A stretch of 64,000 bases of DNA from contig WBUQ01000002.1 of NCBI GenBank assembly GCA_008933635.1, positions 1-64,000 of the forward strand, in the 5' to 3' direction. Source of the stretch: Desulfobulbaceae bacterium. Its GTDB lineage: Bacteria > Desulfobacterota > Desulfobulbia > Desulfobulbales > Desulfocapsaceae. Shown here in pieces: positions 1-64,000 of this stretch (positions are counted from its first letter, which is position 1; every line of letters begins with the position of its first letter). The translations under genes and the position numbers were made by a program. The notes beneath the pieces were generated by a model. The model saw only the letters and a program-made list of their open reading frames with translations, did no database searches and had not been told where the DNA came from.

Positions 1-864
1 GAATTCCTCAGGCGGCTGATGCCCCAGTACCCCCTGCCGGTGATCATGGTCTCCTCGCTGACCGTCAGGGGCAAGCAGATCACCCTCGACGCGCTGAACG
101 CCGGGGCCGTCGACTTCGTCAGCAAACCGACCTCGAACATGATGCAGGGCCTGTCGGCGATGATGGGCGAGCTGATAGCCAAGGTCGAGATAGCCTCGCG
201 GGCCAACGTTTCGCACTGGAAGGCCGCCAGCCGGGCAGCGATCGCGGAGAGGCTGCGCCAGACCGAGAACACGGCCCTCGCCGAAACCACCGACAAGATC
301 GTCGCCATCGGCGCCTCCACCGGCGGGGTCGAAGCGATCAACCGGGTGGTCAAGGGCTTTCCGGCCTCGATGCCAGGAGTGGTCATCGTCCAGCACATGC
401 CGGCCGGCTTCACCGCCATGTTCAGCGAGCGGCTCAACCAGCTCGGGGCGATGAAGGCCAGGGAAGCGACCCACGGCGACCGGGTCCGCAACGGCACCAT
501 CCTCGTCGCCCCGGGCGACAGGCACCTGCGGGTGGTCCGCTCCGGCGGGGTGTACACGGTCCTGCTGGAGGGAGGCGACAAGGTCAGCGGCCACCGCCCC
601 TCGGTGGACGTGATGATGCACTCGGTGGCCCAGTGCGTCGGCCGCAACGCCGTCGGCGCACTCCTCACCGGCATGGGCGCCGACGGGGCCAACGGCCTGC
701 TGGCCATGCGGCAGGCCGGGTCCCGCACCCTGGCCCAGGATGAACAATCTTCGGTGGTCTTCGGCATGCCGAAGGTGGCCTGGGAACGCGGCGGGGCGGA
801 GCGGCTGGTGCCCCTGGACAACATCGCCGCTACCCTCATCTCCTATCTCACCGGAGGGAAGTGA
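1..864 (+). CDS. cheB: Chemotaxis protein-glutamate methylesterase CheB (5' end outside window)
   Basis: The reading frame is open from base 1, so the N-terminus lies outside the window. The first visible residues (EFLRRLMPQYPLPVIMVSSL) are the end of a CheB receiver domain, with the typical PVIMVSSLT stretch. A linker follows, then the C-terminal methylesterase domain: IGASTGGVEA (nucleophile Ser), VIVQHMPAGFT (catalytic His) and LLTGMGADGANG (catalytic Asp). CheB removes methyl groups from, and deamidates, chemoreceptors in the cytoplasm to set adaptation. The stop overlaps the start of cheD (ATGA), indicating translational coupling. Identification is secure; only the receiver phosphorylation site cannot be checked. 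Confidence 0.96.
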   Translation, partial: EFLRRLMPQYPLPVIMVSSLTVRGKQITLDALNAGAVDFVSKPTSNMMQGLSAMMGELIAKVEIASRANVSHWKAASRAAIAERLRQTENTALAETTDKIVAIGASTGGVEAINRVVKGFPASMPGVVIVQHMPAGFTAMFSERLNQLGAMKAREATHGDRVRNGTILVAPGDRHLRVVRSGGVYTVLLEGGDKVSGHRPSVDVMMHSVAQCVGRNAVGALLTGMGADGANGLLAMRQAGSRTLAQDEQSSVVFGMPKVAWERGGAERLVPLDNIAATLISYLTGGK

Positions 865-1349
865 TGGCTGAGATCGTCATCGGCGTCGGCGGGCTGGGCG
901 CCAGCAACTCCAAAGGCACCACGATCAAGACCTATGCCCTCGGCTCCTGCGTCGCCGTCGTCCTCCTCGACCCGCAGACCAGGACGGTCGGCATGGTCCA
1001 CGTGGCCCTGCCCGATTCCTCGATCAGACCGGACAAGGTCGCCTCCCTGCCCGGTTATTTCGCCGATACCGGCATCCCGGCCCTGCTCCAGGAAATGCGC
1101 CGCTGTGGCACCCGCGGACCGCAGGGGCTGATCGTCAAACTCGCCGGCGGCGCCCAGATCATGGACCAGAACAACACCTTCAACATCGGCAAACGCAACG
1201 CCCTGGCGGCCAAGAAGATCCTCTGGGGCTTCGGCCTGGCCCCGGTGGCCGAGGATCTCGGCGCCAACTTCAGCCGGACGGTAACCCTCTCCACCGATAC
1301 CGGGGTCATGACCCTGTCCACCCCGGGCCGACCGGCGTGGCATCTCTGA
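864..1349 (+). CDS. cheD: Chemoreceptor glutamine deamidase CheD
   Basis: 161 residues. CheD deamidates specific glutamines on methyl-accepting chemotaxis proteins and in many species also binds CheC/CheX-type phosphatases. The family signature YALGSCVAVVLLD (catalytic Cys in GSC) is followed by GMVHVALPDS (catalytic His), then KLAGGAQI and an N-x-x-IGKRN segment. The start is ATG at 864, overlapping the cheB stop; an in-frame GTG at 861 is an alternative. The preceding GGAGGGAAG serves as ribosome binding site. It lies in the same transcription unit as cheB and the HDOD gene downstream. Confidence 0.95.
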   Translation: MAEIVIGVGGLGASNSKGTTIKTYALGSCVAVVLLDPQTRTVGMVHVALPDSSIRPDKVASLPGYFADTGIPALLQEMRRCGTRGPQGLIVKLAGGAQIMDQNNTFNIGKRNALAAKKILWGFGLAPVAEDLGANFSRTVTLSTDTGVMTLSTPGRPAWHL

Positions 1350-1372
1350 TGCCGGCCACAACGGGAGCAGAT

Positions 1373-2239
1373 ATGGCACAGCACAACAGACGCAACGAAA
1401 TCCTCGCGGCCATCGGCCGCGCCCCGATGCTCTCCGTCGGCGCCGCCCGCATCATCGACCTGGCGGCCCGCGCCGACCACGAACTCGACGACATTATCGA
1501 CCTGGTGAAGAACGACGCCCCGCTGACGGCGAAACTGCTGAGGATCGTCAACTCGCCGGCTTACGGCCTGCTCGAACCGGCCACCTCGGTGGAGCGGGCG
1601 GTCTCCTACCTCGGCGAGAACACCGTCGTCAGCATCGTCCTCGAAGAGACCCTCGGCCCCCTGCTGAACCGCCCCCTCGACGGCTACCAAAGCGCCGGGG
1701 GCGACCTCTGGCGCCATGACCTGCGGGTGGCCATCGCCGCCAAGGAGATCGCCCTCCTCAACCCCCGCCGATGCCAACCGGATACGGCCTTCACCGCCGG
1801 CCTGCTGCACGATATCGGCAAGTCGGTGCTTTCCGGCTTCCTCAGGGACGAATACCACCGGATCATCGATGAACTGATGACCAGGGCCATCCCCGACTAC
1901 ACCGCCGGCGAACGGGAACACCTCGGCATCGACCACGCCGAGGTCGGCTTCACCCTGGCCGAAAACTGGCAGCTGCCGGAGATCATCAGGATGGTCATCC
2001 GTCACCACCACGAACCGGCCCTGGCGCCGGAGGAGACCCGGGCCCTCGTCTACACCGTCCACCTCGGCGATATCCTGGCGATGATGGGCGGCTACGGCAC
2101 CGGCACCGACAACCTGTTCTACCGCCTGGACCAGAGCTATGTCGACTGGCTCAACTTCGGCCCGGGACAGATCGGACCGGTGATGCTGACGGTCGAGGAG
2201 AAATTCACCGAGACCCTGCAGGTCATGCAGCTGCGGTAG
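1373..2239 (+). CDS. HDOD domain signalling protein
   Basis: 288 residues, almost entirely one HDOD domain. N-terminal helices (NEILAAIGRAPMLSVGAARI, then LVKNDAPLTAKLLRIVNSP) match the HDOD repeat with the xxIVNSPxYG hallmark. AGLLHDIGKSVL and a later IRHHHEP keep an apparent HD-type metal site. Family members act in signalling, often beside chemotaxis or c-di-GMP genes, and their substrates are mostly unknown. ATG 1373 is preferred because GGGAGCAG precedes it at good spacing; an upstream in-frame ATG at 1337 would lie inside cheD. Its place between cheD and a CheY-like gene suggests a chemotaxis or surface-behaviour role. Confidence 0.88.
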   Translation: MAQHNRRNEILAAIGRAPMLSVGAARIIDLAARADHELDDIIDLVKNDAPLTAKLLRIVNSPAYGLLEPATSVERAVSYLGENTVVSIVLEETLGPLLNRPLDGYQSAGGDLWRHDLRVAIAAKEIALLNPRRCQPDTAFTAGLLHDIGKSVLSGFLRDEYHRIIDELMTRAIPDYTAGEREHLGIDHAEVGFTLAENWQLPEIIRMVIRHHHEPALAPEETRALVYTVHLGDILAMMGGYGTGTDNLFYRLDQSYVDWLNFGPGQIGPVMLTVEEKFTETLQVMQLR

Positions 2240-2280
2240 CGGCACACCACCTTCATCCCAGCAACCTGAGTGAGGAAAGC

Positions 2281-2685
2281 ATGAAGAAAATACTGGTGGC
2301 GGACGATTCGAGCACCGCCAGAATGTTTGTCATCCGCTGCCTGCAGATCGTCGGCTGCCGGGATGCCGAATTCCTGCCGGCGGCCAACGGCCGGGAAGCC
2401 TACGACACGCTGAAGGGCCAGGAGGTCGACCTGATCGTCACCGACCTCAACATGCCGGAGATGGACGGCGCGACGCTGTTGAAAAAGGTCAAGGCCAGCC
2501 CGCGCTTCCACGATATCCCGGTCATCGTCATCACCAGCGGCTACAACCCGGCCAAAAGCGAGGAACTGCAGAAAATGGGGGCCATGGCGGTGATGGAAAA
2601 GCCGGTCTCGCCGCCGGCCCTGATGGCCGTTCTCACCACATTCATCCAGCCTGAGGAGAAGAGCAATGACGGAGCTGCCTGGTAA
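2281..2685 (+). CDS. CheY-like single-domain response regulator
   Basis: 134 residues forming one receiver domain without an output domain. The acidic pocket is D8-D9, the phosphoacceptor is D55 in LIVTDLNMPEMDG, the switch residue is T85 in VITSG, and the conserved lysine is K107 in MEKPVS. It probably carries a phosphosignal to a partner such as the flagellar switch or the HDOD protein. The start is supported by TGAGGAAAGC upstream. Its last 20 bases overlap the CheX-like gene, so a regulator and its probable phosphatase are translationally linked. Confidence 0.93.
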   Translation: MKKILVADDSSTARMFVIRCLQIVGCRDAEFLPAANGREAYDTLKGQEVDLIVTDLNMPEMDGATLLKKVKASPRFHDIPVIVITSGYNPAKSEELQKMGAMAVMEKPVSPPALMAVLTTFIQPEEKSNDGAAW

Positions 2686-3112
2686 CCATACCGCGGCAAT
2701 GGTCGACGCCGTTGTCGAAACCTTCGAGAATCTCGCCTTCATGGAACCGGAGCACCTTACCGGCGAACGCCCTTCCTTCGGCGAAACGGCCATCCGCTAC
2801 CGGCTGGCGATCACCTCGCCGTTTGCCGGGTGGATCCGGCTCACCATTGAAAAGGACCTTGCCGCAAGCATTGCCGGCACGGTCTGGAGCCTTGATCCGG
2901 CGGAGGTGGAGGATCAGCTCTGCCGCGACAACATCGCCGAAATCCTCAATACCATCGCCGGCCGCTTCATGAAGGCGGCAATCCCCGGCGATCAGCTCTT
3001 CGCCCTCGGCCTGCCGGAGCCGTGCGAACCGGAAGACGCCACCGCAGGGGCGGGCGCGACCTATCCCTTCCTCCTCGAGGACGGTCTCTTCCGAATCGAC
3101 CTCGTCATCTGA
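2666..3112 (+). CDS. CheX-like chemotaxis phosphatase
   Basis: 148 residues resembling the CheX/CheC/FliY phosphatase fold. The diagnostic ExxN active-site motif is E92-I-L-N95 inside a helix (RDNIAEILNTIAGRF), as in CheX, which inserts Glu and Asn into the CheY active site to hydrolyse the aspartyl phosphate. GAGGAG lies just before the ATG within the end of the upstream receiver gene. The likely substrate is that receiver. Similarity outside the motif is modest, so the exact subfamily is inferred. Confidence 0.8.
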   Translation: MTELPGNHTAAMVDAVVETFENLAFMEPEHLTGERPSFGETAIRYRLAITSPFAGWIRLTIEKDLAASIAGTVWSLDPAEVEDQLCRDNIAEILNTIAGRFMKAAIPGDQLFALGLPEPCEPEDATAGAGATYPFLLEDGLFRIDLVI

Positions 3113-3145
3113 ACCGGATGCGGCTCCCCCGCCCACCGCTATAAG

Positions 3146-3166
3146 GGCGGAAAAAACCTTTCCGCC
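3146..3166 (+). terminator. Hairpin after the chemotaxis genes, weak terminator candidate
   Basis: Perfect 8-bp inverted repeat GGCGGAAA / TTTCCGCC around a 5-nt loop, 34 bases after the CheX-like stop. No T-run follows, so factor-independent termination is doubtful. It may mark the 3' end of the chemotaxis transcript. Confidence 0.3.
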
Positions 3167-3208
3167 ACAGCGATCACACCCCGGGGCCGCTGCCGGGCAC
3201 ATCCCGTG

Positions 3209-3237
3209 TTGCCATCGGCGACCTTGTCCATTATGCT
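3209..3237 (+). promoter_or_regulatory. Predicted sigma-70 promoter of the DUF1538 operon
   Basis: TTGCCA at 3209-3214 and TATGCT at 3232-3237 with 17-bp spacing, 63 bases before the ATG at 3301. The match is 5/6 and 4/6 to the consensus hexamers. This is a pattern match only. Confidence 0.4.
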
Positions 3238-3300
3238 GTTCTCACCGTTTCCCGGCAGCGGAGAATGCGGCGGCAGCTATACCCGACAGGGAGGAAAGGG

Positions 3301-4035
3301 ATGCAGGAACTGTGGTACATACTGAAGAGACTGCGATCGGCGGGAACCGATCTGCTGCCGATCGTCCTGGTCATCGCCTTCTTCCAGATTTTCATCATCC
3401 GCCAGCCGCTCCCCAACCTCGGCGAAATCCTGGCCGGCACGGTCATCGTCATCATCGGTCTCAGCATGTTCATCGAGGGTCTGGAGAGCGCCCTCTTCCC
3501 CATCGGGGAAAACATGGCCCAGGCACTGACCCGCAAGGGCAGCCTGTTCTGGCTGCTGGTTTTCTCCTTCGCCCTCGGCTTCAGCACCACCGTCGCCGAG
3601 CCGGCCCTGATCGCCATCGCCGGCGAAGCCGCCGATATCGCGGCCGGCGGCGGCCTGATCGAGGATACCGGGCAGGCAATACGGTCCTATGCCCTGGGCC
3701 TGCGCCTGACCGTCGCCTTTTCGGTCGGCTTCTCGATCGTCCTCGGGGTCATGCGCATTCTCCGCAACTGGTCCCTCCCCGCGCTGATCATCGGCGGCTA
3801 CCTCCTGGTCATGGCGATGACCACGGTGGCCCCGGAGGAGATCATCGGCATCGCCTACGACGCCGGCGGGGTCACCACCTCGACCATCACCGTGCCGCTG
3901 GTCACCGCCCTCGGGGTCGGCCTGGCCACCATCATCCGGGGCCGCAACCCGCTGACGGACGGTTTCGGTCTGATCGCCTTCGCCTCGCTACTGCCGATGA
4001 TCTTCGTCATGGGCTACGGCATCATCATCTTCTGA
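3301..4035 (+). CDS. DUF1538 membrane protein (first of a pair)
   Basis: 244 residues, highly hydrophobic, about seven predicted membrane segments. Two related signature elements are visible: GFSTTVAEPAL at 93-103 and DAGGVTTSTITVP at 187-199. They look like re-entrant or unwound helix motifs from an internal duplication. The protein is a DUF1538 member. As I recall, paired DUF1538 proteins (UmpA/UmpB) were reported as a two-component cation/proton antiporter in Halomonas; I could not check this. The start follows GGGAGGAAAGGG; an upstream in-frame ATG at 3265 has no such site. A second DUF1538 gene follows after 10 bases. Confidence 0.85.
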   Translation: MQELWYILKRLRSAGTDLLPIVLVIAFFQIFIIRQPLPNLGEILAGTVIVIIGLSMFIEGLESALFPIGENMAQALTRKGSLFWLLVFSFALGFSTTVAEPALIAIAGEAADIAAGGGLIEDTGQAIRSYALGLRLTVAFSVGFSIVLGVMRILRNWSLPALIIGGYLLVMAMTTVAPEEIIGIAYDAGGVTTSTITVPLVTALGVGLATIIRGRNPLTDGFGLIAFASLLPMIFVMGYGIIIF

Positions 4036-4045
4036 CGGCGACCGC

Positions 4046-4855
4046 ATGGGCTATCTCCTCGATTTCCTGAAGACCCTGCTGGCCACCGGCCGGGACATCC
4101 TGCCGATCATCCTCCTCTTCGGGTTCTTCCAGCTGGTCGTCCTGCGCCAGCCGATCCCCAACCTCCGCCGCATCATGGTGGGCAACTTCTATGTCATCAT
4201 CGGCCTGACCCTGTTCCTGGTCGGCCTGGAAAAGGCCCTGTTCCCGCTCGGCAAGGTAATGGCCAGCCAGCTGACCGATCCCGCCTTCATCAGGGCAGCA
4301 GGCGGTGACGCCGCTTGGCAGGATTACGGCTGGGTCTACCTGTTCGCGGCAATGACCGGCTTTGCCACCACCATCGCCGAACCGTCGCTGATCGCCGTCG
4401 CCTACAAGGCCAGGGCCGTCTCCGGCGGCAGCATCAACGAGTGGGGCCTGCGGATCACCGTCGCCTTCGGCGTGGCGTTTGGCATCAGCCTCGGCGCCTT
4501 CCGGATCGTCACCGGCACACCGCTGTACCTGTACATCCTGGTCGGCTATGTCATCGTCATCATCCAGACCTTTTTCGCCCCGCGGACCATCATGGCGATC
4601 GCCTACGACTCCGGCGGGGTGACCACCTCCACCGTCACCGTCCCGATCGTCGCCGCCCTCGGCCTCGGCCTGGCCACCGCGGTACCGGGACGCAACCCGG
4701 CCATCGACGGCTTCGGCCTGATCGCCTTTGCCAGCCTGTTCCCGATCATCGCCGTCCTGGGTTACGGACAATACGCAGCCTGGAGCTCTTCCCGGGCACT
4801 GAAAAGAAGCAAGGAGAACCACAATGAAATTCAAAGTCATTCTCGCATCGGTTAA
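4046..4855 (+). CDS. DUF1538 membrane protein (second of a pair)
   Basis: 269 residues, paralogous to the preceding protein along its whole length: QPIPNLRRIMVGNFYVIIGL, GFATTIAEPSLIAVA and YDSGGVTTSTVTVP match the first copy. It differs by a longer loop (about residues 75-95) and a charged C-terminal tail. The two probably form a heteromeric transporter in the inner membrane, most plausibly for a monovalent cation. The last 32 bases overlap the PII-like gene, so the tail is translated through that gene's ribosome binding site. Confidence 0.85.
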   Translation: MGYLLDFLKTLLATGRDILPIILLFGFFQLVVLRQPIPNLRRIMVGNFYVIIGLTLFLVGLEKALFPLGKVMASQLTDPAFIRAAGGDAAWQDYGWVYLFAAMTGFATTIAEPSLIAVAYKARAVSGGSINEWGLRITVAFGVAFGISLGAFRIVTGTPLYLYILVGYVIVIIQTFFAPRTIMAIAYDSGGVTTSTVTVPIVAALGLGLATAVPGRNPAIDGFGLIAFASLFPIIAVLGYGQYAAWSSSRALKRSKENHNEIQSHSRIG

Positions 4856-5171
4856 GACCAACATCACCGACACCGTCGTCGATGCCGCCAAGGCGGCCGG
4901 CGCCACCGGGGCGACAGTCATCCCGGCACGCGGCACCGGCATCCGGGAGGCCAAGACCTTTTTCGGCCTCTCGCTCGAGGCCCCGACGGACATCATCATG
5001 TTCCTGCTGGAGGAACATGTCGTCCAGTCAGTGCTGAAGGCCATCGCCGCCGCCGGCCGGTTCCAGGACCCAGGCACCGGCATCGCCTTCGTATTGCCGG
5101 TCGAGAGCGTGATCGGCCTGGAGAGCCAGATCGCCCGTTTCAAGGAAGAGGTGCGGGAGCAGTATTTCTGA
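4824..5171 (+). CDS. PII-like nucleotide-sensing protein
   Basis: 115 residues with a PII/GlnB-like ferredoxin fold pattern: MKFKVILASVKTNITDTVVD (first strand and helix), a T-loop-like ARGTGIREAKTFFG, and DPGTGIAFVLPV near the C-terminus, matching the PII signature region GDGKIFVxxV. The uridylylated Tyr of classical GlnB is not obvious, so it belongs to the PII-like group that regulates transporters by binding nucleotides or small ligands. AAGGAGAACC precedes the ATG. Encoded inside the end of a DUF1538 gene, it is a strong candidate to gate that transporter. Confidence 0.82.
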   Translation: MKFKVILASVKTNITDTVVDAAKAAGATGATVIPARGTGIREAKTFFGLSLEAPTDIIMFLLEEHVVQSVLKAIAAAGRFQDPGTGIAFVLPVESVIGLESQIARFKEEVREQYF

Positions 5172-5222
5172 TCCTCCGGGCGATAACGACAACCATACGA
5201 TATCTAAGAAAAGGACAGAACA

Positions 5223-5633
5223 ATGAGCAGCGAACGGCAGCAGATCATCCGCGGCAGGGACGTGATGAGCAAACGGATCGTCGCCATCGACGGCATGGCC
5301 ACGGTGCGTGAGGCCGCGGCCATGATGAAGGCGGAGAACATCCAGTCCCTCTTGGTCAACAAGCGGCACGCCGACGACGCCTGGGGCCTGGTGACGATCC
5401 AGGACATCGTCAGCGGCGTGCTGATCGCGAACAAGCGGGCGGAAGACGTCAATGTTTACGAGATCATGACCAAGCCGATCTTCTCCGTCCAGGCCGACAT
5501 GGACATCCGCTATATCGCCCGCCTCCTGCACCGGGTCAACCTGCGCCGGGCGCCGGTCGAGGAGAACGGCCAGGTCATCGGCATGATCACCCTCTCCTCG
5601 CTGGTGCTGGAGAACGACCTCTTCCTGCGGTAG
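5223..5633 (+). CDS. CBS-pair protein
   Basis: 136 residues containing two CBS motifs and nothing else: VMSKRIVAIDGMATVREAAAMM...WGLVTIQDIV and IMTKPIFSVQADMDIRYIARLL...VIGMITLSSLV. CBS pairs bind adenine nucleotides and often regulate ion channels and transporters. AAGAAAAGGACAG precedes the ATG. As last gene of the DUF1538-DUF1538-PII operon it probably adds an energy-charge input. A GC-rich imperfect repeat at about 5647-5670 follows without a T-run. Confidence 0.88.
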   Translation: MSSERQQIIRGRDVMSKRIVAIDGMATVREAAAMMKAENIQSLLVNKRHADDAWGLVTIQDIVSGVLIANKRAEDVNVYEIMTKPIFSVQADMDIRYIARLLHRVNLRRAPVEENGQVIGMITLSSLVLENDLFLR

Positions 5634-5707
5634 CGTACGCGACACGTCCCGTTCCCCCGGCGGGGACGGGAATGCGCCGCCGCCGGAATGAAATCGCCCC
5701 TTGCCTT

Positions 5708-5736
5708 TTGACATCTCGGGCAACAGCGGCTACCAT
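5708..5736 (+). promoter_or_regulatory. Predicted strong sigma-70 promoter for the response regulator gene
   Basis: TTGACA at 5708-5713, 17-bp spacer, TACCAT at 5731-5736: a consensus -35 and a 4/6 -10. The start would be near 5743, about 25 bases before the short coupled ORF at 5767. Confidence 0.55.
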
Positions 5737-5766
5737 AGAAAAATATTGCCCCTCCCGGACAAGACG

Positions 5767-5865
5767 ATGAACCCGACAGGACACGGCTCTGCTCCCACCG
5801 CCTCCCCCGCGCTGCACGATCTGCAGGAAGGAGACTGCGGACCGGTTGCGGACCAGGAAGGATAA
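5767..5865 (+). CDS. Possible 32-residue leader ORF coupled to the response regulator
   Basis: An ATG at 5767 opens 32 codons ending in TAA at 5863-5865. That stop overlaps the ATG of the response regulator as TAATG. The encoded peptide starts MNPTGHGSAP and ends VADQEG, with no recognised domain. The exact TAATG junction and the promoter just upstream argue that ribosomes ending this ORF restart on the regulator. Against it, the ribosome binding site before 5767 is weak (GGACAAGA) and the AAGGAT before 5865 could act alone. It could also be a chance frame. Confidence 0.35.
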   Translation: MNPTGHGSAPTASPALHDLQEGDCGPVADQEG

Positions 5866-7283
5866 TGGCCGACATTCTCGTCGTCGATGACGACCTTGAC
5901 ATCTGCCGGATGCTTGACTCCCGCCTCAGGCGCACCGGCCACACTCCCGCCATCGCCCACACGCTCGCCGGGGCACTGGAACTCGCCGCACGGACCGAAT
6001 TCGACATCGTCCTGCTCGATGTGCAGATGCCCGACGGCAACGGCCTGGAGTTCATTCCCCGCTTCAAGGGATTTCCCTCATCCCCGGAGGTGATCATCTT
6101 CACCGGCCGGGGCGACCACGACGGCGCCGACACGGCGATCCGCAGCGGCGCATGGGACTATATCGAAAAGGCCAATGTCGTCAAGGAACTGACCCTGCCG
6201 CTGACCCGGGCCCTCGAATTCCGCGAGGAAAAGCGCAGGAGCCGGGCAACGCCGATCCACCTCAAGCGGGACAAGATCATCGGCAACAGCGCCGGCATGA
6301 ACGCCTGCTTCGACATCCTCGCCAACGCGGCCGGCAGCGACGCCAATGTCCTGATCACCGGTGAGACGGGAACGGGCAAGGAGCTGTTCGCCCGGGCGCT
6401 CCACGAAAACAGCAGCCGGGCGGGGCAGAACATCATCACCGTCGACTGCGCCGCACTGCCGGAATCGCTGATCGAGAGCGCCCTCTTCGGCCACAGCCGC
6501 GGCGCGTTCACCGGAGCGGACCGGGCCCGGGACGGCCTGATCAGACATGCCGACGGCGGCACCCTCTTCCTCGACGAGATCGGCGAGCTCCCCCTGTCGA
6601 TGCAGAAGGCCTTCCTCCGCGTCCTGCAGGAGCACCGCTACCGGCCGGTGGGTGCGCTGGAGGAGCAGACCAGCAATTTCAGGGTGGTGGCCGCCACCAA
6701 CCGCGATCTCGAAGAGTGCGTGCGGCAGGGGACCTTCCGCAGCGACCTCTACTTCCGCCTCAAGGCCTTCTCCATCCATCTGCCGCCGCTGCGGGAGCGC
6801 AAGGAAGACATGCTCGACCTGACGGTGCACTGCATCAAACGGCTGTGCAACCGGATGAACATGGAGCTGAAAGGGGTGTCGCCGGATTTCATCGAGGCCC
6901 TGACCAGCTACGACTGGCCGGGCAACGTGCGCGAACTGTTCCAGACCATGGAACAGGTCTTCGCCGGCGGCAACCACACCCGCATCCTCTTCCCCCAGCA
7001 CCTGCCGGAGAGGATCCGGATCAGTCACACCCGGGGATATCTCAACGCATCCGGCAGCACGGCACCGCGTAGCGAATGCCGCGAACGGGAAACCGACCTG
7101 ATGCAGTGGCGGCAGGCCAAGGACACATTCGAGGAAAACTACATCAGCCGCCTGATGCAGAGGGCGCAGGGCGACACCAGAAAGGCCTGCGAGATCTCCG
7201 GGATATCGAAGGCACGACTGTACCAGCTGCTGGGCAAGTACAATCAGCTCCCCTCCCGAGGGATGAAACCGTTGTCCAATTGA
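5865..7283 (+). CDS. NtrC-family sigma-54-dependent response regulator
   Basis: 472 residues in three domains. The receiver (1-120) has D8-D9-D10 and phosphoacceptor D52 in IVLLDVQMPDGNG. The AAA+ sigma-54 activator domain (about 135-370) has Walker A GETGTGK at 166-172, the sigma-54 loop GAFTGA at 213-218 and Walker B GGTLFLDEIG at 231-240. The C-terminus has a Fis-type helix-turn-helix (DTRKACEISGISKARLYQLL). It should bind enhancer-like sites and drive open-complex formation at sigma-54 promoters when phosphorylated. No sensor kinase is adjacent, so its partner is encoded elsewhere. The ATG at 5865 follows AAGGAT. Confidence 0.94.
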   Translation: MADILVVDDDLDICRMLDSRLRRTGHTPAIAHTLAGALELAARTEFDIVLLDVQMPDGNGLEFIPRFKGFPSSPEVIIFTGRGDHDGADTAIRSGAWDYIEKANVVKELTLPLTRALEFREEKRRSRATPIHLKRDKIIGNSAGMNACFDILANAAGSDANVLITGETGTGKELFARALHENSSRAGQNIITVDCAALPESLIESALFGHSRGAFTGADRARDGLIRHADGGTLFLDEIGELPLSMQKAFLRVLQEHRYRPVGALEEQTSNFRVVAATNRDLEECVRQGTFRSDLYFRLKAFSIHLPPLRERKEDMLDLTVHCIKRLCNRMNMELKGVSPDFIEALTSYDWPGNVRELFQTMEQVFAGGNHTRILFPQHLPERIRISHTRGYLNASGSTAPRSECRERETDLMQWRQAKDTFEENYISRLMQRAQGDTRKACEISGISKARLYQLLGKYNQLPSRGMKPLSN

Positions 7284-7424
7284 AGGATCTCGCCGCAATC
7301 AGCCGCCATTCCGGCCAGGCGTGCGTCACCCTCCTCCCCTCCCGCCGCGACCGCCGTTGCCCGACACTGCTGTACAATCCCGCCCCTGCCCTGCACGATC
7401 ATGGATGAGCGCCCAGAGGGCACC

Positions 7425-8297
7425 ATGGTGATCATCTTCACCACCGGCGACCCGGAACTGATCAGGCACTGCTCCCTGGTGCTGTCCGCTGCCGGTATCG
7501 GGCATGAAATCGCCTGCCCGTCGAGATCTGTCTTGGCCCTGGCCGTAGCGGAAGAACATGCCGAGGCAGCGAGAGAGGAAATCCTCGCCTACATCGAGGA
7601 GAACCGGAACTGGCCGCCGCCCGCGCCGGATCGCGACGCCTACCGGCCTGCCTTTCACTTGCTGAGCCCGTTCATCATCGGCTGCCTGGTTCTCGTCTAT
7701 CTCGAAACCGGCGACTGGGAGCCGGAGTCGGCATGGTTTGCCGCCGGGGCCGGCGACTCAACCGCCATTCTGGAGGGTGGCCAGTATTTTCGCCTGATCA
7801 CGGCCCTGACGCTCCATGCCGACGTCCTCCACCTTCTCGGCAACTGCCTGCTCGGCGTCTTCCTCCTCCACTATCTCTTCCAGCTCCTCGGCAACGGCAT
7901 CGGCCTGGCCGGGCTGGTGGCCGCGGCCAGCCTCGCCAACCTCCTCAACGTCGCCGTCCACGGCCGGGGCCACCATTTCGTCGGCTTTTCCACGGCGATC
8001 TTCGCCGTGATCGGCATCCTCTCCTCCTTCAATTTCCGCCGGCATGCCGCCATCGGCCGCACCCGGCTGCTGATGCCGCTGATGGCAGGGCTGGCGATGC
8101 TGGCGATGCTCGGCAGCGAAGGCGAGCGCACCGACCTCGGGGCCCACTTCTTCGGTCTGATCATCGGTCTGCTGACGGGTTACCTCTGCAGTGCCCGGCA
8201 GGTGCTCAACCTGCGATCCTCGGCCTGGCTGCAGACCCTGCTCGCCTGCACCGCCTTGACGGTTTTCGTATTCGCCTGGGAAATGGCCCTCGGCTGA
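7425..8297 (+). CDS. Rhomboid-family intramembrane serine protease with N-terminal soluble domain
   Basis: 290 residues. Residues 1-60 form a small soluble domain like DUF2007 (FTTGDPELIRHCSLVLSAAG then a helix). Hydrophobic segments begin near 81. Rhomboid active-site features are present: HADVLHLLGN (131-140, His and Asn of the HxxxN type), nucleophile Ser189 in GFSTAIFA, and catalytic His241 in GAHFFGLIIG. It should therefore be a competent protease cutting within membrane segments. ATG 7425 is chosen because AGAGGGC precedes it; ATG 7401 is an alternative adding eight residues. Its substrate is unknown. Confidence 0.85.
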   Translation: MVIIFTTGDPELIRHCSLVLSAAGIGHEIACPSRSVLALAVAEEHAEAAREEILAYIEENRNWPPPAPDRDAYRPAFHLLSPFIIGCLVLVYLETGDWEPESAWFAAGAGDSTAILEGGQYFRLITALTLHADVLHLLGNCLLGVFLLHYLFQLLGNGIGLAGLVAAASLANLLNVAVHGRGHHFVGFSTAIFAVIGILSSFNFRRHAAIGRTRLLMPLMAGLAMLAMLGSEGERTDLGAHFFGLIIGLLTGYLCSARQVLNLRSSAWLQTLLACTALTVFVFAWEMALG

Positions 8298-8380
8298 ACC
8301 GCCCGCCGACAGGCTTGCCAGGCCAGGAGTACAACTACAGAAGCCGTCGGGCCGAACCGGCGGCAATGGAGATTACCCCT

Positions 8381-9598
8381 ATGAGCAGACATCTGACGAT
8401 GGGACTGAATGAAGCGCTGACCCTGACCCTGGAACGGCTCTCTCCCCTGGAGGGCGAGACCGTCCCCCTCTTCGACAGCGTCGATCGGGTGGTGGCCGGA
8501 CCGATGCCGGCACTGGTGGATTCCCCCTCGGTGGATGCCTCGCTGAAGGACGGCTATGCGGTCATCTCCCGGGAAGTGGCCGGGGCCACCTCCGAAAAGC
8601 CGGTACGCCTGAAACTACTGGGGTCGGTGGCCGCCGGCGCATCGGCGGGGGCGGCCGTCACTGCCGGGACGGCTATCCGCGTCCTGACCGGCGCCAGAAT
8701 CCCCCGCGGTGCCGATGCCGTGGTATCGGGAGAGTTCGCCATCCCCGGCGACAATGACGTCGGGATCACGACCTTCGCCGAACCGGGCCGGAATATCCTG
8801 CCACGCGGCTGTGACGTGACGGCAGGCGCCATCATGGCGCAACCCGGCACGGTGCTCACCCCCGGGCTGGTCGGCCTGCTGGCCGCGGCTGGCCACAGCA
8901 GGGTCTCTGTCGTCCGTCATCCCCGCGTCGCCATCGTCGCCACCGGCGACGAGGTCGTCGCTCCGGGGCAGCCCCTGCCGGATGGCACGCTCTATGCCAG
9001 CAACATGCTCACCCTGGCCGCCTGGTGCCGCCGCTACCGGATGGACACTGAAACGGCCATCGTTGCGGACGAGCCGCACGAAATGAAAAAAGTCTTCAGC
9101 CATGCGCTGACGAGGGCCGACGCCATCATCACCAGCGGCGGCGCCTGGACCGGCGACCGCGACATGGTGGCCCGCATCATGGCAGAACTGGGATGGGAGC
9201 AGGTTTTCCACCGGATCCGCATCGGGCCGGGGAAGGCGGTCGGCTTCGGTCTGCTGGCCGGCAAACCGGTGTTCATCCTCCCGGGCGGGCCGCCATCCAA
9301 CCTGATGGGTTTCCTGCAGATCGCCCTGCCGGGCCTGCTGCGGCTGGCCGGCCACCGGCGACCGGGGCTGCCGCAGGTCAGCGTGCGGTTGTCGACGGAA
9401 CTGGCCGCCGCCCACCCGGACTGGACGCAGTTCATTTTCGGCCGCCTCGAACAGCAAGGGGAGTTCCCCCTGTTCGTGCCGATGAAGGGCAACAGCCGCC
9501 TTGGCTCCCTGGCCGAGGCCGAGGCCGTGGCGACCATCCCCGAGGGACGGGTGCGCTGGCCCGCCGGGTCGATCGTTGCGGTGCAGCTGCTCAGGTGA
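8381..9598 (+). CDS. MoeA-like molybdopterin molybdenumtransferase
   Basis: 405 residues with MoeA domain order: an N-terminal segment ending DSPSVDASLKDGYAV (family DxSxMDGYA, here with L for M), a beta-domain with AIRVLTGARIPRGADAVV, the MoCF domain (about 175-320) with VAIVATGDEVV, SGGAWTGDRD and LPGGPPSN, and a C-terminal domain. MoeA inserts molybdate or tungstate into adenylylated molybdopterin. ATG 8381 follows GGAG at 9 bases; ATG 8366 is possible. The variation in the DGYA motif and the lack of other cofactor genes nearby leave open a divergent paralogue, perhaps for tungsten. Confidence 0.88.
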   Translation: MSRHLTMGLNEALTLTLERLSPLEGETVPLFDSVDRVVAGPMPALVDSPSVDASLKDGYAVISREVAGATSEKPVRLKLLGSVAAGASAGAAVTAGTAIRVLTGARIPRGADAVVSGEFAIPGDNDVGITTFAEPGRNILPRGCDVTAGAIMAQPGTVLTPGLVGLLAAAGHSRVSVVRHPRVAIVATGDEVVAPGQPLPDGTLYASNMLTLAAWCRRYRMDTETAIVADEPHEMKKVFSHALTRADAIITSGGAWTGDRDMVARIMAELGWEQVFHRIRIGPGKAVGFGLLAGKPVFILPGGPPSNLMGFLQIALPGLLRLAGHRRPGLPQVSVRLSTELAAAHPDWTQFIFGRLEQQGEFPLFVPMKGNSRLGSLAEAEAVATIPEGRVRWPAGSIVAVQLLR

Positions 9599-9631
9599 CC
9601 CGGCGTCGTTGTGCGGTCGCTCGGTGGCGGG

Positions 9632-9649
9632 TTGCCGGCACCCCGGCAA
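9632..9649. terminator. Hairpin between convergent genes
   Basis: Perfect 7-bp stem TTGCCGG / CCGGCAA with a 4-nt loop, between the MoeA-like gene and the convergent CooC-like gene. It has no flanking T-run, so it is a weak bidirectional terminator candidate. Confidence 0.35.
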
Positions 9650-9762
9650 GGGCAATCCCTGCCGGCCGGGTGTCGCTAGAAAGGCAGCCTGGAGTGCAGC
9701 AGGCTGAATCGGTCTGGTTCGTAACGACCCCAGGCGCCGGAAGATGCAGGCGTACCGGAAGG

Positions 9763-10548
9763 CTACAGCTTCATGCTCAGCGAGAGCGGTCGGCGATAGC
9801 TGCTGATGAAGGCGCAGGCGGATTCGAGCTGGGGTATGCTGACGGTAAGCGGCAGCCCTTTCAGGTTCTGGCGGAAGATCTCGCTGTTGCGGGGTATTGC
9901 GGCGATGATCCGTTCCCGGTCGAGACCGTCGGCCATCACCTCCCGCACATCGTCGTCGACCTTGTTGAGGATGAAACAGGTCCGGACCCCCGCAGCCTCA
10001 GCGATCTGCCGGGCGCGGCCGGCCATCTGCAGCGACTCGTAATTCGGGTCGACAACGCAGACCACCAGGTCGCAGTTCCTGTCGACCTGCCGGCCGAAAT
10101 GCTCCAGTCCCGCTTCGGCGTCCACGAGGACGATTTCATCGTTCTTCTCCCGCAGCCGTGAGAGCAGGGCCCTGGAAATGCCGCCGATCATGCAGGCGCA
10201 GCCTTCGCCGAATTCCCTGATCTTGCCGACGACCAGCAACTTGATGCCGTCCACCTCCGCCAGACATTGTGCCGGCAGATTGTCAAAGGTCATGACCTCT
10301 TTGAAGAAATCATCATCGTGCCGATGGTCCGCGGCCTGCTTCAGCTTCTCACGCGTCCCCTGCCGTCCGCCCATGGCATCCATCATGATCCCGGGCTGGT
10401 GCGCGCCCAGGAGCCGGTGGAGACACAGGTTTGACTCATCGGCGTCGACCACCAGCACTTTCTTGCCGGATTCCGCCAGGGCCCTGGCGAGCAGGACGGT
10501 GAGGGTGCTCTTGCCGCACCCCCCTTTACCGCACATCATTATTTTCAT
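9763..10548 (-). CDS. CooC-like nickel-insertion ATPase
   Basis: 261 residues of the SIMIBI/MinD class. Deviant Walker A CGKGGCGKST lies at 6-15, VLVVDADESN at 31-40, and C117-A-C119 in EGCACMIGG matches the CxC dimer metal site of CooC. VLVDAEAGLEHFGR is the characteristic switch region. CooC-type ATPases deliver nickel to carbon monoxide dehydrogenase. GGGAGCGATT precedes the ATG. No dehydrogenase gene is in the window, so the target is inferred to be elsewhere. The upstream gene in the same direction encodes a small cysteine-rich protein, 130 bases away, that may be functionally linked. Confidence 0.88.
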   Translation of the reverse strand: MKIMMCGKGGCGKSTLTVLLARALAESGKKVLVVDADESNLCLHRLLGAHQPGIMMDAMGGRQGTREKLKQAADHRHDDDFFKEVMTFDNLPAQCLAEVDGIKLLVVGKIREFGEGCACMIGGISRALLSRLREKNDEIVLVDAEAGLEHFGRQVDRNCDLVVCVVDPNYESLQMAGRARQIAEAAGVRTCFILNKVDDDVREVMADGLDRERIIAAIPRNSEIFRQNLKGLPLTVSIPQLESACAFISSYRRPLSLSMKL

Positions 10549-10678
10549 AATCGCTCCCTGCCCGGCATGGCCTGAAACAGCTGCACCGAGCCGGCCGCTC
10601 TGCCGGCTGCGGCAGGCCGAATCTGGTCATGAGGCAGGCGGTATGCCATGCAGGAAAACAACGCAGGATGCCAGATTT

Positions 10679-10897
10679 TCAAGATATCTCGGTCGGGTTG
10701 CAGAGATCGTTTTCTGTTATCGCGACCCTGCCGCAGTTGCCGCAGGAGTATTTCATCGCGGCAAATTTTTCCTTGCACATATGCATCGGCGTGACATTAT
10801 GGGTGCCGCAATAATCGCAGTGCAGGGTGTAATCGGTCGGATTGCACAAGTGCCCCGGGTCATCGGATGTGGCTCCGCAGTTTTTGCATGTGGCCAT
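10679..10897 (-). CDS. 72-residue protein of three CX2CGX7(H/D)XC repeats
   Basis: The protein is built of three units: C4-x2-C7...H16-x-C18, C27-x2-C30...H39-x-C41, and C52-x2-C55...D64-x-C66. The distance from second to third cysteine is 11 residues in every unit. The first two units offer CCHC ligands; in the third Asp replaces His. A glycine follows each CxxC. The pattern implies zinc or another thiophilic metal but is not a classical zinc ribbon (no second CxxC) nor a retroviral knuckle. A strong AAGGAGGT precedes the ATG. It lies upstream of the CooC-like gene in the same direction, so a metallochaperone or metal-sensor role is possible but unproven. Confidence 0.85.
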   Translation of the reverse strand: MATCKNCGATSDDPGHLCNPTDYTLHCDYCGTHNVTPMHMCKEKFAAMKYSCGNCGRVAITENDLCNPTEIS

Positions 10898-11083
10898 GAT
10901 GGACCTCCTTGGTTGGTTCTGCTCTCAACCGCCTTGTTCGTCTGCTCGGCACTGCCCATGTGTCGTTGCTCCAGGCCGGCGAAAACAGAAGAGATGGACA
11001 CTTCGGAGCATGGGCGGTACAGGGAAAAAACTAAGGGTGACCGCAGCCGATGTCAATGGAACGGCAACCACCGGGCTTGGCCG

Positions 11084-11153
11084 GGCCGCCGACGCCGGAC
11101 GCCGGTCTGCGCCGGCATACCCGCCGGCTCCATAGCCCCCGGTGTCGGCGGCC
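11084..11153. repeat. GC-rich long inverted repeat
   Basis: Fifteen-base arms at 11084-11098 (GGCCGCCGACGCCGG) and 11139-11153 pair with one mismatch around a 40-nt loop. The loop contains a further self-complementary pair of GCCGGC motifs. It sits directly after the stop of the FHA gene (minus strand), so it may end that transcript, although the only T-rich tract on that strand is about 50 bases further on. Confidence 0.5.
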
Positions 11154-11159
11154 TGTCAG

Positions 11160-11852
11160 CTACCCCTGCAGGAACCGGAACTTCACCTTCCCCGCAACGA
11201 TCACGTCATCGTTCTTCAGCGCCGTCCCCTTGTCGATGGCCGCCCCGTTGAGCCGCAGCTTGCCGGCATCATCTCCCGGAATCAGGGTGTACCCCAGCGG
11301 GTCACGACTGATGTAAGCGACATTTTTGGGAGCGAACAACCCTTCGAGCCTGACCTGGCAGCCATCCCCCTTGCCGATTTCGCTCAGCCGGGCGGTCAGC
11401 TGATATTCGTCCTGGCTGGCCTGGCCTTCCTCTACCTTCAGGCGTGCCGGTGAATCGGGGAAAAAGGGTTCGGCCTTTTTCATCAGTTCGCGCTGCCTCC
11501 CGGTATCGAGCAGCATCGTCTGCTCCATCTCGAATTCGCTGAGCCCCCTGCTGCCACCCGACCCTCCCCGCAGCAGGAAGGTCAGGGAGTGCTTGCCGAT
11601 GCTGGCGGTATCCGCATCCTGCAGTTCACACCTGGTGATCTTTTCATCATTGATATAGGTCCCGTTGGTGCTGTCGAGATCCTCGATGAAATACCGGTCC
11701 TCTTCACGCTCAATCCTGGCGTGGAAGTTGGAGACCGCCAGGTTATTGATCTCGAGGTCATTTTTCGAGTTCCGGCCGATGCTGATCTCGGCCTTGTCAC
11801 TCTGGAACACCTTCAGAACGGTCTTGTTGAATTTCAGCAGTATCTGCAGCAT
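11160..11852 (-). CDS. FHA-domain protein
   Basis: 230 residues. A clear N-terminal FHA domain (about 20-90) has IGRNSKNDLEI, SNFHARIE and DLDSTNGTYIN, the phosphothreonine-binding Arg, Ser, His and Asn positions. A linker with methionines and acidic residues follows, then a C-terminal segment (ARLSEIGKGDGCQV...AYISRDPLGYTLIP...LNGAAID) that looks like a second, degenerate FHA fold. GGAGGTAGCC precedes ATG 11852, two bases after the phosphatase stop; an in-frame start 48 bases upstream has no such site. It likely reads phosphothreonines made by the adjacent kinase. Confidence 0.88.
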   Translation of the reverse strand: MLQILLKFNKTVLKVFQSDKAEISIGRNSKNDLEINNLAVSNFHARIEREEDRYFIEDLDSTNGTYINDEKITRCELQDADTASIGKHSLTFLLRGGSGGSRGLSEFEMEQTMLLDTGRQRELMKKAEPFFPDSPARLKVEEGQASQDEYQLTARLSEIGKGDGCQVRLEGLFAPKNVAYISRDPLGYTLIPGDDAGKLRLNGAAIDKGTALKNDDVIVAGKVKFRFLQG

Positions 11853-11854
11853 GG

Positions 11855-12637
11855 CTACCTCCGAACCTTGTTTATCGCTGATTTCATTATCGATTTCCAC
11901 TTATTGCGGTAGCAGTCGATCACAACCGCGGTGATATTGTCGCGCCCCCCGGCCGCGTTGGCCTTCTCGACCAGGCGCCTGGCAATCTCCGCAAGCGTCC
12001 CGTCGCCCGCAAGGATGTCCCGCAGGTCGTCATGGTCGACCAGGTCGCTGAGTCCGTCGCTGCAGAGCAGGAAACGATCCTGCGGTTCCGCGTCGACAGC
12101 AACGATGTCGGGCTCTATCCCGGGCTGGGTCCCGAGGGATCTGACCAGCACATGGCGCATCCGGTCATGCTCGGCCTCGTGCCGGGAAAGCATCCCGGCT
12201 CGGACCTGCATATCGACCCAGGTGTGATCCCTGGTCAGCTGCAGCAGTTCATGCCCGCGCAGGCGGTACGCCCGGCTGTCACCCACATGTCCGAGATACA
12301 CCTGGCAACGATCCCGGCACATGCAGGTCAGGGTCGTCCCCATCCCTTTTCGCAACGGATTAATCCGGGCATCCTGGTACACCGTCGTGTTGGCCAGCTC
12401 GATGGCGGCCCGCAGCGCCTGGGCATCGCAGGATACCGATTCCCCCTCCCTGCTGCGGAGCAGCGACCTGAAGACCGTCTCGACCGCGAGGGCGCTGGCA
12501 ACTTCGCCGCCCGCATGTCCACCCATGCCATCGGCAACCACGAACAGGCCCCGTTCGCTGTCAATCCGGAAGGTATCCTCGTTGTGCCCGCGGACCCGTC
12601 CGCAATCACTGCGGCCTTCGGCGACGAAATAGATCAT
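11855..12637 (-). CDS. PP2C-family serine/threonine phosphatase
   Basis: 260 residues covering a complete PP2C (PPM) domain: RGHNEDTF with the N-terminal metal-binding acidic residues, VVADGMGGHAGGEVAS, LTRDHTWVDMQV, LLCSDGLSDLV and GGRDNITAVVI. All expected metal-binding Asp positions appear present. It has no membrane segment and should act in the cytoplasm, reversing the kinase encoded just upstream. The start overlaps the kinase stop by 4 bases (ATGA), showing coupling. Confidence 0.94.
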   Translation of the reverse strand: MIYFVAEGRSDCGRVRGHNEDTFRIDSERGLFVVADGMGGHAGGEVASALAVETVFRSLLRSREGESVSCDAQALRAAIELANTTVYQDARINPLRKGMGTTLTCMCRDRCQVYLGHVGDSRAYRLRGHELLQLTRDHTWVDMQVRAGMLSRHEAEHDRMRHVLVRSLGTQPGIEPDIVAVDAEPQDRFLLCSDGLSDLVDHDDLRDILAGDGTLAEIARRLVEKANAAGGRDNITAVVIDCYRNKWKSIMKSAINKVRR

Positions 12638-15084
12638 TTTCTCACCTTCTCCCTGCAGGCACGCGCCGCTTCGGCGACAATGGCGGCGTTTTCAGGCCGG
12701 CGCGCGGGGGACCTGGCGAGCAGCATGTCAACCAGGTCATGGACGCAGATGGGCAGGCCTTTCCGCCTTTCACTGAGAGGGGTGTATCTGACATTGGAGA
12801 TGTTGAACATCAGCGAGGCGATGCTGTCGCCGACGAAGGCCTTCTCGCCGCACAGCATTTCATAGCAGACCGACCCGAGGGAAAACAGATCCGAGCGGCC
12901 GTCGACCTTTTTCGCCGCCACCTGCTCGGGAGACATATAGCTTGGCGTCCCGAGGACCACGCCGGTCTGGGTCTTCGACGCGGAAACCACCTGGGCGATA
13001 CCGAAATCGGTGACCTTCACCGATCCGTCAGGCAGCCGCATGATGTTCGCCGGCTTGATATCGCGATGGACGACATCGTTGGCGTGGGCATAGGCCAGGG
13101 CCTCGGCGATGTCGGCGACAAGCTCCAGGACCTCGGCCACCGGCAGCAGCGTGTCGGGTTTGCAGTATGCCGAGAGATCCTCCCCGCCGAGGAATTCCAT
13201 GGCCAGGTAAGCGAGGTCGTGCTCCTCACCGGCATCGAAGATCGTGACGATGCCCGGGTGATTGAGTCGCCCGGCGGCCTCCGCCTCGCGGAAAAACCGC
13301 TCCTTGACCATCGGCAACTGGGTCTCGTCGACCTCGCAATATGCCAGGGTCTTTATCGCCACCTCGCGGTTGATCTTGGGGTCGCGGCCGCGATACACCG
13401 TGCCCATGGCCCCCTGCCCCAGTTCGCTGACAATCTCGTAGCGTCCCAACGTGGGATGAACCGCACCTTTCTCCAGCACCACCGTGACGTCATTGCCCTG
13501 GCGGCCGAGCGGAACGCTCGCGCCATTCTGGCCAAGGCGGGCGATGCGCGCGGCAATGTCTTTGTAGCGGCCTCCCTCAGCCAGATAGTCGTACGCCCGC
13601 AGGGCCTGGCCGAATTGCCGTTTGCGTTCGAAATCGAGACCCAGCTGATAGATCAGCTCACGGACCGTCGCGTCTTGCGGCGGACAGGCCTGATACCTCT
13701 CAAGGGCCTGATCGAGCAGGCCTTTTTCCTGCAGCATCCTGCCCAGGCTGCAGCTCAGCTCGTTCAGCTTGACGCTGCGCTCGCGCATGCGGCGGGAGAA
13801 ATCCAGCAGCAACAGGCCGAATCCCGTCAGCAGCACCGGCGGGGTGAGCTGGAACCACCAGCCGAAATTGACCAGCAGTGCCGTCGCGACGACCAGCCAT
13901 ACCAGGACAAAGGACCCCATCAAGATCAGCGCGGTACGGCCCGGCAGACGAGGCACCGCCAGCCAGAGAAAGAAGGCGAAATACAGCAGCACCAGCACTT
14001 CGGTCACCGGCAGCCAGCCCGGCCGGGAGAGCTGAAAGTCTCCGAGCAGCTGGCTGACCAGCCGGGCCTCGGTGTACTCCCGGGCCCCGGGCTGGGCGAA
14101 GTGAGCGACAACCGCCACCTTCCCCGTTACCAGCGCCGGATCGCTTGTCCCGGCGAGAATATCCGATGCGGAAACCTGTGCCATATCGGCCGACAGCGAC
14201 GCCGGCATCGGCAGCAGGCGCAGGCGGCTGTCGAGCGGGTAGCGGTGCCCGCCGATCGACAGCACTGCCGTGCCGGGACTCGGTGATGCCAGGCCGAGTG
14301 ACTCGAGGGAGGCCTTGCGGCTGACCATCGCGGCGGTGAGCGCTGCGGAAGGGAGGTAGCCTTGACCAACTGGTAGCAGCAGAATCCCGACAAGGGTCTC
14401 CTCTTCTGCTGCTGCGAGAAAGCCGACCCCGGCCGCCTGGTCCCGCAGTTCCTCCGGCGGGACCTGAGCCGCGGTAATGTGGACGCCCGGGTTCAGTGAA
14501 GGGAGCGGGTTGGAGAAATGTCTGAGATGCTGCAGCCAGGACCAGTCCGGCAGATCAAATCTGAGAGTCAGCCTGTGCAGCTGCGCCGAGGTACCATCCA
14601 CTTCGCCGAAGGTGCGTACAGGCGCCGCCAGCACCGCGTTGCCAGCCTCGTGCAGCGCTGCGCCGAGCCGGACATCGACATCGAGTTCGCGCTCCAGGGC
14701 AGACAGCTCCTTGCCGACACGCCGCCATAGCGCCGAGTCTGCCGCTTCCGGAGATCGTCCCCACTTCTCGCGCATGATGCGCAATCTTTGCGCCAGCTCG
14801 CCGGAAACCGAAGAGGAGAGCGGCAGACAGAGCAGAATGGCCCCGGCTTTCTGCCGGGAGAGCCGGCGGACCAGTTCCGCGAGGGTCGCACGGGAGTTTT
14901 CGCTCTCGGTTAGCTGAACGGCCACGACCGGAGATTGCTCCGGAGTCGGAATGAGACCGGCACGCAGGGTCAGCAGATACCTCTCTGTCGCGACAAGCGA
15001 AGGTGCCTGGAACAGCGTTGTGGCCGCCGACAGCAGGACAAAGAGCAGAATCAGATGCGTTGCGGAAAAGCGCCGGTATTTCAT
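12634..15084 (-). CDS. Membrane serine/threonine kinase with CHASE2 sensor domain
   Basis: 816 residues. An N-terminal membrane anchor (about 8-27) is followed by a CHASE2-like extracytoplasmic domain to about 340, three closely spaced membrane segments (about 350-425), a cytoplasmic helical stretch with TPR-like repeats (LLDQALERYQACPP, FGQALRAYDYLAEGG), then a Hanks-type kinase from about 543. Kinase motifs are complete: GQGAMG, VAIK, HRDIKPANIM, TDFGIAQ, GTPSYMSPEQ. AGGAACTCG precedes the ATG. With the coupled PP2C and FHA genes it forms a self-contained phosphothreonine signalling set. The sensed ligand is unknown. Confidence 0.92.
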   Translation of the reverse strand: MKYRRFSATHLILLFVLLSAATTLFQAPSLVATERYLLTLRAGLIPTPEQSPVVAVQLTESENSRATLAELVRRLSRQKAGAILLCLPLSSSVSGELAQRLRIMREKWGRSPEAADSALWRRVGKELSALERELDVDVRLGAALHEAGNAVLAAPVRTFGEVDGTSAQLHRLTLRFDLPDWSWLQHLRHFSNPLPSLNPGVHITAAQVPPEELRDQAAGVGFLAAAEEETLVGILLLPVGQGYLPSAALTAAMVSRKASLESLGLASPSPGTAVLSIGGHRYPLDSRLRLLPMPASLSADMAQVSASDILAGTSDPALVTGKVAVVAHFAQPGAREYTEARLVSQLLGDFQLSRPGWLPVTEVLVLLYFAFFLWLAVPRLPGRTALILMGSFVLVWLVVATALLVNFGWWFQLTPPVLLTGFGLLLLDFSRRMRERSVKLNELSCSLGRMLQEKGLLDQALERYQACPPQDATVRELIYQLGLDFERKRQFGQALRAYDYLAEGGRYKDIAARIARLGQNGASVPLGRQGNDVTVVLEKGAVHPTLGRYEIVSELGQGAMGTVYRGRDPKINREVAIKTLAYCEVDETQLPMVKERFFREAEAAGRLNHPGIVTIFDAGEEHDLAYLAMEFLGGEDLSAYCKPDTLLPVAEVLELVADIAEALAYAHANDVVHRDIKPANIMRLPDGSVKVTDFGIAQVVSASKTQTGVVLGTPSYMSPEQVAAKKVDGRSDLFSLGSVCYEMLCGEKAFVGDSIASLMFNISNVRYTPLSERRKGLPICVHDLVDMLLARSPARRPENAAIVAEAARACREKVRK

Positions 15085-15748
15085 CGAGTTCCTGCCATCT
15101 CAGCCCACAGATTCAGCTCTGCGCTCCGTCATCATCTCGATCCTTGTTCCCGGAGGGCAGGAAATGGAACCTCCCCACGGTAACCGATGCAGCGAGGCAG
15201 AAGCAGTCGGACATCCGGACGAGCGGAAGAAGCCGGGTTGCCAGGTTCCGAATTGAAACGATCCAGGCCCGTGTGGGAGTAGAGCAGATGATAATTGTGG
15301 GTAAGAGGACAACGGGATTCCTTTCCAAGGGAGATAGTGAACATGCCCCCCAGCAGATAAATCTGATCAACAGCTGCCAAGCTATCCTTTCGCACCGTAT
15401 TTTGCAATTTCTTTGTCGCACAGGCATCACCGCCGCAGATTTACGCCGACAGACTCCGTTCAGGCGGTCCGGCACATGAAAAAGCATCCGCGGCGCACAT
15501 CCCGGAATGAAAGGAATCGTTCACGCGACTCCGTCATGGATCTGTTTTCGGACGATGGCCTCAGGCGTCCTGGACAAAGGCAGCCGGCAGAGACCTGCAC
15601 GGTCATCATGCATCCTGACCGGTCTGGCTCTGCCGTCGCAGCGCTCTGCCTCCCCCCGATTTGCAGAAGAGTGAAATTTTCCTCGACCTTGCCTGTGAAT
15701 CGCAGTAATGCTCTGCATGACAGACACTCAATGCCGGGAGGATCGACT
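15085..15748. other. 664-base spacer without a supported gene
   Basis: Lies between the divergent kinase gene and the small gene at 15749. The open frames here have compositions and starts unlike genes. I see no convincing promoter, tRNA or strong hairpin; the 5' leaders of both flanking genes must be here. Confidence 0.5.
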
Positions 15749-16024
15749 TTGAAGATCTCTGAAATCAGAGCCCTTATCTACGCGTTACGCTGCAACCGCA
15801 ACGCCCTCAGCGGACTCCCCGAGGCCGAGTTTGAACGCACGGATGTCCCAGCCCGACTGAACCCCTTCATTGAGGCGTGCAAAGCGGTGGTGATCGCACC
15901 GAAATTCAAACAGGACATCGAAAATCGCAGGGTGGCAGTCGAAAAGGCCGAGGCCTTGATACAGCTCTGGCACAAGAAAAGATCGCGACAGGGAAGACCA
16001 GATAAACCGATCAAAGCCGGATGA
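15749..16024 (+). CDS. Small protein of unknown function (91 residues, TTG start)
   Basis: Begins LKISEIRALIYALR and ends with a basic tail (HKKRSRQGRPDKPIKAG). It is predicted mostly helical, with one cysteine in FIEACKAVV, and contains no motif I recognise. The TTG at 15749 is preceded by GGGAGG at 7 bases, better than the in-frame ATG at 15731. The frame stays open far upstream but that part has low-complexity, non-protein-like sequence. Balanced composition with a heptad-like hydrophobic pattern suggests a real gene. It stands alone between the kinase set and the flavoprotein gene. Confidence 0.5.
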   Translation: MKISEIRALIYALRCNRNALSGLPEAEFERTDVPARLNPFIEACKAVVIAPKFKQDIENRRVAVEKAEALIQLWHKKRSRQGRPDKPIKAG

Positions 16025-16280
16025 CCGGCGCGACGCCCCTTGTCTCCCTGACCGGTGGCCACATCCCCGGTGCGGCAGTGTAATGCCGGAGAGACAAGCA
16101 GCGTTCGAAGGCGACCCGCCTCAGTGCCCGCCCGTGCCCCTTCCAAACGAGAAATTGCGTGTGCCTCCGGTCCCTTGCCCATCGAAACCCGGCGCTGGAG
16201 TGAGGGCGGGAGCAACGTGGTCATTGCCGCCTGAAACGATCCCGACCACCACGCATGCTTGAATAAAGTGGAGAAAAACC

Positions 16281-17672
16281 ATGCCTTATGAATATGACAT
16301 CATTATCCTCGGCGGAGGCACCACGGCTTTCGCCGGGGCCAGAATCGCTTCAGCGGCCGGCAAGAAGGTGGCGATGATTGAGAAATCCCATCTCGGGGGT
16401 GCGTGTGTCAACTGGGGATGCATTCCAAGCAAGACACTGATCCATAAGGCCGAGATGTACTACGCCGCGCGGAAGGGAATGCGCTGGGGGCTGAACCTGC
16501 ATGCAGGCTCCCCGGATTGCGGAACGCTGATGCCGCTCAAGAAGGCAGCGGTGGAAACGATCCGCACAACCCATTATCAACGCGAACTGGACAGTACTGA
16601 CGGCATCACGCTGATCCGCGGCATAGGGCGGTTTATCTCGCAGAACGAAATCCTGGTGGACGGGCAGATTTACCGGGCGCCGCAGATCCTGATCGCCACC
16701 GGCGGCCGGCCTCGCACAGTCGCATTGCCGGGGCTGGAGACGGTCAATTGCCTGACCAGCTACAGTGCGATGCACCTTACATGCTTTCCGGAATCGGTCA
16801 CGATTCTCGGGGGCGGGGTCATCGCCCTTGAGATGGGCCAGATGTTTGCCCGATTCGGCTCAAGGGTGACCATTCTCGAACGTGGGCCGCGCCTGCTGGC
16901 CGAATTCGACGAGCGGCTTACCGAGCAGTTCAAGCAGATGCTGCAGCGGGATGGCGTAGAGATTTTCTGCGATGTCGTGGCCGATCGGGTCGAAAAAGTC
17001 GGGGACAAGACCTGCCTCTATGCCCTGATCAACGGCGTGGATGTGGCCTTTATCGCCGAGCGCCTGATGCTGGCTGTCGGCACTGAACCGGCCACAAGCG
17101 GAATTGGCCTGGAGGATATCGGTGTAGCCACCAGTTCCGCAGGATTCATCCTGGTCGATGCCACGCTGCGGACCAGTGTCCCCAATATATGGGCTGCCGG
17201 CGATGTGACCGGCGCCCCCATGGTCGCCCCGAATGGAGCGCGCGAAGCCCAGATCGCCGTCAAGAACATGCTTGATCCGAAAGGGAATCATACCATCGAT
17301 CACCGCTTCTCACCGATGGCGGTCTTTGTCGATCCCGAATTTGCAACGGTCGGCCTGACCCATGCGCAGGCAGAAGCACAGGGGTATGGTGCCGTTACCA
17401 CCTATCTCCAGCTCGATAGGATCCCCAAGGCTCATGTCATGGGGGAAATGCTGGGCGGGATATTGCTGACCGCCGAACGGGGGAGCGGCAGGATCCTCGG
17501 GGTACAGATGCTGTGCCCCAGGGCTGCCGATATCATCCACGAAGCCACCCTTGCGGTCCGCTTTGGCCTGACCACCCTGGACTTAATCACCACCGTCCAT
17601 GTCTACCCCAGCATCAGCGACGGGTTGCGCCAGGCTGCTCTGCTCAACGCAAAGGAACAGGGGTTGTTCTGA
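16281..17672 (+). CDS. MerA-like pyridine nucleotide-disulfide oxidoreductase
   Basis: 463 residues. An FAD-binding GGGTTAFAGA begins at 11, the redox pair is C42 and C47 in GGACVNWGCIPSK, an NAD(P)-binding ILGGGVIALEMGQ lies near 175, and IWAAGDVTG near 300. The dimer end has VHVYPSISDGLRQAA, lacking the HxHPT histidine of dihydrolipoamide dehydrogenase and resembling the MerA region. The MerA C-terminal cysteine pair and N-terminal metal-binding domain are absent, so mercury reduction is unlikely. A disulfide or quinone substrate is more plausible. GTGGAGA precedes the ATG. No mer genes are nearby. Confidence 0.85.
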   Translation: MPYEYDIIILGGGTTAFAGARIASAAGKKVAMIEKSHLGGACVNWGCIPSKTLIHKAEMYYAARKGMRWGLNLHAGSPDCGTLMPLKKAAVETIRTTHYQRELDSTDGITLIRGIGRFISQNEILVDGQIYRAPQILIATGGRPRTVALPGLETVNCLTSYSAMHLTCFPESVTILGGGVIALEMGQMFARFGSRVTILERGPRLLAEFDERLTEQFKQMLQRDGVEIFCDVVADRVEKVGDKTCLYALINGVDVAFIAERLMLAVGTEPATSGIGLEDIGVATSSAGFILVDATLRTSVPNIWAAGDVTGAPMVAPNGAREAQIAVKNMLDPKGNHTIDHRFSPMAVFVDPEFATVGLTHAQAEAQGYGAVTTYLQLDRIPKAHVMGEMLGGILLTAERGSGRILGVQMLCPRAADIIHEATLAVRFGLTTLDLITTVHVYPSISDGLRQAALLNAKEQGLF

Positions 17673-17841
17673 TCTGTGCAGGACGATCTGACTCTGTCCC
17701 ATTTTGAAGAACACTGTGGCCGGGGCCAGCTCCGGCTCATGGCTCCAGTCAGATCGGCAGCCTCCCCCGGCGCACCTGTCAGGGTATGAAGACCTGCCCG
17801 GTAGTCGTCCGCGTTCCCGACACTCGTCGGTTTCATCCGCC

Positions 17842-19116
17842 TCACATGATGACCCAGGGCCGGGATTTCCTCCATTCCAGCAACCTGTTGGACAGCCATC
17901 CCTCCAGTCCTGGCGACAGGTAAAAATGTGGGTACAGCAGATTGCTTTCCGGGGTAATGATGCCCTGATCCTTGGCGATCTCAGCCAGTTGAGTGCCTGG
18001 ATAGATCCGTATTCCGATCGTGACCTTCAAGGTCTCGAGCTGCAGGGAATCGGCAAAAGCAAGACTTTCCTCCACTGTCCTCTGTGTTTCACCGGGGCCT
18101 CCCAGCAGAAGAAAACCCATGCGCTCGATCCCGTATTCGGCAAACAGTGCGGAGGTCGTTCGTATGTCCTCCAGCGTGTAATGCTTGTTCAGACTCTTGA
18201 GCATCTTCTCAGATCCGCTTTCAAAACCAAGGCTTATCTGTTTGCAACCCGCAGCTGACATGAGTTGGACCAGTTCATCGTCGCAATTTTTCGGATATAT
18301 AATGCACCGCCACCGCATCTCCAGGCTTTTCTCAATGATTCCGAGACAAATGGACTTGGCATAGGCAGGAGGGAGATTGAACGTGTTGTCTACAAAGAAA
18401 AAATGTGCATACCCGGCCTTTACCCAACGCTCAAGCCAGCCAGTTACGATCTCTGGAGAGCGTTTTCGCAGGATGGAGCCCTCAATTGTGGAAGTAGAAC
18501 AATAACTGCATTTGAGGGCGCAGCCGCGCCTGGTTTGAACGGGAATCCAGGGATCACTGCTCTGGGATGCAGAAACCGAGAGGATTTTCGTTTCCGGCAG
18601 TCGCAAGTCGTCCAGATCGCTGCTGCACATTTTCGGCGGATGCGGTCCATGATGCTGGGAATGCAGTCCCGGTATATTGGAGAGATTGCCATGATTTTCC
18701 AATTGCGTTAACAGCGCTGGGAATGCTGTTTCACCTTCCCCTTCTATGCCAAAATCTGCCCCGAGGTACGCCAATGCGCTTTCCGGATACATACTGTACC
18801 CGGCGCCGCCCAGAACAATCGGAGCATCGGTCAGATCCCGGCAGACGGCCACGACCTCTTTCACTTTTTCGAGCAGGAACTTCCTGGTCCCGATATGTTG
18901 ATCATCAATGTTTCTCACTGAGATGCCAATGCATTCCGGGCGAACTTCTGAGATGACAGCTTCCAGTGTGGCATGGATGTCCATCTGAAACATCAGATCG
19001 AGCATGGTGACGTCGTGGCCGGAATTTCTTGTCGCCTCGACCACGCACGCAAGCCCAAGCGGCATTGCGGGCATGTTGAACTGTTCCGTATTTGCCGAAA
19101 TCAGGAGAACTCTCAT
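17842..19116 (-). CDS. B12-binding domain radical SAM protein
   Basis: 424 residues. The N-terminal cobalamin-binding-like domain (about 1-140) starts MRVLLISANTEQFNMPAMPL and includes APIVLGGAGYSMYPE. The radical SAM domain follows with CALKCSYC (CxxxCxxC, the 4Fe-4S ligands) and a SAM-binding region GFESGSEKML. The family includes methyltransferases and C-C bond-forming enzymes acting on unactivated carbons. ATG 19116 follows AAAAGGA; a GTG two codons upstream is an alternative. There is no biosynthetic neighbour to suggest the substrate. Confidence 0.88.
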   Translation of the reverse strand: MRVLLISANTEQFNMPAMPLGLACVVEATRNSGHDVTMLDLMFQMDIHATLEAVISEVRPECIGISVRNIDDQHIGTRKFLLEKVKEVVAVCRDLTDAPIVLGGAGYSMYPESALAYLGADFGIEGEGETAFPALLTQLENHGNLSNIPGLHSQHHGPHPPKMCSSDLDDLRLPETKILSVSASQSSDPWIPVQTRRGCALKCSYCSTSTIEGSILRKRSPEIVTGWLERWVKAGYAHFFFVDNTFNLPPAYAKSICLGIIEKSLEMRWRCIIYPKNCDDELVQLMSAAGCKQISLGFESGSEKMLKSLNKHYTLEDIRTTSALFAEYGIERMGFLLLGGPGETQRTVEESLAFADSLQLETLKVTIGIRIYPGTQLAEIAKDQGIITPESNLLYPHFYLSPGLEGWLSNRLLEWRKSRPWVIM

Positions 19117-19532
19117 GACCACATATCCTTTTCAGATTATCGCGATTGCCGACGCGAAGACGTCAGTGCAACCGGCATGTGCATCCATAGCGTGTTCATG
19201 GCCATGCTGAGTTCGTGACAAGGTTGGCAGGACCATGAGATCACTGAAGACACCGTCACCAGCCAGTCTGCCCAAACATGAGAGGTTTACGATCATCGAC
19301 CTGTGCTATTCCAGGCCACAGGATGTCCCCTTCTGCATTGCAACATATCGCTTGATCCATGTCCAGCATTCTTCTGTACTGGCACATACGCGCGAACATC
19401 ATCCACATGGCAGACGCTCAATTCGAGTCGTCCTCCCGTTATCCGCTGAAAATCTCGGAGCACCTGCCGATCACAATCATTGTTTGCGAACCGAAACCAT
19501 CGGCCAGGGCCATGATGACAGATGAACGATCC
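19117..19532. other. Spacer without a supported gene
   Basis: About 415 bases between the start of the radical SAM gene and the tRNA terminator. Short plus-strand frames exist (for example 19359-19571), but the latter ends inside the terminator stem and has no ribosome binding site. It probably contains the radical SAM gene promoter, which I could not place. Confidence 0.5.
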
Positions 19533-19580
19533 CCGAAAAACAAAACGGACAGCCAGAGTGACGACCTCTAACTGTCCGTT
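19533..19580 (-). terminator. Rho-independent terminator of tRNA-Arg
   Basis: On the minus strand, 9-bp arms AACGGACAG (19572-19580) and CTGTCCGTT (19544-19552) enclose an inner AGAG/CTCT stem and are followed by the T-rich TTTTGTTTTTC (19533-19543). It lies 5 bases after the tRNA CCA end. Confidence 0.85.
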
Positions 19581-19584
19581 ATTA

Positions 19585-19660
19585 TGGTGCCCCCGGCAGG
19601 AATCGGACCTGCGGCACCAGGATTAGGAATCCTGTGCTCTATCCACTGAGCTACGGGGGC
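19585..19660 (-). tRNA. tRNA-Arg (anticodon CCT)
   Basis: Reading the minus strand, the acceptor stem GCCCCCG (19654-19660) pairs with CGGGGGC (19589-19595), with discriminator A and encoded CCA at 19585-19587. The D-arm is GTAGCTCAGTGGATAGAGC. The anticodon stem CAGGA/TCCTG holds loop TTCCTAA with anticodon CCT, reading AGG. The T-arm loop reads GTCCGATTC, with a C at the usual T of TTC. All four arms fold. Its own promoter and terminator flank it. Confidence 0.97.
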
Positions 19661-19683
19661 ATGGGCGCGTTGGAATGTGCGCA

Positions 19684-19711
19684 ATAATACCCAAGTCTGG
19701 CAAAACCGCAA
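19684..19711 (-). promoter_or_regulatory. Predicted promoter of tRNA-Arg
   Basis: On the minus strand, TTGCGG (19706-19711), a 16-bp spacer and TATTAT (19684-19689), 23 bases before the tRNA 5' end. The -10 matches 5/6. Confidence 0.5.
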
Positions 19712-19738
19712 TCATTTTCTCGGCTGCAGCCCTTGCTG

Positions 19739-21025
19739 TCAGCTGATCTCGCCATCCGGGAACAGCGATTCGCCGTCCCTGATCTCCGACCGGGAAAAGG
19801 AATCCTGCCGGCAGTAGGAGTTGACGATGCAGTTGCGTCCGACCCTGACGCCCGCCGGCATCTCGACCCCCTTGCCTACCAGGGAAATACCGGTGTAAAG
19901 ATGTTTGGGGTGCTGCCGGTTGACTACCGCATCGTTCTCTCCGACACCGACTGCCGATCCGGCCCCAATCTGGACGTTTTTATCAAAGATTGTCAGGTCG
20001 ACGGTGGCGCCTGCCTTTACCCGGCAGTCGGCAAAGAGGATCGAGTTCCGGACGACCGCCCCCTTTTCGACCACCACGCCCGGTGAAAGCACCGAATTAA
20101 TGACTGTTCCGCGGATATCGCAGCCAGCGGAAATGAGGGAATTCCGCACCTGCGAAGCGCTGCCGAAGCGAACCGGCGGCCGGTCCGCCAGGCGCTCCTC
20201 GGTCTCGACATTGGTCCTGATCCGCCATTTCTCCGGCGAAATGCCGCTCTCCTTCCGGATAATGTCCATATTGGCTTCCCAGTAGGCCTGGATCGTCCCG
20301 ACATCGCGCCAGTATCCGTAGAAAGGGTACGCGAAGGTGTTATCGTGGATGATGGCGTGGGGAAGGATATGCATGCCGAAATCGGCTTCGTTCTTGTCGC
20401 GGGCAAGGGAGTCGAGCAGATACTGGCGGTCGAAGACGTAGATCCCCATCGAGGCGAGGTTGGTGCGGGGATCCTTCGGCTTTTCCTCCCAGTCGATGAT
20501 CCGGTTGCGGTTATCGGTGATCCCGGCCCCGAACTGATGTATCTGACTCTTCGGCACCACCATCATCGCCACCGTCACGTCGGCCTTCTTGGAGCGGTGA
20601 TACTCGATCATCGCATCAAAATCCATGTGGTAGATATGGTCGCCGGAGAGGATCACCACCTCGTCGGTGGGATTGGACTGGATGAAATCGATGTTGCGGC
20701 GGACTGCATCCGCCGTCCCCTTGTACCAGTCCGAGTCCTTCGACCCGGTCCTGGGCGGCAGGATCTTCACCCCGCGGGTCCTGCCGGTCAGATCCCAGGC
20801 CTCGCCGGAACCGAGGTGGCTCATCAGGGACAGGGGCTTGTACTGGGTCAGCACGCCGACCTTTTTCAGACCGGAGTTGACCACGTTGCTCAGGCTGAAA
20901 TCGATGATCCGGTAGATGCCGCCAAAGGGCACCGCCGGCTTGGCCCGGTTCTGCACCAGGATGTTGAGACGGCTGCCGACACCGCCAGCCAGCAGGAGGA
21001 CGAGAGCTTCCTTGATCGCAATCAT
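19739..21025 (-). CDS. glgC: Glucose-1-phosphate adenylyltransferase (ADP-glucose pyrophosphorylase)
   Basis: 428 residues. It makes ADP-glucose from ATP and glucose-1-phosphate for glycogen synthesis. The nucleotidyltransferase signature LLLAGGVGSRLNIL...RAKPAVPFGG is present, with ILSGDHIYHMDFDAM (catalytic Asp) and DWEEKPKDP (sugar-phosphate-binding region), followed by a left-handed beta-helix (hexapeptide-like repeats, about 300-410). Leu replaces the usual Thr after the GSRL region (family L.PLTxxRAKP; here NILVQNRAKP). GGGGAGGTG precedes ATG 21025, which overlaps the stop of the paralogue by 4 bases (ATGA). Confidence 0.92.
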   Translation of the reverse strand: MIAIKEALVLLLAGGVGSRLNILVQNRAKPAVPFGGIYRIIDFSLSNVVNSGLKKVGVLTQYKPLSLMSHLGSGEAWDLTGRTRGVKILPPRTGSKDSDWYKGTADAVRRNIDFIQSNPTDEVVILSGDHIYHMDFDAMIEYHRSKKADVTVAMMVVPKSQIHQFGAGITDNRNRIIDWEEKPKDPRTNLASMGIYVFDRQYLLDSLARDKNEADFGMHILPHAIIHDNTFAYPFYGYWRDVGTIQAYWEANMDIIRKESGISPEKWRIRTNVETEERLADRPPVRFGSASQVRNSLISAGCDIRGTVINSVLSPGVVVEKGAVVRNSILFADCRVKAGATVDLTIFDKNVQIGAGSAVGVGENDAVVNRQHPKHLYTGISLVGKGVEMPAGVRVGRNCIVNSYCRQDSFSRSEIRDGESLFPDGEIS

Positions 21026-22275
21026 CGCAGCACCTCCCCGGCGGCAACCACCTTTTTCCACTGCCCGTTCCGCAGCAGTGGATAGATTGTCGCCCCTTCG
21101 CCGATGACCGCCTGGTCCGGCACGAAGTTGTTCCAGCCGATCACGGTGACCTGCCGGCTCTGCCCGCCGGCCTCGATGCCGGCAATCACACCTTCCCCGA
21201 AGGTGTTGTTGACATCGGCGACCACCTTGTTCAACCGGCAGTTGCGCCCGATATGGTTATTGAAGAAGAGGACCGAATCCTCGATGACCGCCCCCTTCTC
21301 GACAATAACTCCGGGAAAGACGATCGACCTCCTGACCGTGCCCTCGATGATGCTGCCGTTGTAAACCAGGCTGTCATGGATCGTCGCCCCGTCGCCGATC
21401 ACCACCGGTTGGAAATCACGGATGCCGCGATGATCCAGGTTGGTGCGCAGCCCCCATTTCTCCATGTCGATGAGCGGGTTCTCACCCAGCAGGTCCATGT
21501 TCGACTGCCAGTACTCCTCGACCGTCCTGGTATATCCCCAGTAGCCGCAGAACTTGTAGGCAAAGACGCGGCCCCCGGCCTTCATCAGCCTCGGTATGAT
21601 ATCCCGGCCGAACTCGAAAGAGGCATCCTCCTGGTTTTCGTTGAGGAGACGGTACATCACCTCCGGCTTGAAGCAGAGTACCGTCAGCGAAGCCCAGTCC
21701 GCCTGCGGCTCGACCGGCTTCTCCCAGTAACCCGTGACCTTGCCTCCCCGTTCCCCGTCCTCATCGTCAACGGCGGCGATGCCGAACCTGTGGGCCTTTT
21801 CGGGTCTGACCCGGATCACCCCCATGGTCAAGTCGGCGTCCTTTTCACGATGGTAGGCGATCATGTGCTGGTAATCCATCTTGTAGATATGGTCACCGGA
21901 AAGGATGAGCACCTGCTCGGGATCGTAATACTGGACGAAATCCAGGTTCCTGAATACCGCGTCGGCCGAACCGCGGTACCAGTCCTTCTGGTCGGAGCCG
22001 ATATAGGGGGGAAGGATGGAGATGCCGCGGTAGCGGCCAAGCATATCCCAGGCGGCACCGGTGCCGATATGGTTGATCAGGGAATAGCTGCGGTACTGAC
22101 TGAGGATGGCGATCCGCTCGATTCCGGAATTCATCAGGTTGCTGAGGGCAAAATCGATGACCCGGCCAAATCCGCCGAAGGGCAAGGCCGATTTCGGACG
22201 ATAATAGGTCAGGACATTCAGTTCATCGACCCGGCCTCCCGCCAGGATCATGGCAAGTGTCGTCGGTTTCAGCAT
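21022..22275 (-). CDS. ADP-glucose pyrophosphorylase paralogue with altered nucleotide loop
   Basis: 417 residues, homologous throughout to the downstream GlgC. The catalytic-site segment ILSGDHIYKMDYQHM and a beta-helix C-terminus are kept. The N-terminal loop reads ILAGGRVDELNVLTYYRPKS in place of AGGxGSRLxxLTxxRAKP: the Gly-Ser-Arg that contacts ATP phosphates is missing. It may be a regulatory subunit, as in GlgD-type or plant heteromeric enzymes, or a nucleotidyltransferase of different specificity. It is translationally coupled upstream of the canonical copy, fitting a heteromer. Confidence 0.85.
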   Translation of the reverse strand: MLKPTTLAMILAGGRVDELNVLTYYRPKSALPFGGFGRVIDFALSNLMNSGIERIAILSQYRSYSLINHIGTGAAWDMLGRYRGISILPPYIGSDQKDWYRGSADAVFRNLDFVQYYDPEQVLILSGDHIYKMDYQHMIAYHREKDADLTMGVIRVRPEKAHRFGIAAVDDEDGERGGKVTGYWEKPVEPQADWASLTVLCFKPEVMYRLLNENQEDASFEFGRDIIPRLMKAGGRVFAYKFCGYWGYTRTVEEYWQSNMDLLGENPLIDMEKWGLRTNLDHRGIRDFQPVVIGDGATIHDSLVYNGSIIEGTVRRSIVFPGVIVEKGAVIEDSVLFFNNHIGRNCRLNKVVADVNNTFGEGVIAGIEAGGQSRQVTVIGWNNFVPDQAVIGEGATIYPLLRNGQWKKVVAAGEVLR

Positions 22276-22389
22276 GCATTCCCCCGGTTATGCTCTGCAG
22301 GCAGACATCCCGCCCCCGGATGATCCCGGAACCGGAGCTGCCGGTATCAGTCGGACGTCACTTCGGAACCCGCCACGGGATGGCCCGCC

Positions 22390-23412
22390 TCAGATATGGC
22401 TGCTGATCAGTCGCTTCAAGCTGTCAGAATTGAACGGCTTGTCGCCGATGGCGAGGTTCTTCAAAGGCACTTCAGCCCGCGCCGCCTCCTTGTGGCCCCC
22501 GGCTGAACCGATGGCACTGAAGATCCTGGCGGCCAGCTTGCCGGCACTCTTGCGATAGCCGTCGCAGCGGAAAATCACGATCAGCCGTTCTCCGTGGATG
22601 CCGGAGACGAACACCCAGTCGATCTCACCGACGTGATTGAAAAAATCTGCAATGATCACGAGCACATCAGGACTCCGCACCTTGCCCAGGTGGGTATAGT
22701 AGCGCCGCTTGGAATATTTCAGTTCCTGCAGGGCGATGTTGAAATAGCGGAGCTCGGAGCGCCGGAGATCGGTCAACTCGAACTTGCGGACCAGGTCACG
22801 GTTGGCGATATTGAAGAGGTAGCGGAAGGCGATGCCGTCGGCCAGCAGCGATTTCTTCTCGAAATTCTGGGTGTCGACCTTGATGCCGTAAAACAGGGCT
22901 GTGGCCAGCGATACCGACGGTTTCATCTCGGCCGCACGCAGATATTCGACCATCATCGTCGAAGTAGCCCCGTAATCGGCCCGGATATCGACAAAGCGGA
23001 CACCCTCCCACTTGCTGGTCGGCGGATGGTGGTCGATGATGACGTCAAAGTCGATCTTCTCAAAGCACGGCAGGTGGTTCGGCTGGGAGTCGACCATCAC
23101 CTTCTTGGCGAAGTCGTTGAGCTTGACATTGCTCAGACGCTCGATAGGGATCCTGAGACGTTCCACCATCGCGACGTTGTTGAGGCGCCGGATCTCGTTG
23201 GGATGGGCGATGACCACGTTCTTGACCCGGTAGCGGAGCAGCTTCTTGATGGCCAGGGCACCGGCCAGCGCATCGGGATCGGCGTTGATCACCACCAGGA
23301 CATCGTCGTCCTTGTCAAATACTTCCCAGAAGGAATGCAGGCGCTCTCTGGCCGTTTGCTTGGAAGAAATCGTACAGAGGGAGGAGACGGTGTTTTTTTG
23401 ATTTTTTGCCAT
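22390..23412 (-). CDS. DHH-family phosphoesterase (NrnA-like)
   Basis: 340 residues. Motif I is VVINADPDALAGALA, motif II MVDSQPNH, motif III the name-giving IIDHHPPTS, and motif IV includes FVDIRADYGATS. The C-terminal DHHA1 domain has GSAGGHKEAARAEV. NrnA-type enzymes degrade short oligoribonucleotides and in some species 3'-phosphoadenosine 5'-phosphate. ATG 23412 is chosen by alignment of the N-terminus; its ribosome binding site is poor, and an in-frame GTG at 23628 would add 72 residues of unlikely composition. It is separated from glgC by 114 bases in the same direction. Confidence 0.87.
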   Translation of the reverse strand: MAKNQKNTVSSLCTISSKQTARERLHSFWEVFDKDDDVLVVINADPDALAGALAIKKLLRYRVKNVVIAHPNEIRRLNNVAMVERLRIPIERLSNVKLNDFAKKVMVDSQPNHLPCFEKIDFDVIIDHHPPTSKWEGVRFVDIRADYGATSTMMVEYLRAAEMKPSVSLATALFYGIKVDTQNFEKKSLLADGIAFRYLFNIANRDLVRKFELTDLRRSELRYFNIALQELKYSKRRYYTHLGKVRSPDVLVIIADFFNHVGEIDWVFVSGIHGERLIVIFRCDGYRKSAGKLAARIFSAIGSAGGHKEAARAEVPLKNLAIGDKPFNSDSLKRLISSHI

Positions 23413-24111
23413 GTGCACAACAGCGGCATTCCAGAAAAACGGGGAGGCGATCGGCTTTGCCAGAAATTCCTGGCGACAAGCACACAATCCGGGGCTGGAC
23501 GAAACACGAAGGAGCAGCCCAAAACATCGCCGCCGATTCAGCCTGTCACCGCCGCGCACGGAACCCCCGGAACCGGTCCCGGGATTTCCCAGCACGCCGA
23601 TGCTGCATTGACCGGAATTGCCAGCCACCTCCTTGAATTGTCAACCAGCCGTTTCCAAGAACAACGGTGGAACAGCCAGATGCCTGTTTGATCCCGGCAG
23701 AAACACACTGTCGATCTGCAGGCATCGCTTAAGGCTGCACTATAGCACACGGTTTTTCCAAAAAGCAAGGCTTAGCCCAACCCCGCCGCCCTTCCAGCAT
23801 CTCTCTGCCGGAGCAGGAGGCGCCGCTGATCAGATACGAGGGCAATCCAGACCCTTGACGAGGATGGCCGATAATGGTACCTAATCCGGACAGCAGATTG
23901 TCAATCACCTGTGCGGCCGCCAGTACTCTCCCGCCTGTTGCCGGACGCGCAGCGACAGCACGGATGAGTCCGTCGCTGCCCGCGGCAGCCTGTTCCCCTG
24001 CAGTTCAATCAACAACAACCAGAATAAGCGTACCGAATCCCGCCGCTTTTCTCTCCCACCAGGTATTCAGATGCTGTTTCTGCCGCAGCAATCCCGTGAA
24101 GGAGCCATACC
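23413..24111. other. 699-base divergent spacer
   Basis: Separates the divergent DHH phosphoesterase and LptG-like genes. Apart from a promoter-like pair for the minus strand near 23739-23768, no coding sequence, RNA gene or strong hairpin can be supported. Confidence 0.5.
23739..23768 (-). promoter_or_regulatory. Predicted sigma-70 promoter for the DHH gene
   Basis: On the minus strand, TTGCTT (23763-23768), an 18-bp spacer and TATAGT (23739-23744, 5/6). It would give a leader of about 320 bases before ATG 23412. Confidence 0.4.
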
Positions 24112-25200
24112 TTGAAGTTGCTCGACCGCTATCTCCTTGGTCAATTCATCCGGTATTTCTTTACCGTCAATGTTGGCTTCGTCGCCATCTACCTGCTGGT
24201 TGATTTTTTCGAGAAGATCGACAATTTTTCCAGAGCCGGAAAGCCCTTTCTCCTGGCGATGAAGTTCTTCCTGCTCAATATCCCCTTCATCATTGATCAG
24301 ATCGGGCCGGTGCTGGTGCTCCTCTCCGGTGTCATCACCCTCGGCATTCTCAACCACACCAGGGAGCTCAACGCGCTGAAGGCCGGCGGTATTCCGCTGA
24401 AAACCATCATCATGCCACTGGTCATCGGCGGATTCTGTCTGACCCTGCTCTTCCTCGCCGCGGCTCAGTTCCTGCTGCCGAAGACCATATCGGCAACCAA
24501 CAATATCTGGTATGAGCAGATCAAGGGCAAGGTGCCGCTCGGCATCCACCGCAACGGACGGTATTACTACAAGGGCAAGGAAGGCTTTTATTCCTTCGAG
24601 TGGCCGCACACCGGCAGATACACCTTCAAAAATTTCTCCTACTCCTGCTGGGACGACAAATACAATATCCGCACCCTGATCAGCGCCGAATGGGCCGACT
24701 GGAGCGAAAAGCGCAAGGAGTGGATCGTGAAGGAAGGGCAGATTCAGGTCGCCAATGAAGACGGGACCTACAAGGTCAGGAACTTCAAGTATTGGCAGAT
24801 CGCCCTGCCCGAGCATCCCGAAAGCTTCCTTGTCCCCGAATACCAGTCGGCGGAGCTGTCGCTGACCGGACTGTTCCTTGATATCTTCAAGAAGGAATCC
24901 AGCCATGAGAAGCAGCGGGCATGGGCCGAGTTCTTCAGCCGCGTCTCCTATATCTTCCTCGGGTTTCCCCTGCTCCTGCTCGGGATGCCGATTCTACTGA
25001 TATCCTATCAAAAATGGGGCCGTGATCTGTCGATTGCCATCCCTGCCAGCTGCGGTCTGGCCTTCATCGCCTGGGGCGCGTGGGGGGCTCTCCAGTCCCT
25101 GGCCAGGGCTGACTACATCCCGCCGTTTTTCGCCGCCATCGTCATCCACATCATCTTTGCCGGTCTCGGTATTTATCTCCTGAGGAGGCAGGATCAGTGA
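24112..25200 (+). CDS. lptG: LPS export permease of the LptF/LptG (YjgP/YjgQ) family
   Basis: 362 residues: three N-terminal membrane segments, a periplasmic beta-jellyroll domain (about 125-270) and three C-terminal membrane segments, the LptF/LptG architecture. The start MKLLDRYLLGQFIRYF and HTRELNALKAGG are family hallmarks. LptF and LptG with LptB extract lipopolysaccharide from the inner membrane; no partner gene adjoins. LptG is favoured over LptF but not proven. The start is TTG 24112 behind AAGGAGCC. Its stop overlaps the next gene. Confidence 0.85.
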   Translation: MKLLDRYLLGQFIRYFFTVNVGFVAIYLLVDFFEKIDNFSRAGKPFLLAMKFFLLNIPFIIDQIGPVLVLLSGVITLGILNHTRELNALKAGGIPLKTIIMPLVIGGFCLTLLFLAAAQFLLPKTISATNNIWYEQIKGKVPLGIHRNGRYYYKGKEGFYSFEWPHTGRYTFKNFSYSCWDDKYNIRTLISAEWADWSEKRKEWIVKEGQIQVANEDGTYKVRNFKYWQIALPEHPESFLVPEYQSAELSLTGLFLDIFKKESSHEKQRAWAEFFSRVSYIFLGFPLLLLGMPILLISYQKWGRDLSIAIPASCGLAFIAWGAWGALQSLARADYIPPFFAAIVIHIIFAGLGIYLLRRQDQ

Positions 25201-25967
25201 AGATGGGAGACAGGATAGCCCCGGCACGGGTCGGCATCGTCGGTATCCCGCCGCTCGCCGTCATCCGCATGCTCGAAAAGGAAGGGGTCCGGATCTACGA
25301 CCTCGATGAGCCGATCGTCAGAAAGGATATCGAGACGGCCTCGCCTTTCCTGCCCCGGGTCTACTGCGCAATTCTGCGAACCGTCGTGGTCAATGCCCTG
25401 TCCCTCAACCTGGAACGGATCTACATCGACGTCGGCCCGGGCAAATGCGATTGCGCCCTGCACACGGCGACGATCCTTGCCGATATCCTGCCCGGCACCA
25501 CGGTCATACCGACCAGGAACCAGGATGCCGTTGACTTCGGAACTCCCCTGTGCCGGACCAGGTTGCCGCTGCTCGAGCGCATGCTGGCCATCACCGCCTC
25601 GGTACGGAGCACCCGCCCGCATGCCGATCATCCACCGTGCCTGCCCACTGCTGGCTTCTGGGGTGTGCCGCCACGGGATTTCTCCCTGCTGTCCCTTTTC
25701 CCGGACAGCACCCATATCTATGGCTGGACCCGCTGCATGGAGAACAAGACGCCGGACAACAAGTCCCTCGAAGAGCATTTCAACCCCGAGGTTCCGACAG
25801 TCTTCTTCGCCCAGTCCTTCTGCGCCAAGACGGCGCTGGCCCAGCATCTGGCCGGCCGCCACCCGCGAGGACTGTACCTCGACTGTGACGTCACCGTCGG
25901 CAACAGCGCCAAGGCCAAGATCCAGGCCTTTCTCGAACTGTCGGGGGTGCGCTGTGCTCATCGCTGA
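25197..25967 (+). CDS. Unknown protein with internal duplication, partner of HgdC-like ATPase
   Basis: 256 residues, function not recognised. Two halves look related: GIVGIPPLAVIRML...VRIYDLDEP then LERIYIDVGPGKCD in the first, and GFWGVPPRDFSLLS...HIYGWTRC then RGLYLDCDVTVGN in the second. Each has a G-x-PP turn, an IY strand and a D-containing strand end, suggesting a duplicated alpha/beta unit. Seven cysteines include C-D-C in the first half. The GTG at 25197 overlaps the lptG stop and follows AGGAGG; ATG 25203 is an alternative. A distant link to HgdB/BcrC-type subunits is possible, since HgdC-like activases act on those. Confidence 0.7.
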   Translation: MKMGDRIAPARVGIVGIPPLAVIRMLEKEGVRIYDLDEPIVRKDIETASPFLPRVYCAILRTVVVNALSLNLERIYIDVGPGKCDCALHTATILADILPGTTVIPTRNQDAVDFGTPLCRTRLPLLERMLAITASVRSTRPHADHPPCLPTAGFWGVPPRDFSLLSLFPDSTHIYGWTRCMENKTPDNKSLEEHFNPEVPTVFFAQSFCAKTALAQHLAGRHPRGLYLDCDVTVGNSAKAKIQAFLELSGVRCAHR

Positions 25968-26628
25968 TTTCGGCACCTCATATGTCAAGCTGCTCGACAC
26001 CGCACAGGAGGGCTCGGGACCACGGATAATCGCCACCCGGGACTTCGATCGCAGTTGGCGGGTGGATATCGCCACCGGCCATAACGGCAGAAACTACGCA
26101 GACTACTACGTGAATGAATTGACTGCACTGGCCCGGGGCGGAGAGCGGTTGATCCGCGAAGACAGCTACACCCTGCTCGACTGCGGCAGCCGGGACATCA
26201 AATTCGTCCGCTACGAACACGGCCAGGTCAAGGACATGGGCTGGAACGCCGAGTGCGGCGCCTCGATGGGCTTCACCATCGAACTGCTGGAGAAATACTA
26301 CGATCTCGACTTCTCGAGCCTCGCCGTGCCGCCCTCCTCGTTTTCGGTGACCTGCGGCGTCCTCGGCATGAGCCATATCTTTGATGCCGTGATCAACGGA
26401 CAGAGCGAATCGGAGGCGGTTGCCCGGTTCGTCAAGGGTATCGCCCTGAATGCCTTCAACTTTGCCGGTAAACCTGAAAGGCTCTATCTTTCCGGCGGAC
26501 TCTGCGCCAACCCTCTCTTCATCCGCTCTTTCCCCTGTACCCTGCTGCCGCTCGGCCGGTTCGTCCTGCTTGAAGGATTGAAGGCCTCGCTTGCCATTAT
26601 CGGTGAACGCGGTGATCGGGATTTCTGA
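25954..26628 (+). CDS. HgdC/BadF-type (acyl-CoA dehydratase activase-like) ATPase
   Basis: 224 residues with the ASKHA ATPase elements of the 2-hydroxyacyl-CoA dehydratase activator family: LIADFGTSYVKLLD (phosphate 1; family ADxGSTTxK), LLDCGSRDIKFV (family DIGGQDxK), ECGASMGFTIEL (family CAAGTGxFLE), TCGVLGMSHI (second cysteine) and LSGGLCANP (adenosine motif). Both cysteine positions that bridge the homodimer 4Fe-4S cluster in HgdC appear kept. The start is GTG 25954 behind GGGGGTG, overlapping the previous gene by 14 bases. It is shorter and more divergent than true activators and no dehydratase gene is nearby. Confidence 0.78.
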   Translation: MLIADFGTSYVKLLDTAQEGSGPRIIATRDFDRSWRVDIATGHNGRNYADYYVNELTALARGGERLIREDSYTLLDCGSRDIKFVRYEHGQVKDMGWNAECGASMGFTIELLEKYYDLDFSSLAVPPSSFSVTCGVLGMSHIFDAVINGQSESEAVARFVKGIALNAFNFAGKPERLYLSGGLCANPLFIRSFPCTLLPLGRFVLLEGLKASLAIIGERGDRDF

Positions 26629-26671
26629 TTCAGCAGCGGCACCTCAACCATCGCCAAGCTGGCCATCAGAA

Positions 26672-26707
26672 TGAAAAAAGGCCCGCAGGAGTTGTCCTGC
26701 GGGCCTT
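26672..26707 (-). terminator. Rho-independent terminator of the FKBP gene
   Basis: A perfect 13-bp stem (26678-26690 with 26695-26707) and GTTG-type loop; on the minus strand a run of six or more T follows (26672-26680 region). It lies 27 bases after the FKBP stop and may also block plus-strand readthrough from the ATPase gene. Confidence 0.92.
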
Positions 26708-26733
26708 GTCTACTGATCCGAAAGTGAAAGAGA

Positions 26734-27456
26734 TTATTTCTTCGCCGCCGGCTCGATGGAACGCAGATCGACTTCGAAGACAAGCACCGAGCCCGGTTCG
26801 ATCACCGGCGGGGCACCGTTGTCGCCATACGCCAGTTCGGCAGGGATGACGATCTTGAACTTCGAGCCGACATTCATCAGCTGCAGGGCTTCGCTCCATC
26901 CCGGAATGACCTGGTTGACGGCAAACACTGCCGGCTCACCCCGTTTGATCGAATTGTCGAACTCCTTGCCGTCAACCATGGTGCCGACATAATCGACCTT
27001 GACGGTATCGGTGGCCTTCGGTTTGGGACCGTCGCCTTTCTTCAGTTCCTCATACTGCAGGCCGCTTTTGGTAACAACCACGCCCTTCTTCTTCTTGTTT
27101 TCTTCCAGGTAGGCAAGACCGGCCTTCTTGTTCTTCTCCTGCATTTCCTTCATCTTCGCCGCCTGTCGGGCCTGCATCTTTTCTGCATACTCCTTCTGGA
27201 CAGCAGCGATTTCCTCTTCGGTCAGCATTTTCTCCGAACCGGCATAGCCATCCTGGATACCCTTGATCAGCAGGTCGATGACCACGTCATTGCCCATTCC
27301 CTTGAAATAGGCTCCCGCATCCAGGCCCATGCTGTAACTCAATTTTTCCTCGAATGTCGAAAGCTTGCCTGCACCTTCCTTGGCCTTTTCGGCCGCCCCG
27401 GCAGACATCGGTCCCAACAACAGGCTGACCGCTACCAGCATGATCATTCTCTTCAT
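26734..27456 (-). CDS. FKBP-type peptidyl-prolyl isomerase, FkpA/Mip-like
   Basis: 240 residues. A signal peptide (MKRMIMLVAVSLLLGPMSAGAA) predicts export to the periplasm. An N-terminal helical dimerisation domain begins LSTFEEKLSYSMGLDAGAYF, a long charged helix follows (about 80-115), and an FKBP domain occupies about 125-235: VKVDYVGTMVDGKEFDNS, VIPGWSEALQLM and PAELAYGDNGAPPVIEPGSVLVFEV, with the drug-site aromatic residues present. It assists folding of envelope proteins. ATG 27456 follows AAAGGAGTAGG. It is monocistronic with its own terminator. Confidence 0.94.
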   Translation of the reverse strand: MKRMIMLVAVSLLLGPMSAGAAEKAKEGAGKLSTFEEKLSYSMGLDAGAYFKGMGNDVVIDLLIKGIQDGYAGSEKMLTEEEIAAVQKEYAEKMQARQAAKMKEMQEKNKKAGLAYLEENKKKKGVVVTKSGLQYEELKKGDGPKPKATDTVKVDYVGTMVDGKEFDNSIKRGEPAVFAVNQVIPGWSEALQLMNVGSKFKIVIPAELAYGDNGAPPVIEPGSVLVFEVDLRSIEPAAKK

Positions 27457-27698
27457 TTTCCTACTCCTTTTGTCTGGATGCACTTCCGTATGCGCCAACG
27501 CCGGCGCCTCACTTCTTTCCACATCTCCCGAGCCTGCCCCAAAGAGTCTTGCCGGGGGTATGCCTACCACTATAAGACGAATTTCTCCCTATACAGTATT
27601 TGCCGGAAAAAAACATCTGCTCTTTGCCGCCATGCCAGCCCAGAGGGACCTTCCCGTCGGCGGCAGGGCACACGTTCAGCAGACCCGGCTGATTCTGC

Positions 27699-28142
27699 TC
27701 ACAGGACGACGATGGTGATGCCGGGATTGGCGGCTACCAGTTCCCTGTCCTGGCGCAGGCGGGGATAGCGGCGAAGCAGCGATTTCACCGGCCCCGATCT
27801 GGCTCCTCCGTCGCCCGGAATGAAGTCGTTGATTTCTCTGGCGCTGCGCATCTCGGCAAGGGTCCTTCGACATTCCTCCCTGATAACCCCGCCCTTGCCG
27901 CCCGATCCGTAACCATGGATCAGGAGCAGGATGCTGACCCCCTCGCTGCGGGCGATGTCAATCTCCACCGCCAGACGCCGCAGGGCTGTCTCGACTGTCG
28001 GACGACCATATTTCAGGTTGACCGTCTTGCGCCGGAAGGGGATTCGTCCACTGTCAGGTCCACCCTCCTGCCTGCTGCCACAGAAACCGCAGACAGGACT
28101 TCCCGGGACGATCTCGTTGCCGCAGACCTCACAGACAGACAC
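27699..28142 (-). CDS. Zinc-ribbon plus Smr-domain protein
   Basis: 147 residues. The N-terminus has a zinc-ribbon-like CEVCGNEI...CGFCGS, followed by an Smr domain: VNLKYGRPTVETALRRL, ILLLIHGYGSGGKGGVIREE (HGxGxG-type core) and a C-terminal helix. Free-standing Smr proteins are nucleases acting on DNA or, as shown more recently for some, on mRNA in ribosome rescue. The usual DLHG motif is altered to NLKYG. The start is GTG 28142 behind AGAGGGCG, six bases after the Rel/Spo stop, so it ends the large operon. Confidence 0.82.
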   Translation of the reverse strand: MSVCEVCGNEIVPGSPVCGFCGSRQEGGPDSGRIPFRRKTVNLKYGRPTVETALRRLAVEIDIARSEGVSILLLIHGYGSGGKGGVIREECRRTLAEMRSAREINDFIPGDGGARSGPVKSLLRRYPRLRQDRELVAANPGITIVVL

Positions 28143-28148
28143 CGCCCT

Positions 28149-30329
28149 CTAGAGCCTCCGAACCGAGATCACATGCTCCATCTGTCGCAGATGCTGCATC
28201 AATTGCTGGAGGTGGCTGAGATTGGCCACTTCGAGAGAAATAGTCAGATCGGCGGTATCGGCCGGGGTTACGTGGGCCGATACTTCGAGGATGTTGGCAT
28301 TGTCAGCGCTGATCGCCGAGCTGACCTCGGCAAAGATCCCCCTCCTGTTCTCGGCGCTGATATGGACCCCGACCTTGTAGTGCCTGTCTTCGATACCTGC
28401 CCAGGAAACCTTGATCCAGCGAAGTGGATCTGTGCTGAGCAGGTTCTGGCAATCGGCCTTGTGCACCGACACACCGCGTCCGGTGGTGATGAAGCCGACG
28501 ATCGGGTCGCCCGGAAGAGGACGGCAGCACTGGCTGATCTTGACCAGCATGCCGTCTATGCCGTCAATGCTGATGCCGGACTTGCCCGGTTCCTTCTCCG
28601 CCGATGGCTGACTGACCATCTGGGCTGCAAGTTGCTCGGGCGGCAGTTCCGGTGCCGTCCTTTCCCGTTCCTGTTGCAACTCCGGCGGTTGCAGGGCCTT
28701 GACCAGGCTGGCAACGGTGATCATGCCGCTGCCGACCTTGATCAGCATATCGTCGAGGGTATTGCAGCGCAGCGTCTTGAGCAGCAACCGGATATGGCCG
28801 CTCTTGACGATCTTGCGGAAGGTGGTGTTGTTGTTGCGGAGTTCCCTCTCGCAGATCTCCCGCCCAAGCTTCAGCGCCTTTTCCTTTTCTTCTTTCCTCA
28901 GCCAGGTACGGATCCTGGAGCGGGCTCTGCTGGTCTTGACCAGATCCAGCCAGCCCCGACGCGGCCGCTGATTCGGCGAGGTGATGATTTCGACGATATC
29001 GCCGGTCTGCAGCTGATGCTTGAGCGGGACCAGGCGGCCGTTGACCTTGGCCCCGACGCAATGGTCGCCGACCTCGGTATGAACGGCGTAGGCGAAATCG
29101 ATGGGGCAGCTGCCGAGAGGCAGTTCCTTGACCTGACCGCCGGGGGTGAGGGCGAAGATGTCGGCTTCGTACAGTTCGCCCTTGACGCTGTCGAGGAACT
29201 CCCGCGGGTCCTCAACCTCGTGCAGCGACTTGACCAGCTTCTTCAGTTCACGGAAGAGCCGGGCATCGCTGGCGCTGACCTTCTGGCCTTCCTTGTACGC
29301 CCAGTGGGCGGCGACACCCTCCTGGGCCACCCGGTCCATCTCCTCTGTACGGATCTGGATTTCGATGAAATGTCCGCTCGGACCGACGACTGTCGTGTGC
29401 ATCGACTGGTAGTTGTTGGCCTTGGGAGAGGAGATGAAGTCCTTGATCCTTCCCGGCACCGGGGCCCAGTTGGCATGGATGATCCCCAGGGCCTCATAGC
29501 ATTCGCTGACCGAATCGACGATGATCCGGAAGGCAACCTTGTCATAGACCCTTTCCAGCGGGATATTCTGGACCACCAGTTTCTTGTAGATTGAAAAGAG
29601 GTGCTTGGGGCGGCCGATGATCCTGGTCGCGGTGATGCCGCTCTCGGACAGTTTCTGGTGCAGGATGCCGATTACCTCGTTGACGTACTGCTGCCGCTCG
29701 TCGAGGGAATTTTCCAGCCGGCCGGCCAGGTCGGCAAACTCTTCCGGGTGCAGGTATTTGAACGCCAGATCCTCCAGTTCCCGTTTCATCCAGTCGATGC
29801 CGATGCGGCTGGCAAGGGGGGCATACAGGTCCATGGTCTCCCGCGCCGTCTCCACCTGGGTCTCCCGGCTGGTGAGGTCGAGCAGGAACATGTCCTGCAG
29901 GCGATCAACCAGTTTCACCAGCAGTACCCGGATGTCGGCGGCAATGGCCATCAGCATCTTGCGGACATTCTCGGCCTGGCTCGTCAGCTTGCTGTCGTAC
30001 TGGACTTCGGTAATGCGGGTCGAACCATTGACGATGGCGGCCACATCATGACCGAATTTCTCTTCGAGCTCACCGACGGTCATGCCCTCCTTCAGCACCC
30101 CGTGCAGCAGACCGGCCAGGATCGTGTCGAGGTCGAGATGCATGGAAGCGAGCATCGAGGCGACCTCGAGGGCATGCATCAGGTACGGTTCGCCCGAAAA
30201 ATGCTTCTTCCCGCCATGGACCTGGACAACGATCTTCCAGGCCTCATCGATCAGCGAGAGATCGACATCCTGCAGATAATTTGCAGTCAGGACCTTCAGA
30301 CCACGAGGATTGAGCATTGAACCCGGCAT
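28149..30329 (-). CDS. Long RelA/SpoT homologue, hydrolase site degenerate
   Basis: 726 residues with HD, synthetase, TGS, helical, zinc-finger and ACT regions. Synthetase motifs are kept: GRPKHLFSIYKK, RVYDKVAFRIIVD, GRIKDFISSPKANNYQSMHTT and EIQIRTEEM. TGS is IFALTPGGQVKELPLGS; the ACT domain ends the protein. The hydrolase HDxxED motif reads HGVLKE at 76-81 and the DRxHN site reads DRLQD at 142-146, so (p)ppGpp hydrolysis is unlikely. It probably works as a ribosome-linked (p)ppGpp synthetase. ATG 30329 lies behind AAAAGG at 11 bases; a GTG four codons upstream is possible. Confidence 0.9.
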   Translation of the reverse strand: MPGSMLNPRGLKVLTANYLQDVDLSLIDEAWKIVVQVHGGKKHFSGEPYLMHALEVASMLASMHLDLDTILAGLLHGVLKEGMTVGELEEKFGHDVAAIVNGSTRITEVQYDSKLTSQAENVRKMLMAIAADIRVLLVKLVDRLQDMFLLDLTSRETQVETARETMDLYAPLASRIGIDWMKRELEDLAFKYLHPEEFADLAGRLENSLDERQQYVNEVIGILHQKLSESGITATRIIGRPKHLFSIYKKLVVQNIPLERVYDKVAFRIIVDSVSECYEALGIIHANWAPVPGRIKDFISSPKANNYQSMHTTVVGPSGHFIEIQIRTEEMDRVAQEGVAAHWAYKEGQKVSASDARLFRELKKLVKSLHEVEDPREFLDSVKGELYEADIFALTPGGQVKELPLGSCPIDFAYAVHTEVGDHCVGAKVNGRLVPLKHQLQTGDIVEIITSPNQRPRRGWLDLVKTSRARSRIRTWLRKEEKEKALKLGREICERELRNNNTTFRKIVKSGHIRLLLKTLRCNTLDDMLIKVGSGMITVASLVKALQPPELQQERERTAPELPPEQLAAQMVSQPSAEKEPGKSGISIDGIDGMLVKISQCCRPLPGDPIVGFITTGRGVSVHKADCQNLLSTDPLRWIKVSWAGIEDRHYKVGVHISAENRRGIFAEVSSAISADNANILEVSAHVTPADTADLTISLEVANLSHLQQLMQHLRQMEHVISVRRL

Positions 30330-30349
30330 GACGTCAGACACCTTTTCGG

Positions 30350-32062
30350 CTAGATCCTGATCGCGTCGGATATCATCGACGGCAGCACCGACAGCAACTG
30401 ATCGAGCGACATCTCTTCGACCACACCTGTTTTCCGGCTGCGGAGTTCAACCATACCGCCCTGCAGGTATTTCTTGCCGACGGTTATCCGGTAGGGGATG
30501 CCGAGGAGGTCGGCGTCCTTGAATTTGGCCCCGGGCCTTTCGTCACGGTCGTCGAGCAGCACCTCGACGCCTTGCCGGACGAGTTCCGCATACAGCTTCC
30601 TGGCGGCGGTATCGATCTGCTCGTCCCGTGGATCGAGATTGAGGATTATCGTCTGGAAAGGCGCCAGCGGTAGCGGGAAGATGATGCCGTTGTCGTCGTG
30701 ATTCTGCTCGATCGCCGCGGCGACGACCCGGCTGACGCCGATGCCGTAACATCCCATCACGAACGGCTTCTCGCTGCCGTCGCTGTCCTGGAAGACTGCC
30801 TGCATCTTTTCAGAATAGGAGGTTCCCAGCTTGAAGATGTGCCCGACCTCGATGCCTTCCGTCAGTTCCAGACGCCCGCCGCAGAGCGGACAGGGATCAT
30901 CGGTGGTGATCTGCCGCAGATCGGCGTACGATTCGACCTGGAAATCACGGCCGGGGTTGACGTTCCTGAGGTGGTAATTCTTTTCGTTGGCCCCTGCCAC
31001 GGCATTGCGCATTCCAGCCACCTCCTGATCGGCGACCAGCCGGATGGCAAGTCCGACCGGTCCGATATAGCCGGTCGGCACCCCTGTCGCATCAAACGTC
31101 TGCTTGTCGTCGGCCAATTCGACATCTGCGACTCCGAGCAGGTTCTTCAGCTTGACCTCCTGGACTTCCCGATCCCCGCGTACAAGGACGGCAACAGGTT
31201 TCCCGTCGGCCAGGTAAACCATGGTCTTGATAAGCTGCGAGGCCTCGATGCCGAGGAATTCGCATACCGATTCGACCTTGCGCCTGCCGGGAGTTTCGAC
31301 CTTCTCCGGCTCGAGCATGGCAGCGACATCTTCGCCAGCAGCCAGCCTGACCTCGGCCTTCTCCATGTTGGCGGCATATTCGCAGGCCGTACAGACGACG
31401 ATCGTATCCTCGCCCGTCTTAGCCAAGACCATGAATTCATGCGAAAAATTACCACCTATAGCACCGGAATCGGCCTGGACGGCACGGAAAGTGAGGCCGC
31501 AACGGGTAAAGATACGTTTGTAGGCCTCGTGCATCTTCATGTAGCTGACCTCGGCCTGTTCATCGCTGACATCGAAGGAGTAGGCGTCCTTCATCACGAA
31601 TTCCCGGCCTCGCATCAACCCGAATCTCGGTCTGATCTCGTCCCGGAACTTGGTCTGGATCTGGTACAGGTTGACCGGTAGATCTCGGTAGGAATGCAGT
31701 TCTCGCCTGACGATATCGGTGATGACCTCCTCGTGGGTCGGCCCGAGACAGGATTCCCGCTCGTGCCGATCGGTAAAGCGGAGCAGTTCCGGGCCATATT
31801 TTTCATACCGTCCGGTCTCCTTCCACAGGTCGGCCGGCTGGACCATCGGCATCAGCAGTTCCTGCGCACCGGCCCGGTTCATCTCTTCACGGACGATCTG
31901 TTCGACCCGCCGCAGGGCGGCGAGGCCATAGGGCAGATAGGTGTAGACGCCGGCGCTGAGCTTGCGGATGAATCCTGCCCGCAGCATCAGCCGGTGACTG
32001 ATTACCTCGGCCTCGGCCGGGGTTTCCTTCAGGGTCGGCAAAAACAGCTGTGAATAGCGCAT
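30350..32062 (-). CDS. proS: Prolyl-tRNA synthetase
   Basis: 570 residues, the bacterial form with an editing insertion. Class II motif 1 lies near [13 protein letters not shown]...[19 protein letters not shown], motif 2 is [24 protein letters not shown], and motif 3 is [15 protein letters not shown]. The INS editing domain (about 225-385) and a C-terminal anticodon-binding domain follow. It charges tRNA-Pro. The ribosome binding site before the ATG is weak. It sits between ispG and rel/spo in one direction with short gaps. Confidence 0.97.
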
Positions 32063-32155
32063 AAAATGGTGTCTTTCGTCAAAGAAATGAATTCAGTAGC
32101 TTCTCTCCGCTGTTGGAAAAACTGGCAGAGACCCGGGAGCGTTGCAGCAGTAATT

Positions 32156-33238
32156 TTACCCTTTTCGTCCCTCATCTTCCATTTTTTTCAGTTCGGCCAG
32201 GAAGACCTCGAGCAGTTCGTCCTCGGCGACCTTTCGGAATATCTCCCCCTTCTTGAAAATGATACCGACTCCATGACCGCCGGCAACACCGATGTCGGCC
32301 TCACGCGCCTCACCCGGACCGTTGACGACGCATCCCATCACCGCCACTTTGAGCGGTGTCGCCATTGTCTGCACGTACTGCTCGACCTTGTCGGCCAGTC
32401 CGAAAAGATCGATCCGGGTTCGGCCACAGGTTGGACAGGAGATCAGTTCCGGCCCCCGTTCACGGATCTTCAGCGAACGGAGCAACTCATAGCCGACCCG
32501 CACTTCCTCGACCGGATCGCGGGTAAGCGAAATCCTGAAGGTGTCGCCGATCCCCTGGCTCAGGAGAATGCCGAGGGCTACGCTCGACTTGACGGTGCCG
32601 GCTATCAAGCCACCGGCCTCGGTAACCCCGAGGTGCAGCGGATATTCCGTCAAATCGGCCAGTTGCCGGTATCCTTCGATGGTGGTCAGGACATCGGACG
32701 ATTTGATCGAGATCTTCATCTGGTCAAAGCCGAGTTCCTCGATCATCCTGACATTTCTGAGGGCGCTCTCGATCAGAGATCGCGGATTTTCTGCAGTCGG
32801 GTATCCGTAGAGCTTCAGCAGATCCTTTTCGATCGAACCACTGTTGACCCCTACCCGAATGGGAACGCCATGCTGCCGTGCTGCGGCGACAACCCTGGCC
32901 AGTTTTTCATGGCCGCCGAGGTTGCCCGGATTGATGCGGATTCCCTGGGCACCGTGCTCCATTGCCGCGACTGCCAGGCGGGAATCGAAATGAATGTCGG
33001 CGATCAGGGGGATGGAGATGGCATCGCGGATGGAGCGCAACGCCGCCGCAGCCGCCATATCAGGTATCGCTACCCGGATCAGCTCGCAGCCTGCGGCCTG
33101 AAGCCGGTAGATCTGTGCTACCGTCGCCTCGACATCGCCTGTCAGGGTATTGGTCATCGACTGGACGGCGATCGGGTGGTAGTTGCCCAGTCTCACACCG
33201 CCTATGGCAATTTCTCGCGTCAGACGCCGGCTGATCAT
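32156..33238 (-). CDS. ispG: 4-hydroxy-3-methylbut-2-en-1-yl diphosphate synthase
   Basis: 360 residues. The TIM-barrel starts with ISRRLTREIAIGGVRLGN and GNYHPIAVQSMTNT; the iron-sulfur domain has CPTCGRTRIDLFG and MGCVVNGPGEAREADIG, giving the three 4Fe-4S cysteines. It reduces MEcPP to HMBPP in the MEP isoprenoid pathway. ATG 33238 matches the usual N-terminus; an upstream start would add 24 unlikely residues. It joins dxr and uppS in the same run. Confidence 0.97.
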   Translation of the reverse strand: MISRRLTREIAIGGVRLGNYHPIAVQSMTNTLTGDVEATVAQIYRLQAAGCELIRVAIPDMAAAAALRSIRDAISIPLIADIHFDSRLAVAAMEHGAQGIRINPGNLGGHEKLARVVAAARQHGVPIRVGVNSGSIEKDLLKLYGYPTAENPRSLIESALRNVRMIEELGFDQMKISIKSSDVLTTIEGYRQLADLTEYPLHLGVTEAGGLIAGTVKSSVALGILLSQGIGDTFRISLTRDPVEEVRVGYELLRSLKIRERGPELISCPTCGRTRIDLFGLADKVEQYVQTMATPLKVAVMGCVVNGPGEAREADIGVAGGHGVGIIFKKGEIFRKVAEDELLEVFLAELKKMEDEGRKG

Positions 33239-33318
33239 GGTCTGTTCTTCGTCGTATACTTTTGAAAGATGCTGCCGGATTCGACTCCACGAACCCGGCC
33301 CAGCCGACAACGCCGTAC

Positions 33319-34038
33319 TCAGGAGCGCGCAGCCAGATTCAATTCGGCATCAGAGGCCCTGACATAGAGCGGGGTGACCGACCCGACCTCAAGGATCTCT
33401 CCTCTCCCTAACCGTTCGGCCCCAAGCAGGCCAAGTGAGGTTGCCGATGGCAGGCACAGCTGGGCAGGCGCCGGCTCATACAGGTGACCGAGGTGCTGCC
33501 GCCAGTACTCACCGTAGACAGGCACGGCGTCACCGATCATATATACCGGTTCACCGATACCTGCGGCAAGCTGTTCAGGGCTGACCACACTGGTTTCCGT
33601 CACCTGGATGGGGCCGTCTTGATCATCCGCCCTGAAGAAAGCGGCATAAACTTCCTTCTTGCGGGCATCGAGAACAGTACAGATCAGCTTTAAACAGCTG
33701 CAGGTCGATGCCAGACAGGCAAGTGTCGAAACCCCGACCAGCGGTTTGCCGGTGGCCATTGCCAGTCCTTTGACGGTCGCCATGCCGATACGCAGGCCGG
33801 TGAAACTGCCCGGGCCGATGCTCACGGCGATCCCATCCAGCCGGTCCCAGGTCACGGTGGTTTCTGAAAGGAGATGCTCAATCCGGTTCAGCAGGAGCCG
33901 CGAGTGCGTAACGGTACCGCAGAGCGTCAATGAGCCGAGAACCGAGCCCCCGTGTCGACAGCCCCGGGTGACCGCCACCGAACAGCATGGCGTGGCCGTA
34001 TCGATGGCCAGGATCAGAGGGAACTCCTGGAGACTCAC
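33319..34038 (-). CDS. tsaB: tRNA threonylcarbamoyladenosine protein TsaB
   Basis: 239 residues. An ASKHA fold is shown by ILAIDTATPCCSVAV, SIGPGSFTGLRIGMATVKGLA and KPLVGVSTL. TsaB supports TsaD in making t6A37 on ANN-decoding tRNAs. The start is GTG 34038, overlapping the rseP stop (GTGA), with AGGATCC upstream. The C-terminal part is divergent but of normal length. Confidence 0.93.
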   Translation of the reverse strand: MSLQEFPLILAIDTATPCCSVAVTRGCRHGGSVLGSLTLCGTVTHSRLLLNRIEHLLSETTVTWDRLDGIAVSIGPGSFTGLRIGMATVKGLAMATGKPLVGVSTLACLASTCSCLKLICTVLDARKKEVYAAFFRADDQDGPIQVTETSVVSPEQLAAGIGEPVYMIGDAVPVYGEYWRQHLGHLYEPAPAQLCLPSATSLGLLGAERLGRGEILEVGSVTPLYVRASDAELNLAARS

Positions 34039-35108
34039 TGCAGGATCCTGACGATGTCGTTGTAAAAGACAAAGAGCATCAAGGCCCCGAGCAGGGCAAT
34101 ACCCACCTGCTGGGCGATGATCTGGGCGCGCTCGTGCACCGGTTTGCGCATGATGCCTTCGACGGTGAGAAAAACCAGGTGCCCGCCATCGAGCACTGGA
34201 ATCGGCAGGAGGTTAAGGATACCAAGATTGACGCTGAGCAATCCCATGAAGTACACAAGGTTGATCCAGCCGGCCTTCATCTGCTCGCCGGCAATCTGGG
34301 CAATAAGGATCGGGCCGCCAAGTTCGGAAGCAGGCACCACCCGCTGGATGATCTTGATGAAACCGAGAACGGTCAGCGAAATGTACATCCACGTCTGGCG
34401 GCAGGCATCGACGAAGGCCTGGACCGGGCCGACTCGGTTGTATTCAACCTGGTCATCCTTGACAATGCCGATCATGAATCGCCTTTCCACCTCCTCGCCG
34501 AAGACATTCTTGACGCTGTCCTGCTGCGGAACGACGGTGAACGAAATCTCCTTCTGTTCGCGCCGGACAACCATCGTGATCGCTCTCCCGCCGCTGTCTT
34601 TCACTCCATCCAGAACATCCTCCCATCGGCTTGTCGCCTTGCCGTCTATGCGAAGGATCTCATCTCCCGCCCTGAGACCGGCGGCAAATGCCGGCGAGTC
34701 CTGATTCACTCTGCCGACCCGTGTCGTATCAACCGCCTGGGGAACCCCGATCGCAAGATAGAGACCAAAGAACAGGATGACGGCAAAGATCAGGTTGAAC
34801 ACCGGACCAGCCAGGACAATGCAGAATCTTGCCAGTACCGGTTTGTGTGAAAACGAGCCACTGCGTTCCGCCTCATCGATCTGCTGCTCGTCGGGGTTCT
34901 CGCCAAACATCTTGACAAAGCCGCCAAGAGGAAAAGCGGAAATGACATACTCCGTGTCGCCGACCTTCTTGCCGACCAGCTTGGGTCCAAAGCCCAGGGA
35001 GAATTTGAGGACCCTTACGCCGAACAGTTTTGCGAAGATGAAATGGCCGAGCTCATGGACAAAGATCAGGACACCGAGGACAAGGATAAAAGAAATAATT
35101 GTGTTCAT
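34035..35108 (-). CDS. rseP: RIP metalloprotease RseP
   Basis: 357 residues, a site-2 protease in the inner membrane. Zinc motif HELGH is in the first membrane segment, one PDZ domain (about 110-190) has AGLRAGDEILRIDGKATSRWED, and NLLPIPVLDGGHLVF supplies the LDG zinc ligand. It cleaves anti-sigma factors within the membrane during envelope stress. ATG 35108 is the best start; a TTG two codons upstream is in frame. Many homologues have two PDZ domains; only one is evident here. Confidence 0.95.
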   Translation of the reverse strand: MNTIISFILVLGVLIFVHELGHFIFAKLFGVRVLKFSLGFGPKLVGKKVGDTEYVISAFPLGGFVKMFGENPDEQQIDEAERSGSFSHKPVLARFCIVLAGPVFNLIFAVILFFGLYLAIGVPQAVDTTRVGRVNQDSPAFAAGLRAGDEILRIDGKATSRWEDVLDGVKDSGGRAITMVVRREQKEISFTVVPQQDSVKNVFGEEVERRFMIGIVKDDQVEYNRVGPVQAFVDACRQTWMYISLTVLGFIKIIQRVVPASELGGPILIAQIAGEQMKAGWINLVYFMGLLSVNLGILNLLPIPVLDGGHLVFLTVEGIMRKPVHERAQIIAQQVGIALLGALMLFVFYNDIVRILQ

Positions 35109-35166
35109 AAGCAATCAGTTCCGTGCGGAAAAACATCCACTGCTCTGGAAGGACAAGGTGTAGGAT

Positions 35167-36336
35167 TCAGGGGTGGGTGGCAAGGCCGGCGATCTCTCCG
35201 GCCAGACGGCGGGCTTCGCCATCGGCTGCCAGAATATCATCGATGCTCTCTTCACTGCCATTCTGGACTCGGTCCATTGTGGTGGATACTATATCGACGA
35301 TGGCTGTGAAATCAATGCGGCCTTGCAAAAATGCCTCGACAGCGACCTCGTTGGCGGCATTCAGCACAGCGGGGAGGACCCCTCCTGCCCGGAGAGCGGC
35401 ATACGCCAGGTTCACCGCCGGGAAGGACTGATGGTCCGGTTCAAAGAAATCCAGACGGCCACACTCAGCCAGGTTCAACGATGGCATCGGCAGGGAGAGG
35501 CGTTCCGGATATGTCAGGGCATAGGCAATCGGGATGCGCATATCGGGAATGCCGAGCTGGGCGATGACGGAGCCGTCCCGGAATTCGACCAGGGAGTGGA
35601 CGATCGACTGCGGATGGACAAGGACCTCGATGGCGTCGACTGGCATCCCGAACAGCCAGCTTGCCTCGATTACTTCGAGACCTTTATTCATGAGGGTCGC
35701 AGAGTCAATGGAGATTTTCTTCCCCATTTTCCATTTCGGGTGATTCAGTGCCTCCGCCAAGGTCACTTTCCGCAACGAATCGGCCGTGCGCCCCCGGAAC
35801 GGTCCGCCTGAAGCAGTGAGGATGATCTTTTTGACATCCACCCGGCGTCCGGCCTCAAGGGCCTGAAAAATGGCGCTGTGTTCCGAATCCACCGGCAACA
35901 GCTGAACCCCTTGCGCCGCAACGGCGTCCATGACGATCCTGCCCGCCATCACCAGCGTTTCCTTGTTGGCGAGACCGACGTCCTTGCCGGCCTGGATGGC
36001 GGCCAGGGTTGGCCTCAGACCCGCCGCTCCGACTATCGCCGAGACAGTTATGTCTGCCGATGCATAGGCTGCGACCTCCTGGTTGCCGGCCTCCCCCCAG
36101 AGTATCCTGTTGTGCCAGTGCGCCGGCAACTTCAGCCCCAGCAAGCGGCCATGGCGCTCGTCGCAGACAGAGACACACGAAGGCTGGAATTCGAGCGCCT
36201 GCGCTGCCAGAAGCTCGACATTGCTGCCGGCGGCCAGAGCGACGACCTCGAAACGATCAGGATACCGCCGGACCACATCGAGGACATTGACGCCGATCGA
36301 GCCGGTGGAGCCAAGCAGGGAAATACGCCGCTTCAT
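35167..36336 (-). CDS. dxr: 1-deoxy-D-xylulose 5-phosphate reductoisomerase
   Basis: 389 residues. NADPH-binding [17 protein letters not shown] lies at the N-terminus, then [24 protein letters not shown] (metal and substrate site) and [17 protein letters not shown]. It catalyses the first committed MEP-pathway step, DXP to MEP. ATG 36336 overlaps the cdsA stop (ATGA). It is grouped with ispG, uppS and cdsA, linking isoprenoid and envelope lipid synthesis. Confidence 0.97.
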
Positions 36337-37133
36337 TTCACGAAGACCAGCAGGCAGTAGAGTACCGGACCGCAGAAGAGCAGGGAATCGATACGGTCGA
36401 GAACACCTCCGTGGCCGCCAAGACAATGGCCGGAGTCTTTGACGCCTGTCCCTCGCTTGACCACCGACTCGGTGAGGTCACCGACAATACCGGAAACCGT
36501 CAGCAGTGCTGCGGCAAAGACAACGAAGCCCCATTGGGGCCGCACAAGAAAAAGCTGGGCGAAGATGACAGCCGCCACGATACCGAAAACAAAACCACCC
36601 CATGCCCCAGCTCTTGTCTTATTGGGGCTGATCGCCGGACAAAGCTTGCTTTTTCCGAAGGCCCGGCCGATATAGTAGGCGCCGGTATCGGAACCCGCAG
36701 TGACGGCCGAGAGGACAAGCAACCAGCCATTGCCGTCCGGCAAATACCGCAATGCGACAAGGAACGAACTCAACACCCCGAGATAGACGCTGCCAAACAC
36801 CATGCGGCAAAGCAGTTCATACCCGTCGGGAAAATCCGCATAAACGGCAAAGATGAAGATCGTCAGCAGCGCAAATGCCAGCAGCAGTCCAAAAATCGCG
36901 CCCCTGCTGACGCTCCCGGCATAGATCGTGCCCAGCAGGGGGAGAATCATGATGCCATCGAGCAGTAGCCTTCTCAGCAGGGGAAAGCGATCTGCTCCGG
37001 CCATCCGTACATATTCATCTGCAGCCCAGAAAGCTACGACGACGAGTACACCTGCAAATACAGCGGGGGATCCTTTGAAAAGGATAAGCAGCCAGCCGAC
37101 GGCCAGGAGAATTCCCGGGACTACCCGCTTCAT
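36333..37133 (-). CDS. cdsA: Phosphatidate cytidylyltransferase
   Basis: 266 residues with about eight membrane segments. The C-terminal signature reads [25 protein letters not shown]; the family has LPGHGG, so Pro is replaced by Gly here while the metal-binding Asp residues remain. It makes CDP-diacylglycerol from CTP and phosphatidate. The start overlaps the uppS stop (ATGA) and the stop overlaps dxr. Confidence 0.94.
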
Positions 37134-37882
37134 TTACGCCCCTTCTTCATTTGCGCTCCAGTGTGCCCGAATCTTCTCTCACGTTTCTGGTAATTGGCAA
37201 TGGCTTTGAGAAACACCTCACGGCGAAAATCCGGCCACATCACATCCGTGAAATAAATCTCGGTATAGGAAACCTGCCAGAGAAGGAAGTTGGAAAGCCT
37301 TGACTCGCCTCCGGTCCGTATCAACAGATCAGGATCCGGCAGATCGGCAGTGTAGAGACGGGAGTTGACCTCCTCGATGGAGATCTCCGATGGGGTCAAC
37401 CGGCCGGCTACACAGTCCTCGGCAAGCAGGCGTGCGGCCCGGGCCAGTTCGTCCCTGGCCCCGTAGCTCAGGGCCAGATTGAGGACCATCTCAGTGTTTC
37501 CTGAGGTTTTGGCCATCGAGTCGAGCAGGACCGTACGAACACCCTCCGGAAGTCTTTCCAGATCGCCTATGCAGGTCAGGCGGATGCCGTTTTTCTGCAT
37601 CCGGGATATTTCGGAAACAAGGAATTTTTTCAGGATCGACATCAGACCGGACACCTCAGTTTCCGGTCTATTCCAGTTCTCGGATGAAAAGGCGTACAGT
37701 GTCAGTACCTTGATCCCGATTTCACGTGCGGTCTCAACGACATTACGTACCGACTCGGCGCCGGTCTTGTGGCCGAAGAGGCGCGGCTGGTGTCTTTTCT
37801 CAGCCCATCTGCCATTACCATCCATAATGATCGCAACGTGCCTGGGCAGGCGGTTGGGATCGACATTTGAATCCTTTGGCAT
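37130..37882 (-). CDS. uppS: Isoprenyl (undecaprenyl diphosphate) synthase
   Basis: 250 residues of the cis-prenyltransferase family: HVAIIMDGNGRWA (catalytic Asp), LTLYAFSSENWNRP, SYGARDELARAA (family has SYGGR), and LIRTGGESRLSNFLLWQ. It makes the C55 carrier for peptidoglycan and O-antigen assembly. ATG 37882 gives the usual distance to the DGNG motif but has no clear ribosome binding site; an in-frame TTG at 37951 overlaps the frr stop and would add 23 residues. Confidence 0.94.
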   Translation of the reverse strand: MPKDSNVDPNRLPRHVAIIMDGNGRWAEKRHQPRLFGHKTGAESVRNVVETAREIGIKVLTLYAFSSENWNRPETEVSGLMSILKKFLVSEISRMQKNGIRLTCIGDLERLPEGVRTVLLDSMAKTSGNTEMVLNLALSYGARDELARAARLLAEDCVAGRLTPSEISIEEVNSRLYTADLPDPDLLIRTGGESRLSNFLLWQVSYTEIYFTDVMWPDFRREVFLKAIANYQKRERRFGHTGAQMKKGRK

Positions 37883-37947
37883 AGGCAGTATCGAGATTTC
37901 GGCCAGCGTGAAGCGCTCTTGGCGTTGGGTGGAGGTCGCCCGGACGG

Positions 37948-38502
37948 TCAAACCTCCATGACTTCTTTTTCTTTCGATGCGGTGATATCGTCAATTTTTT
38001 TCATATATCCGTCGGTTTCGCGCTGGGCTTCGTCCTGGAGTTTGAAGAGATCATCCTCGGCAATTTCCTTGTCCTTTTTCAATTTCTTCAAAACATCCAA
38101 GGCATCTCTCCGGATATTGCGGACGGCTACCCGATACTCTTCCGCCACCTTCTTGACATGCTTGACAATCTCTCGACGACGCTCTTCTGTCAGTTGCGGG
38201 ATATTCAGGCGGATTACCTTGCCATCGCTTGCCGGGGTCAGTCCGATATCGGATTTGAGTATTGCTTTTTCAATTGCCGGAAGCGTCTGCGGATCCCAGG
38301 GTTGGATGGCGATGGTCCGACTTTCCGGGATAGTCAGCGAGCCGACCTGATTCAGAGGCATCTGACTCCCATAAACCGGAACGATTATCCCGTCGAGAAG
38401 ACCAAGAGATGCGCGCCCGGTTCGAACTTTCGACAATTCGTTTTTAAACGCCTCAACACTCTTTTCCATCTTTTCAGACATTTCAAACAATACTTCGTTC
38501 AT
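37948..38502 (-). CDS. frr: Ribosome recycling factor
   Basis: 184 residues. Begins MNEVLFEMSEKMEKSVEAFK, with VRTGRASLGLLDGIIV and PWDPQTLPAIEKAI as family hallmarks. It splits post-termination ribosomes with EF-G. AGGGGGC precedes the ATG. The usual neighbour order pyrH-frr-uppS-cdsA is kept. Confidence 0.97.
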   Translation of the reverse strand: MNEVLFEMSEKMEKSVEAFKNELSKVRTGRASLGLLDGIIVPVYGSQMPLNQVGSLTIPESRTIAIQPWDPQTLPAIEKAILKSDIGLTPASDGKVIRLNIPQLTEERRREIVKHVKKVAEEYRVAVRNIRRDALDVLKKLKKDKEIAEDDLFKLQDEAQRETDGYMKKIDDITASKEKEVMEV

Positions 38503-38532
38503 AGGGCCCCCTGTAAAACCAGGATTTGCTGG

Positions 38533-39252
38533 TTACATCGAACTACTTATCAACGTCCCAACCTTCTCACCGCAGACAGCCTTGCGGATGTTACCCGGGA
38601 CATTCATATTCAGCACCATAATCGGTTTGTCGTCATCCTTGGCCAGTGCAATACCCGCGGCATCCATCACCGTGAGACCCTTCCGCAACACATCGGTATA
38701 GGTAAGATGATCAAACTTGACCGCGTCAGGGTACTTTACCGGATCACGATCATAGACTCCATCCACCTTAGTGGCCTTGATGATGACATCAGCATCGATT
38801 TCGAGTGCACGCAGAACACCTGCCGAGTCAGTGGTAAAATATGGATTTCCGGTTCCGGCGGCAAAAATCACGACCCGTCCCTTTTCCAGGTGACGGGTGG
38901 CTCTCCTCCGGATATACGGCTCACAGACCGACTGCATAGGAATGGCGGACATCACGCGGGTGATGACACCGCTTCGCTCCAAGGCGTCCTGCATCGCCAG
39001 ACTGTTCATCACCGTCGCCAGCATCCCCATATTATCGGCTGTGGTCCTGTCCATTCCCTTGCTGGCGCCGGCAACCCCACGGAAGATGTTACCGGCTCCA
39101 ATGACGAGGCCCGGCTCAACACCCATTCTTACGATCTCTTTCACTTCAGCAGCAACGAATTCAAGTACCGTGGTATTGATGCCGAAGGCATCCTCACCCA
39201 TCAAAGCCTCACCGCTCAGCTTCAGCAGAATCCTCTTATACTTCACCTGCAT
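38533..39252 (-). CDS. pyrH: UMP kinase
   Basis: 239 residues of the amino-acid-kinase fold: [41 protein letters not shown] and [16 protein letters not shown]. It phosphorylates UMP to UDP for RNA, UDP-sugar and lipid precursors. GGAGAACC precedes the ATG. Confidence 0.97.
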
Positions 39253-39335
39253 ACGGTTCTCCTTGGCTGTTGCACAGCTTTGCGGAAGTGAAAGATCAGC
39301 GACGGTACAGTGCGACCTGGAAACGATCCGACCGA

Positions 39336-39932
39336 TTACTCGACGCCGACCTGAAAGCGGGCAAACCTCTTGATGGAGATGTTCTCGCCCATTTTCCCAA
39401 CAACCTCATTGAGCAGGTCCTGGATTGAAAGATCTGGATTTTTCACATATTTCTGCTCAAGCAGGCAGATTTCGGCAAGAAATTTCTCTATCTTGCCTGC
39501 TACCATCTTCTCTGCTATATTGGCCGGCTTGCCGGAGTCGATAGCTTGTTGAATGTAGATATCTTTTTCCCTGGTGATAACCGCTTCGGGCACTTCATCG
39601 CGGGTAATGGCAACGGGATTGGCGGCTGCGATATGCATAGCGACATCGCGGGCAAATTCGCGAAACGCGTCGGTCTTCGCGACAAAATCCGTTTCACAGC
39701 CTAGTTCGACCATGACGCCAAGTTTCCCGCCGGCATGGATATATGTCTCAATGACCCCCTCACTGGTCGCGCGTCCAGCTCTCTTGGCCGCGACGGCAAG
39801 ACCTTTCTGACGCAGCAGGTCAACTGCCTTCTCCATATCACCATTGGTTTCCGTCAGAGCCTTTTTGCAATCCATCATTCCCGCTGCGGTTTTATCGCGT
39901 AAATCCTTTACCATCTGGCTTGTTATATTCAT
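39336..39932 (-). CDS. tsf: Elongation factor Ts
   Basis: 198 residues, the short form with one core subdomain. N-terminal UBA-like [21 protein letters not shown], then [18 protein letters not shown] contacting EF-Tu. It recycles EF-Tu-GDP. AGGAGGT precedes ATG 39932; an in-frame start seven codons upstream lacks a site. It follows rpsB after a probable attenuator. Confidence 0.97.
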
Positions 39933-40042
39933 GGCAAACCTCCTGGATAGCAACGCTATCTCATGCGTTTTCGATGTTAATTCAAAACCTGATCACCCTG
40001 CCGCAGGATTCATCTGCAGGATAACTTGAGAGATCGGACAAT

Positions 40043-40074
40043 AAAAAGGGGCTGTCGTTTGACGCCCCTCTTTT
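40043..40074 (-). terminator. Attenuator-like terminator between rpsB and tsf
   Basis: On the minus strand, GGGGCGTC pairs with GACAGCCCC (one bulged A) around loop AAAC, then TTTTTATT. It lies about 50 bases after the rpsB stop. The plus strand also has a TCTTTTC run, but no plus-strand gene uses it. Partial termination here would set the S2 to EF-Ts ratio. Confidence 0.75.
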
Positions 40075-40123
40075 CTTACTATGCTGGTTAATCACTCCTC
40101 ACAGCGAGGGAAGCCAGGTGTCA

Positions 40124-40897
40124 TTATTCATCAGCAGCGTCTTCTTCGATAAAATCAACTCCACTTTCGTTGACAGCCGCTGCCATGGCTTCTTCCGAAG
40201 CACCTTCGCCATCACGTTCGGCCTGTCCTCGAAGAATTGCATCAGCGATCTGCGAACTGATTAATTTAATGGACCTGATCGCATCATCATTGCCGGGAAT
40301 GAGGTAATCGATGCCATCCGGGTCACAGTTTGTATCTGCGACAGCGACGACAGGAATATTGAGCTTTTTGGCCTCGGTCACAGCAATCGATTCCTTTCGC
40401 GGATCGATGACGAAGATGACACTTGGCAGGTTTCTCATGTCCTTGATTCCACCGACATTGCGTTCAAGTTTGATGCGTTCTTTCTCCATGAGCAGGATTT
40501 CTTTTTTGGGGAACTTGTTGATGGAACCGTCCGCCTGCATCGACTCAATGGTCTTCAATCGTTCAACGCTGCGTTTAATTGTTTGAAAATTCGTCAGCAT
40601 CCCGCCAAGCCAACGATGATCCACATAAAACATTCCGCAACGCTGTGCTTCTTCGCTGACAATCGCCTGCGCCTGCCGTTTCGTCCCGACAAAAAGGATG
40701 GTACCGCCTTTTTTCACCTCCTGGGTCACGAACACGCAGGCTTTATCAAAAAGGCGCTTGGAAATATCAAGATTGATAATATAGATGCCATTGCGGGGGC
40801 CATAGATATATGGCCTCATCTTCGGATTCCAACGACGTGTTTGATGCCCGAAGTGCAATCCTGCCTGCAGCATGTCTCTTACTGTTGCACTAGCCAT
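40124..40897 (-). CDS. rpsB: 30S ribosomal protein S2
   Basis: 257 residues: [43 protein letters not shown] and [15 protein letters not shown]. The acidic C-terminal tail (after about 225) is typical of the phylum-level variants. GGAGG precedes ATG 40897. It starts the long rpsB-tsf-pyrH operon. Confidence 0.97.
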
Positions 40898-40937
40898 TAA
40901 TCCTCCATTTCCTGGTTGATCCTCCATCTTCTGTCGA

Positions 40938-40959
40938 TCACCTGAAATATTGCAGGTGA
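40938..40959 (-). promoter_or_regulatory. Leader hairpin upstream of rpsB
   Basis: Arms TCACCTG (40953-40959 and 40938-40944 on opposite strands) form a perfect 7-bp stem with an 8-nt loop, about 40 bases before the rpsB start. It may be part of an S2 autoregulatory leader, known in principle from other bacteria. A promoter lies probably within 41020-41080 (AT-rich, TTGCTA/TAAGAA-like), but no unique match stands out. Confidence 0.35.
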
Positions 40960-41100
40960 CACCAGTACTCGTGCTGAAGATGTGTGTGATTGAAACGAAT
41001 TCCGCCTCTTGCGCGCTTACGCCTTTCGAACGACCTGTCTTCTTACCACAATTATTTACGAATAGCAACTCCCAAGCCCAATGCTAAATAGAAGAATTAG

Positions 41101-41865
41101 CTATTTTCTTATCAATGAACTTCGCCCAGTGAGCAGCAATTTTAGCCATTCAAATCCGAATTTCATCAGCTCTGCATCGGTTTCCGCGATTCTTCTCCGG
41201 TTATCTTTAGACAATTGAAAGTGCTCGATAATTTTGTTATCCTGAACGAAAAGACGAAATGCGTCAATGTCATAGCATACCATGAAGGAAAGCCTCTGTC
41301 GCCTTCCACCAGCACCTTCACCCTGCCAGGGATTTCCAGAAAATACCGTATCCATTTCCGTCCAAAGTTCATTCATCGCATTGTATTCATCCAGACGCTG
41401 ATCCCGTACCCACTCGCGAACGGTATACATTGAATTCTCTTCGTGACCGTGACAATAGGAGTGTCTTACAAGGAAGTAGTACTCTCTGCTCCGATGCTTG
41501 TCAGGGGTCCTGTCTACCGCCCGTTCCAACGGATACATACGACAAGCCGACGGACGATCCAAGTACACAGAACAACCGTTTGCGGAAAGAAACGGGCAAG
41601 ATTTTTCTTCATCGTCTCTCACCTTCAGCATGAGAGTCGGAAAATATGGATTGTCGCCTTGTACCAGGCGGGCATATCGCTGGAGAAACTCCGAGGACGA
41701 TACAGCCAGCGCTGTCTTTAGTCTTATAATATCGTATGGATACAATATCATATCGACATTCTTACAGCAGACGGTGAAGCACCGGACACCAGCGTGGCAT
41801 GAAAACATGAACGGCTCGCTGGCAAGCGGCACCATCCCTTCAGGAAATTTTTTTTCGTTGATCAT
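41101..41865 (-). CDS. YkgJ-family cysteine cluster protein
   Basis: 254 residues. Cysteine cluster: FSCHAGVRCFTVCCKN near the N-terminus, then CPFLSANGCSVYLDRPSACRMYPLER, the YkgJ/Fli B-like metal-binding pattern, and later HSYCHGHEE. The family likely binds zinc or an iron-sulfur cluster; its biochemical role is unknown. The C-terminal third is specific. No ribosome binding site is evident before the ATG at 41865, and only 27 bases separate it from the upstream terminator stem. It lies alone between the two ribosomal-protein clusters. Confidence 0.85.
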   Translation of the reverse strand: MINEKKFPEGMVPLASEPFMFSCHAGVRCFTVCCKNVDMILYPYDIIRLKTALAVSSSEFLQRYARLVQGDNPYFPTLMLKVRDDEEKSCPFLSANGCSVYLDRPSACRMYPLERAVDRTPDKHRSREYYFLVRHSYCHGHEENSMYTVREWVRDQRLDEYNAMNELWTEMDTVFSGNPWQGEGAGGRRQRLSFMVCYDIDAFRLFVQDNKIIEHFQLSKDNRRRIAETDAELMKFGFEWLKLLLTGRSSLIRK

Positions 41866-41892
41866 TTATTGAGAGAAGCAGAACATATGAAA

Positions 41893-41928
41893 AAAAAGGC
41901 TGACTGAATCGCTTCAGTCAGCCTTTTT
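41893..41928. terminator. Strong bidirectional terminator at end of the alpha operon
   Basis: A perfect 16-bp stem (41893-41908 with 41913-41928) around loop TCGC. The stem edges are A-run and T-run, so both strands end in T-tracts. It lies 20 bases after the rplQ stop and closes the ribosomal cluster. Confidence 0.96.
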
Positions 41929-41947
41929 ATCACCCGATCGACACCCT

Positions 41948-42337
41948 TTAGTTTTCTTTCTCGGGCAACTCAATTTTTTCCTGGTAACCCACCAATTCTA
42001 TGATGGCCATCTGTGCAGCATCGCCTTGACGAACACCAGTCAGGAGAATACGGGTGTATCCGCCGTTCCGTTCTGCAAATTGTGCCTGAATGGTGGAGAA
42101 CAGCTTGTCTACAATACCCTTGCTACGAATAAAACCGAGAGCCTGGCGTCTTGCATGGAGATCTCCGCGCTTGGCAAGAGTAATCATTTTTTCAGCTATC
42201 GGCTTTAATTCCTTGGCTTTCTCTTTCGTAGTGGTTATACGCTCATGTTCGAAAAGTGAGGTTACCATATTTCTCAACATCGCCTCACGGTGCGAACTGG
42301 TTCGTCCGAGTTTTCTTCCTGAGTTACCGTGTCTCAT
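41948..42337 (-). CDS. rplQ: 50S ribosomal protein L17
   Basis: 129 residues: [20 protein letters not shown] and [19 protein letters not shown] are diagnostic. AGAGGT precedes the ATG. It is the last gene of the cluster. Confidence 0.97.
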
Positions 42338-42415
42338 ACTTCATACCTCTGGATTCTTTCCGACGCATGCACCGGAATATGTTCATATCAACAACACCAA
42401 TCAGGAGCGTAAGGG

Positions 42416-43459
42416 TCATTGCCCTTGTTCATCTTTCTTTTCACGCAGTACTGGCGGCGTCCAATTTTCAAATTTCATCCCCAGGGTCAAATCCATCTCA
42501 GCAAGCAACGCTTTAATCTCATTCAAGGATTTCCTGCCAAAATTTTTCGTCTTAAGCATTTCCTGGTCAGTTTTCTGAGCAAGATCACCAATGAAATTTA
42601 TTTCTGCATTCTTTAAACAATTTGCTGAACGAACCGATAACTCAAGATCTTCAACAGGCTTATCAAGATATGGGTTCAGCGGCATCGGCGGGCCTGCAAC
42701 AACCTTATCATCAGGCTCAGCCTGTTCTTCATCAAAATTAATGAAAATTGTCAGCTGCTCTTTTAAAATCTTGGCAGCATAAGCGAGAGCATTCTCAGGT
42801 CGAACACTGCCATCAGTCTCTATTTCAAGAGTTAATTTGTCATAATCAGTCTGCTGCCCCACCCTCGCTTGTGAAACTACATACTGAATTTTTTTAACAG
42901 GCGTGAATATTGCGTCTATCGGAATCTGCCCGATGGCGAGATTGTCTTTTTCCTGTCTCTCAGCAGGTTGATATCCTTTTCCCCACTCCACAGTCAATTC
43001 AGCACGGAAAGTAGTCTCGCCTGTGACGGTACAGATTACCTGATCGGGATTCATGATCTCAACTGCACTGGACCCTGTAATGTCTCCGGCAGTTACACTG
43101 CCAGGGCCTGTTTTCTCAATGAAGACTCTTTGGGAATCAAGCGAATTCAGCTTGATCCGTACTTGTTTTATATTAAGTATGATTTCACTTACATCTTCAG
43201 CTATATCCTTCATCGAAGTGAATTCGTGCAGCGCTCCTTCGATTTTGACCGTCGTTATCGCGGCTCCTTGGATAGATGAGAGCAATATTCTCCGCAAAGA
43301 GTTACCAATTGTAGATGCAAACCCTCGCTCAAGAGGTTGGCAGACAAATTTTCCATAGCGATCTGTATGCCTTGATTTGTCAACTTCAAGCTTCTCAGGC
43401 TTTATAAGCTCATGCCAATTCCGGTAGAATGGGAGTTTTTCGTCGGTGGCCTGGGTCAT
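42416..43459 (-). CDS. rpoA: RNA polymerase alpha subunit
   Basis: 347 residues. The N-terminal assembly domain has [20 protein letters not shown]; the C-terminal domain has [21 protein letters not shown] and [12 protein letters not shown], including the DNA-contacting arginine and the helix-hairpin-helix. AAGAAGGG precedes the ATG. A 141-base gap with two hairpins separates it from rpsD upstream. Confidence 0.98.
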
Positions 43460-43502
43460 ATATTTCCCTTCTTGCGCTAATTATAAACGCAATAAAAAGT
43501 AT

Positions 43503-43582
43503 GATCACGAATTACTGGCTGATAACCAATAACCCGTGATCTATAGAAATAGACTTACTGGAGAGCGTGATTTCTCAATCAC
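43503..43582 (-). promoter_or_regulatory. Two hairpins in the rpsD-rpoA leader
   Basis: First: GATCACG/CGTGATC arms (43503-43509, 43535-43541) whose interior also pairs imperfectly (ATTACTGG with CCAATAAC). Second: GTGATT/AATCAC (43567-43572, 43577-43582) with loop TCTC. Neither has a T-run. They may be an RNA processing or translational control site for rpoA. Confidence 0.4.
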
Positions 43583-43600
43583 AAATCTCTGTTATCGTCT

Positions 43601-44230
43601 CTACTTAGAATATAATTCGACTATCAGATGCTCTTGAATCGGCATCGTCAATTCATCCCGATTCGGTAACGTCTTAACTGTCGCCTTGACATTATCCTTG
43701 TCCAATTCGAGCCAACTAGGTACGCCCCTTCTTGCTACGGCCTCCAAATTTTCAACAATCTGAGCGTTAGTCTTACTTTTATCTTTCAGACTTATCACAT
43801 CGCCTACAGAGACGAGAAAGGAGGGGATGTTAACTTTCTGTCCATTCACAAGAACGTGCTTGTGCCTGACCAACTGTCTTGCCTGATTCCTCGAAGAAGC
43901 CATACCTATCCGGAAGATGGTATTATCCAACCGCCTCTCGAGCAGAACGAGCAAGTTTTCACCAGTAACTCCCTTCTGCCTTTCGGCCCGTTCGAAGGTA
44001 AGGCGGAATTGACCTTCAAGCATGCCGTACATGCTCTTAACCTTCTGCTTTTCTCGCAACTGAACAGCATAATCAGAAAGCTTTTTGAACTTGGCCTGCC
44101 CATGCTGTCCCGGCCCAAATGCTCTTCTCTCGAATGAACATTTATCCGAGTAACATCTGTCACCCTTAAGGTACAGCTTCAAATTTTCACGCCTGCAAGT
44201 ACGGCATGCTGCGCCTATATTTCTAGCCAA
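43601..44230 (-). CDS. rpsD: 30S ribosomal protein S4, zinc-binding form
   Basis: 209 residues. C9, C12, C26 and C31 form the zinc site of C+ type S4; the S4 RNA-binding domain has [32 protein letters not shown]. The start is TTG 44230 behind GGAGGCC; no in-frame ATG lies near. S4 binds 16S rRNA early and in other bacteria represses its own operon. Confidence 0.97.
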
Positions 44231-44275
44231 CGTTGGCCTCCATTAAGAAAATATTCTATCTACAACAATACCCTA

Positions 44276-44674
44276 TCAGACCCGTCTTCTCTTGGGCGGC
44301 TTACATCCATTGTGAGGTACTGGGGTAACATCATATATTCGACTTACTTCAAATCCGGTGCTGACAAGAGCTCTCAGAGCTGCTTCCCTGCCAGGTCCCG
44401 GCCCTTTCACCTTAACCTCAACCTTTCGCATTCCGAAATCAGCAGCCTTTTTGGCCGCGTCTGCTACGGCATTCTGAGCGGCAAAAGGCGTGCTTTTTCT
44501 CGATCCTTTGAATCCGAGAACCCCGGCACTACACCAGGATATCACATTGCCTTGTCTGTCAGAAATGGTGACGATTGTGTTGTTGAACGTCGAATAGATA
44601 AAAACTATTCCTTCTGGAATATTTTTTTTGACCTTTTTCTTTCCGCGTGCATCAGTACGTTTTGCTTGTGCCAT
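44276..44674 (-). CDS. rpsK: 30S ribosomal protein S11
   Basis: 132 residues: [35 protein letters not shown] and the basic tail [18 protein letters not shown] are diagnostic. GGATGG precedes the ATG. It sits between rpsM and rpsD as in most bacteria. Confidence 0.97.
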
Positions 44675-44694
44675 TCTTATACCATCCGTTGAAA

Positions 44695-45063
44695 TTATTT
44701 CCGGCGAGCGGCTGCACCGCGACGCGGACCCTTTCTAGTCCTTGCGTTCGTTTTCGTTCTTTGCCCCCTACAAGGCAATCCGGCCCTATGCCTCCTGCCC
44801 CTGTAACATCCGAGGTCTGTAAGTCTCTTTATGTCCATAGAGACTTCACGACGCAGGTCACCCTCGACGACGAATTCTTCCTCGATTACCTTACGGATGC
44901 GATTCACATCTTCTGCGTCCAGATCGTCACTGTTCATTGTATGGGGAAGATCAACCTTATCGAGAATTTTCCTCGCAGAAGTGAGCCCGATACCATGGAT
45001 ATAAGTCAGAGCACGATCAATATGTTTGTTTTTTGGAAGGTCAATTCCTGCTATCCGAGCCAA
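44695..45063 (-). CDS. rpsM: 30S ribosomal protein S13
   Basis: 122 residues: [21 protein letters not shown] and [20 protein letters not shown]. The start is TTG 45063 behind AAGGAGATAAAC, exactly at the conserved N-terminus. Confidence 0.97.
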
Positions 45064-45109
45064 AGTTTATCTCCTTAAAAGATATAGGAATACTGATTGC
45101 AGTTCTCAA

Positions 45110-45223
45110 TCAACCCTGCTTCTGTTTATGTTTTTTCACTTTGCAGGATACACGCACGGTTCCATTCCGCTTGAAGACCTTACAATCACTGCATATTTTC
45201 TTTACTGATGAACGTACTTTCAT
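45110..45223 (-). CDS. rpmJ: 50S ribosomal protein L36, zinc-binding form
   Basis: 37 residues, [20 protein letters not shown] and then [12 protein letters not shown]11, C14, C27 and H32 are the zinc ligands of the C+ form. It lies between infA and rpsM, as is usual. Confidence 0.96.
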
Positions 45224-45237
45224 ATCATTCAAACTCT

Positions 45238-45474
45238 CTATTTTTTCTTTTTGGCATTCTTTGCCCTGAATGTAACCCTGCCCCTGCTAAGGTCATATGG
45301 CGAAAGCTCTATCGTAACTCTATCCCCAGGAAGGATCTTGATAAAATGCATCCGCATTTTCCCGGAAATATGAGCAAGAACTTTGTGGCCATTATCCAAC
45401 TCAACACGAAACATAGCGTTAGGTAATGGCTCGATAATTGTACCTTCAACCTCAATAGCTTCTTCTTTCGCCAT
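45238..45474 (-). CDS. infA: Translation initiation factor IF-1
   Basis: 78 residues, an OB fold: [20 protein letters not shown] and [13 protein letters not shown]. It has a lysine-rich tail slightly longer than the usual 72-residue form. It blocks the A site during initiation. Confidence 0.96.
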
Positions 45475-45518
45475 AGAGACTCCTGAAATATTTTTTCTCG
45501 AAAGCAGAAGATATTAAT

Positions 45519-46331
45519 CTAATTTTCTTGAAAAGAGAAGTTATTTTTTCCCTGATACTGTCTTCGACTCAAAACCATTGGCCCTTCCTCCGTTACAGCG
45601 ACTGAGTGTTCAAAATGAGCGGATGGCTTCCCATCAGCTGTTACTACAGTCCAACCATCACGGAGTACCTTCACTTTGGCAGTTCCAATATTGACCATTG
45701 GTTCAATGGCCAAAACCATTCCTGGAACCAACCGCGGTGTGTGTTCACCTATATGAAAATTTGGAATCTCCGGCCCTTCATGTAAAGCTGTTCCAATGCC
45801 ATGGCCGACGAATTGACGAACAACTGAGTACCCGAACTTCTCAACATAATCCTGAACAGCGATTGAAATGTCAGAAACTCTGTTGCCAACAACAACTTTT
45901 TCAATAGCGCGTTCGAGAGATTTTTCTGTAACACAAAGGAGATCTTCTTCGCTTTTTTGTATCTTATCGACTGCAACGGTTATAGCTGAATCGCCATAAT
46001 AACCTTTATAACAGACACCAAAATCGATTGAGAGAATATCACCCTTTTTCAATTTCCTTTTTCTGGAAGGTATCCCGTGTACCACTTCCTCATTTATTGA
46101 TGTGCAAAGACTTCCAGGGAAACCTCTGTATCCTTTAAAAGCAGGATTAGCTTTTTTCCGTTTACAATAATCTTCTGCTGCTCTATCAAGTTCCAACGTA
46201 CTGATTCCCGGAGCAACCATCTCCTGCAGAAGCATAAGGGTCTCTGCAACGATTTGATTTGCTTCAAGCATAATCATTATTTCGTCGTGATTCTTTATGA
46301 CGATGGTTTTTCCACCATTCTGTTCGATCAT
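45519..46331 (-). CDS. map: Methionine aminopeptidase, type I
   Basis: 270 residues: VVHGIPSRK (His), LSIDFGVCYKGYYGDSA (two metal Asp), RQFVGHGIGTALHEGP (His) and AIEPMV (Glu), ending with SAHFEHSVAVTEEGP (Glu). It removes initiator Met. It follows secY after 9 bases; adk, which separates them in many bacteria, is absent here. Confidence 0.96.
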   Translation of the reverse strand: MIEQNGGKTIVIKNHDEIMIMLEANQIVAETLMLLQEMVAPGISTLELDRAAEDYCKRKKANPAFKGYRGFPGSLCTSINEEVVHGIPSRKRKLKKGDILSIDFGVCYKGYYGDSAITVAVDKIQKSEEDLLCVTEKSLERAIEKVVVGNRVSDISIAVQDYVEKFGYSVVRQFVGHGIGTALHEGPEIPNFHIGEHTPRLVPGMVLAIEPMVNIGTAKVKVLRDGWTVVTADGKPSAHFEHSVAVTEEGPMVLSRRQYQGKNNFSFQEN

Positions 46332-46340
46332 GAAATGTGA

Positions 46341-47645
46341 CTATTTCCTGCCCCTGATTCGGCCCTGCTTCATAAAACCTTCGTAGTTTCTCATAACAAG
46401 GTGAGATTCAATCTGCGAGATAGTATCTATCGCCACCCCAACTATGATAAGCAAAGCTGTCCCCCCAAAATAAAAGGGAATGTTGAATTGGGATATCAAT
46501 AACGTAGGTAAGACGCAGATAGCGCTGAGATAAATGGCGCCTACCACTGTAATTCGCGTCAAGATCTTGTCAATAAATTCAGCAGTCTTTTTCCCTGGCC
46601 TGATCCCAGGAATGAAGCCACCATTCTTCTTAAGATTCTCTGCAACATCGTCAGGCTTAAAAGTCACTGCCGTATAAAAAAAACAGAAAAATACTATCAT
46701 AACGATATACATCAGATAGTACAAAGGATGACCAGGGCTCATCATGGCCGAGGCCTGCTGGACCCAATCAATCTGAACAAACTGGCCGATGGTGCCTGGA
46801 AACATCATGATTGAAGATGCAAAAATCGGCGGTATAACTCCCGATACATTGATTTTCAATGGGAGGTGCGTACTCTGACCACCATACACCCGTTTACCGA
46901 CAACTCTTTTAGCATACTGTATGGGTATTCTTCGCTGGGATGTTTCGAAAAATACAACAAGTGCCATTACAAAAAACATGAACACCAATAAAAATGGAAC
47001 GAAAAAGACTGTGATTTCACCAGCTTTTATTAATTGAATCGAATTCACAATTGCTGCAGGGCCACGGGCTACTATGCCGGCAAATATGATGAGGGAAATT
47101 CCATTGCCGATCCCACGCTCAGTCATCTGTTCTCCAAGCCACATTATAAATGCAGTCCCTGAAGTCAGTGTAAGCATGGTCATCAACTTGAACTGAATCC
47201 CGGATTCCAAGACGATCGCTTCTCCACCGGGACCACTCATTCCTTCGAGGCCGACAGCGATAAAGAGTCCCTGAACGATACTTAACAGCACCGTCCCATA
47301 TCGGGTATATTGCGTGATTTTTCTCTGACCTGACTCTCCTTCCTTTTTAAGAGCCTCAAGTTGAGGGACAACAACTGTCAGCAGTTGTATTATGATCGAA
47401 GCGCTGATATACGGCATGATCCCGAGAGCAAAAATGGAAAAATTTTCCAAAGCTCCTCCGGAAAACATGTTGAACATTCCAAACAGCGTACCACCGTTCT
47501 TTTCAAAGAAGGCCGCAAGCGCATCTCCATTAATGCCAGGAGTTGGAATCTCAACCCCGACCCGGTAGACAGCAAGCATTATCAAAGTAAACAGGATACG
47601 CTTGCGTAACTCGGGAATTTTGGCAGCCCTTTGCAGTCCACTCAT
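46341..47645 (-). CDS. secY: Protein translocase subunit SecY
   Basis: 434 residues with ten membrane segments. Features: [28 protein letters not shown] region (plug), [20 protein letters not shown] and [19 protein letters not shown]. It forms the Sec channel. AGGAAAG precedes the ATG. Confidence 0.97.
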
Positions 47646-47725
47646 TAGTCTTTCCTGTAAAATCTCGCTGGATCTTCTGTTAAATCATTCCACCCTGAGA
47701 CGGAATGCATAAAGCGCATACAGAC

Positions 47726-48181
47726 TTATGCTTCTACTGCAACTGCAGATATCACTCTTCCACCAACCGCTTCGATCTTGGCTTTCGCCTGAGAACTTAT
47801 CTTGTGAACGCTCACAGTTATGGCTTTGGTGATCTCTCCATTAGCAAGAATTTTTACCTGCGAGCCCTTTGAAATCATACCAGATTCCAACAGCTTGTTG
47901 ACATTCACCTCACTGCCGGCTTCAAACTTATCCAACTGGCTAAGGGTGACAATTTCATAGGTCTTGCCAAATGTATTGGTAAACCCTCTTTTAGGCAATC
48001 GACGGTAAAGGGGCATCTGTCCACCCTCAAACCCGGGTTTGATTCCGGAACCTGAGCGTGCTTTAAAACCTTTGTGGCCACGCCCTGCAGTCTTCCCATG
48101 ACCTGAACCTGGTCCTCTGCCTAAGCGTTTCTTCTGTTTTGTTGATCCTTCTTGCGGGGAAAGATTTGAAAGTGTAATCAT
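47726..48181 (-). CDS. rplO: 50S ribosomal protein L15
   Basis: 151 residues: [20 protein letters not shown] and [26 protein letters not shown], within the end of rpmD, precedes ATG 48181; a start five codons upstream is less likely. Confidence 0.96.
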
Positions 48182-48182
48182 C

Positions 48183-48365
48183 TTATACCTCTTCAATCCT
48201 AACGAGATGATTTACCTTTGCGAGCATTCCTCTCAACTCTGGCGTGTTCTTTCTCGTCACTTTTTTATTGAGTTTGGTCAAGCCCAAACCAGTCAGGGTT
48301 GCACGCACTCTCTCGGTGCTTCCGATACTGCTTTTGACCAGTGTAAAAGTTACTGTATCAGCCAT
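48183..48365 (-). CDS. rpmD: 50S ribosomal protein L30
   Basis: 60 residues: [20 protein letters not shown] and [17 protein letters not shown]. It is encoded between rpsE and rplO in the usual order. Confidence 0.96.
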
Positions 48366-48449
48366 TTCTTAACCTTATGTAGGAATGTCTTTTAAAGACT
48401 ACTTTAATATTGATTATACCTGAAAATCACGGCATCAACTGCAATCAAC

Positions 48450-48962
48450 CTATGCTTGTATCTCTTCAACACTCTTCCCACGCATCTCGGCAATCGCTTT
48501 AACAGACCGCAAAGAACGAAGACCATGCAACGTTGCTTTTACCATATTGTGCGGATTATGTGATCCAAGACATTTGGTAAGAATATTCGAAACTCCAGCG
48601 GCTTCAAGTACTGCTCTCACGGGACCACCAGCAATAAGCCCCGTACCTTCCGAGGCTGGTTTAAGCATGACCTTCCCGGCACCATAGGCCCCCACTACCT
48701 CATGCGGAATCGATGACTGCGTCAAGGACACCGCTGTCATATCCTTTCTTGCCTTCTCAACACCCTTACGTATAGCTTCAGGGACCTGATTGGCTTTGCC
48801 GAGGCCATATCCTACCTTTCCCTTGCCGTCGCCAACAACCACTATTGCACTGAAGCTGAATCTACGCCCACCTTTTACAACTTTAGCTACACGATTAATA
48901 AAAACTATCTTTTCGATCAGTTCCTCAGAACTTTCAGTCTTGGAACGTTTAAATTCTGACAA
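48450..48962 (-). CDS. rpsE: 30S ribosomal protein S5
   Basis: 170 residues: [34 protein letters not shown] and [19 protein letters not shown]. The only possible start is TTG 48962 (upstream in-frame TGA, no early ATG), preceded by GGGGGTG. Confidence 0.97.
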
Positions 48963-48989
48963 GGGACACCCCCATTTGTATAAATATCA

Positions 48990-49358
48990 TTAAAAAATCA
49001 GTCCGCCCTCACGAGCTCCCTCGGAGAGAGACTTAACTCGACCATGATAGATGTACCCGCCACGATCAAAAACCACCTTTTCAATTCCAGCAGAGCGCGC
49101 ACGCTCTGCGAGCAACAACCCAACCCTCCTGGCCGCTGCGGATTTGCTCTTATCATCCTCACCAGGCGAGTAGTCCTTATCAATGGTCGACATGGCAACA
49201 AGAGTGCTCCCAGTCGAATCATTGATGATTTGTGCATATATATGCTTATTGCTCTTGAAGACTCTCAGTCTCGGTCTTTCACTTGTCCCGGCAATTTTCT
49301 TACGAATTCGACTGATCCGTTTTTCCCTGGCCACGATCTTTAAACTCGTCTTCGCCAT
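48990..49358 (-). CDS. rplR: 50S ribosomal protein L18
   Basis: 122 residues: [20 protein letters not shown] and [25 protein letters not shown]-type C-terminus (residues 95-119). It binds 5S rRNA. Confidence 0.96.
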
Positions 49359-49400
49359 AATTATATTCCGATAAATAGTATATTGTGAATGTCACCTGAA

Positions 49401-49943
49401 TTATTTCTTTGATCCAGACTTTCCAACCTTCCTGACGATATGTTCGTCCTCGTAGCGAATGCCTTTACCTTTATACGGCTCAGGTTTTCTCACCTGTCGT
49501 ATTTTGGCAGCAATTAGACCAAGCAGTTCTTTATCAATGGACTCGAGGACAATTCGATTGTTTCCCTCAACGGAAGCTTTAACTTCTGGAGGAACAATGA
49601 ATTCCACCGGACTTGAATACCCGACATTTAACGTAAGATTGACCCCGGAGACGCTTGCTTTATAGCCAACGCCCTCGATCAATAAGACTTTCTTGAATCC
49701 CTCCTCAACACCGACAACCATATTGTTGACCAAACTCCTGGTCAAACCCCTGAAGGCGTTAAAGGATTGCTCATCTTCCCTGTTCCGTATATTGATGATG
49801 CCATCTTCACAAACTACATCAATCTCGGGTCGAACTGTGCGCTCCAACTTGCCTTTTTTACCGGTGACCGTGATCAACTGCCCTTTGATGTCCACATTCA
49901 CACCGGCAGGTACGGTAATTGGTAGTTTTCCTATTCGAGACAT
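49401..49943 (-). CDS. rplF: 50S ribosomal protein L6
   Basis: 180 residues: MSRIGKLPITVPAGV and KPEPYKGKGIRYEDEHIVRK. GGAGGAGTCAGG precedes ATG 49943; an in-frame start 33 bases upstream is not used in homologues. Confidence 0.96.
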   Translation of the reverse strand: MSRIGKLPITVPAGVNVDIKGQLITVTGKKGKLERTVRPEIDVVCEDGIINIRNREDEQSFNAFRGLTRSLVNNMVVGVEEGFKKVLLIEGVGYKASVSGVNLTLNVGYSSPVEFIVPPEVKASVEGNNRIVLESIDKELLGLIAAKIRQVRKPEPYKGKGIRYEDEHIVRKVGKSGSKK

Positions 49944-49969
49944 TCCTGACTCCTCCATTCTCCGTGAAT

Positions 49970-50368
49970 TTACCACACTTCACAGAGGATCTCTCCGCCT
50001 GCGTTCATAGCCCTTGCGGCTTTATCGGTTACTATGCCTTTCGATGTGCTTATTATGGAGATACCGAGTCCATTCAGAACAACAGGCACCTCCTTGGCCT
50101 TGGCGTATTGCCTCAACCCGGGTTTACTAACTCTCTTAATGCCGTTTATAACGCACTCTTTGTTCGGGCCATATTTCAAATCAATCGTTAAAGTTCCTTG
50201 CGCTCCCGCATCCGTGACACGGTAATCACGAATAAAGCCCTCTTCTTTTAAAACGCGAGCGATATCAACTTTGACATTCGATTTGGGCATTTCGACAGAT
50301 TCGAATTTTACCATTGTAGCATTGCGTATCCTGGTCAGCATATCTGCCAGGGGGTCGCTCATTGACAT
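49970..50368 (-). CDS. rpsH: 30S ribosomal protein S8
   Basis: 132 residues: [14 protein letters not shown] and [26 protein letters not shown] precedes ATG 50368 at 8 bases. S8 is the known repressor of spc operons in other bacteria. Confidence 0.96.
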
Positions 50369-50416
50369 AGTGAGCACTCCTTCTTGATTCTAAATTATCG
50401 ACAAAAGCGCAGATTT

Positions 50417-50602
50417 CTACCAGCTGGATTTCGTCACGCCGGTGATTTCTCCGCTTGACGCCAACTTACGAAAGCAGATCCTGCAAATCCCGAACTTTCG
50501 AATGAACGAACGGGGGCGCCCACATAATGGGCATCTGTTGTATTGCCGCACTTCAAATTTTTGTTTGCGATGTGCCTTTGCAATGATTGATTTTTTAGCC
50601 AA
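50417..50602 (-). CDS. rpsN: 30S ribosomal protein S14, type Z
   Basis: 61 residues, the short zinc-binding form with C24, C27, C40 and C43. The start is TTG 50602 behind GGAGGT, at the conserved MAKKS N-terminus. Confidence 0.96.
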
Positions 50603-50647
50603 ACCGACCTCCAGAATCTTAATCTATGATTTTATGGAATGTATCGA

Positions 50648-51187
50648 CTACTTCCTGAAAGGCATGCCGATCAACTTAAGCAGGTATCGCCCTTCCTCGT
50701 CTGTTTTTGCAGTTGTTACAAATGTAATATTCAAACCTTTTAGTTTATCAATCTTATCGTAATCAATCTCAGGAAAAATGATCTGTTCCTTTACACCCAT
50801 GGAATAATTGCCACGACCGTCGAACCATTTCGGCGACAGCCCTCTGAAATCACGTACGCGAGGCAGAGCGATATTGATAAGCTTGCTGATGAAGCTATAC
50901 ATTTTGTCGCCACGAAGTGTTACGCAACAACCAATAGGCATACCGGCGCGGAGTTTAAAAGTAGCAATGGATTTCTTGGCCTTTGTAACGACCGCTCGTT
51001 GTCCAGCAATTTTCGTCAACTCTTCAACTGCACCTTCGACGATCTTGGGGTTCTGCACTGCTTCACCAAGCCCCATATTGAGAACCACCTTCTCGATTTT
51101 AGGGATCTGCATAGGATTTGTGTACCCAAATTCCTGTTTCAGTGCAGGTACACATTCATTTAAGTAGTAATCTTTCAACGCACCCAT
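50648..51187 (-). CDS. rplE: 50S ribosomal protein L5
   Basis: 179 residues: [39 protein letters not shown] and [26 protein letters not shown] precedes the ATG. It binds 5S rRNA. Confidence 0.97.
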
Positions 51188-51217
51188 AATAACTCCTGGT
51201 GTAAGTATCTTTACGTT

Positions 51218-51553
51218 TTATGCTTTCTTTTCGATGGACTCACCGCAACTCTTGCAGAAGCGGATTTTTGCACCATCATCAAGAATCTTTCTTCCAATAC
51301 GGCCAGTCTTGGTGCATTCAGGACAGATCAGCTGAAGATTGGAGACATGGATTGGTGCTTCTTTTTCGACTATTTGCCCTTGCTGATTCATCTCCCTCGC
51401 CTTGGTATGACGTTTCACCATATTGACTCGCTCAACCACGGCCCTGTTCTCATCAGGCAACACCTTAAGAACCTTGCCGACTCTTCCCTTATCTTTGCCA
51501 GCAATCACTTCAACCTGATCATTTTTTTTCAGGTATGTTCTACCCTGTTTCAT
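51218..51553 (-). CDS. rplX: 50S ribosomal protein L24
   Basis: 111 residues: a KOW motif ([20 protein letters not shown]) and a C-terminal zinc-ribbon-like pair CPEC and CKSC. It is an assembly initiator protein. Confidence 0.96.
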
Positions 51554-51595
51554 TTTTTATCTTCTCCAATCTGTGGGTCCTGCGGTAAATGGCGG

Positions 51596-51964
51596 TTATA
51601 GTACTTCCGGTGCTAGAGATATTATTTTCATAAATCCTTGATTTCTTAACTCTCTTGCTACCGGTCCGAAAATTCGAGTTCCCACCGGTTCACCTGATGA
51701 TGCCAAAATTACGGCTGCATTTTCATCAAATTTAACCCAAGTGTCGTCTGGTCGTTTTATCTCTTTCACGGTACGAACAATCACAGCCTTCATCACATCG
51801 CCCTTTTTTACTTTGGCATGCGGAATGGCTTCTTTAACTGTGACAACGATAACATCACCAATGCGCGCGTAACGTTTTCTCGTACCACCAAGAACTCGAA
51901 CACACAGCACTTTTTTTGCGCCGGAGTTATCTGCAACATTGAGGATAGTTTCTGTTTGTATCAT
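51596..51964 (-). CDS. rplN: 50S ribosomal protein L14
   Basis: 122 residues: [20 protein letters not shown] and [24 protein letters not shown]-type end. Standard length and position. Confidence 0.97.
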
Positions 51965-52025
51965 AATTTCACCTGGTATTTCGTCAGCTGTTCAGATCGC
52001 CCAGTCAAATTTTCAGGCGATTCTC

Positions 52026-52286
52026 TTATACAGCCTGCTCGAGTATGGATCTTACACGCCACCGTTTTTTCTTGCTTAACGGGCGACATTCCTCTATCAG
52101 AACAGTATCGCCGATATTGCAACGGTTTTCGGGGTCATCAGCAAGGTATTTCACACTGGTTTTGACATATTTGCCATAAAGTTTGTGACGAACTTTACGT
52201 TCAACCAGTACAACAACACTTTTTTCCATCCTGTTGCTGACAACAGATCCTGTTCGTGTCTTCTTCGATTTTGTATTTTCACTCAT
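52026..52286 (-). CDS. rpsQ: 30S ribosomal protein S17
   Basis: 86 residues: [20 protein letters not shown] and [20 protein letters not shown]. Standard spc-operon position. Confidence 0.97.
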
Positions 52287-52350
52287 AATATATTCGATTC
52301 AAGATGTTGTAGTGCAGGAACGACCCGGAATCACAGGTATTCTCACATTT

Positions 52351-52545
52351 TTAGGCAATTTGCGCCCTTTGATTGAGTACAGTATTCATCCTTGCGATAT
52401 CTTTTCTAATCTTTTTTAACTTCGAAGTATCCTCTAACGGTCGGATGCGATGATGAAAAGAAAGGTTACCAAGTTCCTTCCGTAGTTCGCCGATCCTCTT
52501 CCCCAACTCTTCGTCAGTCATCTTCCGAATTTCTTCTGCTTTCAT
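52351..52545 (-). CDS. rpmC: 50S ribosomal protein L29
   Basis: 64 residues, helical hairpin: [20 protein letters not shown] and [14 protein letters not shown]. Its start overlaps the rplP stop by 4 bases. Confidence 0.96.
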
Positions 52546-52958
52546 AACGTGGTCCTCTTGGAAACGACCTTAGTGGCAAATGGCAATTTGTTTCCAGCAA
52601 GTGTCAAGGCGCGAACGGCGAGTTCCTCATCAACTCCTGCCAACTCATACAGTATTTTTCCTGGCTGAATTGGAGCGACCCAATATTCAGGACTCCCTTT
52701 ACCCTTACCCATCCGGGTTTCAGCCGGCTTTTTGGTGATTGGTTTGTCAGGGAATACACGAATCCAAACCTTGCCCCCACGCTTGATCTTTCTGTTAATC
52801 GCTATACGGGCAGCCTCAATCTGTTGGGCTGTTATTTTGCCACAATCAAGAGCTTTCAAGGCATATTCACCAAATGAGATTGACGACCCGCGCAATGCCA
52901 CACCAGTCATTCTCCCTTTGAAAACCTTTCTGTGCTTTACCTTTTTGGGACTTAACAT
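52542..52958 (-). CDS. rplP: 50S ribosomal protein L16
   Basis: 138 residues: [39 protein letters not shown] and [22 protein letters not shown] precedes the ATG. Confidence 0.97.
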
Positions 52959-53009
52959 GCTTCACTCCACTGTCATAACTGCTTATTCCAATGACTTATC
53001 GCAACGTAT

Positions 53010-53660
53010 CTATTGCGCGCTGCTTAAGTCTTTATCACCAAGCACTTCACCTTTGAAAATCCAAACTTTTACGCCAATAATACCGTATGTTGTATTAGCT
53101 TCGGCCAGTGCATAATCAACATCCGCCCGAAGTGTATGCAATGGCACTCTCCCTTCTCTAACCCATTCACAGCGAGACATTTCAGCACCACCGAGACGAC
53201 CGGAACAAGAAATTTTAATCCCCTGAACGCCGAATCGCAACGCAGAGTTCACTGCCTTTTTCATGGCCCGCCTGAAAGCAACTCTACGAACTAGCTGTGA
53301 TGCAATGCTTTCTGCAACTAATTGCGCATCTGCTTCAGGCCTACGGACTTCTTGTATATCCAGAGTGACTTTCCGGCCTACGAGTTTTTCGAGATCCTTC
53401 TTCAACAATTCAATCTCGACACCCTTTTTTCCAATAACAATCCCTGGCCGAGCAGCGAATAGTTTTGTTCTGACTTTATCGCCAGTCCTCTCTATGATCA
53501 CTTTCGACAACCCGGCATGCTGCAATTTTTCTTTGAGAAATTTTTTAATTTTTTGATCTTCGATTAGGTATGTTGAATAGTCTTTACCAGCATACCATAC
53601 AGAATCCCATGTCCGGGTAATATTCAGTCTCAGTCCTAATGGATTAACCTTCTGCCCCAA
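53010..53660 (-). CDS. rpsC: 30S ribosomal protein S3
   Basis: 216 residues with a KH domain ([17 protein letters not shown]). The N-terminus [20 protein letters not shown] is canonical and starts at TTG 53660 behind GGAGGAC. It lines the mRNA entry channel. Confidence 0.97.
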
Positions 53661-53728
53661 AACAGTCCTCCAGAGTTTTCGTTGTTCAAATTAGTTGGGA
53701 AAATACAATTCAAAGACTTAGAAATGTA

Positions 53729-54061
53729 TTAGTTCTCTCCCAACACGACGGTGATGTGACTTGTTCTTTTGATAATTCCGGTAGCTCTCCCCATCGCTCT
53801 AGGAGTGATGCGCTTCAAAGAAGGTCCACCGTCAACCAATATCTTCTTTACAAACAAATCGTCAACGTCAACTTGATCATTCTGAGTTGCGTTAGCGACA
53901 GCAGATTCAATAACTTTCCGAAGCAGCCCAGCGCCCTTTTTAGGCATGAACCTGAGTGTCGTGATCGCCTTATCAACTGCCATGCCCCTCACCACATCGG
54001 CGACAAGCCGCGCCTTTTGTGGCGATATCCTAATGTATTTTCCTACGGCTTTAGCTTCCAT
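53729..54061 (-). CDS. rplV: 50S ribosomal protein L22
   Basis: 110 residues: KYIRISPQKARLVADVVRGM, with the tunnel-lining loop RITPRAMGRATGIIKRTSHI. No drug-resistance deletion is visible. Confidence 0.97.
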   Translation of the reverse strand: MEAKAVGKYIRISPQKARLVADVVRGMAVDKAITTLRFMPKKGAGLLRKVIESAVANATQNDQVDVDDLFVKKILVDGGPSLKRITPRAMGRATGIIKRTSHITVVLGEN

Positions 54062-54106
54062 AGTGTTTGCCCCTAATTAGTTCTGCCAGAGAACTGAACG
54101 AATCGA

Positions 54107-54382
54107 TTATTTTTTTCCTTTCTTATCGGCAGCATGCCCATAATAGGTTCGGGTGGGAGAGAATTCCCCGAGTTTATGTCCAACCATATTTTCTGAGATG
54201 AAAACCGGGATGAATTTTTTTCCATTATGGACGGCAAAGGTCAGTCCAACCATCTCAGGGATGATATCTGAACGTCTCGACCAGGTTTTAATAACTTTCC
54301 GAGAACCACTTTCTATTGCCTGCTCAACCTTTTTCATTACATGATCGTCAATGAAAGGCCCTTTTTTTACTGAGCGTGACAT
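54107..54382 (-). CDS. rpsS: 30S ribosomal protein S19
   Basis: 91 residues: [40 protein letters not shown] and [26 protein letters not shown] precedes the ATG. Confidence 0.97.
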
Positions 54383-54399
54383 TGTTCACTCCTTCCCTA

Positions 54400-55221
54400 T
54401 TAAGATCGCTTCTTGACAATGAATTTATCAGAAGATTTGTTTTTCCTGGTCTTATACCCCTTGGTTGGATATCCCCAAGGAGTACACGGATGCCGTCCAC
54501 CCGAACTCTTTCCTTCACCACCACCCATGGGATGATCAACCGGATTCATGGCGACACCGCGAACATGGGGCCTTTTTCCTATCCATCGGGTGCGACCGGC
54601 CTTGCCAAGTTTCTGGCTCTCATGCTCGCGATTCCCTACCTGACCGATACATGCACGACAAAGCCTGTTAAATTTTCTCACTTCCCCAGAAGGCAATCGG
54701 ACCAGAACGTATTGTCCTTCCTTGGCCATCAGTTGTGCCGCCGATCCTGCACTCCGAACAAGTTGGGCTCCTTTCCCAATTTTCATCTCGATATTATGGA
54801 TGACGGTACCCAGAGGTATATTTGCCATCGGCAGGCAGTTTCCTGGTTGAATATCAACGTTATCTCCTGCCACAACCTGATCTCCGACGGAGATGCCATC
54901 AGGTGAGAGTATATATGTTTTTTCACCATCAAGATAACTGAGCAACGCAATATTCGCTGACCGGTTCGGATCATATTCGATCGCGATAACTTTAGCGACA
55001 ATGTCAGTCTTATTTCTCTTGAAATCGATAATCCGATATTTCCGCTTATGACCGCCCCCGATGTGTCGCGCGGTAATTCGCCCGTAATTATTTCTTCCAC
55101 CGGATTTCGACAGACTCGTAACAAGAGTCTTTTCAGGTCCGCTCTTCGACAATTCTGTATTTGTCGTTGAGACATGATGTCTCTTCCCGGCCGATGTAGG
55201 TTTATATGTCTTAATAGCCAT
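54400..55221 (-). CDS. rplB: 50S ribosomal protein L2
   Basis: 273 residues: [40 protein letters not shown] and [20 protein letters not shown] (with the conserved His near the peptidyl transferase centre). Confidence 0.98.
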
Positions 55222-55300
55222 GATTTCCCAATCGCTCCATCATCAGTGTTTTAATAGAATATCAAAGTAGAATTACATGCACGCTCACGGTAATCGGAAA

Positions 55301-55588
55301 TTACAGTTCATCGGCAAAATTAATTTTTCCTTCCGACAAGGTAACATAGGCCTTTTTCCAGTCGTTCGTTTTGCCTATAAATTTACCGACACGCTTCCGT
55401 TTTCCATGCATATTTGCGGTTTTTACATCCTTAACCTTTACATTGAACATGGTCTCAACCGCTTTCTTGATTTCTATTTTATTAGCTTCTGGCCGCACTT
55501 TGAATACAATCTTTTCATCCTTTTCCTGCAGCAGATTAGCTTTCTCTGTCAACCTCGGCCCAGCCAAAACGTCATAAATATTTTTCAT
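55301..55588 (-). CDS. rplW: 50S ribosomal protein L23
   Basis: 95 residues: [20 protein letters not shown] and [20 protein letters not shown]. Its start overlaps the rplD stop by 4 bases. It lies at the tunnel exit, docking SRP and trigger factor. Confidence 0.96.
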
Positions 55589-56208
55589 GCCATCAACCTC
55601 TTTTCAAGGTTTTCAATAGCCGGCTGCACAAGAACCAGTTTTTTATGCAGAAGGATATCATACACGTTCAACCCGTCAGTGGGTAAGACCTTAAATCCAT
55701 TAACATTGCGGGCAGATTTAGTGAGATTCTCTGTAACGCCATCAGTGATTATGAGGCCATTCTCGATGTTCAATAGATTCATAATAGAAACAAAATTCTT
55801 TGTCTTTATTGCATCCATTGTAAAATCATCAAGGACAACCAGATTGCCTTCCTGAAACCGTGCACTCATGGCCATCGCCAAGGCTTGCTTTTTGACCTTC
55901 CTATTCAATTTAAAGCTGTAATCGCGCGGTTTAGGTCCAAATATTACCCCACCGCCACGCCACAATGGAGATCGCCGACTTCCAGCTCTCGCCCTACCGG
56001 TCCCCTTCTGTCTCCATGGTTTTGAACCACCTCCACTCACCTCAACACGTGTCTTGGTACATGCGGTACCAGCGCGCCGACCAGCCAACTGCATCCGAAC
56101 TACATCGTGGAGCAGGTATTCCTTTACCTCGAGATTGAAAATGCTGTCGCTTAACTGAGCTTCTCCAACCTTTTCGTTTTTTGTATTGATTACATCAATT
56201 GTTGACAT
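55585..56208 (-). CDS. rplD: 50S ribosomal protein L4
   Basis: 207 residues: [20 protein letters not shown] and [20 protein letters not shown] (the tunnel loop). L4 represses the S10 operon in some bacteria. Confidence 0.96.
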
Positions 56209-56243
56209 ATTTATCTCCTCGAACCTTAATGTTCCGTAAACAT

Positions 56244-56873
56244 TTACTTTGAAAAGATCTTCAAAAGGCCATTTTTAGCCCCCGGAACCGGTCCCTTCAA
56301 TAAAACGATGTTTTCTTCGGAGCGTACATCAACAACAACAACATTTTTTTTCAAAACAGTATTGTTGCCCATCCGACCGGGAAGTTTTTTTCCCTTTATA
56401 ACGCGACTCGGCCAAGCGCTGCATCCAATCGACCCAGGCGCCCTGTGAAATGTCGACCCATGCCCAGCTCCACCACCTCTGAAACCGTGCCGTTTCATTA
56501 CACCCTGAAAGCCATGCCCTTTGCTTACACCTTGGACATCAACACTCGCTCCGATCTGAAGCACTGCGTCTAGCGCGATCTCCTGGCCCGTCTCGTACTG
56601 ACTGGGATCCACCACTCTGAATTCACGAATATGATAGTATCCTGTGGCACCTGCTTTTTCGAAATGACCTGCCAAGGGCTTGTTTACACGCGAGGCTTTC
56701 TTCTCTCCAAACCCGATCTGAATAGCATTGTATCCGTCAGTTCCTTCAGTTTTTACCTGTAAAACCTTGCAAGGTCCTGCCTCAATGACAGTCACAGGAA
56801 TAACATTACCCATCTCATTGTAGATCCGGGTCATCCCAATTTTTTTCCCTAAAATACCCATTGTCTTTGGCAT
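56244..56873 (-). CDS. rplC: 50S ribosomal protein L3
   Basis: 209 residues: GILGKKIGMTRIYNEMGNVI and HGFRGGGAGHGSTFHRAPGS. It lies directly after rpsJ in the S10 order. Confidence 0.97.
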   Translation of the reverse strand: MPKTMGILGKKIGMTRIYNEMGNVIPVTVIEAGPCKVLQVKTEGTDGYNAIQIGFGEKKASRVNKPLAGHFEKAGATGYYHIREFRVVDPSQYETGQEIALDAVLQIGASVDVQGVSKGHGFQGVMKRHGFRGGGAGHGSTFHRAPGSIGCSAWPSRVIKGKKLPGRMGNNTVLKKNVVVVDVRSEENIVLLKGPVPGAKNGLLKIFSK

Positions 56874-56911
56874 AATGATTCCCGACGTTCTATTGCTCTT
56901 AATTCAGCCAA

Positions 56912-57229
56912 CTAGGGCAGCTTAATCTCGACATCGACTCCGGCAGACAACTCAAGTTTCATTAACAAATCAATGGTCTGCTGTGTTGGCTCGAGTATGT
57001 CCAGTAACCGACGATGAGTCCTCATCTCGAATTGCTCTCTGGATTTCTTATCCACATGGGGCGATCGGAGGACGCAAAACTTATTGATTGAAGTTGGCAA
57101 GGGAATCGGTCCTGCAACTGCAGACCCTGTCCTGCGCGCGGTTTCAACAATTTCCGAGGTAGATTGATCGAGCAGCTTATGATCATAAGCTTTCAAACGA
57201 ATTCGGATTTTCTCTGTAGGTATCATCAT
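56912..57229 (-). CDS. rpsJ: 30S ribosomal protein S10
   Basis: 105 residues: [20 protein letters not shown] and [20 protein letters not shown]. It starts 9 bases after tuf, so there is no room for a separate S10 leader; S10 genes must be read through from the str genes. ATG 57226 is an alternative start. Confidence 0.97.
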
Positions 57230-57238
57230 GCACCCTTG

Positions 57239-58429
<1,191 letters not shown>

Positions 58430-58453
58430 GGTAATCCCTCAAGTATGTTTTAT

Positions 58454-60535
58454 TTAAATACCTCTGATTTTCTTTATTATTGCCTCTGCTTTCGCTTGAG
58501 GCACAGCATCATATTCAAGAAACCGCATCGTAAAATTCGCACGACCCTGTGTTGCTGAACGTAGCGCGGTCGAGTAACCAAACATTTCAGAAAGAGGAAC
58601 GTGAGCCTTTAACGTCTGATAGTGACTTGCAGTATCAACTCCGATAATTTTAGCCCGTTTGCTGTTCAGGTCCGAGATGACTTCCCCGACATAATCTTCT
58701 GGTGTCACGACCTCCAGATCCATTACCGGTTCGAGGAGCACAGGTTTTGCTTCTGCGGTCGCTCTTCGCATTGCCATCGAGGCAGAAATTCCAAAAGCCA
58801 TATCGGTTGATTCCTCCTCGTGATATGACCCATCGATGAGACTGACTTTAACGTCTGTCAATGGAAATCCAAGCAATGGTCCTGCATCGAGGCTATCTAC
58901 AATTCCCTTCTCAATTGCAGCCAGAAAATTGCTGGGTATCTGCTCTGCTGAAATTCTGTTGCAGAACTCGAAACCTCTGCCACGTTCGAGCGGTTCAACT
59001 TCTATCACAACGTGCCCGTACTGCCCTTTAGCTCCGGTCTGTTGATTGAATTTTCCTTCGGCCTTACTTACAGCTGTCAATGTTTCTTTATACGCAACCT
59101 GAGGCTTGCCGATATTAGCTGCAACTTTGAAATCATTCACAAGTCGGTCGACGATGATCTCGAGATGAAGCTCACCCATACCAGAAATGATCGTCTGCCC
59201 AGTCTCGCCGTCCACAGTTATCGTAAACGATGGATCTTCCAAAGCGATTTTTTTCAGTGTCTCTTCAAGCTTCTTTTCTTCGGCCTTGCTTTTCGGCTCG
59301 ATAGCTACCCCGATCACCGGGTCTGGAAAGTCCATGCTTTCAAGGACAACATGGTCGCCTTTCTCACATAACGTATCGCCTGTCGTTGTAAATTTCAGCC
59401 CAACTATCGCACCGATGTCACCTGCTTCAAGAGATGCAACCTCTTCTCTCTTGTTTGCATGCAATTTCAGAATCTTAGCTATCTTTTCCTGTTTCTGTTT
59501 TCGCGGGTTATACACTTTGTCGCCGACAGCAATCCGGCCAGAATACAGACGAACAAAGGCAAGGTTCTCAACAAACGCATCACTCATCAATTTGAAAACC
59601 AACCCGCAAAATTTACCTTTTGAATCAGTCTCTCTGGCAACAGTATTCCCATCCTGATCGACTCCTTCGACGGCCGGCACGTCAACAGGCGACGGCAAAT
59701 AACGCAGAATCGCATCAAGCAAAGGCTGGACACCCTTGTTTTTAAAAGCGCTTCCACATAAGACCGGCACAACCCTGAGGGCTAGTGTCGCCTTTCTCAA
59801 GGCAGCATATATGTCCGATTTAGATACCTGCGTATCTTCAACAAATTTTTCCATGACACCCTCATCGAAGTCGGCCAACTTCTCGATGAGTGCCATTCGT
59901 GCGGCCGTGAATTCATCTATGTATGCGGCAGGAATTTCTTTTTGTACCACATCCTGCCCAAGAGACTGCTCAGTGAAAAGCAGCATCTTCTCTTCAATGA
60001 GGTCGATAATTCCTTCGAACTCAATTTCCTTCCCAACAGGCAACTGCAAGGGAACTGCGCATGCTCCGAGCCTCTCTTCAATCATCGATACACATCGATT
60101 GAAGTCGGCCCCAATTCTGTCCATTTTGTTGACAAAGGCGATGCGGGGGATATGGTACTTATCCGCCTGCCTCCACACCGTCTCTGACTGTGGCTCCACA
60201 CCTCCAACAGCACAGAATACAGCAATCACTCCATCGAGAACCCTAAGACACCTCTCAACCTCAATGGTGAAGTCGACATGCCCAGGGGTATCAATGATAT
60301 TGACCTTGTGGTCCTTCCAAAAACAGGTTGTTGCAGCCGCGGTTATGGTAATTCCCCGCTCTTGTTCCTGTTCCATCCAGTCCATGACCGCAGTACCTTC
60401 ATGGACTTCCCCAATCTTATACGACTTACCGGTGTAATATAAGATACGTTCGGTAGTCGTCGTTTTTCCTGCGTCAATATGGGCCATAATGCCTATATTG
60501 CGCATATTAACCAGTTCTTCTTTGTGGGTTGCCAT
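58454..60535 (-). CDS. fusA: Elongation factor G
   Basis: 693 residues: [15 protein letters not shown] (P loop), [20 protein letters not shown] (switch II) and NKMDR, then domains III-V. GAGG precedes ATG 60535; an in-frame TTG lies one codon upstream. It drives translocation and, with RRF, recycling. Confidence 0.97.
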
Positions 60536-60598
60536 CAACGTTCCTCAGAAAAACTCCTTTCGCCGCTGACGCGAACCCGCTTCACCTGATGCAGCTTG

Positions 60599-61072
60599 TT
60601 ACCATCTGTAATGCGCAAATGCTTTGTTGGCTTCGGCCATGCGATGAGTATCATCACGCTTCTTCACGGAAGCTCCGCGATTGTTATATGCATCGATGAT
60701 CTCAGCCGCCAGCTTTTCAGACATCGACTTTCCGGATCGCGATTTGGCATAATTGATAATCCAGCGAATTGCCAACGCATTACGCCTCGTCTGCCGAACT
60801 TCCATCGGCACCTGATAGGTAGCCCCACCTACACGGCGAGACTTTACCTCAACTTTCGGGCGGACTTTTTCCATAGCCTCTTCGAAAACAGTTAGGGCGT
60901 CCGCCTCCTGCACTTTCGCAGTCACTATGTCCATTGCGTCATAAAAAATCCTTTGAGCGACACTCTTCTTCCCACGCTCCATCAGACCATTGGTAAACTT
61001 ACTTACCAACATACTGCCAAAACGCTCATCAGCATCTATGGGCCGCCTCTCTGCTGTCTTTCTACGCGACAT
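60599..61072 (-). CDS. rpsG: 30S ribosomal protein S7
   Basis: 157 residues: [20 protein letters not shown] and [17 protein letters not shown]. The N-terminus ([19 protein letters not shown]) differs slightly from the usual MPRR form. It organises the head of the 30S subunit. Confidence 0.97.
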
Positions 61073-61101
61073 TCTTTCCTCTCTTTTTCAGCAACCAGCT
61101 A

Positions 61102-61473
61102 TCAGGAGGGCCTCTTCGCCCCATATTTAGAACGCCCTTGCCGTCTCGCGGTAACACCAAGCGTATCCAGAGTCCCGCGAATGATATGATATCGAACACC
61201 GGGCAAGTCCTTAACTCGACCTCCTCGTATCAAGACAACCGAGTGCTCCTGAAGATTATGCCCGATACCAGGGATATAGGAAGTAACCTCAATTCCATTG
61301 GTTAGCCTAACCCTTGCGACCTTACGAAGCGCTGAGTTAGGTTTCTTCGGGGTCGTTGTATACACACGTACACATACACCTCTTTTTTGAGGCGACCCTT
61401 TCAAGGCGGGGGTATTTGTCTTTTTGACAATCTTCTCCCTTCCCATCCTTACAAGTTGATTAATTGTCGGCAT
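61102..61473 (-). CDS. rpsL: 30S ribosomal protein S12
   Basis: 123 residues: [34 protein letters not shown] and [21 protein letters not shown]43 in TPKKPNS is the wild-type, streptomycin-sensitive residue. It is the first gene of the str group. Confidence 0.98.
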
Positions 61474-61566
61474 TGTAGCTACAGCTCCTGTTTTACAATC
61501 CTTTTCTTCTTTATCCGACTATCGGCATGCTCCTATTCAAAATAAATCGCAGCACGAAAGCAGAAT

Positions 61567-61595
61567 TTATTACTCCAACTCCTTGAAACTGTCAA
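61567..61595 (-). promoter_or_regulatory. Predicted promoter of the str/S10 genes
   Basis: On the minus strand, consensus TTGACA (61590-61595), a 17-bp spacer and TAATAA (61567-61572, 3/6), about 95 bases before rpsL. A CAAGAC/GTCTTG hairpin (61593-61611) overlaps the -35. It lies in the 149-base gap between rpoC and rpsL. Confidence 0.5.
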
Positions 61596-61622
61596 GACGA
61601 AAAAAGTCTTGCACTGCTGGAA

Positions 61623-64000
61623 TTATTGTTCAACAGCGTTCCCTTTCAACCCAGTTCCTGCGGATATCAGGCGCCCCATTATGACATTTTCCTTCAATCC
61701 GGCAAGTTCATCAATTCTGCCTGCCATGGCAGCATTTGTCAGAACTTTTGTCGTCTCCTGGAAAGAAGCCGCAGAAATGAAACTTTCCGTCGACAGAGAT
61801 GCCTTCGTCACACCCAGCAACATCGGTTCTGCAACTGGCGGTGTCTGTCCTGCAGCAATTAAGCGATCACGTTCGTCTTCAAATTTCCACCATTCAACCT
61901 GCTCGCCAATCATGAATCGCGATTCTCCGGCGGCAGTAATCTGTACTCTCCGGAGCATTTGTCGTACAATGACCTCAATGTGCTTATCATTGATTTTGAC
62001 ACCTTGTAACCGGTACACTTCCTGGATTTCATTTACGAGAAATTTTGCCAATTCTTTGACACCAAGAACCCTGAGGATATCATTAGGAACGACCGTTCCT
62101 TCCATCAGCGGTTCTCCCGCCTGAACATAATCACCCTCATGGACAATAATGTGTTTGGCCTTGGGTACAAGGTACTCTTGGGGTTCACCATACTCTGGAG
62201 TTATCAGAACTCTTCTTTTCCCTTTCAGCTCTTTTCCAAAGCTGACCCGACCATCAATTTCCGATATAATCGCTGGCTCTTTCGGTTTTCGGACCTCAAA
62301 CAGTTCTGCAACCCGAGGCAAACCGCCTGTGATATCTTTCGTTTTTGAGGTCTCACGCGGAATTTTACCAACAACCGTTCCCGGCTTGATGACATCGCCT
62401 TCATTGACGGAAATTATTGAACCAACGGGGAGACTGTAACGGGCATAAGCTTCAGAATCTGGAAGTTTGAGGGTCTTACCCTTATCACCTTTCACAGAAA
62501 TGCGAGGATTGAGTTGTGCGCTACCAGCGGAGTGAATAATGACCATTGAAGACTTGCCAGTAACAGCGTCAACTTTTTCCTGCATGGTAATACCTTCAAA
62601 GATATCACCATATTTAATAGTCCCGCCAACCTCAGCGACGATTGGAATGGTGTAGGCATCCCAGTCGGCAAGTATTGTGCCTGCATCAACCTCTGCCCCT
62701 TCTTCAACCGCAATCTGAGCACCATAGTTGACTTTGAACCGTTCACGCTCACGACCGAGTTCATCCATGATAGAAATCTCGGCATTTCGATTCATTACAA
62801 TTTTTATACCTTCTGCATTCTCGACAAAATGCAGATTCTTGAACCCGACTTTCCCTCCTCGCTGCGTCTTCAGTTCTGCCTGTTCTACAGATCGACGCGC
62901 TGTACCGCCGATATGAAATGTCCGCATGGTCAACTGGGTTCCAGGTTCGCCAATTGACTGCGCGGCAATGACGCCGATAGCCTCTCCAATATTGACCATA
63001 TGGCCACGACCGAGGTCCCGGCCATAGCAAGCCGCACAGACACCACGACGGGATCGGCAGGACAGTACCGATCTGATCATGACCCGATCTATGCCTGCCT
63101 CTTCGATCAGTCGAACCTTTTCTTCGGTAATTTCCTTTCCAGCTTCAACCAGGATCTCGTCAGTATAGGGATCACAGACATCCTCAAGCGCGACGCGACC
63201 GAGAATACGATCACCAAGCGGAACGATGATTTCACCACCATCAAGGAGAGGTTCAGCGACAATACCATCTAGAGTCTGGCAATCACGTTCAACAATTGTA
63301 GACTCCTGAGCGACGTCAACCAGGCGTCTGGTCAGGTAACCGGAGTTGGCGGTCTTAAGGGCGGTGTCGGCAAGACCCTTTCGGGCGCCGTGAGTTGAGA
63401 TGAAATACTCAAGCACGCCCAAACCTTCCCGGAAATTGGCCTTGATCGGTGTTTCAATGATCGCACCGGATGGCTTTGCCATGAGGCCACGCATACCTGC
63501 CAGCTGTCGGATCTGATCCCTTGAACCACGAGCCCCGGAATCGGCCATGATGAAGATCGAATTAAAGCTCGGGGATTCAACGAGATTATTGTCCTTATCA
63601 CGGAAATAATCGACCTTGATCTCGTTCATCATTTCATTGGCGACATCCTCAGTGACCTTTGACCAGATATCGACGACCTTGTTGTATTTCTCGCCGGAAG
63701 TAATCAGACCGTCGGTATATTGCTGTTCGACATCCAATACATCCTTTTCGGCCTTTTCAATGAAGTCCTCCTTGCTCAGAGGGATTTTCATGTCATTTAT
63801 GCAAATCGAAATCCCTGCTTTCGTAGCGTATTCGTAGCCAATATCCTTGAGACGATCAGCCACGATAACGGTATCCTTGGTGCCAGCGTTCCGGTAGGTG
63901 TAATCTATCAACTGGGCCAGCGCCTTCTTGCTGAGAACCCGGTTAACTTCCTTGAATGGCACGCTTGCCGGCAACAATTGACCGAGGATGATCCTTCCCA
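61623..64000 (-). CDS. rpoC: RNA polymerase beta' subunit, C-terminal part (start outside window)
   Basis: The frame is open to the right edge, so the N-terminal half (zinc 1, active-site NADFDGD) is outside. Visible are the bridge-helix and trigger-loop region ([39 protein letters not shown]), the second zinc site ([17 protein letters not shown]) and [20 protein letters not shown]. The C-terminus is normal ([14 protein letters not shown]). It is the upstream neighbour of rpsL. Confidence 0.98.

Follow-up and report, generated by a model that had tools for sequence, protein, structure and literature searches.

The window analysed here, a stretch of 64,000 nucleotides from a Desulfobulbaceae genome, contains three overlapping open reading frames on its forward strand. 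These are an lptG-like LPS-export permease gene (24112-25200), a gene for a 256-residue protein, hereafter the partner (25197-25967), and a gene for a short ASKHA ATPase of 224 residues (25954-26628). The stop-to-start overlap of the three genes, described in an earlier reading made without database searches (the sequence-only reading), was confirmed, with overlaps of 4 and 14 nucleotides. The first gene of the operon matches PF03739 with an E-value of 3.2e-61, and in NCBIfam its product scores higher for LptG than for LptF, yet below the cut-off. The second LptF/G gene of the genome sits on a different contig. The lptG-like gene is probably a neighbour that lies outside the module formed by the partner and the ATPase.

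On the reverse strand, positions 19739-22275 hold two ADP-glucose-pyrophosphorylase-like genes in tandem (440 and 417 residues); many related loci likewise have genes of this kind upstream of lptG. The drop in G+C content from about 0.60 to 0.44-0.48 at positions 40000-64000 of the window reflects a block of ribosomal-protein, EF-G, EF-Tu and RNA-polymerase genes and not a foreign island. Near the pair, neither aromatic-degradation genes nor a fermentation gene context were found.

The ATPase of the pair

The ATPase matches TIGR00241 with an E-value of 3e-8 and 33.4 bits, short of the cut-off of 125.4, and PF01869 with a score of 13.6, short of the cut-off of 31.5. When searched against the PDB as a single sequence, it matches 1hux, 4eht and 7yyl at about 1e-7, and the corresponding profile search returned 7yyl_E at 1.4e-9 and 1hux at 4e-9. 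Foldseek comparison of the ATPase model placed 7yyl_E (DCCP-R) on top with a TM-score of 0.74, followed by the Mbd and HAD activators.

The sequence-only reading had described the ATPase as HgdC-like, with both cluster cysteines retained, and this description held up. Cys101 (26254-26256, +) and Cys134 (26353-26355, +) align with the NDKC and STC cysteines of HgdC, respectively, and both are invariant in 62 homologues; they are the predicted ligands of a dimer-bridging [4Fe-4S] cluster. The ASKHA motifs DFGTSxxK, DCGSRDxK and SGGLxxN are likewise invariant among the homologues, the fixed residues being D5-G7-T8-S9-K12, D76..D81-K83 and S180-G181-G182-L183-N186. In a phylogenetic tree, the ATPases of the pair group as one clade with 100/100 support, set apart from 29 true activases by a very long branch. 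Sequence and predicted fold mark the ATPase as a putative, divergent activator of the HgdC/DCCP-R type.

Predicted fold and cluster site of the partner

As a single sequence, the partner has no match in Pfam, NCBIfam or the PDB. A profile built from 27 homologues retrieved one PDB match only, the β subunit of 2-hydroxyisocaproyl-CoA dehydratase (HadC), with a weak E-value of 0.27 that changed to 0.17 once more diverse sequences had been added. This match consists of two collinear stretches, an N-terminal LPxxxCxI...GxCD and a C-terminal LYxxxD...AkxkIqxFxE. In Pfam, HGD-D (PF06050) was matched by more partner members than any other family (5 of 26, best E-value 0.031), with none of the 26 above the gathering threshold. 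For calibration, the search set combined 24 true HGD-D proteins with 1,480 further reading frames. The partner profile ranked true HGD-D proteins at positions 1-9 of about 1,500 (AUC 0.94), and the reverse search gave an AUC of 0.93. An hhalign comparison of the partner with HGD-D yielded an E-value of 0.09 and a probability of 0.6%, obtained from a shallow alignment of low diversity (Neff 2.3). Overall, the sequence similarity between the partner and HGD-D stays under every curated threshold.

Four cysteines of the partner, Cys57 (25365-25367, +), Cys84 (25446-25448, +), Cys180 (25734-25736, +) and Cys209 (25821-25823, +), are invariant in the homologues, including a lineage with 40% identity (family f53). 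The CxC highlighted in the sequence-only reading did not prove to be a conserved motif, as its second cysteine, Cys86, is a serine, alanine or glycine in many homologues. In the alignments, Cys57 coincides with the conserved LPRxxC cysteine of HGD-D and Cys84 with its conserved (T)CD cysteine, the latter within (T/G)xCD. An in-frame TGA in three homologues was considered as a sign of a selenoprotein and dismissed, since these are ordinary C-terminal stop codons that overlap the start of the ATPase gene.

An AlphaFold2 model of the partner, computed from 66 sequences, reached a pLDDT of 87.6 and a pTM of 0.84 and predicts two four-stranded α/β domains (4+4 strands). A check for an HgdB/BcrC-like fold had been proposed for the partner, and its outcome was positive: in Foldseek searches of the PDB with this model, MbdN, DCCP and BzdNO were the only proteins to reach a probability of 1.00. 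The top matches were 9gai_B, 9g87_B, 7yyl_D and 8s02, with E-values from 1.6e-5 to 1e-3 and query TM-scores of 0.56-0.59; the TM-scores stay at about 0.58 because the helical domain is missing from the partner. The internal duplication proposed earlier is visible in the GIPP/GVPP turns and the IYID/LYLD strands, but it amounts to the presence of two α/β domains, which is a trait of the BCR/HAD family.

In BzdNO, a three-helix domain, which forms the CoA channel, connects the two four-stranded α/β domains (PMC11971306). This CoA-channel domain is absent from the model of the 256-residue partner, where two helices (116-120 and 125-137) lie between the domains, compared with three helices and 72 residues in BzdN. 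Cys36, Cys73, Cys100, Cys263, Cys293 and Cys327 of BzdN are the ligands of its [8Fe-9S] cluster, and Cys95, Cys128 and Cys380 of BzdO bind a [4Fe-4S] cluster (PMC11971306). In the partner model, helices begin just past Cys57 (58-69), Cys84 (85-97) and Cys209 (212-221), the last of these cysteines being preceded by a strand (201-206), and these helix starts resemble the BzdN helices 74:85, 103:113 and 327-343. From this we infer that Cys57, Cys84 and Cys209 would be the equivalents of the proximal-cubane ligands Cys73, Cys100 and Cys327 of BzdN, the first two by alignment and the third by topology. Judged by order and secondary-structure topology, Cys180 may take the place of BzdN Cys263, a distal ligand of the double cubane. 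BzdN Cys36 and Cys293 have no counterpart among the four invariant cysteines of the partner. A DCCP-like double cubane was ruled out for the partner, with two of the six ligands missing.

Because predicted fold, profile ranking and cysteine ladder agree, the partner was assigned to the BCR/HAD/DCCP superfamily, of which it appears to be a pared-down, very distant member. The earlier statement that neither a dehydratase nor a benzoyl-CoA reductase lies nearby needs revision in this respect, as the partner itself would be a remote and reduced relative of these enzymes. A skeptic might hold that the partner merely resembles them as an α/β protein and that the ATPase is non-redox, pointing to the marginal sequence E-values and to the α/β-hydrolase structures that also appear in the Foldseek list. 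These hydrolases, however, reach TM-scores of only about 0.24 at low probability, leaving BCR and DCCP proteins alone at 1.00. Moreover, three independent lines, namely the profile search of the PDB, the Pfam matches and the rank tests, lead to the same superfamily, and the adjoining gene encodes the superfamily's own type of activator. We consider it very improbable that the partner is no BCR/HAD relative.

Distribution and genomic context of the pair

Named relatives place the window in the class Desulfobulbia, beside Desulfoprunum. Of 58 close relatives, 40 carry the partner, at 58-83% identity and far above chance, and across the class it occurs in 194 of 258 genomes (120 of 149 good genomes; 54 of 69 genera), the carriers including the cable bacterium Candidatus Electronema aureum (L105). 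The pair is near-core in Desulfobulbia. Outside the class, the partner was seen in two families only, f31 and f53, within a phylum sample of 395 genomes; the full-sensitivity search covered this one phylum, and other phyla were scanned with short peptide patterns.

The proposal that the ATPase has a dedicated partner is borne out by co-occurrence. All 40 partner-positive relatives and none of the 18 partner-negative ones carry the ATPase, and the pair therefore forms an obligate unit. Both genes are present at 79 of 80 named loci, the lone exception ending at a contig end. Elsewhere in the genome, a separate conventional HGD-D protein (a frame of about 388 residues) adjoins a conventional activase (G000 contig C131, 218909-220840; L171, L228), and the mini pair thus exists alongside it as a further system. 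PADLOC returned no defence-system match for the pair, and no plasmid or viral relatives were found that would link it to mobile elements.

At 74 of the 80 named loci lptG lies immediately upstream of the pair, and most of the exceptions end at contig ends. The reported order of lptG, partner and ATPase genes is thus conserved in the class, whereas the linkage to lptG is absent in f31 and f53. The f31 pair directly precedes genes that read, on sequence inspection, as lysS-lolC-lolD-bamA-lpxD-fabZ, and lptG is located on another contig. The f53 pair has no lptG beside it and is found among metallo-β-lactamase-fold genes, possibly a different functional context. In at least five genera, several of which belong to the family of the window, lptG occupies the same site and the pair is absent; in the loci of this family lptG is followed either directly by an FKBP gene or by a DUF362 gene and then FKBP. 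LPS export can therefore do without the pair and, given that f31 and f53 retain the pair with no adjacent lptG, the pair in turn does not depend on lptG next to it. In sum, the pair does not behave as an LPS-export (Lpt) component, which would be conserved and required together with lptG.

Several other genes were observed around the pair. In f53, a GloB/ETHE1-like metallo-β-lactamase-fold gene is situated 3' of the pair in four of four loci (L144-L147; L145:147-782, 2222-2971), and another gene of this fold precedes the pair in three of the four. In one Desulfobulbaceae MAG (L069:6786-9662), two glycosyltransferase genes, one of family 2 and one of the PMT type, lie between the partner and ATPase genes. 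A DUF362 gene (PF04015, about 280 residues) is often the fourth gene of the operon, after the ATPase (L069:10386-11186; G016, G020, G028 and others), and is found directly behind lptG in some genomes where the pair is missing. Pfam groups DUF362 in one clan with the lactate racemase family (PMC11770544). That DUF362 is a mutually exclusive replacement of the pair was ruled out, as 19 of the 40 pair-positive genomes have it (one copy being a fragment), and so do 11 of the 18 pair-negative ones.

The sequence-only reading had tied the pair to envelope biogenesis. The pair could accordingly be a redox enzyme for an LPS or envelope-lipid substrate, operonic with lptG because the product is exported or modified there. 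The usual lptG neighbour within the class, the envelope genes next to the f31 pair and the glycosyltransferase genes inserted in one genome are in line with this, but the f53 pair without lptG, the remote lptG of f31 and the genera that hold lptG without the pair argue in the other direction. The recurrent envelope neighbours sustain the idea without demonstrating it, and a tie that comes from gene order alone is only suggestive. We regard an envelope substrate as rather unlikely.

Comparison with known reductases and proposed mechanism

ATP-driven Fe/S two-component reductases carry out biology's most demanding reductions. To our knowledge, CoA thioesters are the substrates of all characterised examples for which a substrate has been established. 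Like the pair, DCCP/DCCP-R (PDB 6eno, 7yyl) is encoded by two genes, one for a catalytic-type subunit and one for an ASKHA Fe/S ATPase; the closest structural match to the ATPase is DCCP-R, and DCCP ranks in the partner's top three. DCCP, however, comprises about 420 residues with six cysteines for an [8Fe-9S] cluster and an intermediate helical domain, whereas the partner has 256 residues, three predicted proximal-cubane positions plus one distal position, and no such domain. We know of no physiological role for DCCP so far.

Class I benzoyl-CoA reductases (BzdNOPQ, MbdONPQ) share with the pair the two α/β domains, the positions of cluster cysteines and an ATP-coupled electron activator (PMC11971306). 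They consist of four different subunits and form a CoA channel from the helical domain, in contrast to the two proteins of the pair, which has no CoA domain. The 2-hydroxyacyl-CoA dehydratases (HgdABC, HadBCI) also use an activator with a bridging cluster, as predicted for the pair. Compared with these enzymes, the pair lacks the second subunit and the CoA-binding part, and it scores below the HGD-D and activase cut-offs. The MCR activation complex was dropped as a candidate relative, as its paper mentions no dehydratase or benzoyl-CoA reductase.

We think it likely that the pair works as a two-component reductase of the BCR/HAD/DCCP type in minimal form, driven by ATP and acting at low potential. 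This interpretation builds on the computed fold class of both proteins, on the invariant cysteines and ATP motifs and on the obligatory pairing, together with a partner that lacks the CoA-binding helical domain and the full ligand set of a double cubane. For cluster type, oligomeric state and direction of electron flow we infer the following scheme. A homodimer of the ATPase would hold one inter-subunit [4Fe-4S] cluster, ligated by Cys101 and Cys134 of each chain, and would accept one electron from ferredoxin or flavodoxin. ATP hydrolysis would then push this electron, at very low potential, onto the single cubane of the partner, itself probably a homodimer. This [4Fe-4S] (or [4Fe-5S]) cluster on Cys57, Cys84 and Cys209 may have an open site at one iron or have it closed by Cys180, and would reduce or radicalise a small or non-CoA substrate. 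Since the partner has no CoA domain, its substrate is probably not a CoA thioester, and a non-CoA substrate is the most likely one.

The function of the pair could instead be sulfur transfer or the activation of another enzyme. The superfamily includes TudS, a 4-thio-UMP desulfidase that, like the partner, is a reduced member with one cluster, here a [4Fe-5S] (PMC11971306). By a TudS-like mechanism, an open [4Fe-4S] cluster of the partner would bind sulfide to give [4Fe-5S] and remove or transfer sulfur, with the ATPase re-reducing the cluster. The hosts are sulfur-metabolising bacteria, and the lost CoA binding resembles TudS. TudS as described in PMC11971306, however, is a single-domain protein with no dedicated ATPase, whereas the partner has both α/β domains and kept its ASKHA ATPase in every case, and such a sulfur chemistry appears quite unlikely.

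Alternatively, the pair might feed low-potential electrons to another metalloenzyme for its activation or repair, comparable to the reductive activators of corrinoid proteins. In the predicted partner, the cleft that the helical domain usually occupies is left open and could dock a protein, the pair contains neither a CoA domain nor another recognisable substrate domain, and a DUF362 gene lies 3' of it in many genomes. As no consistently co-occurring client enzyme was found and DUF362 is present with and without the pair, we likewise hold such a role to be improbable.

Going beyond the minimal reductase, which remains our preferred interpretation, one might picture a new subfamily of ATP-driven radical or Birch-type reductases that has lost CoA binding, is core to Desulfobulbia with its cable bacteria and acts on an envelope lipid, a sugar or another non-CoA substrate. 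We put this forward as speculative and, in its full extent, unlikely. Were the substrate indeed an envelope component, the pair would be the first ATP-driven reductase of this kind tied to outer-membrane biogenesis.

The present analysis corrects the annotation of the partner family, which currently has no Pfam or NCBIfam model. With 224 and 256 residues, the compact pair suits the study of ATP-coupled electron activation. A smaller, obligate pair without a CoA domain, carried by most of a class, suggests that widespread anaerobes carry out a reaction so far unrecognised.
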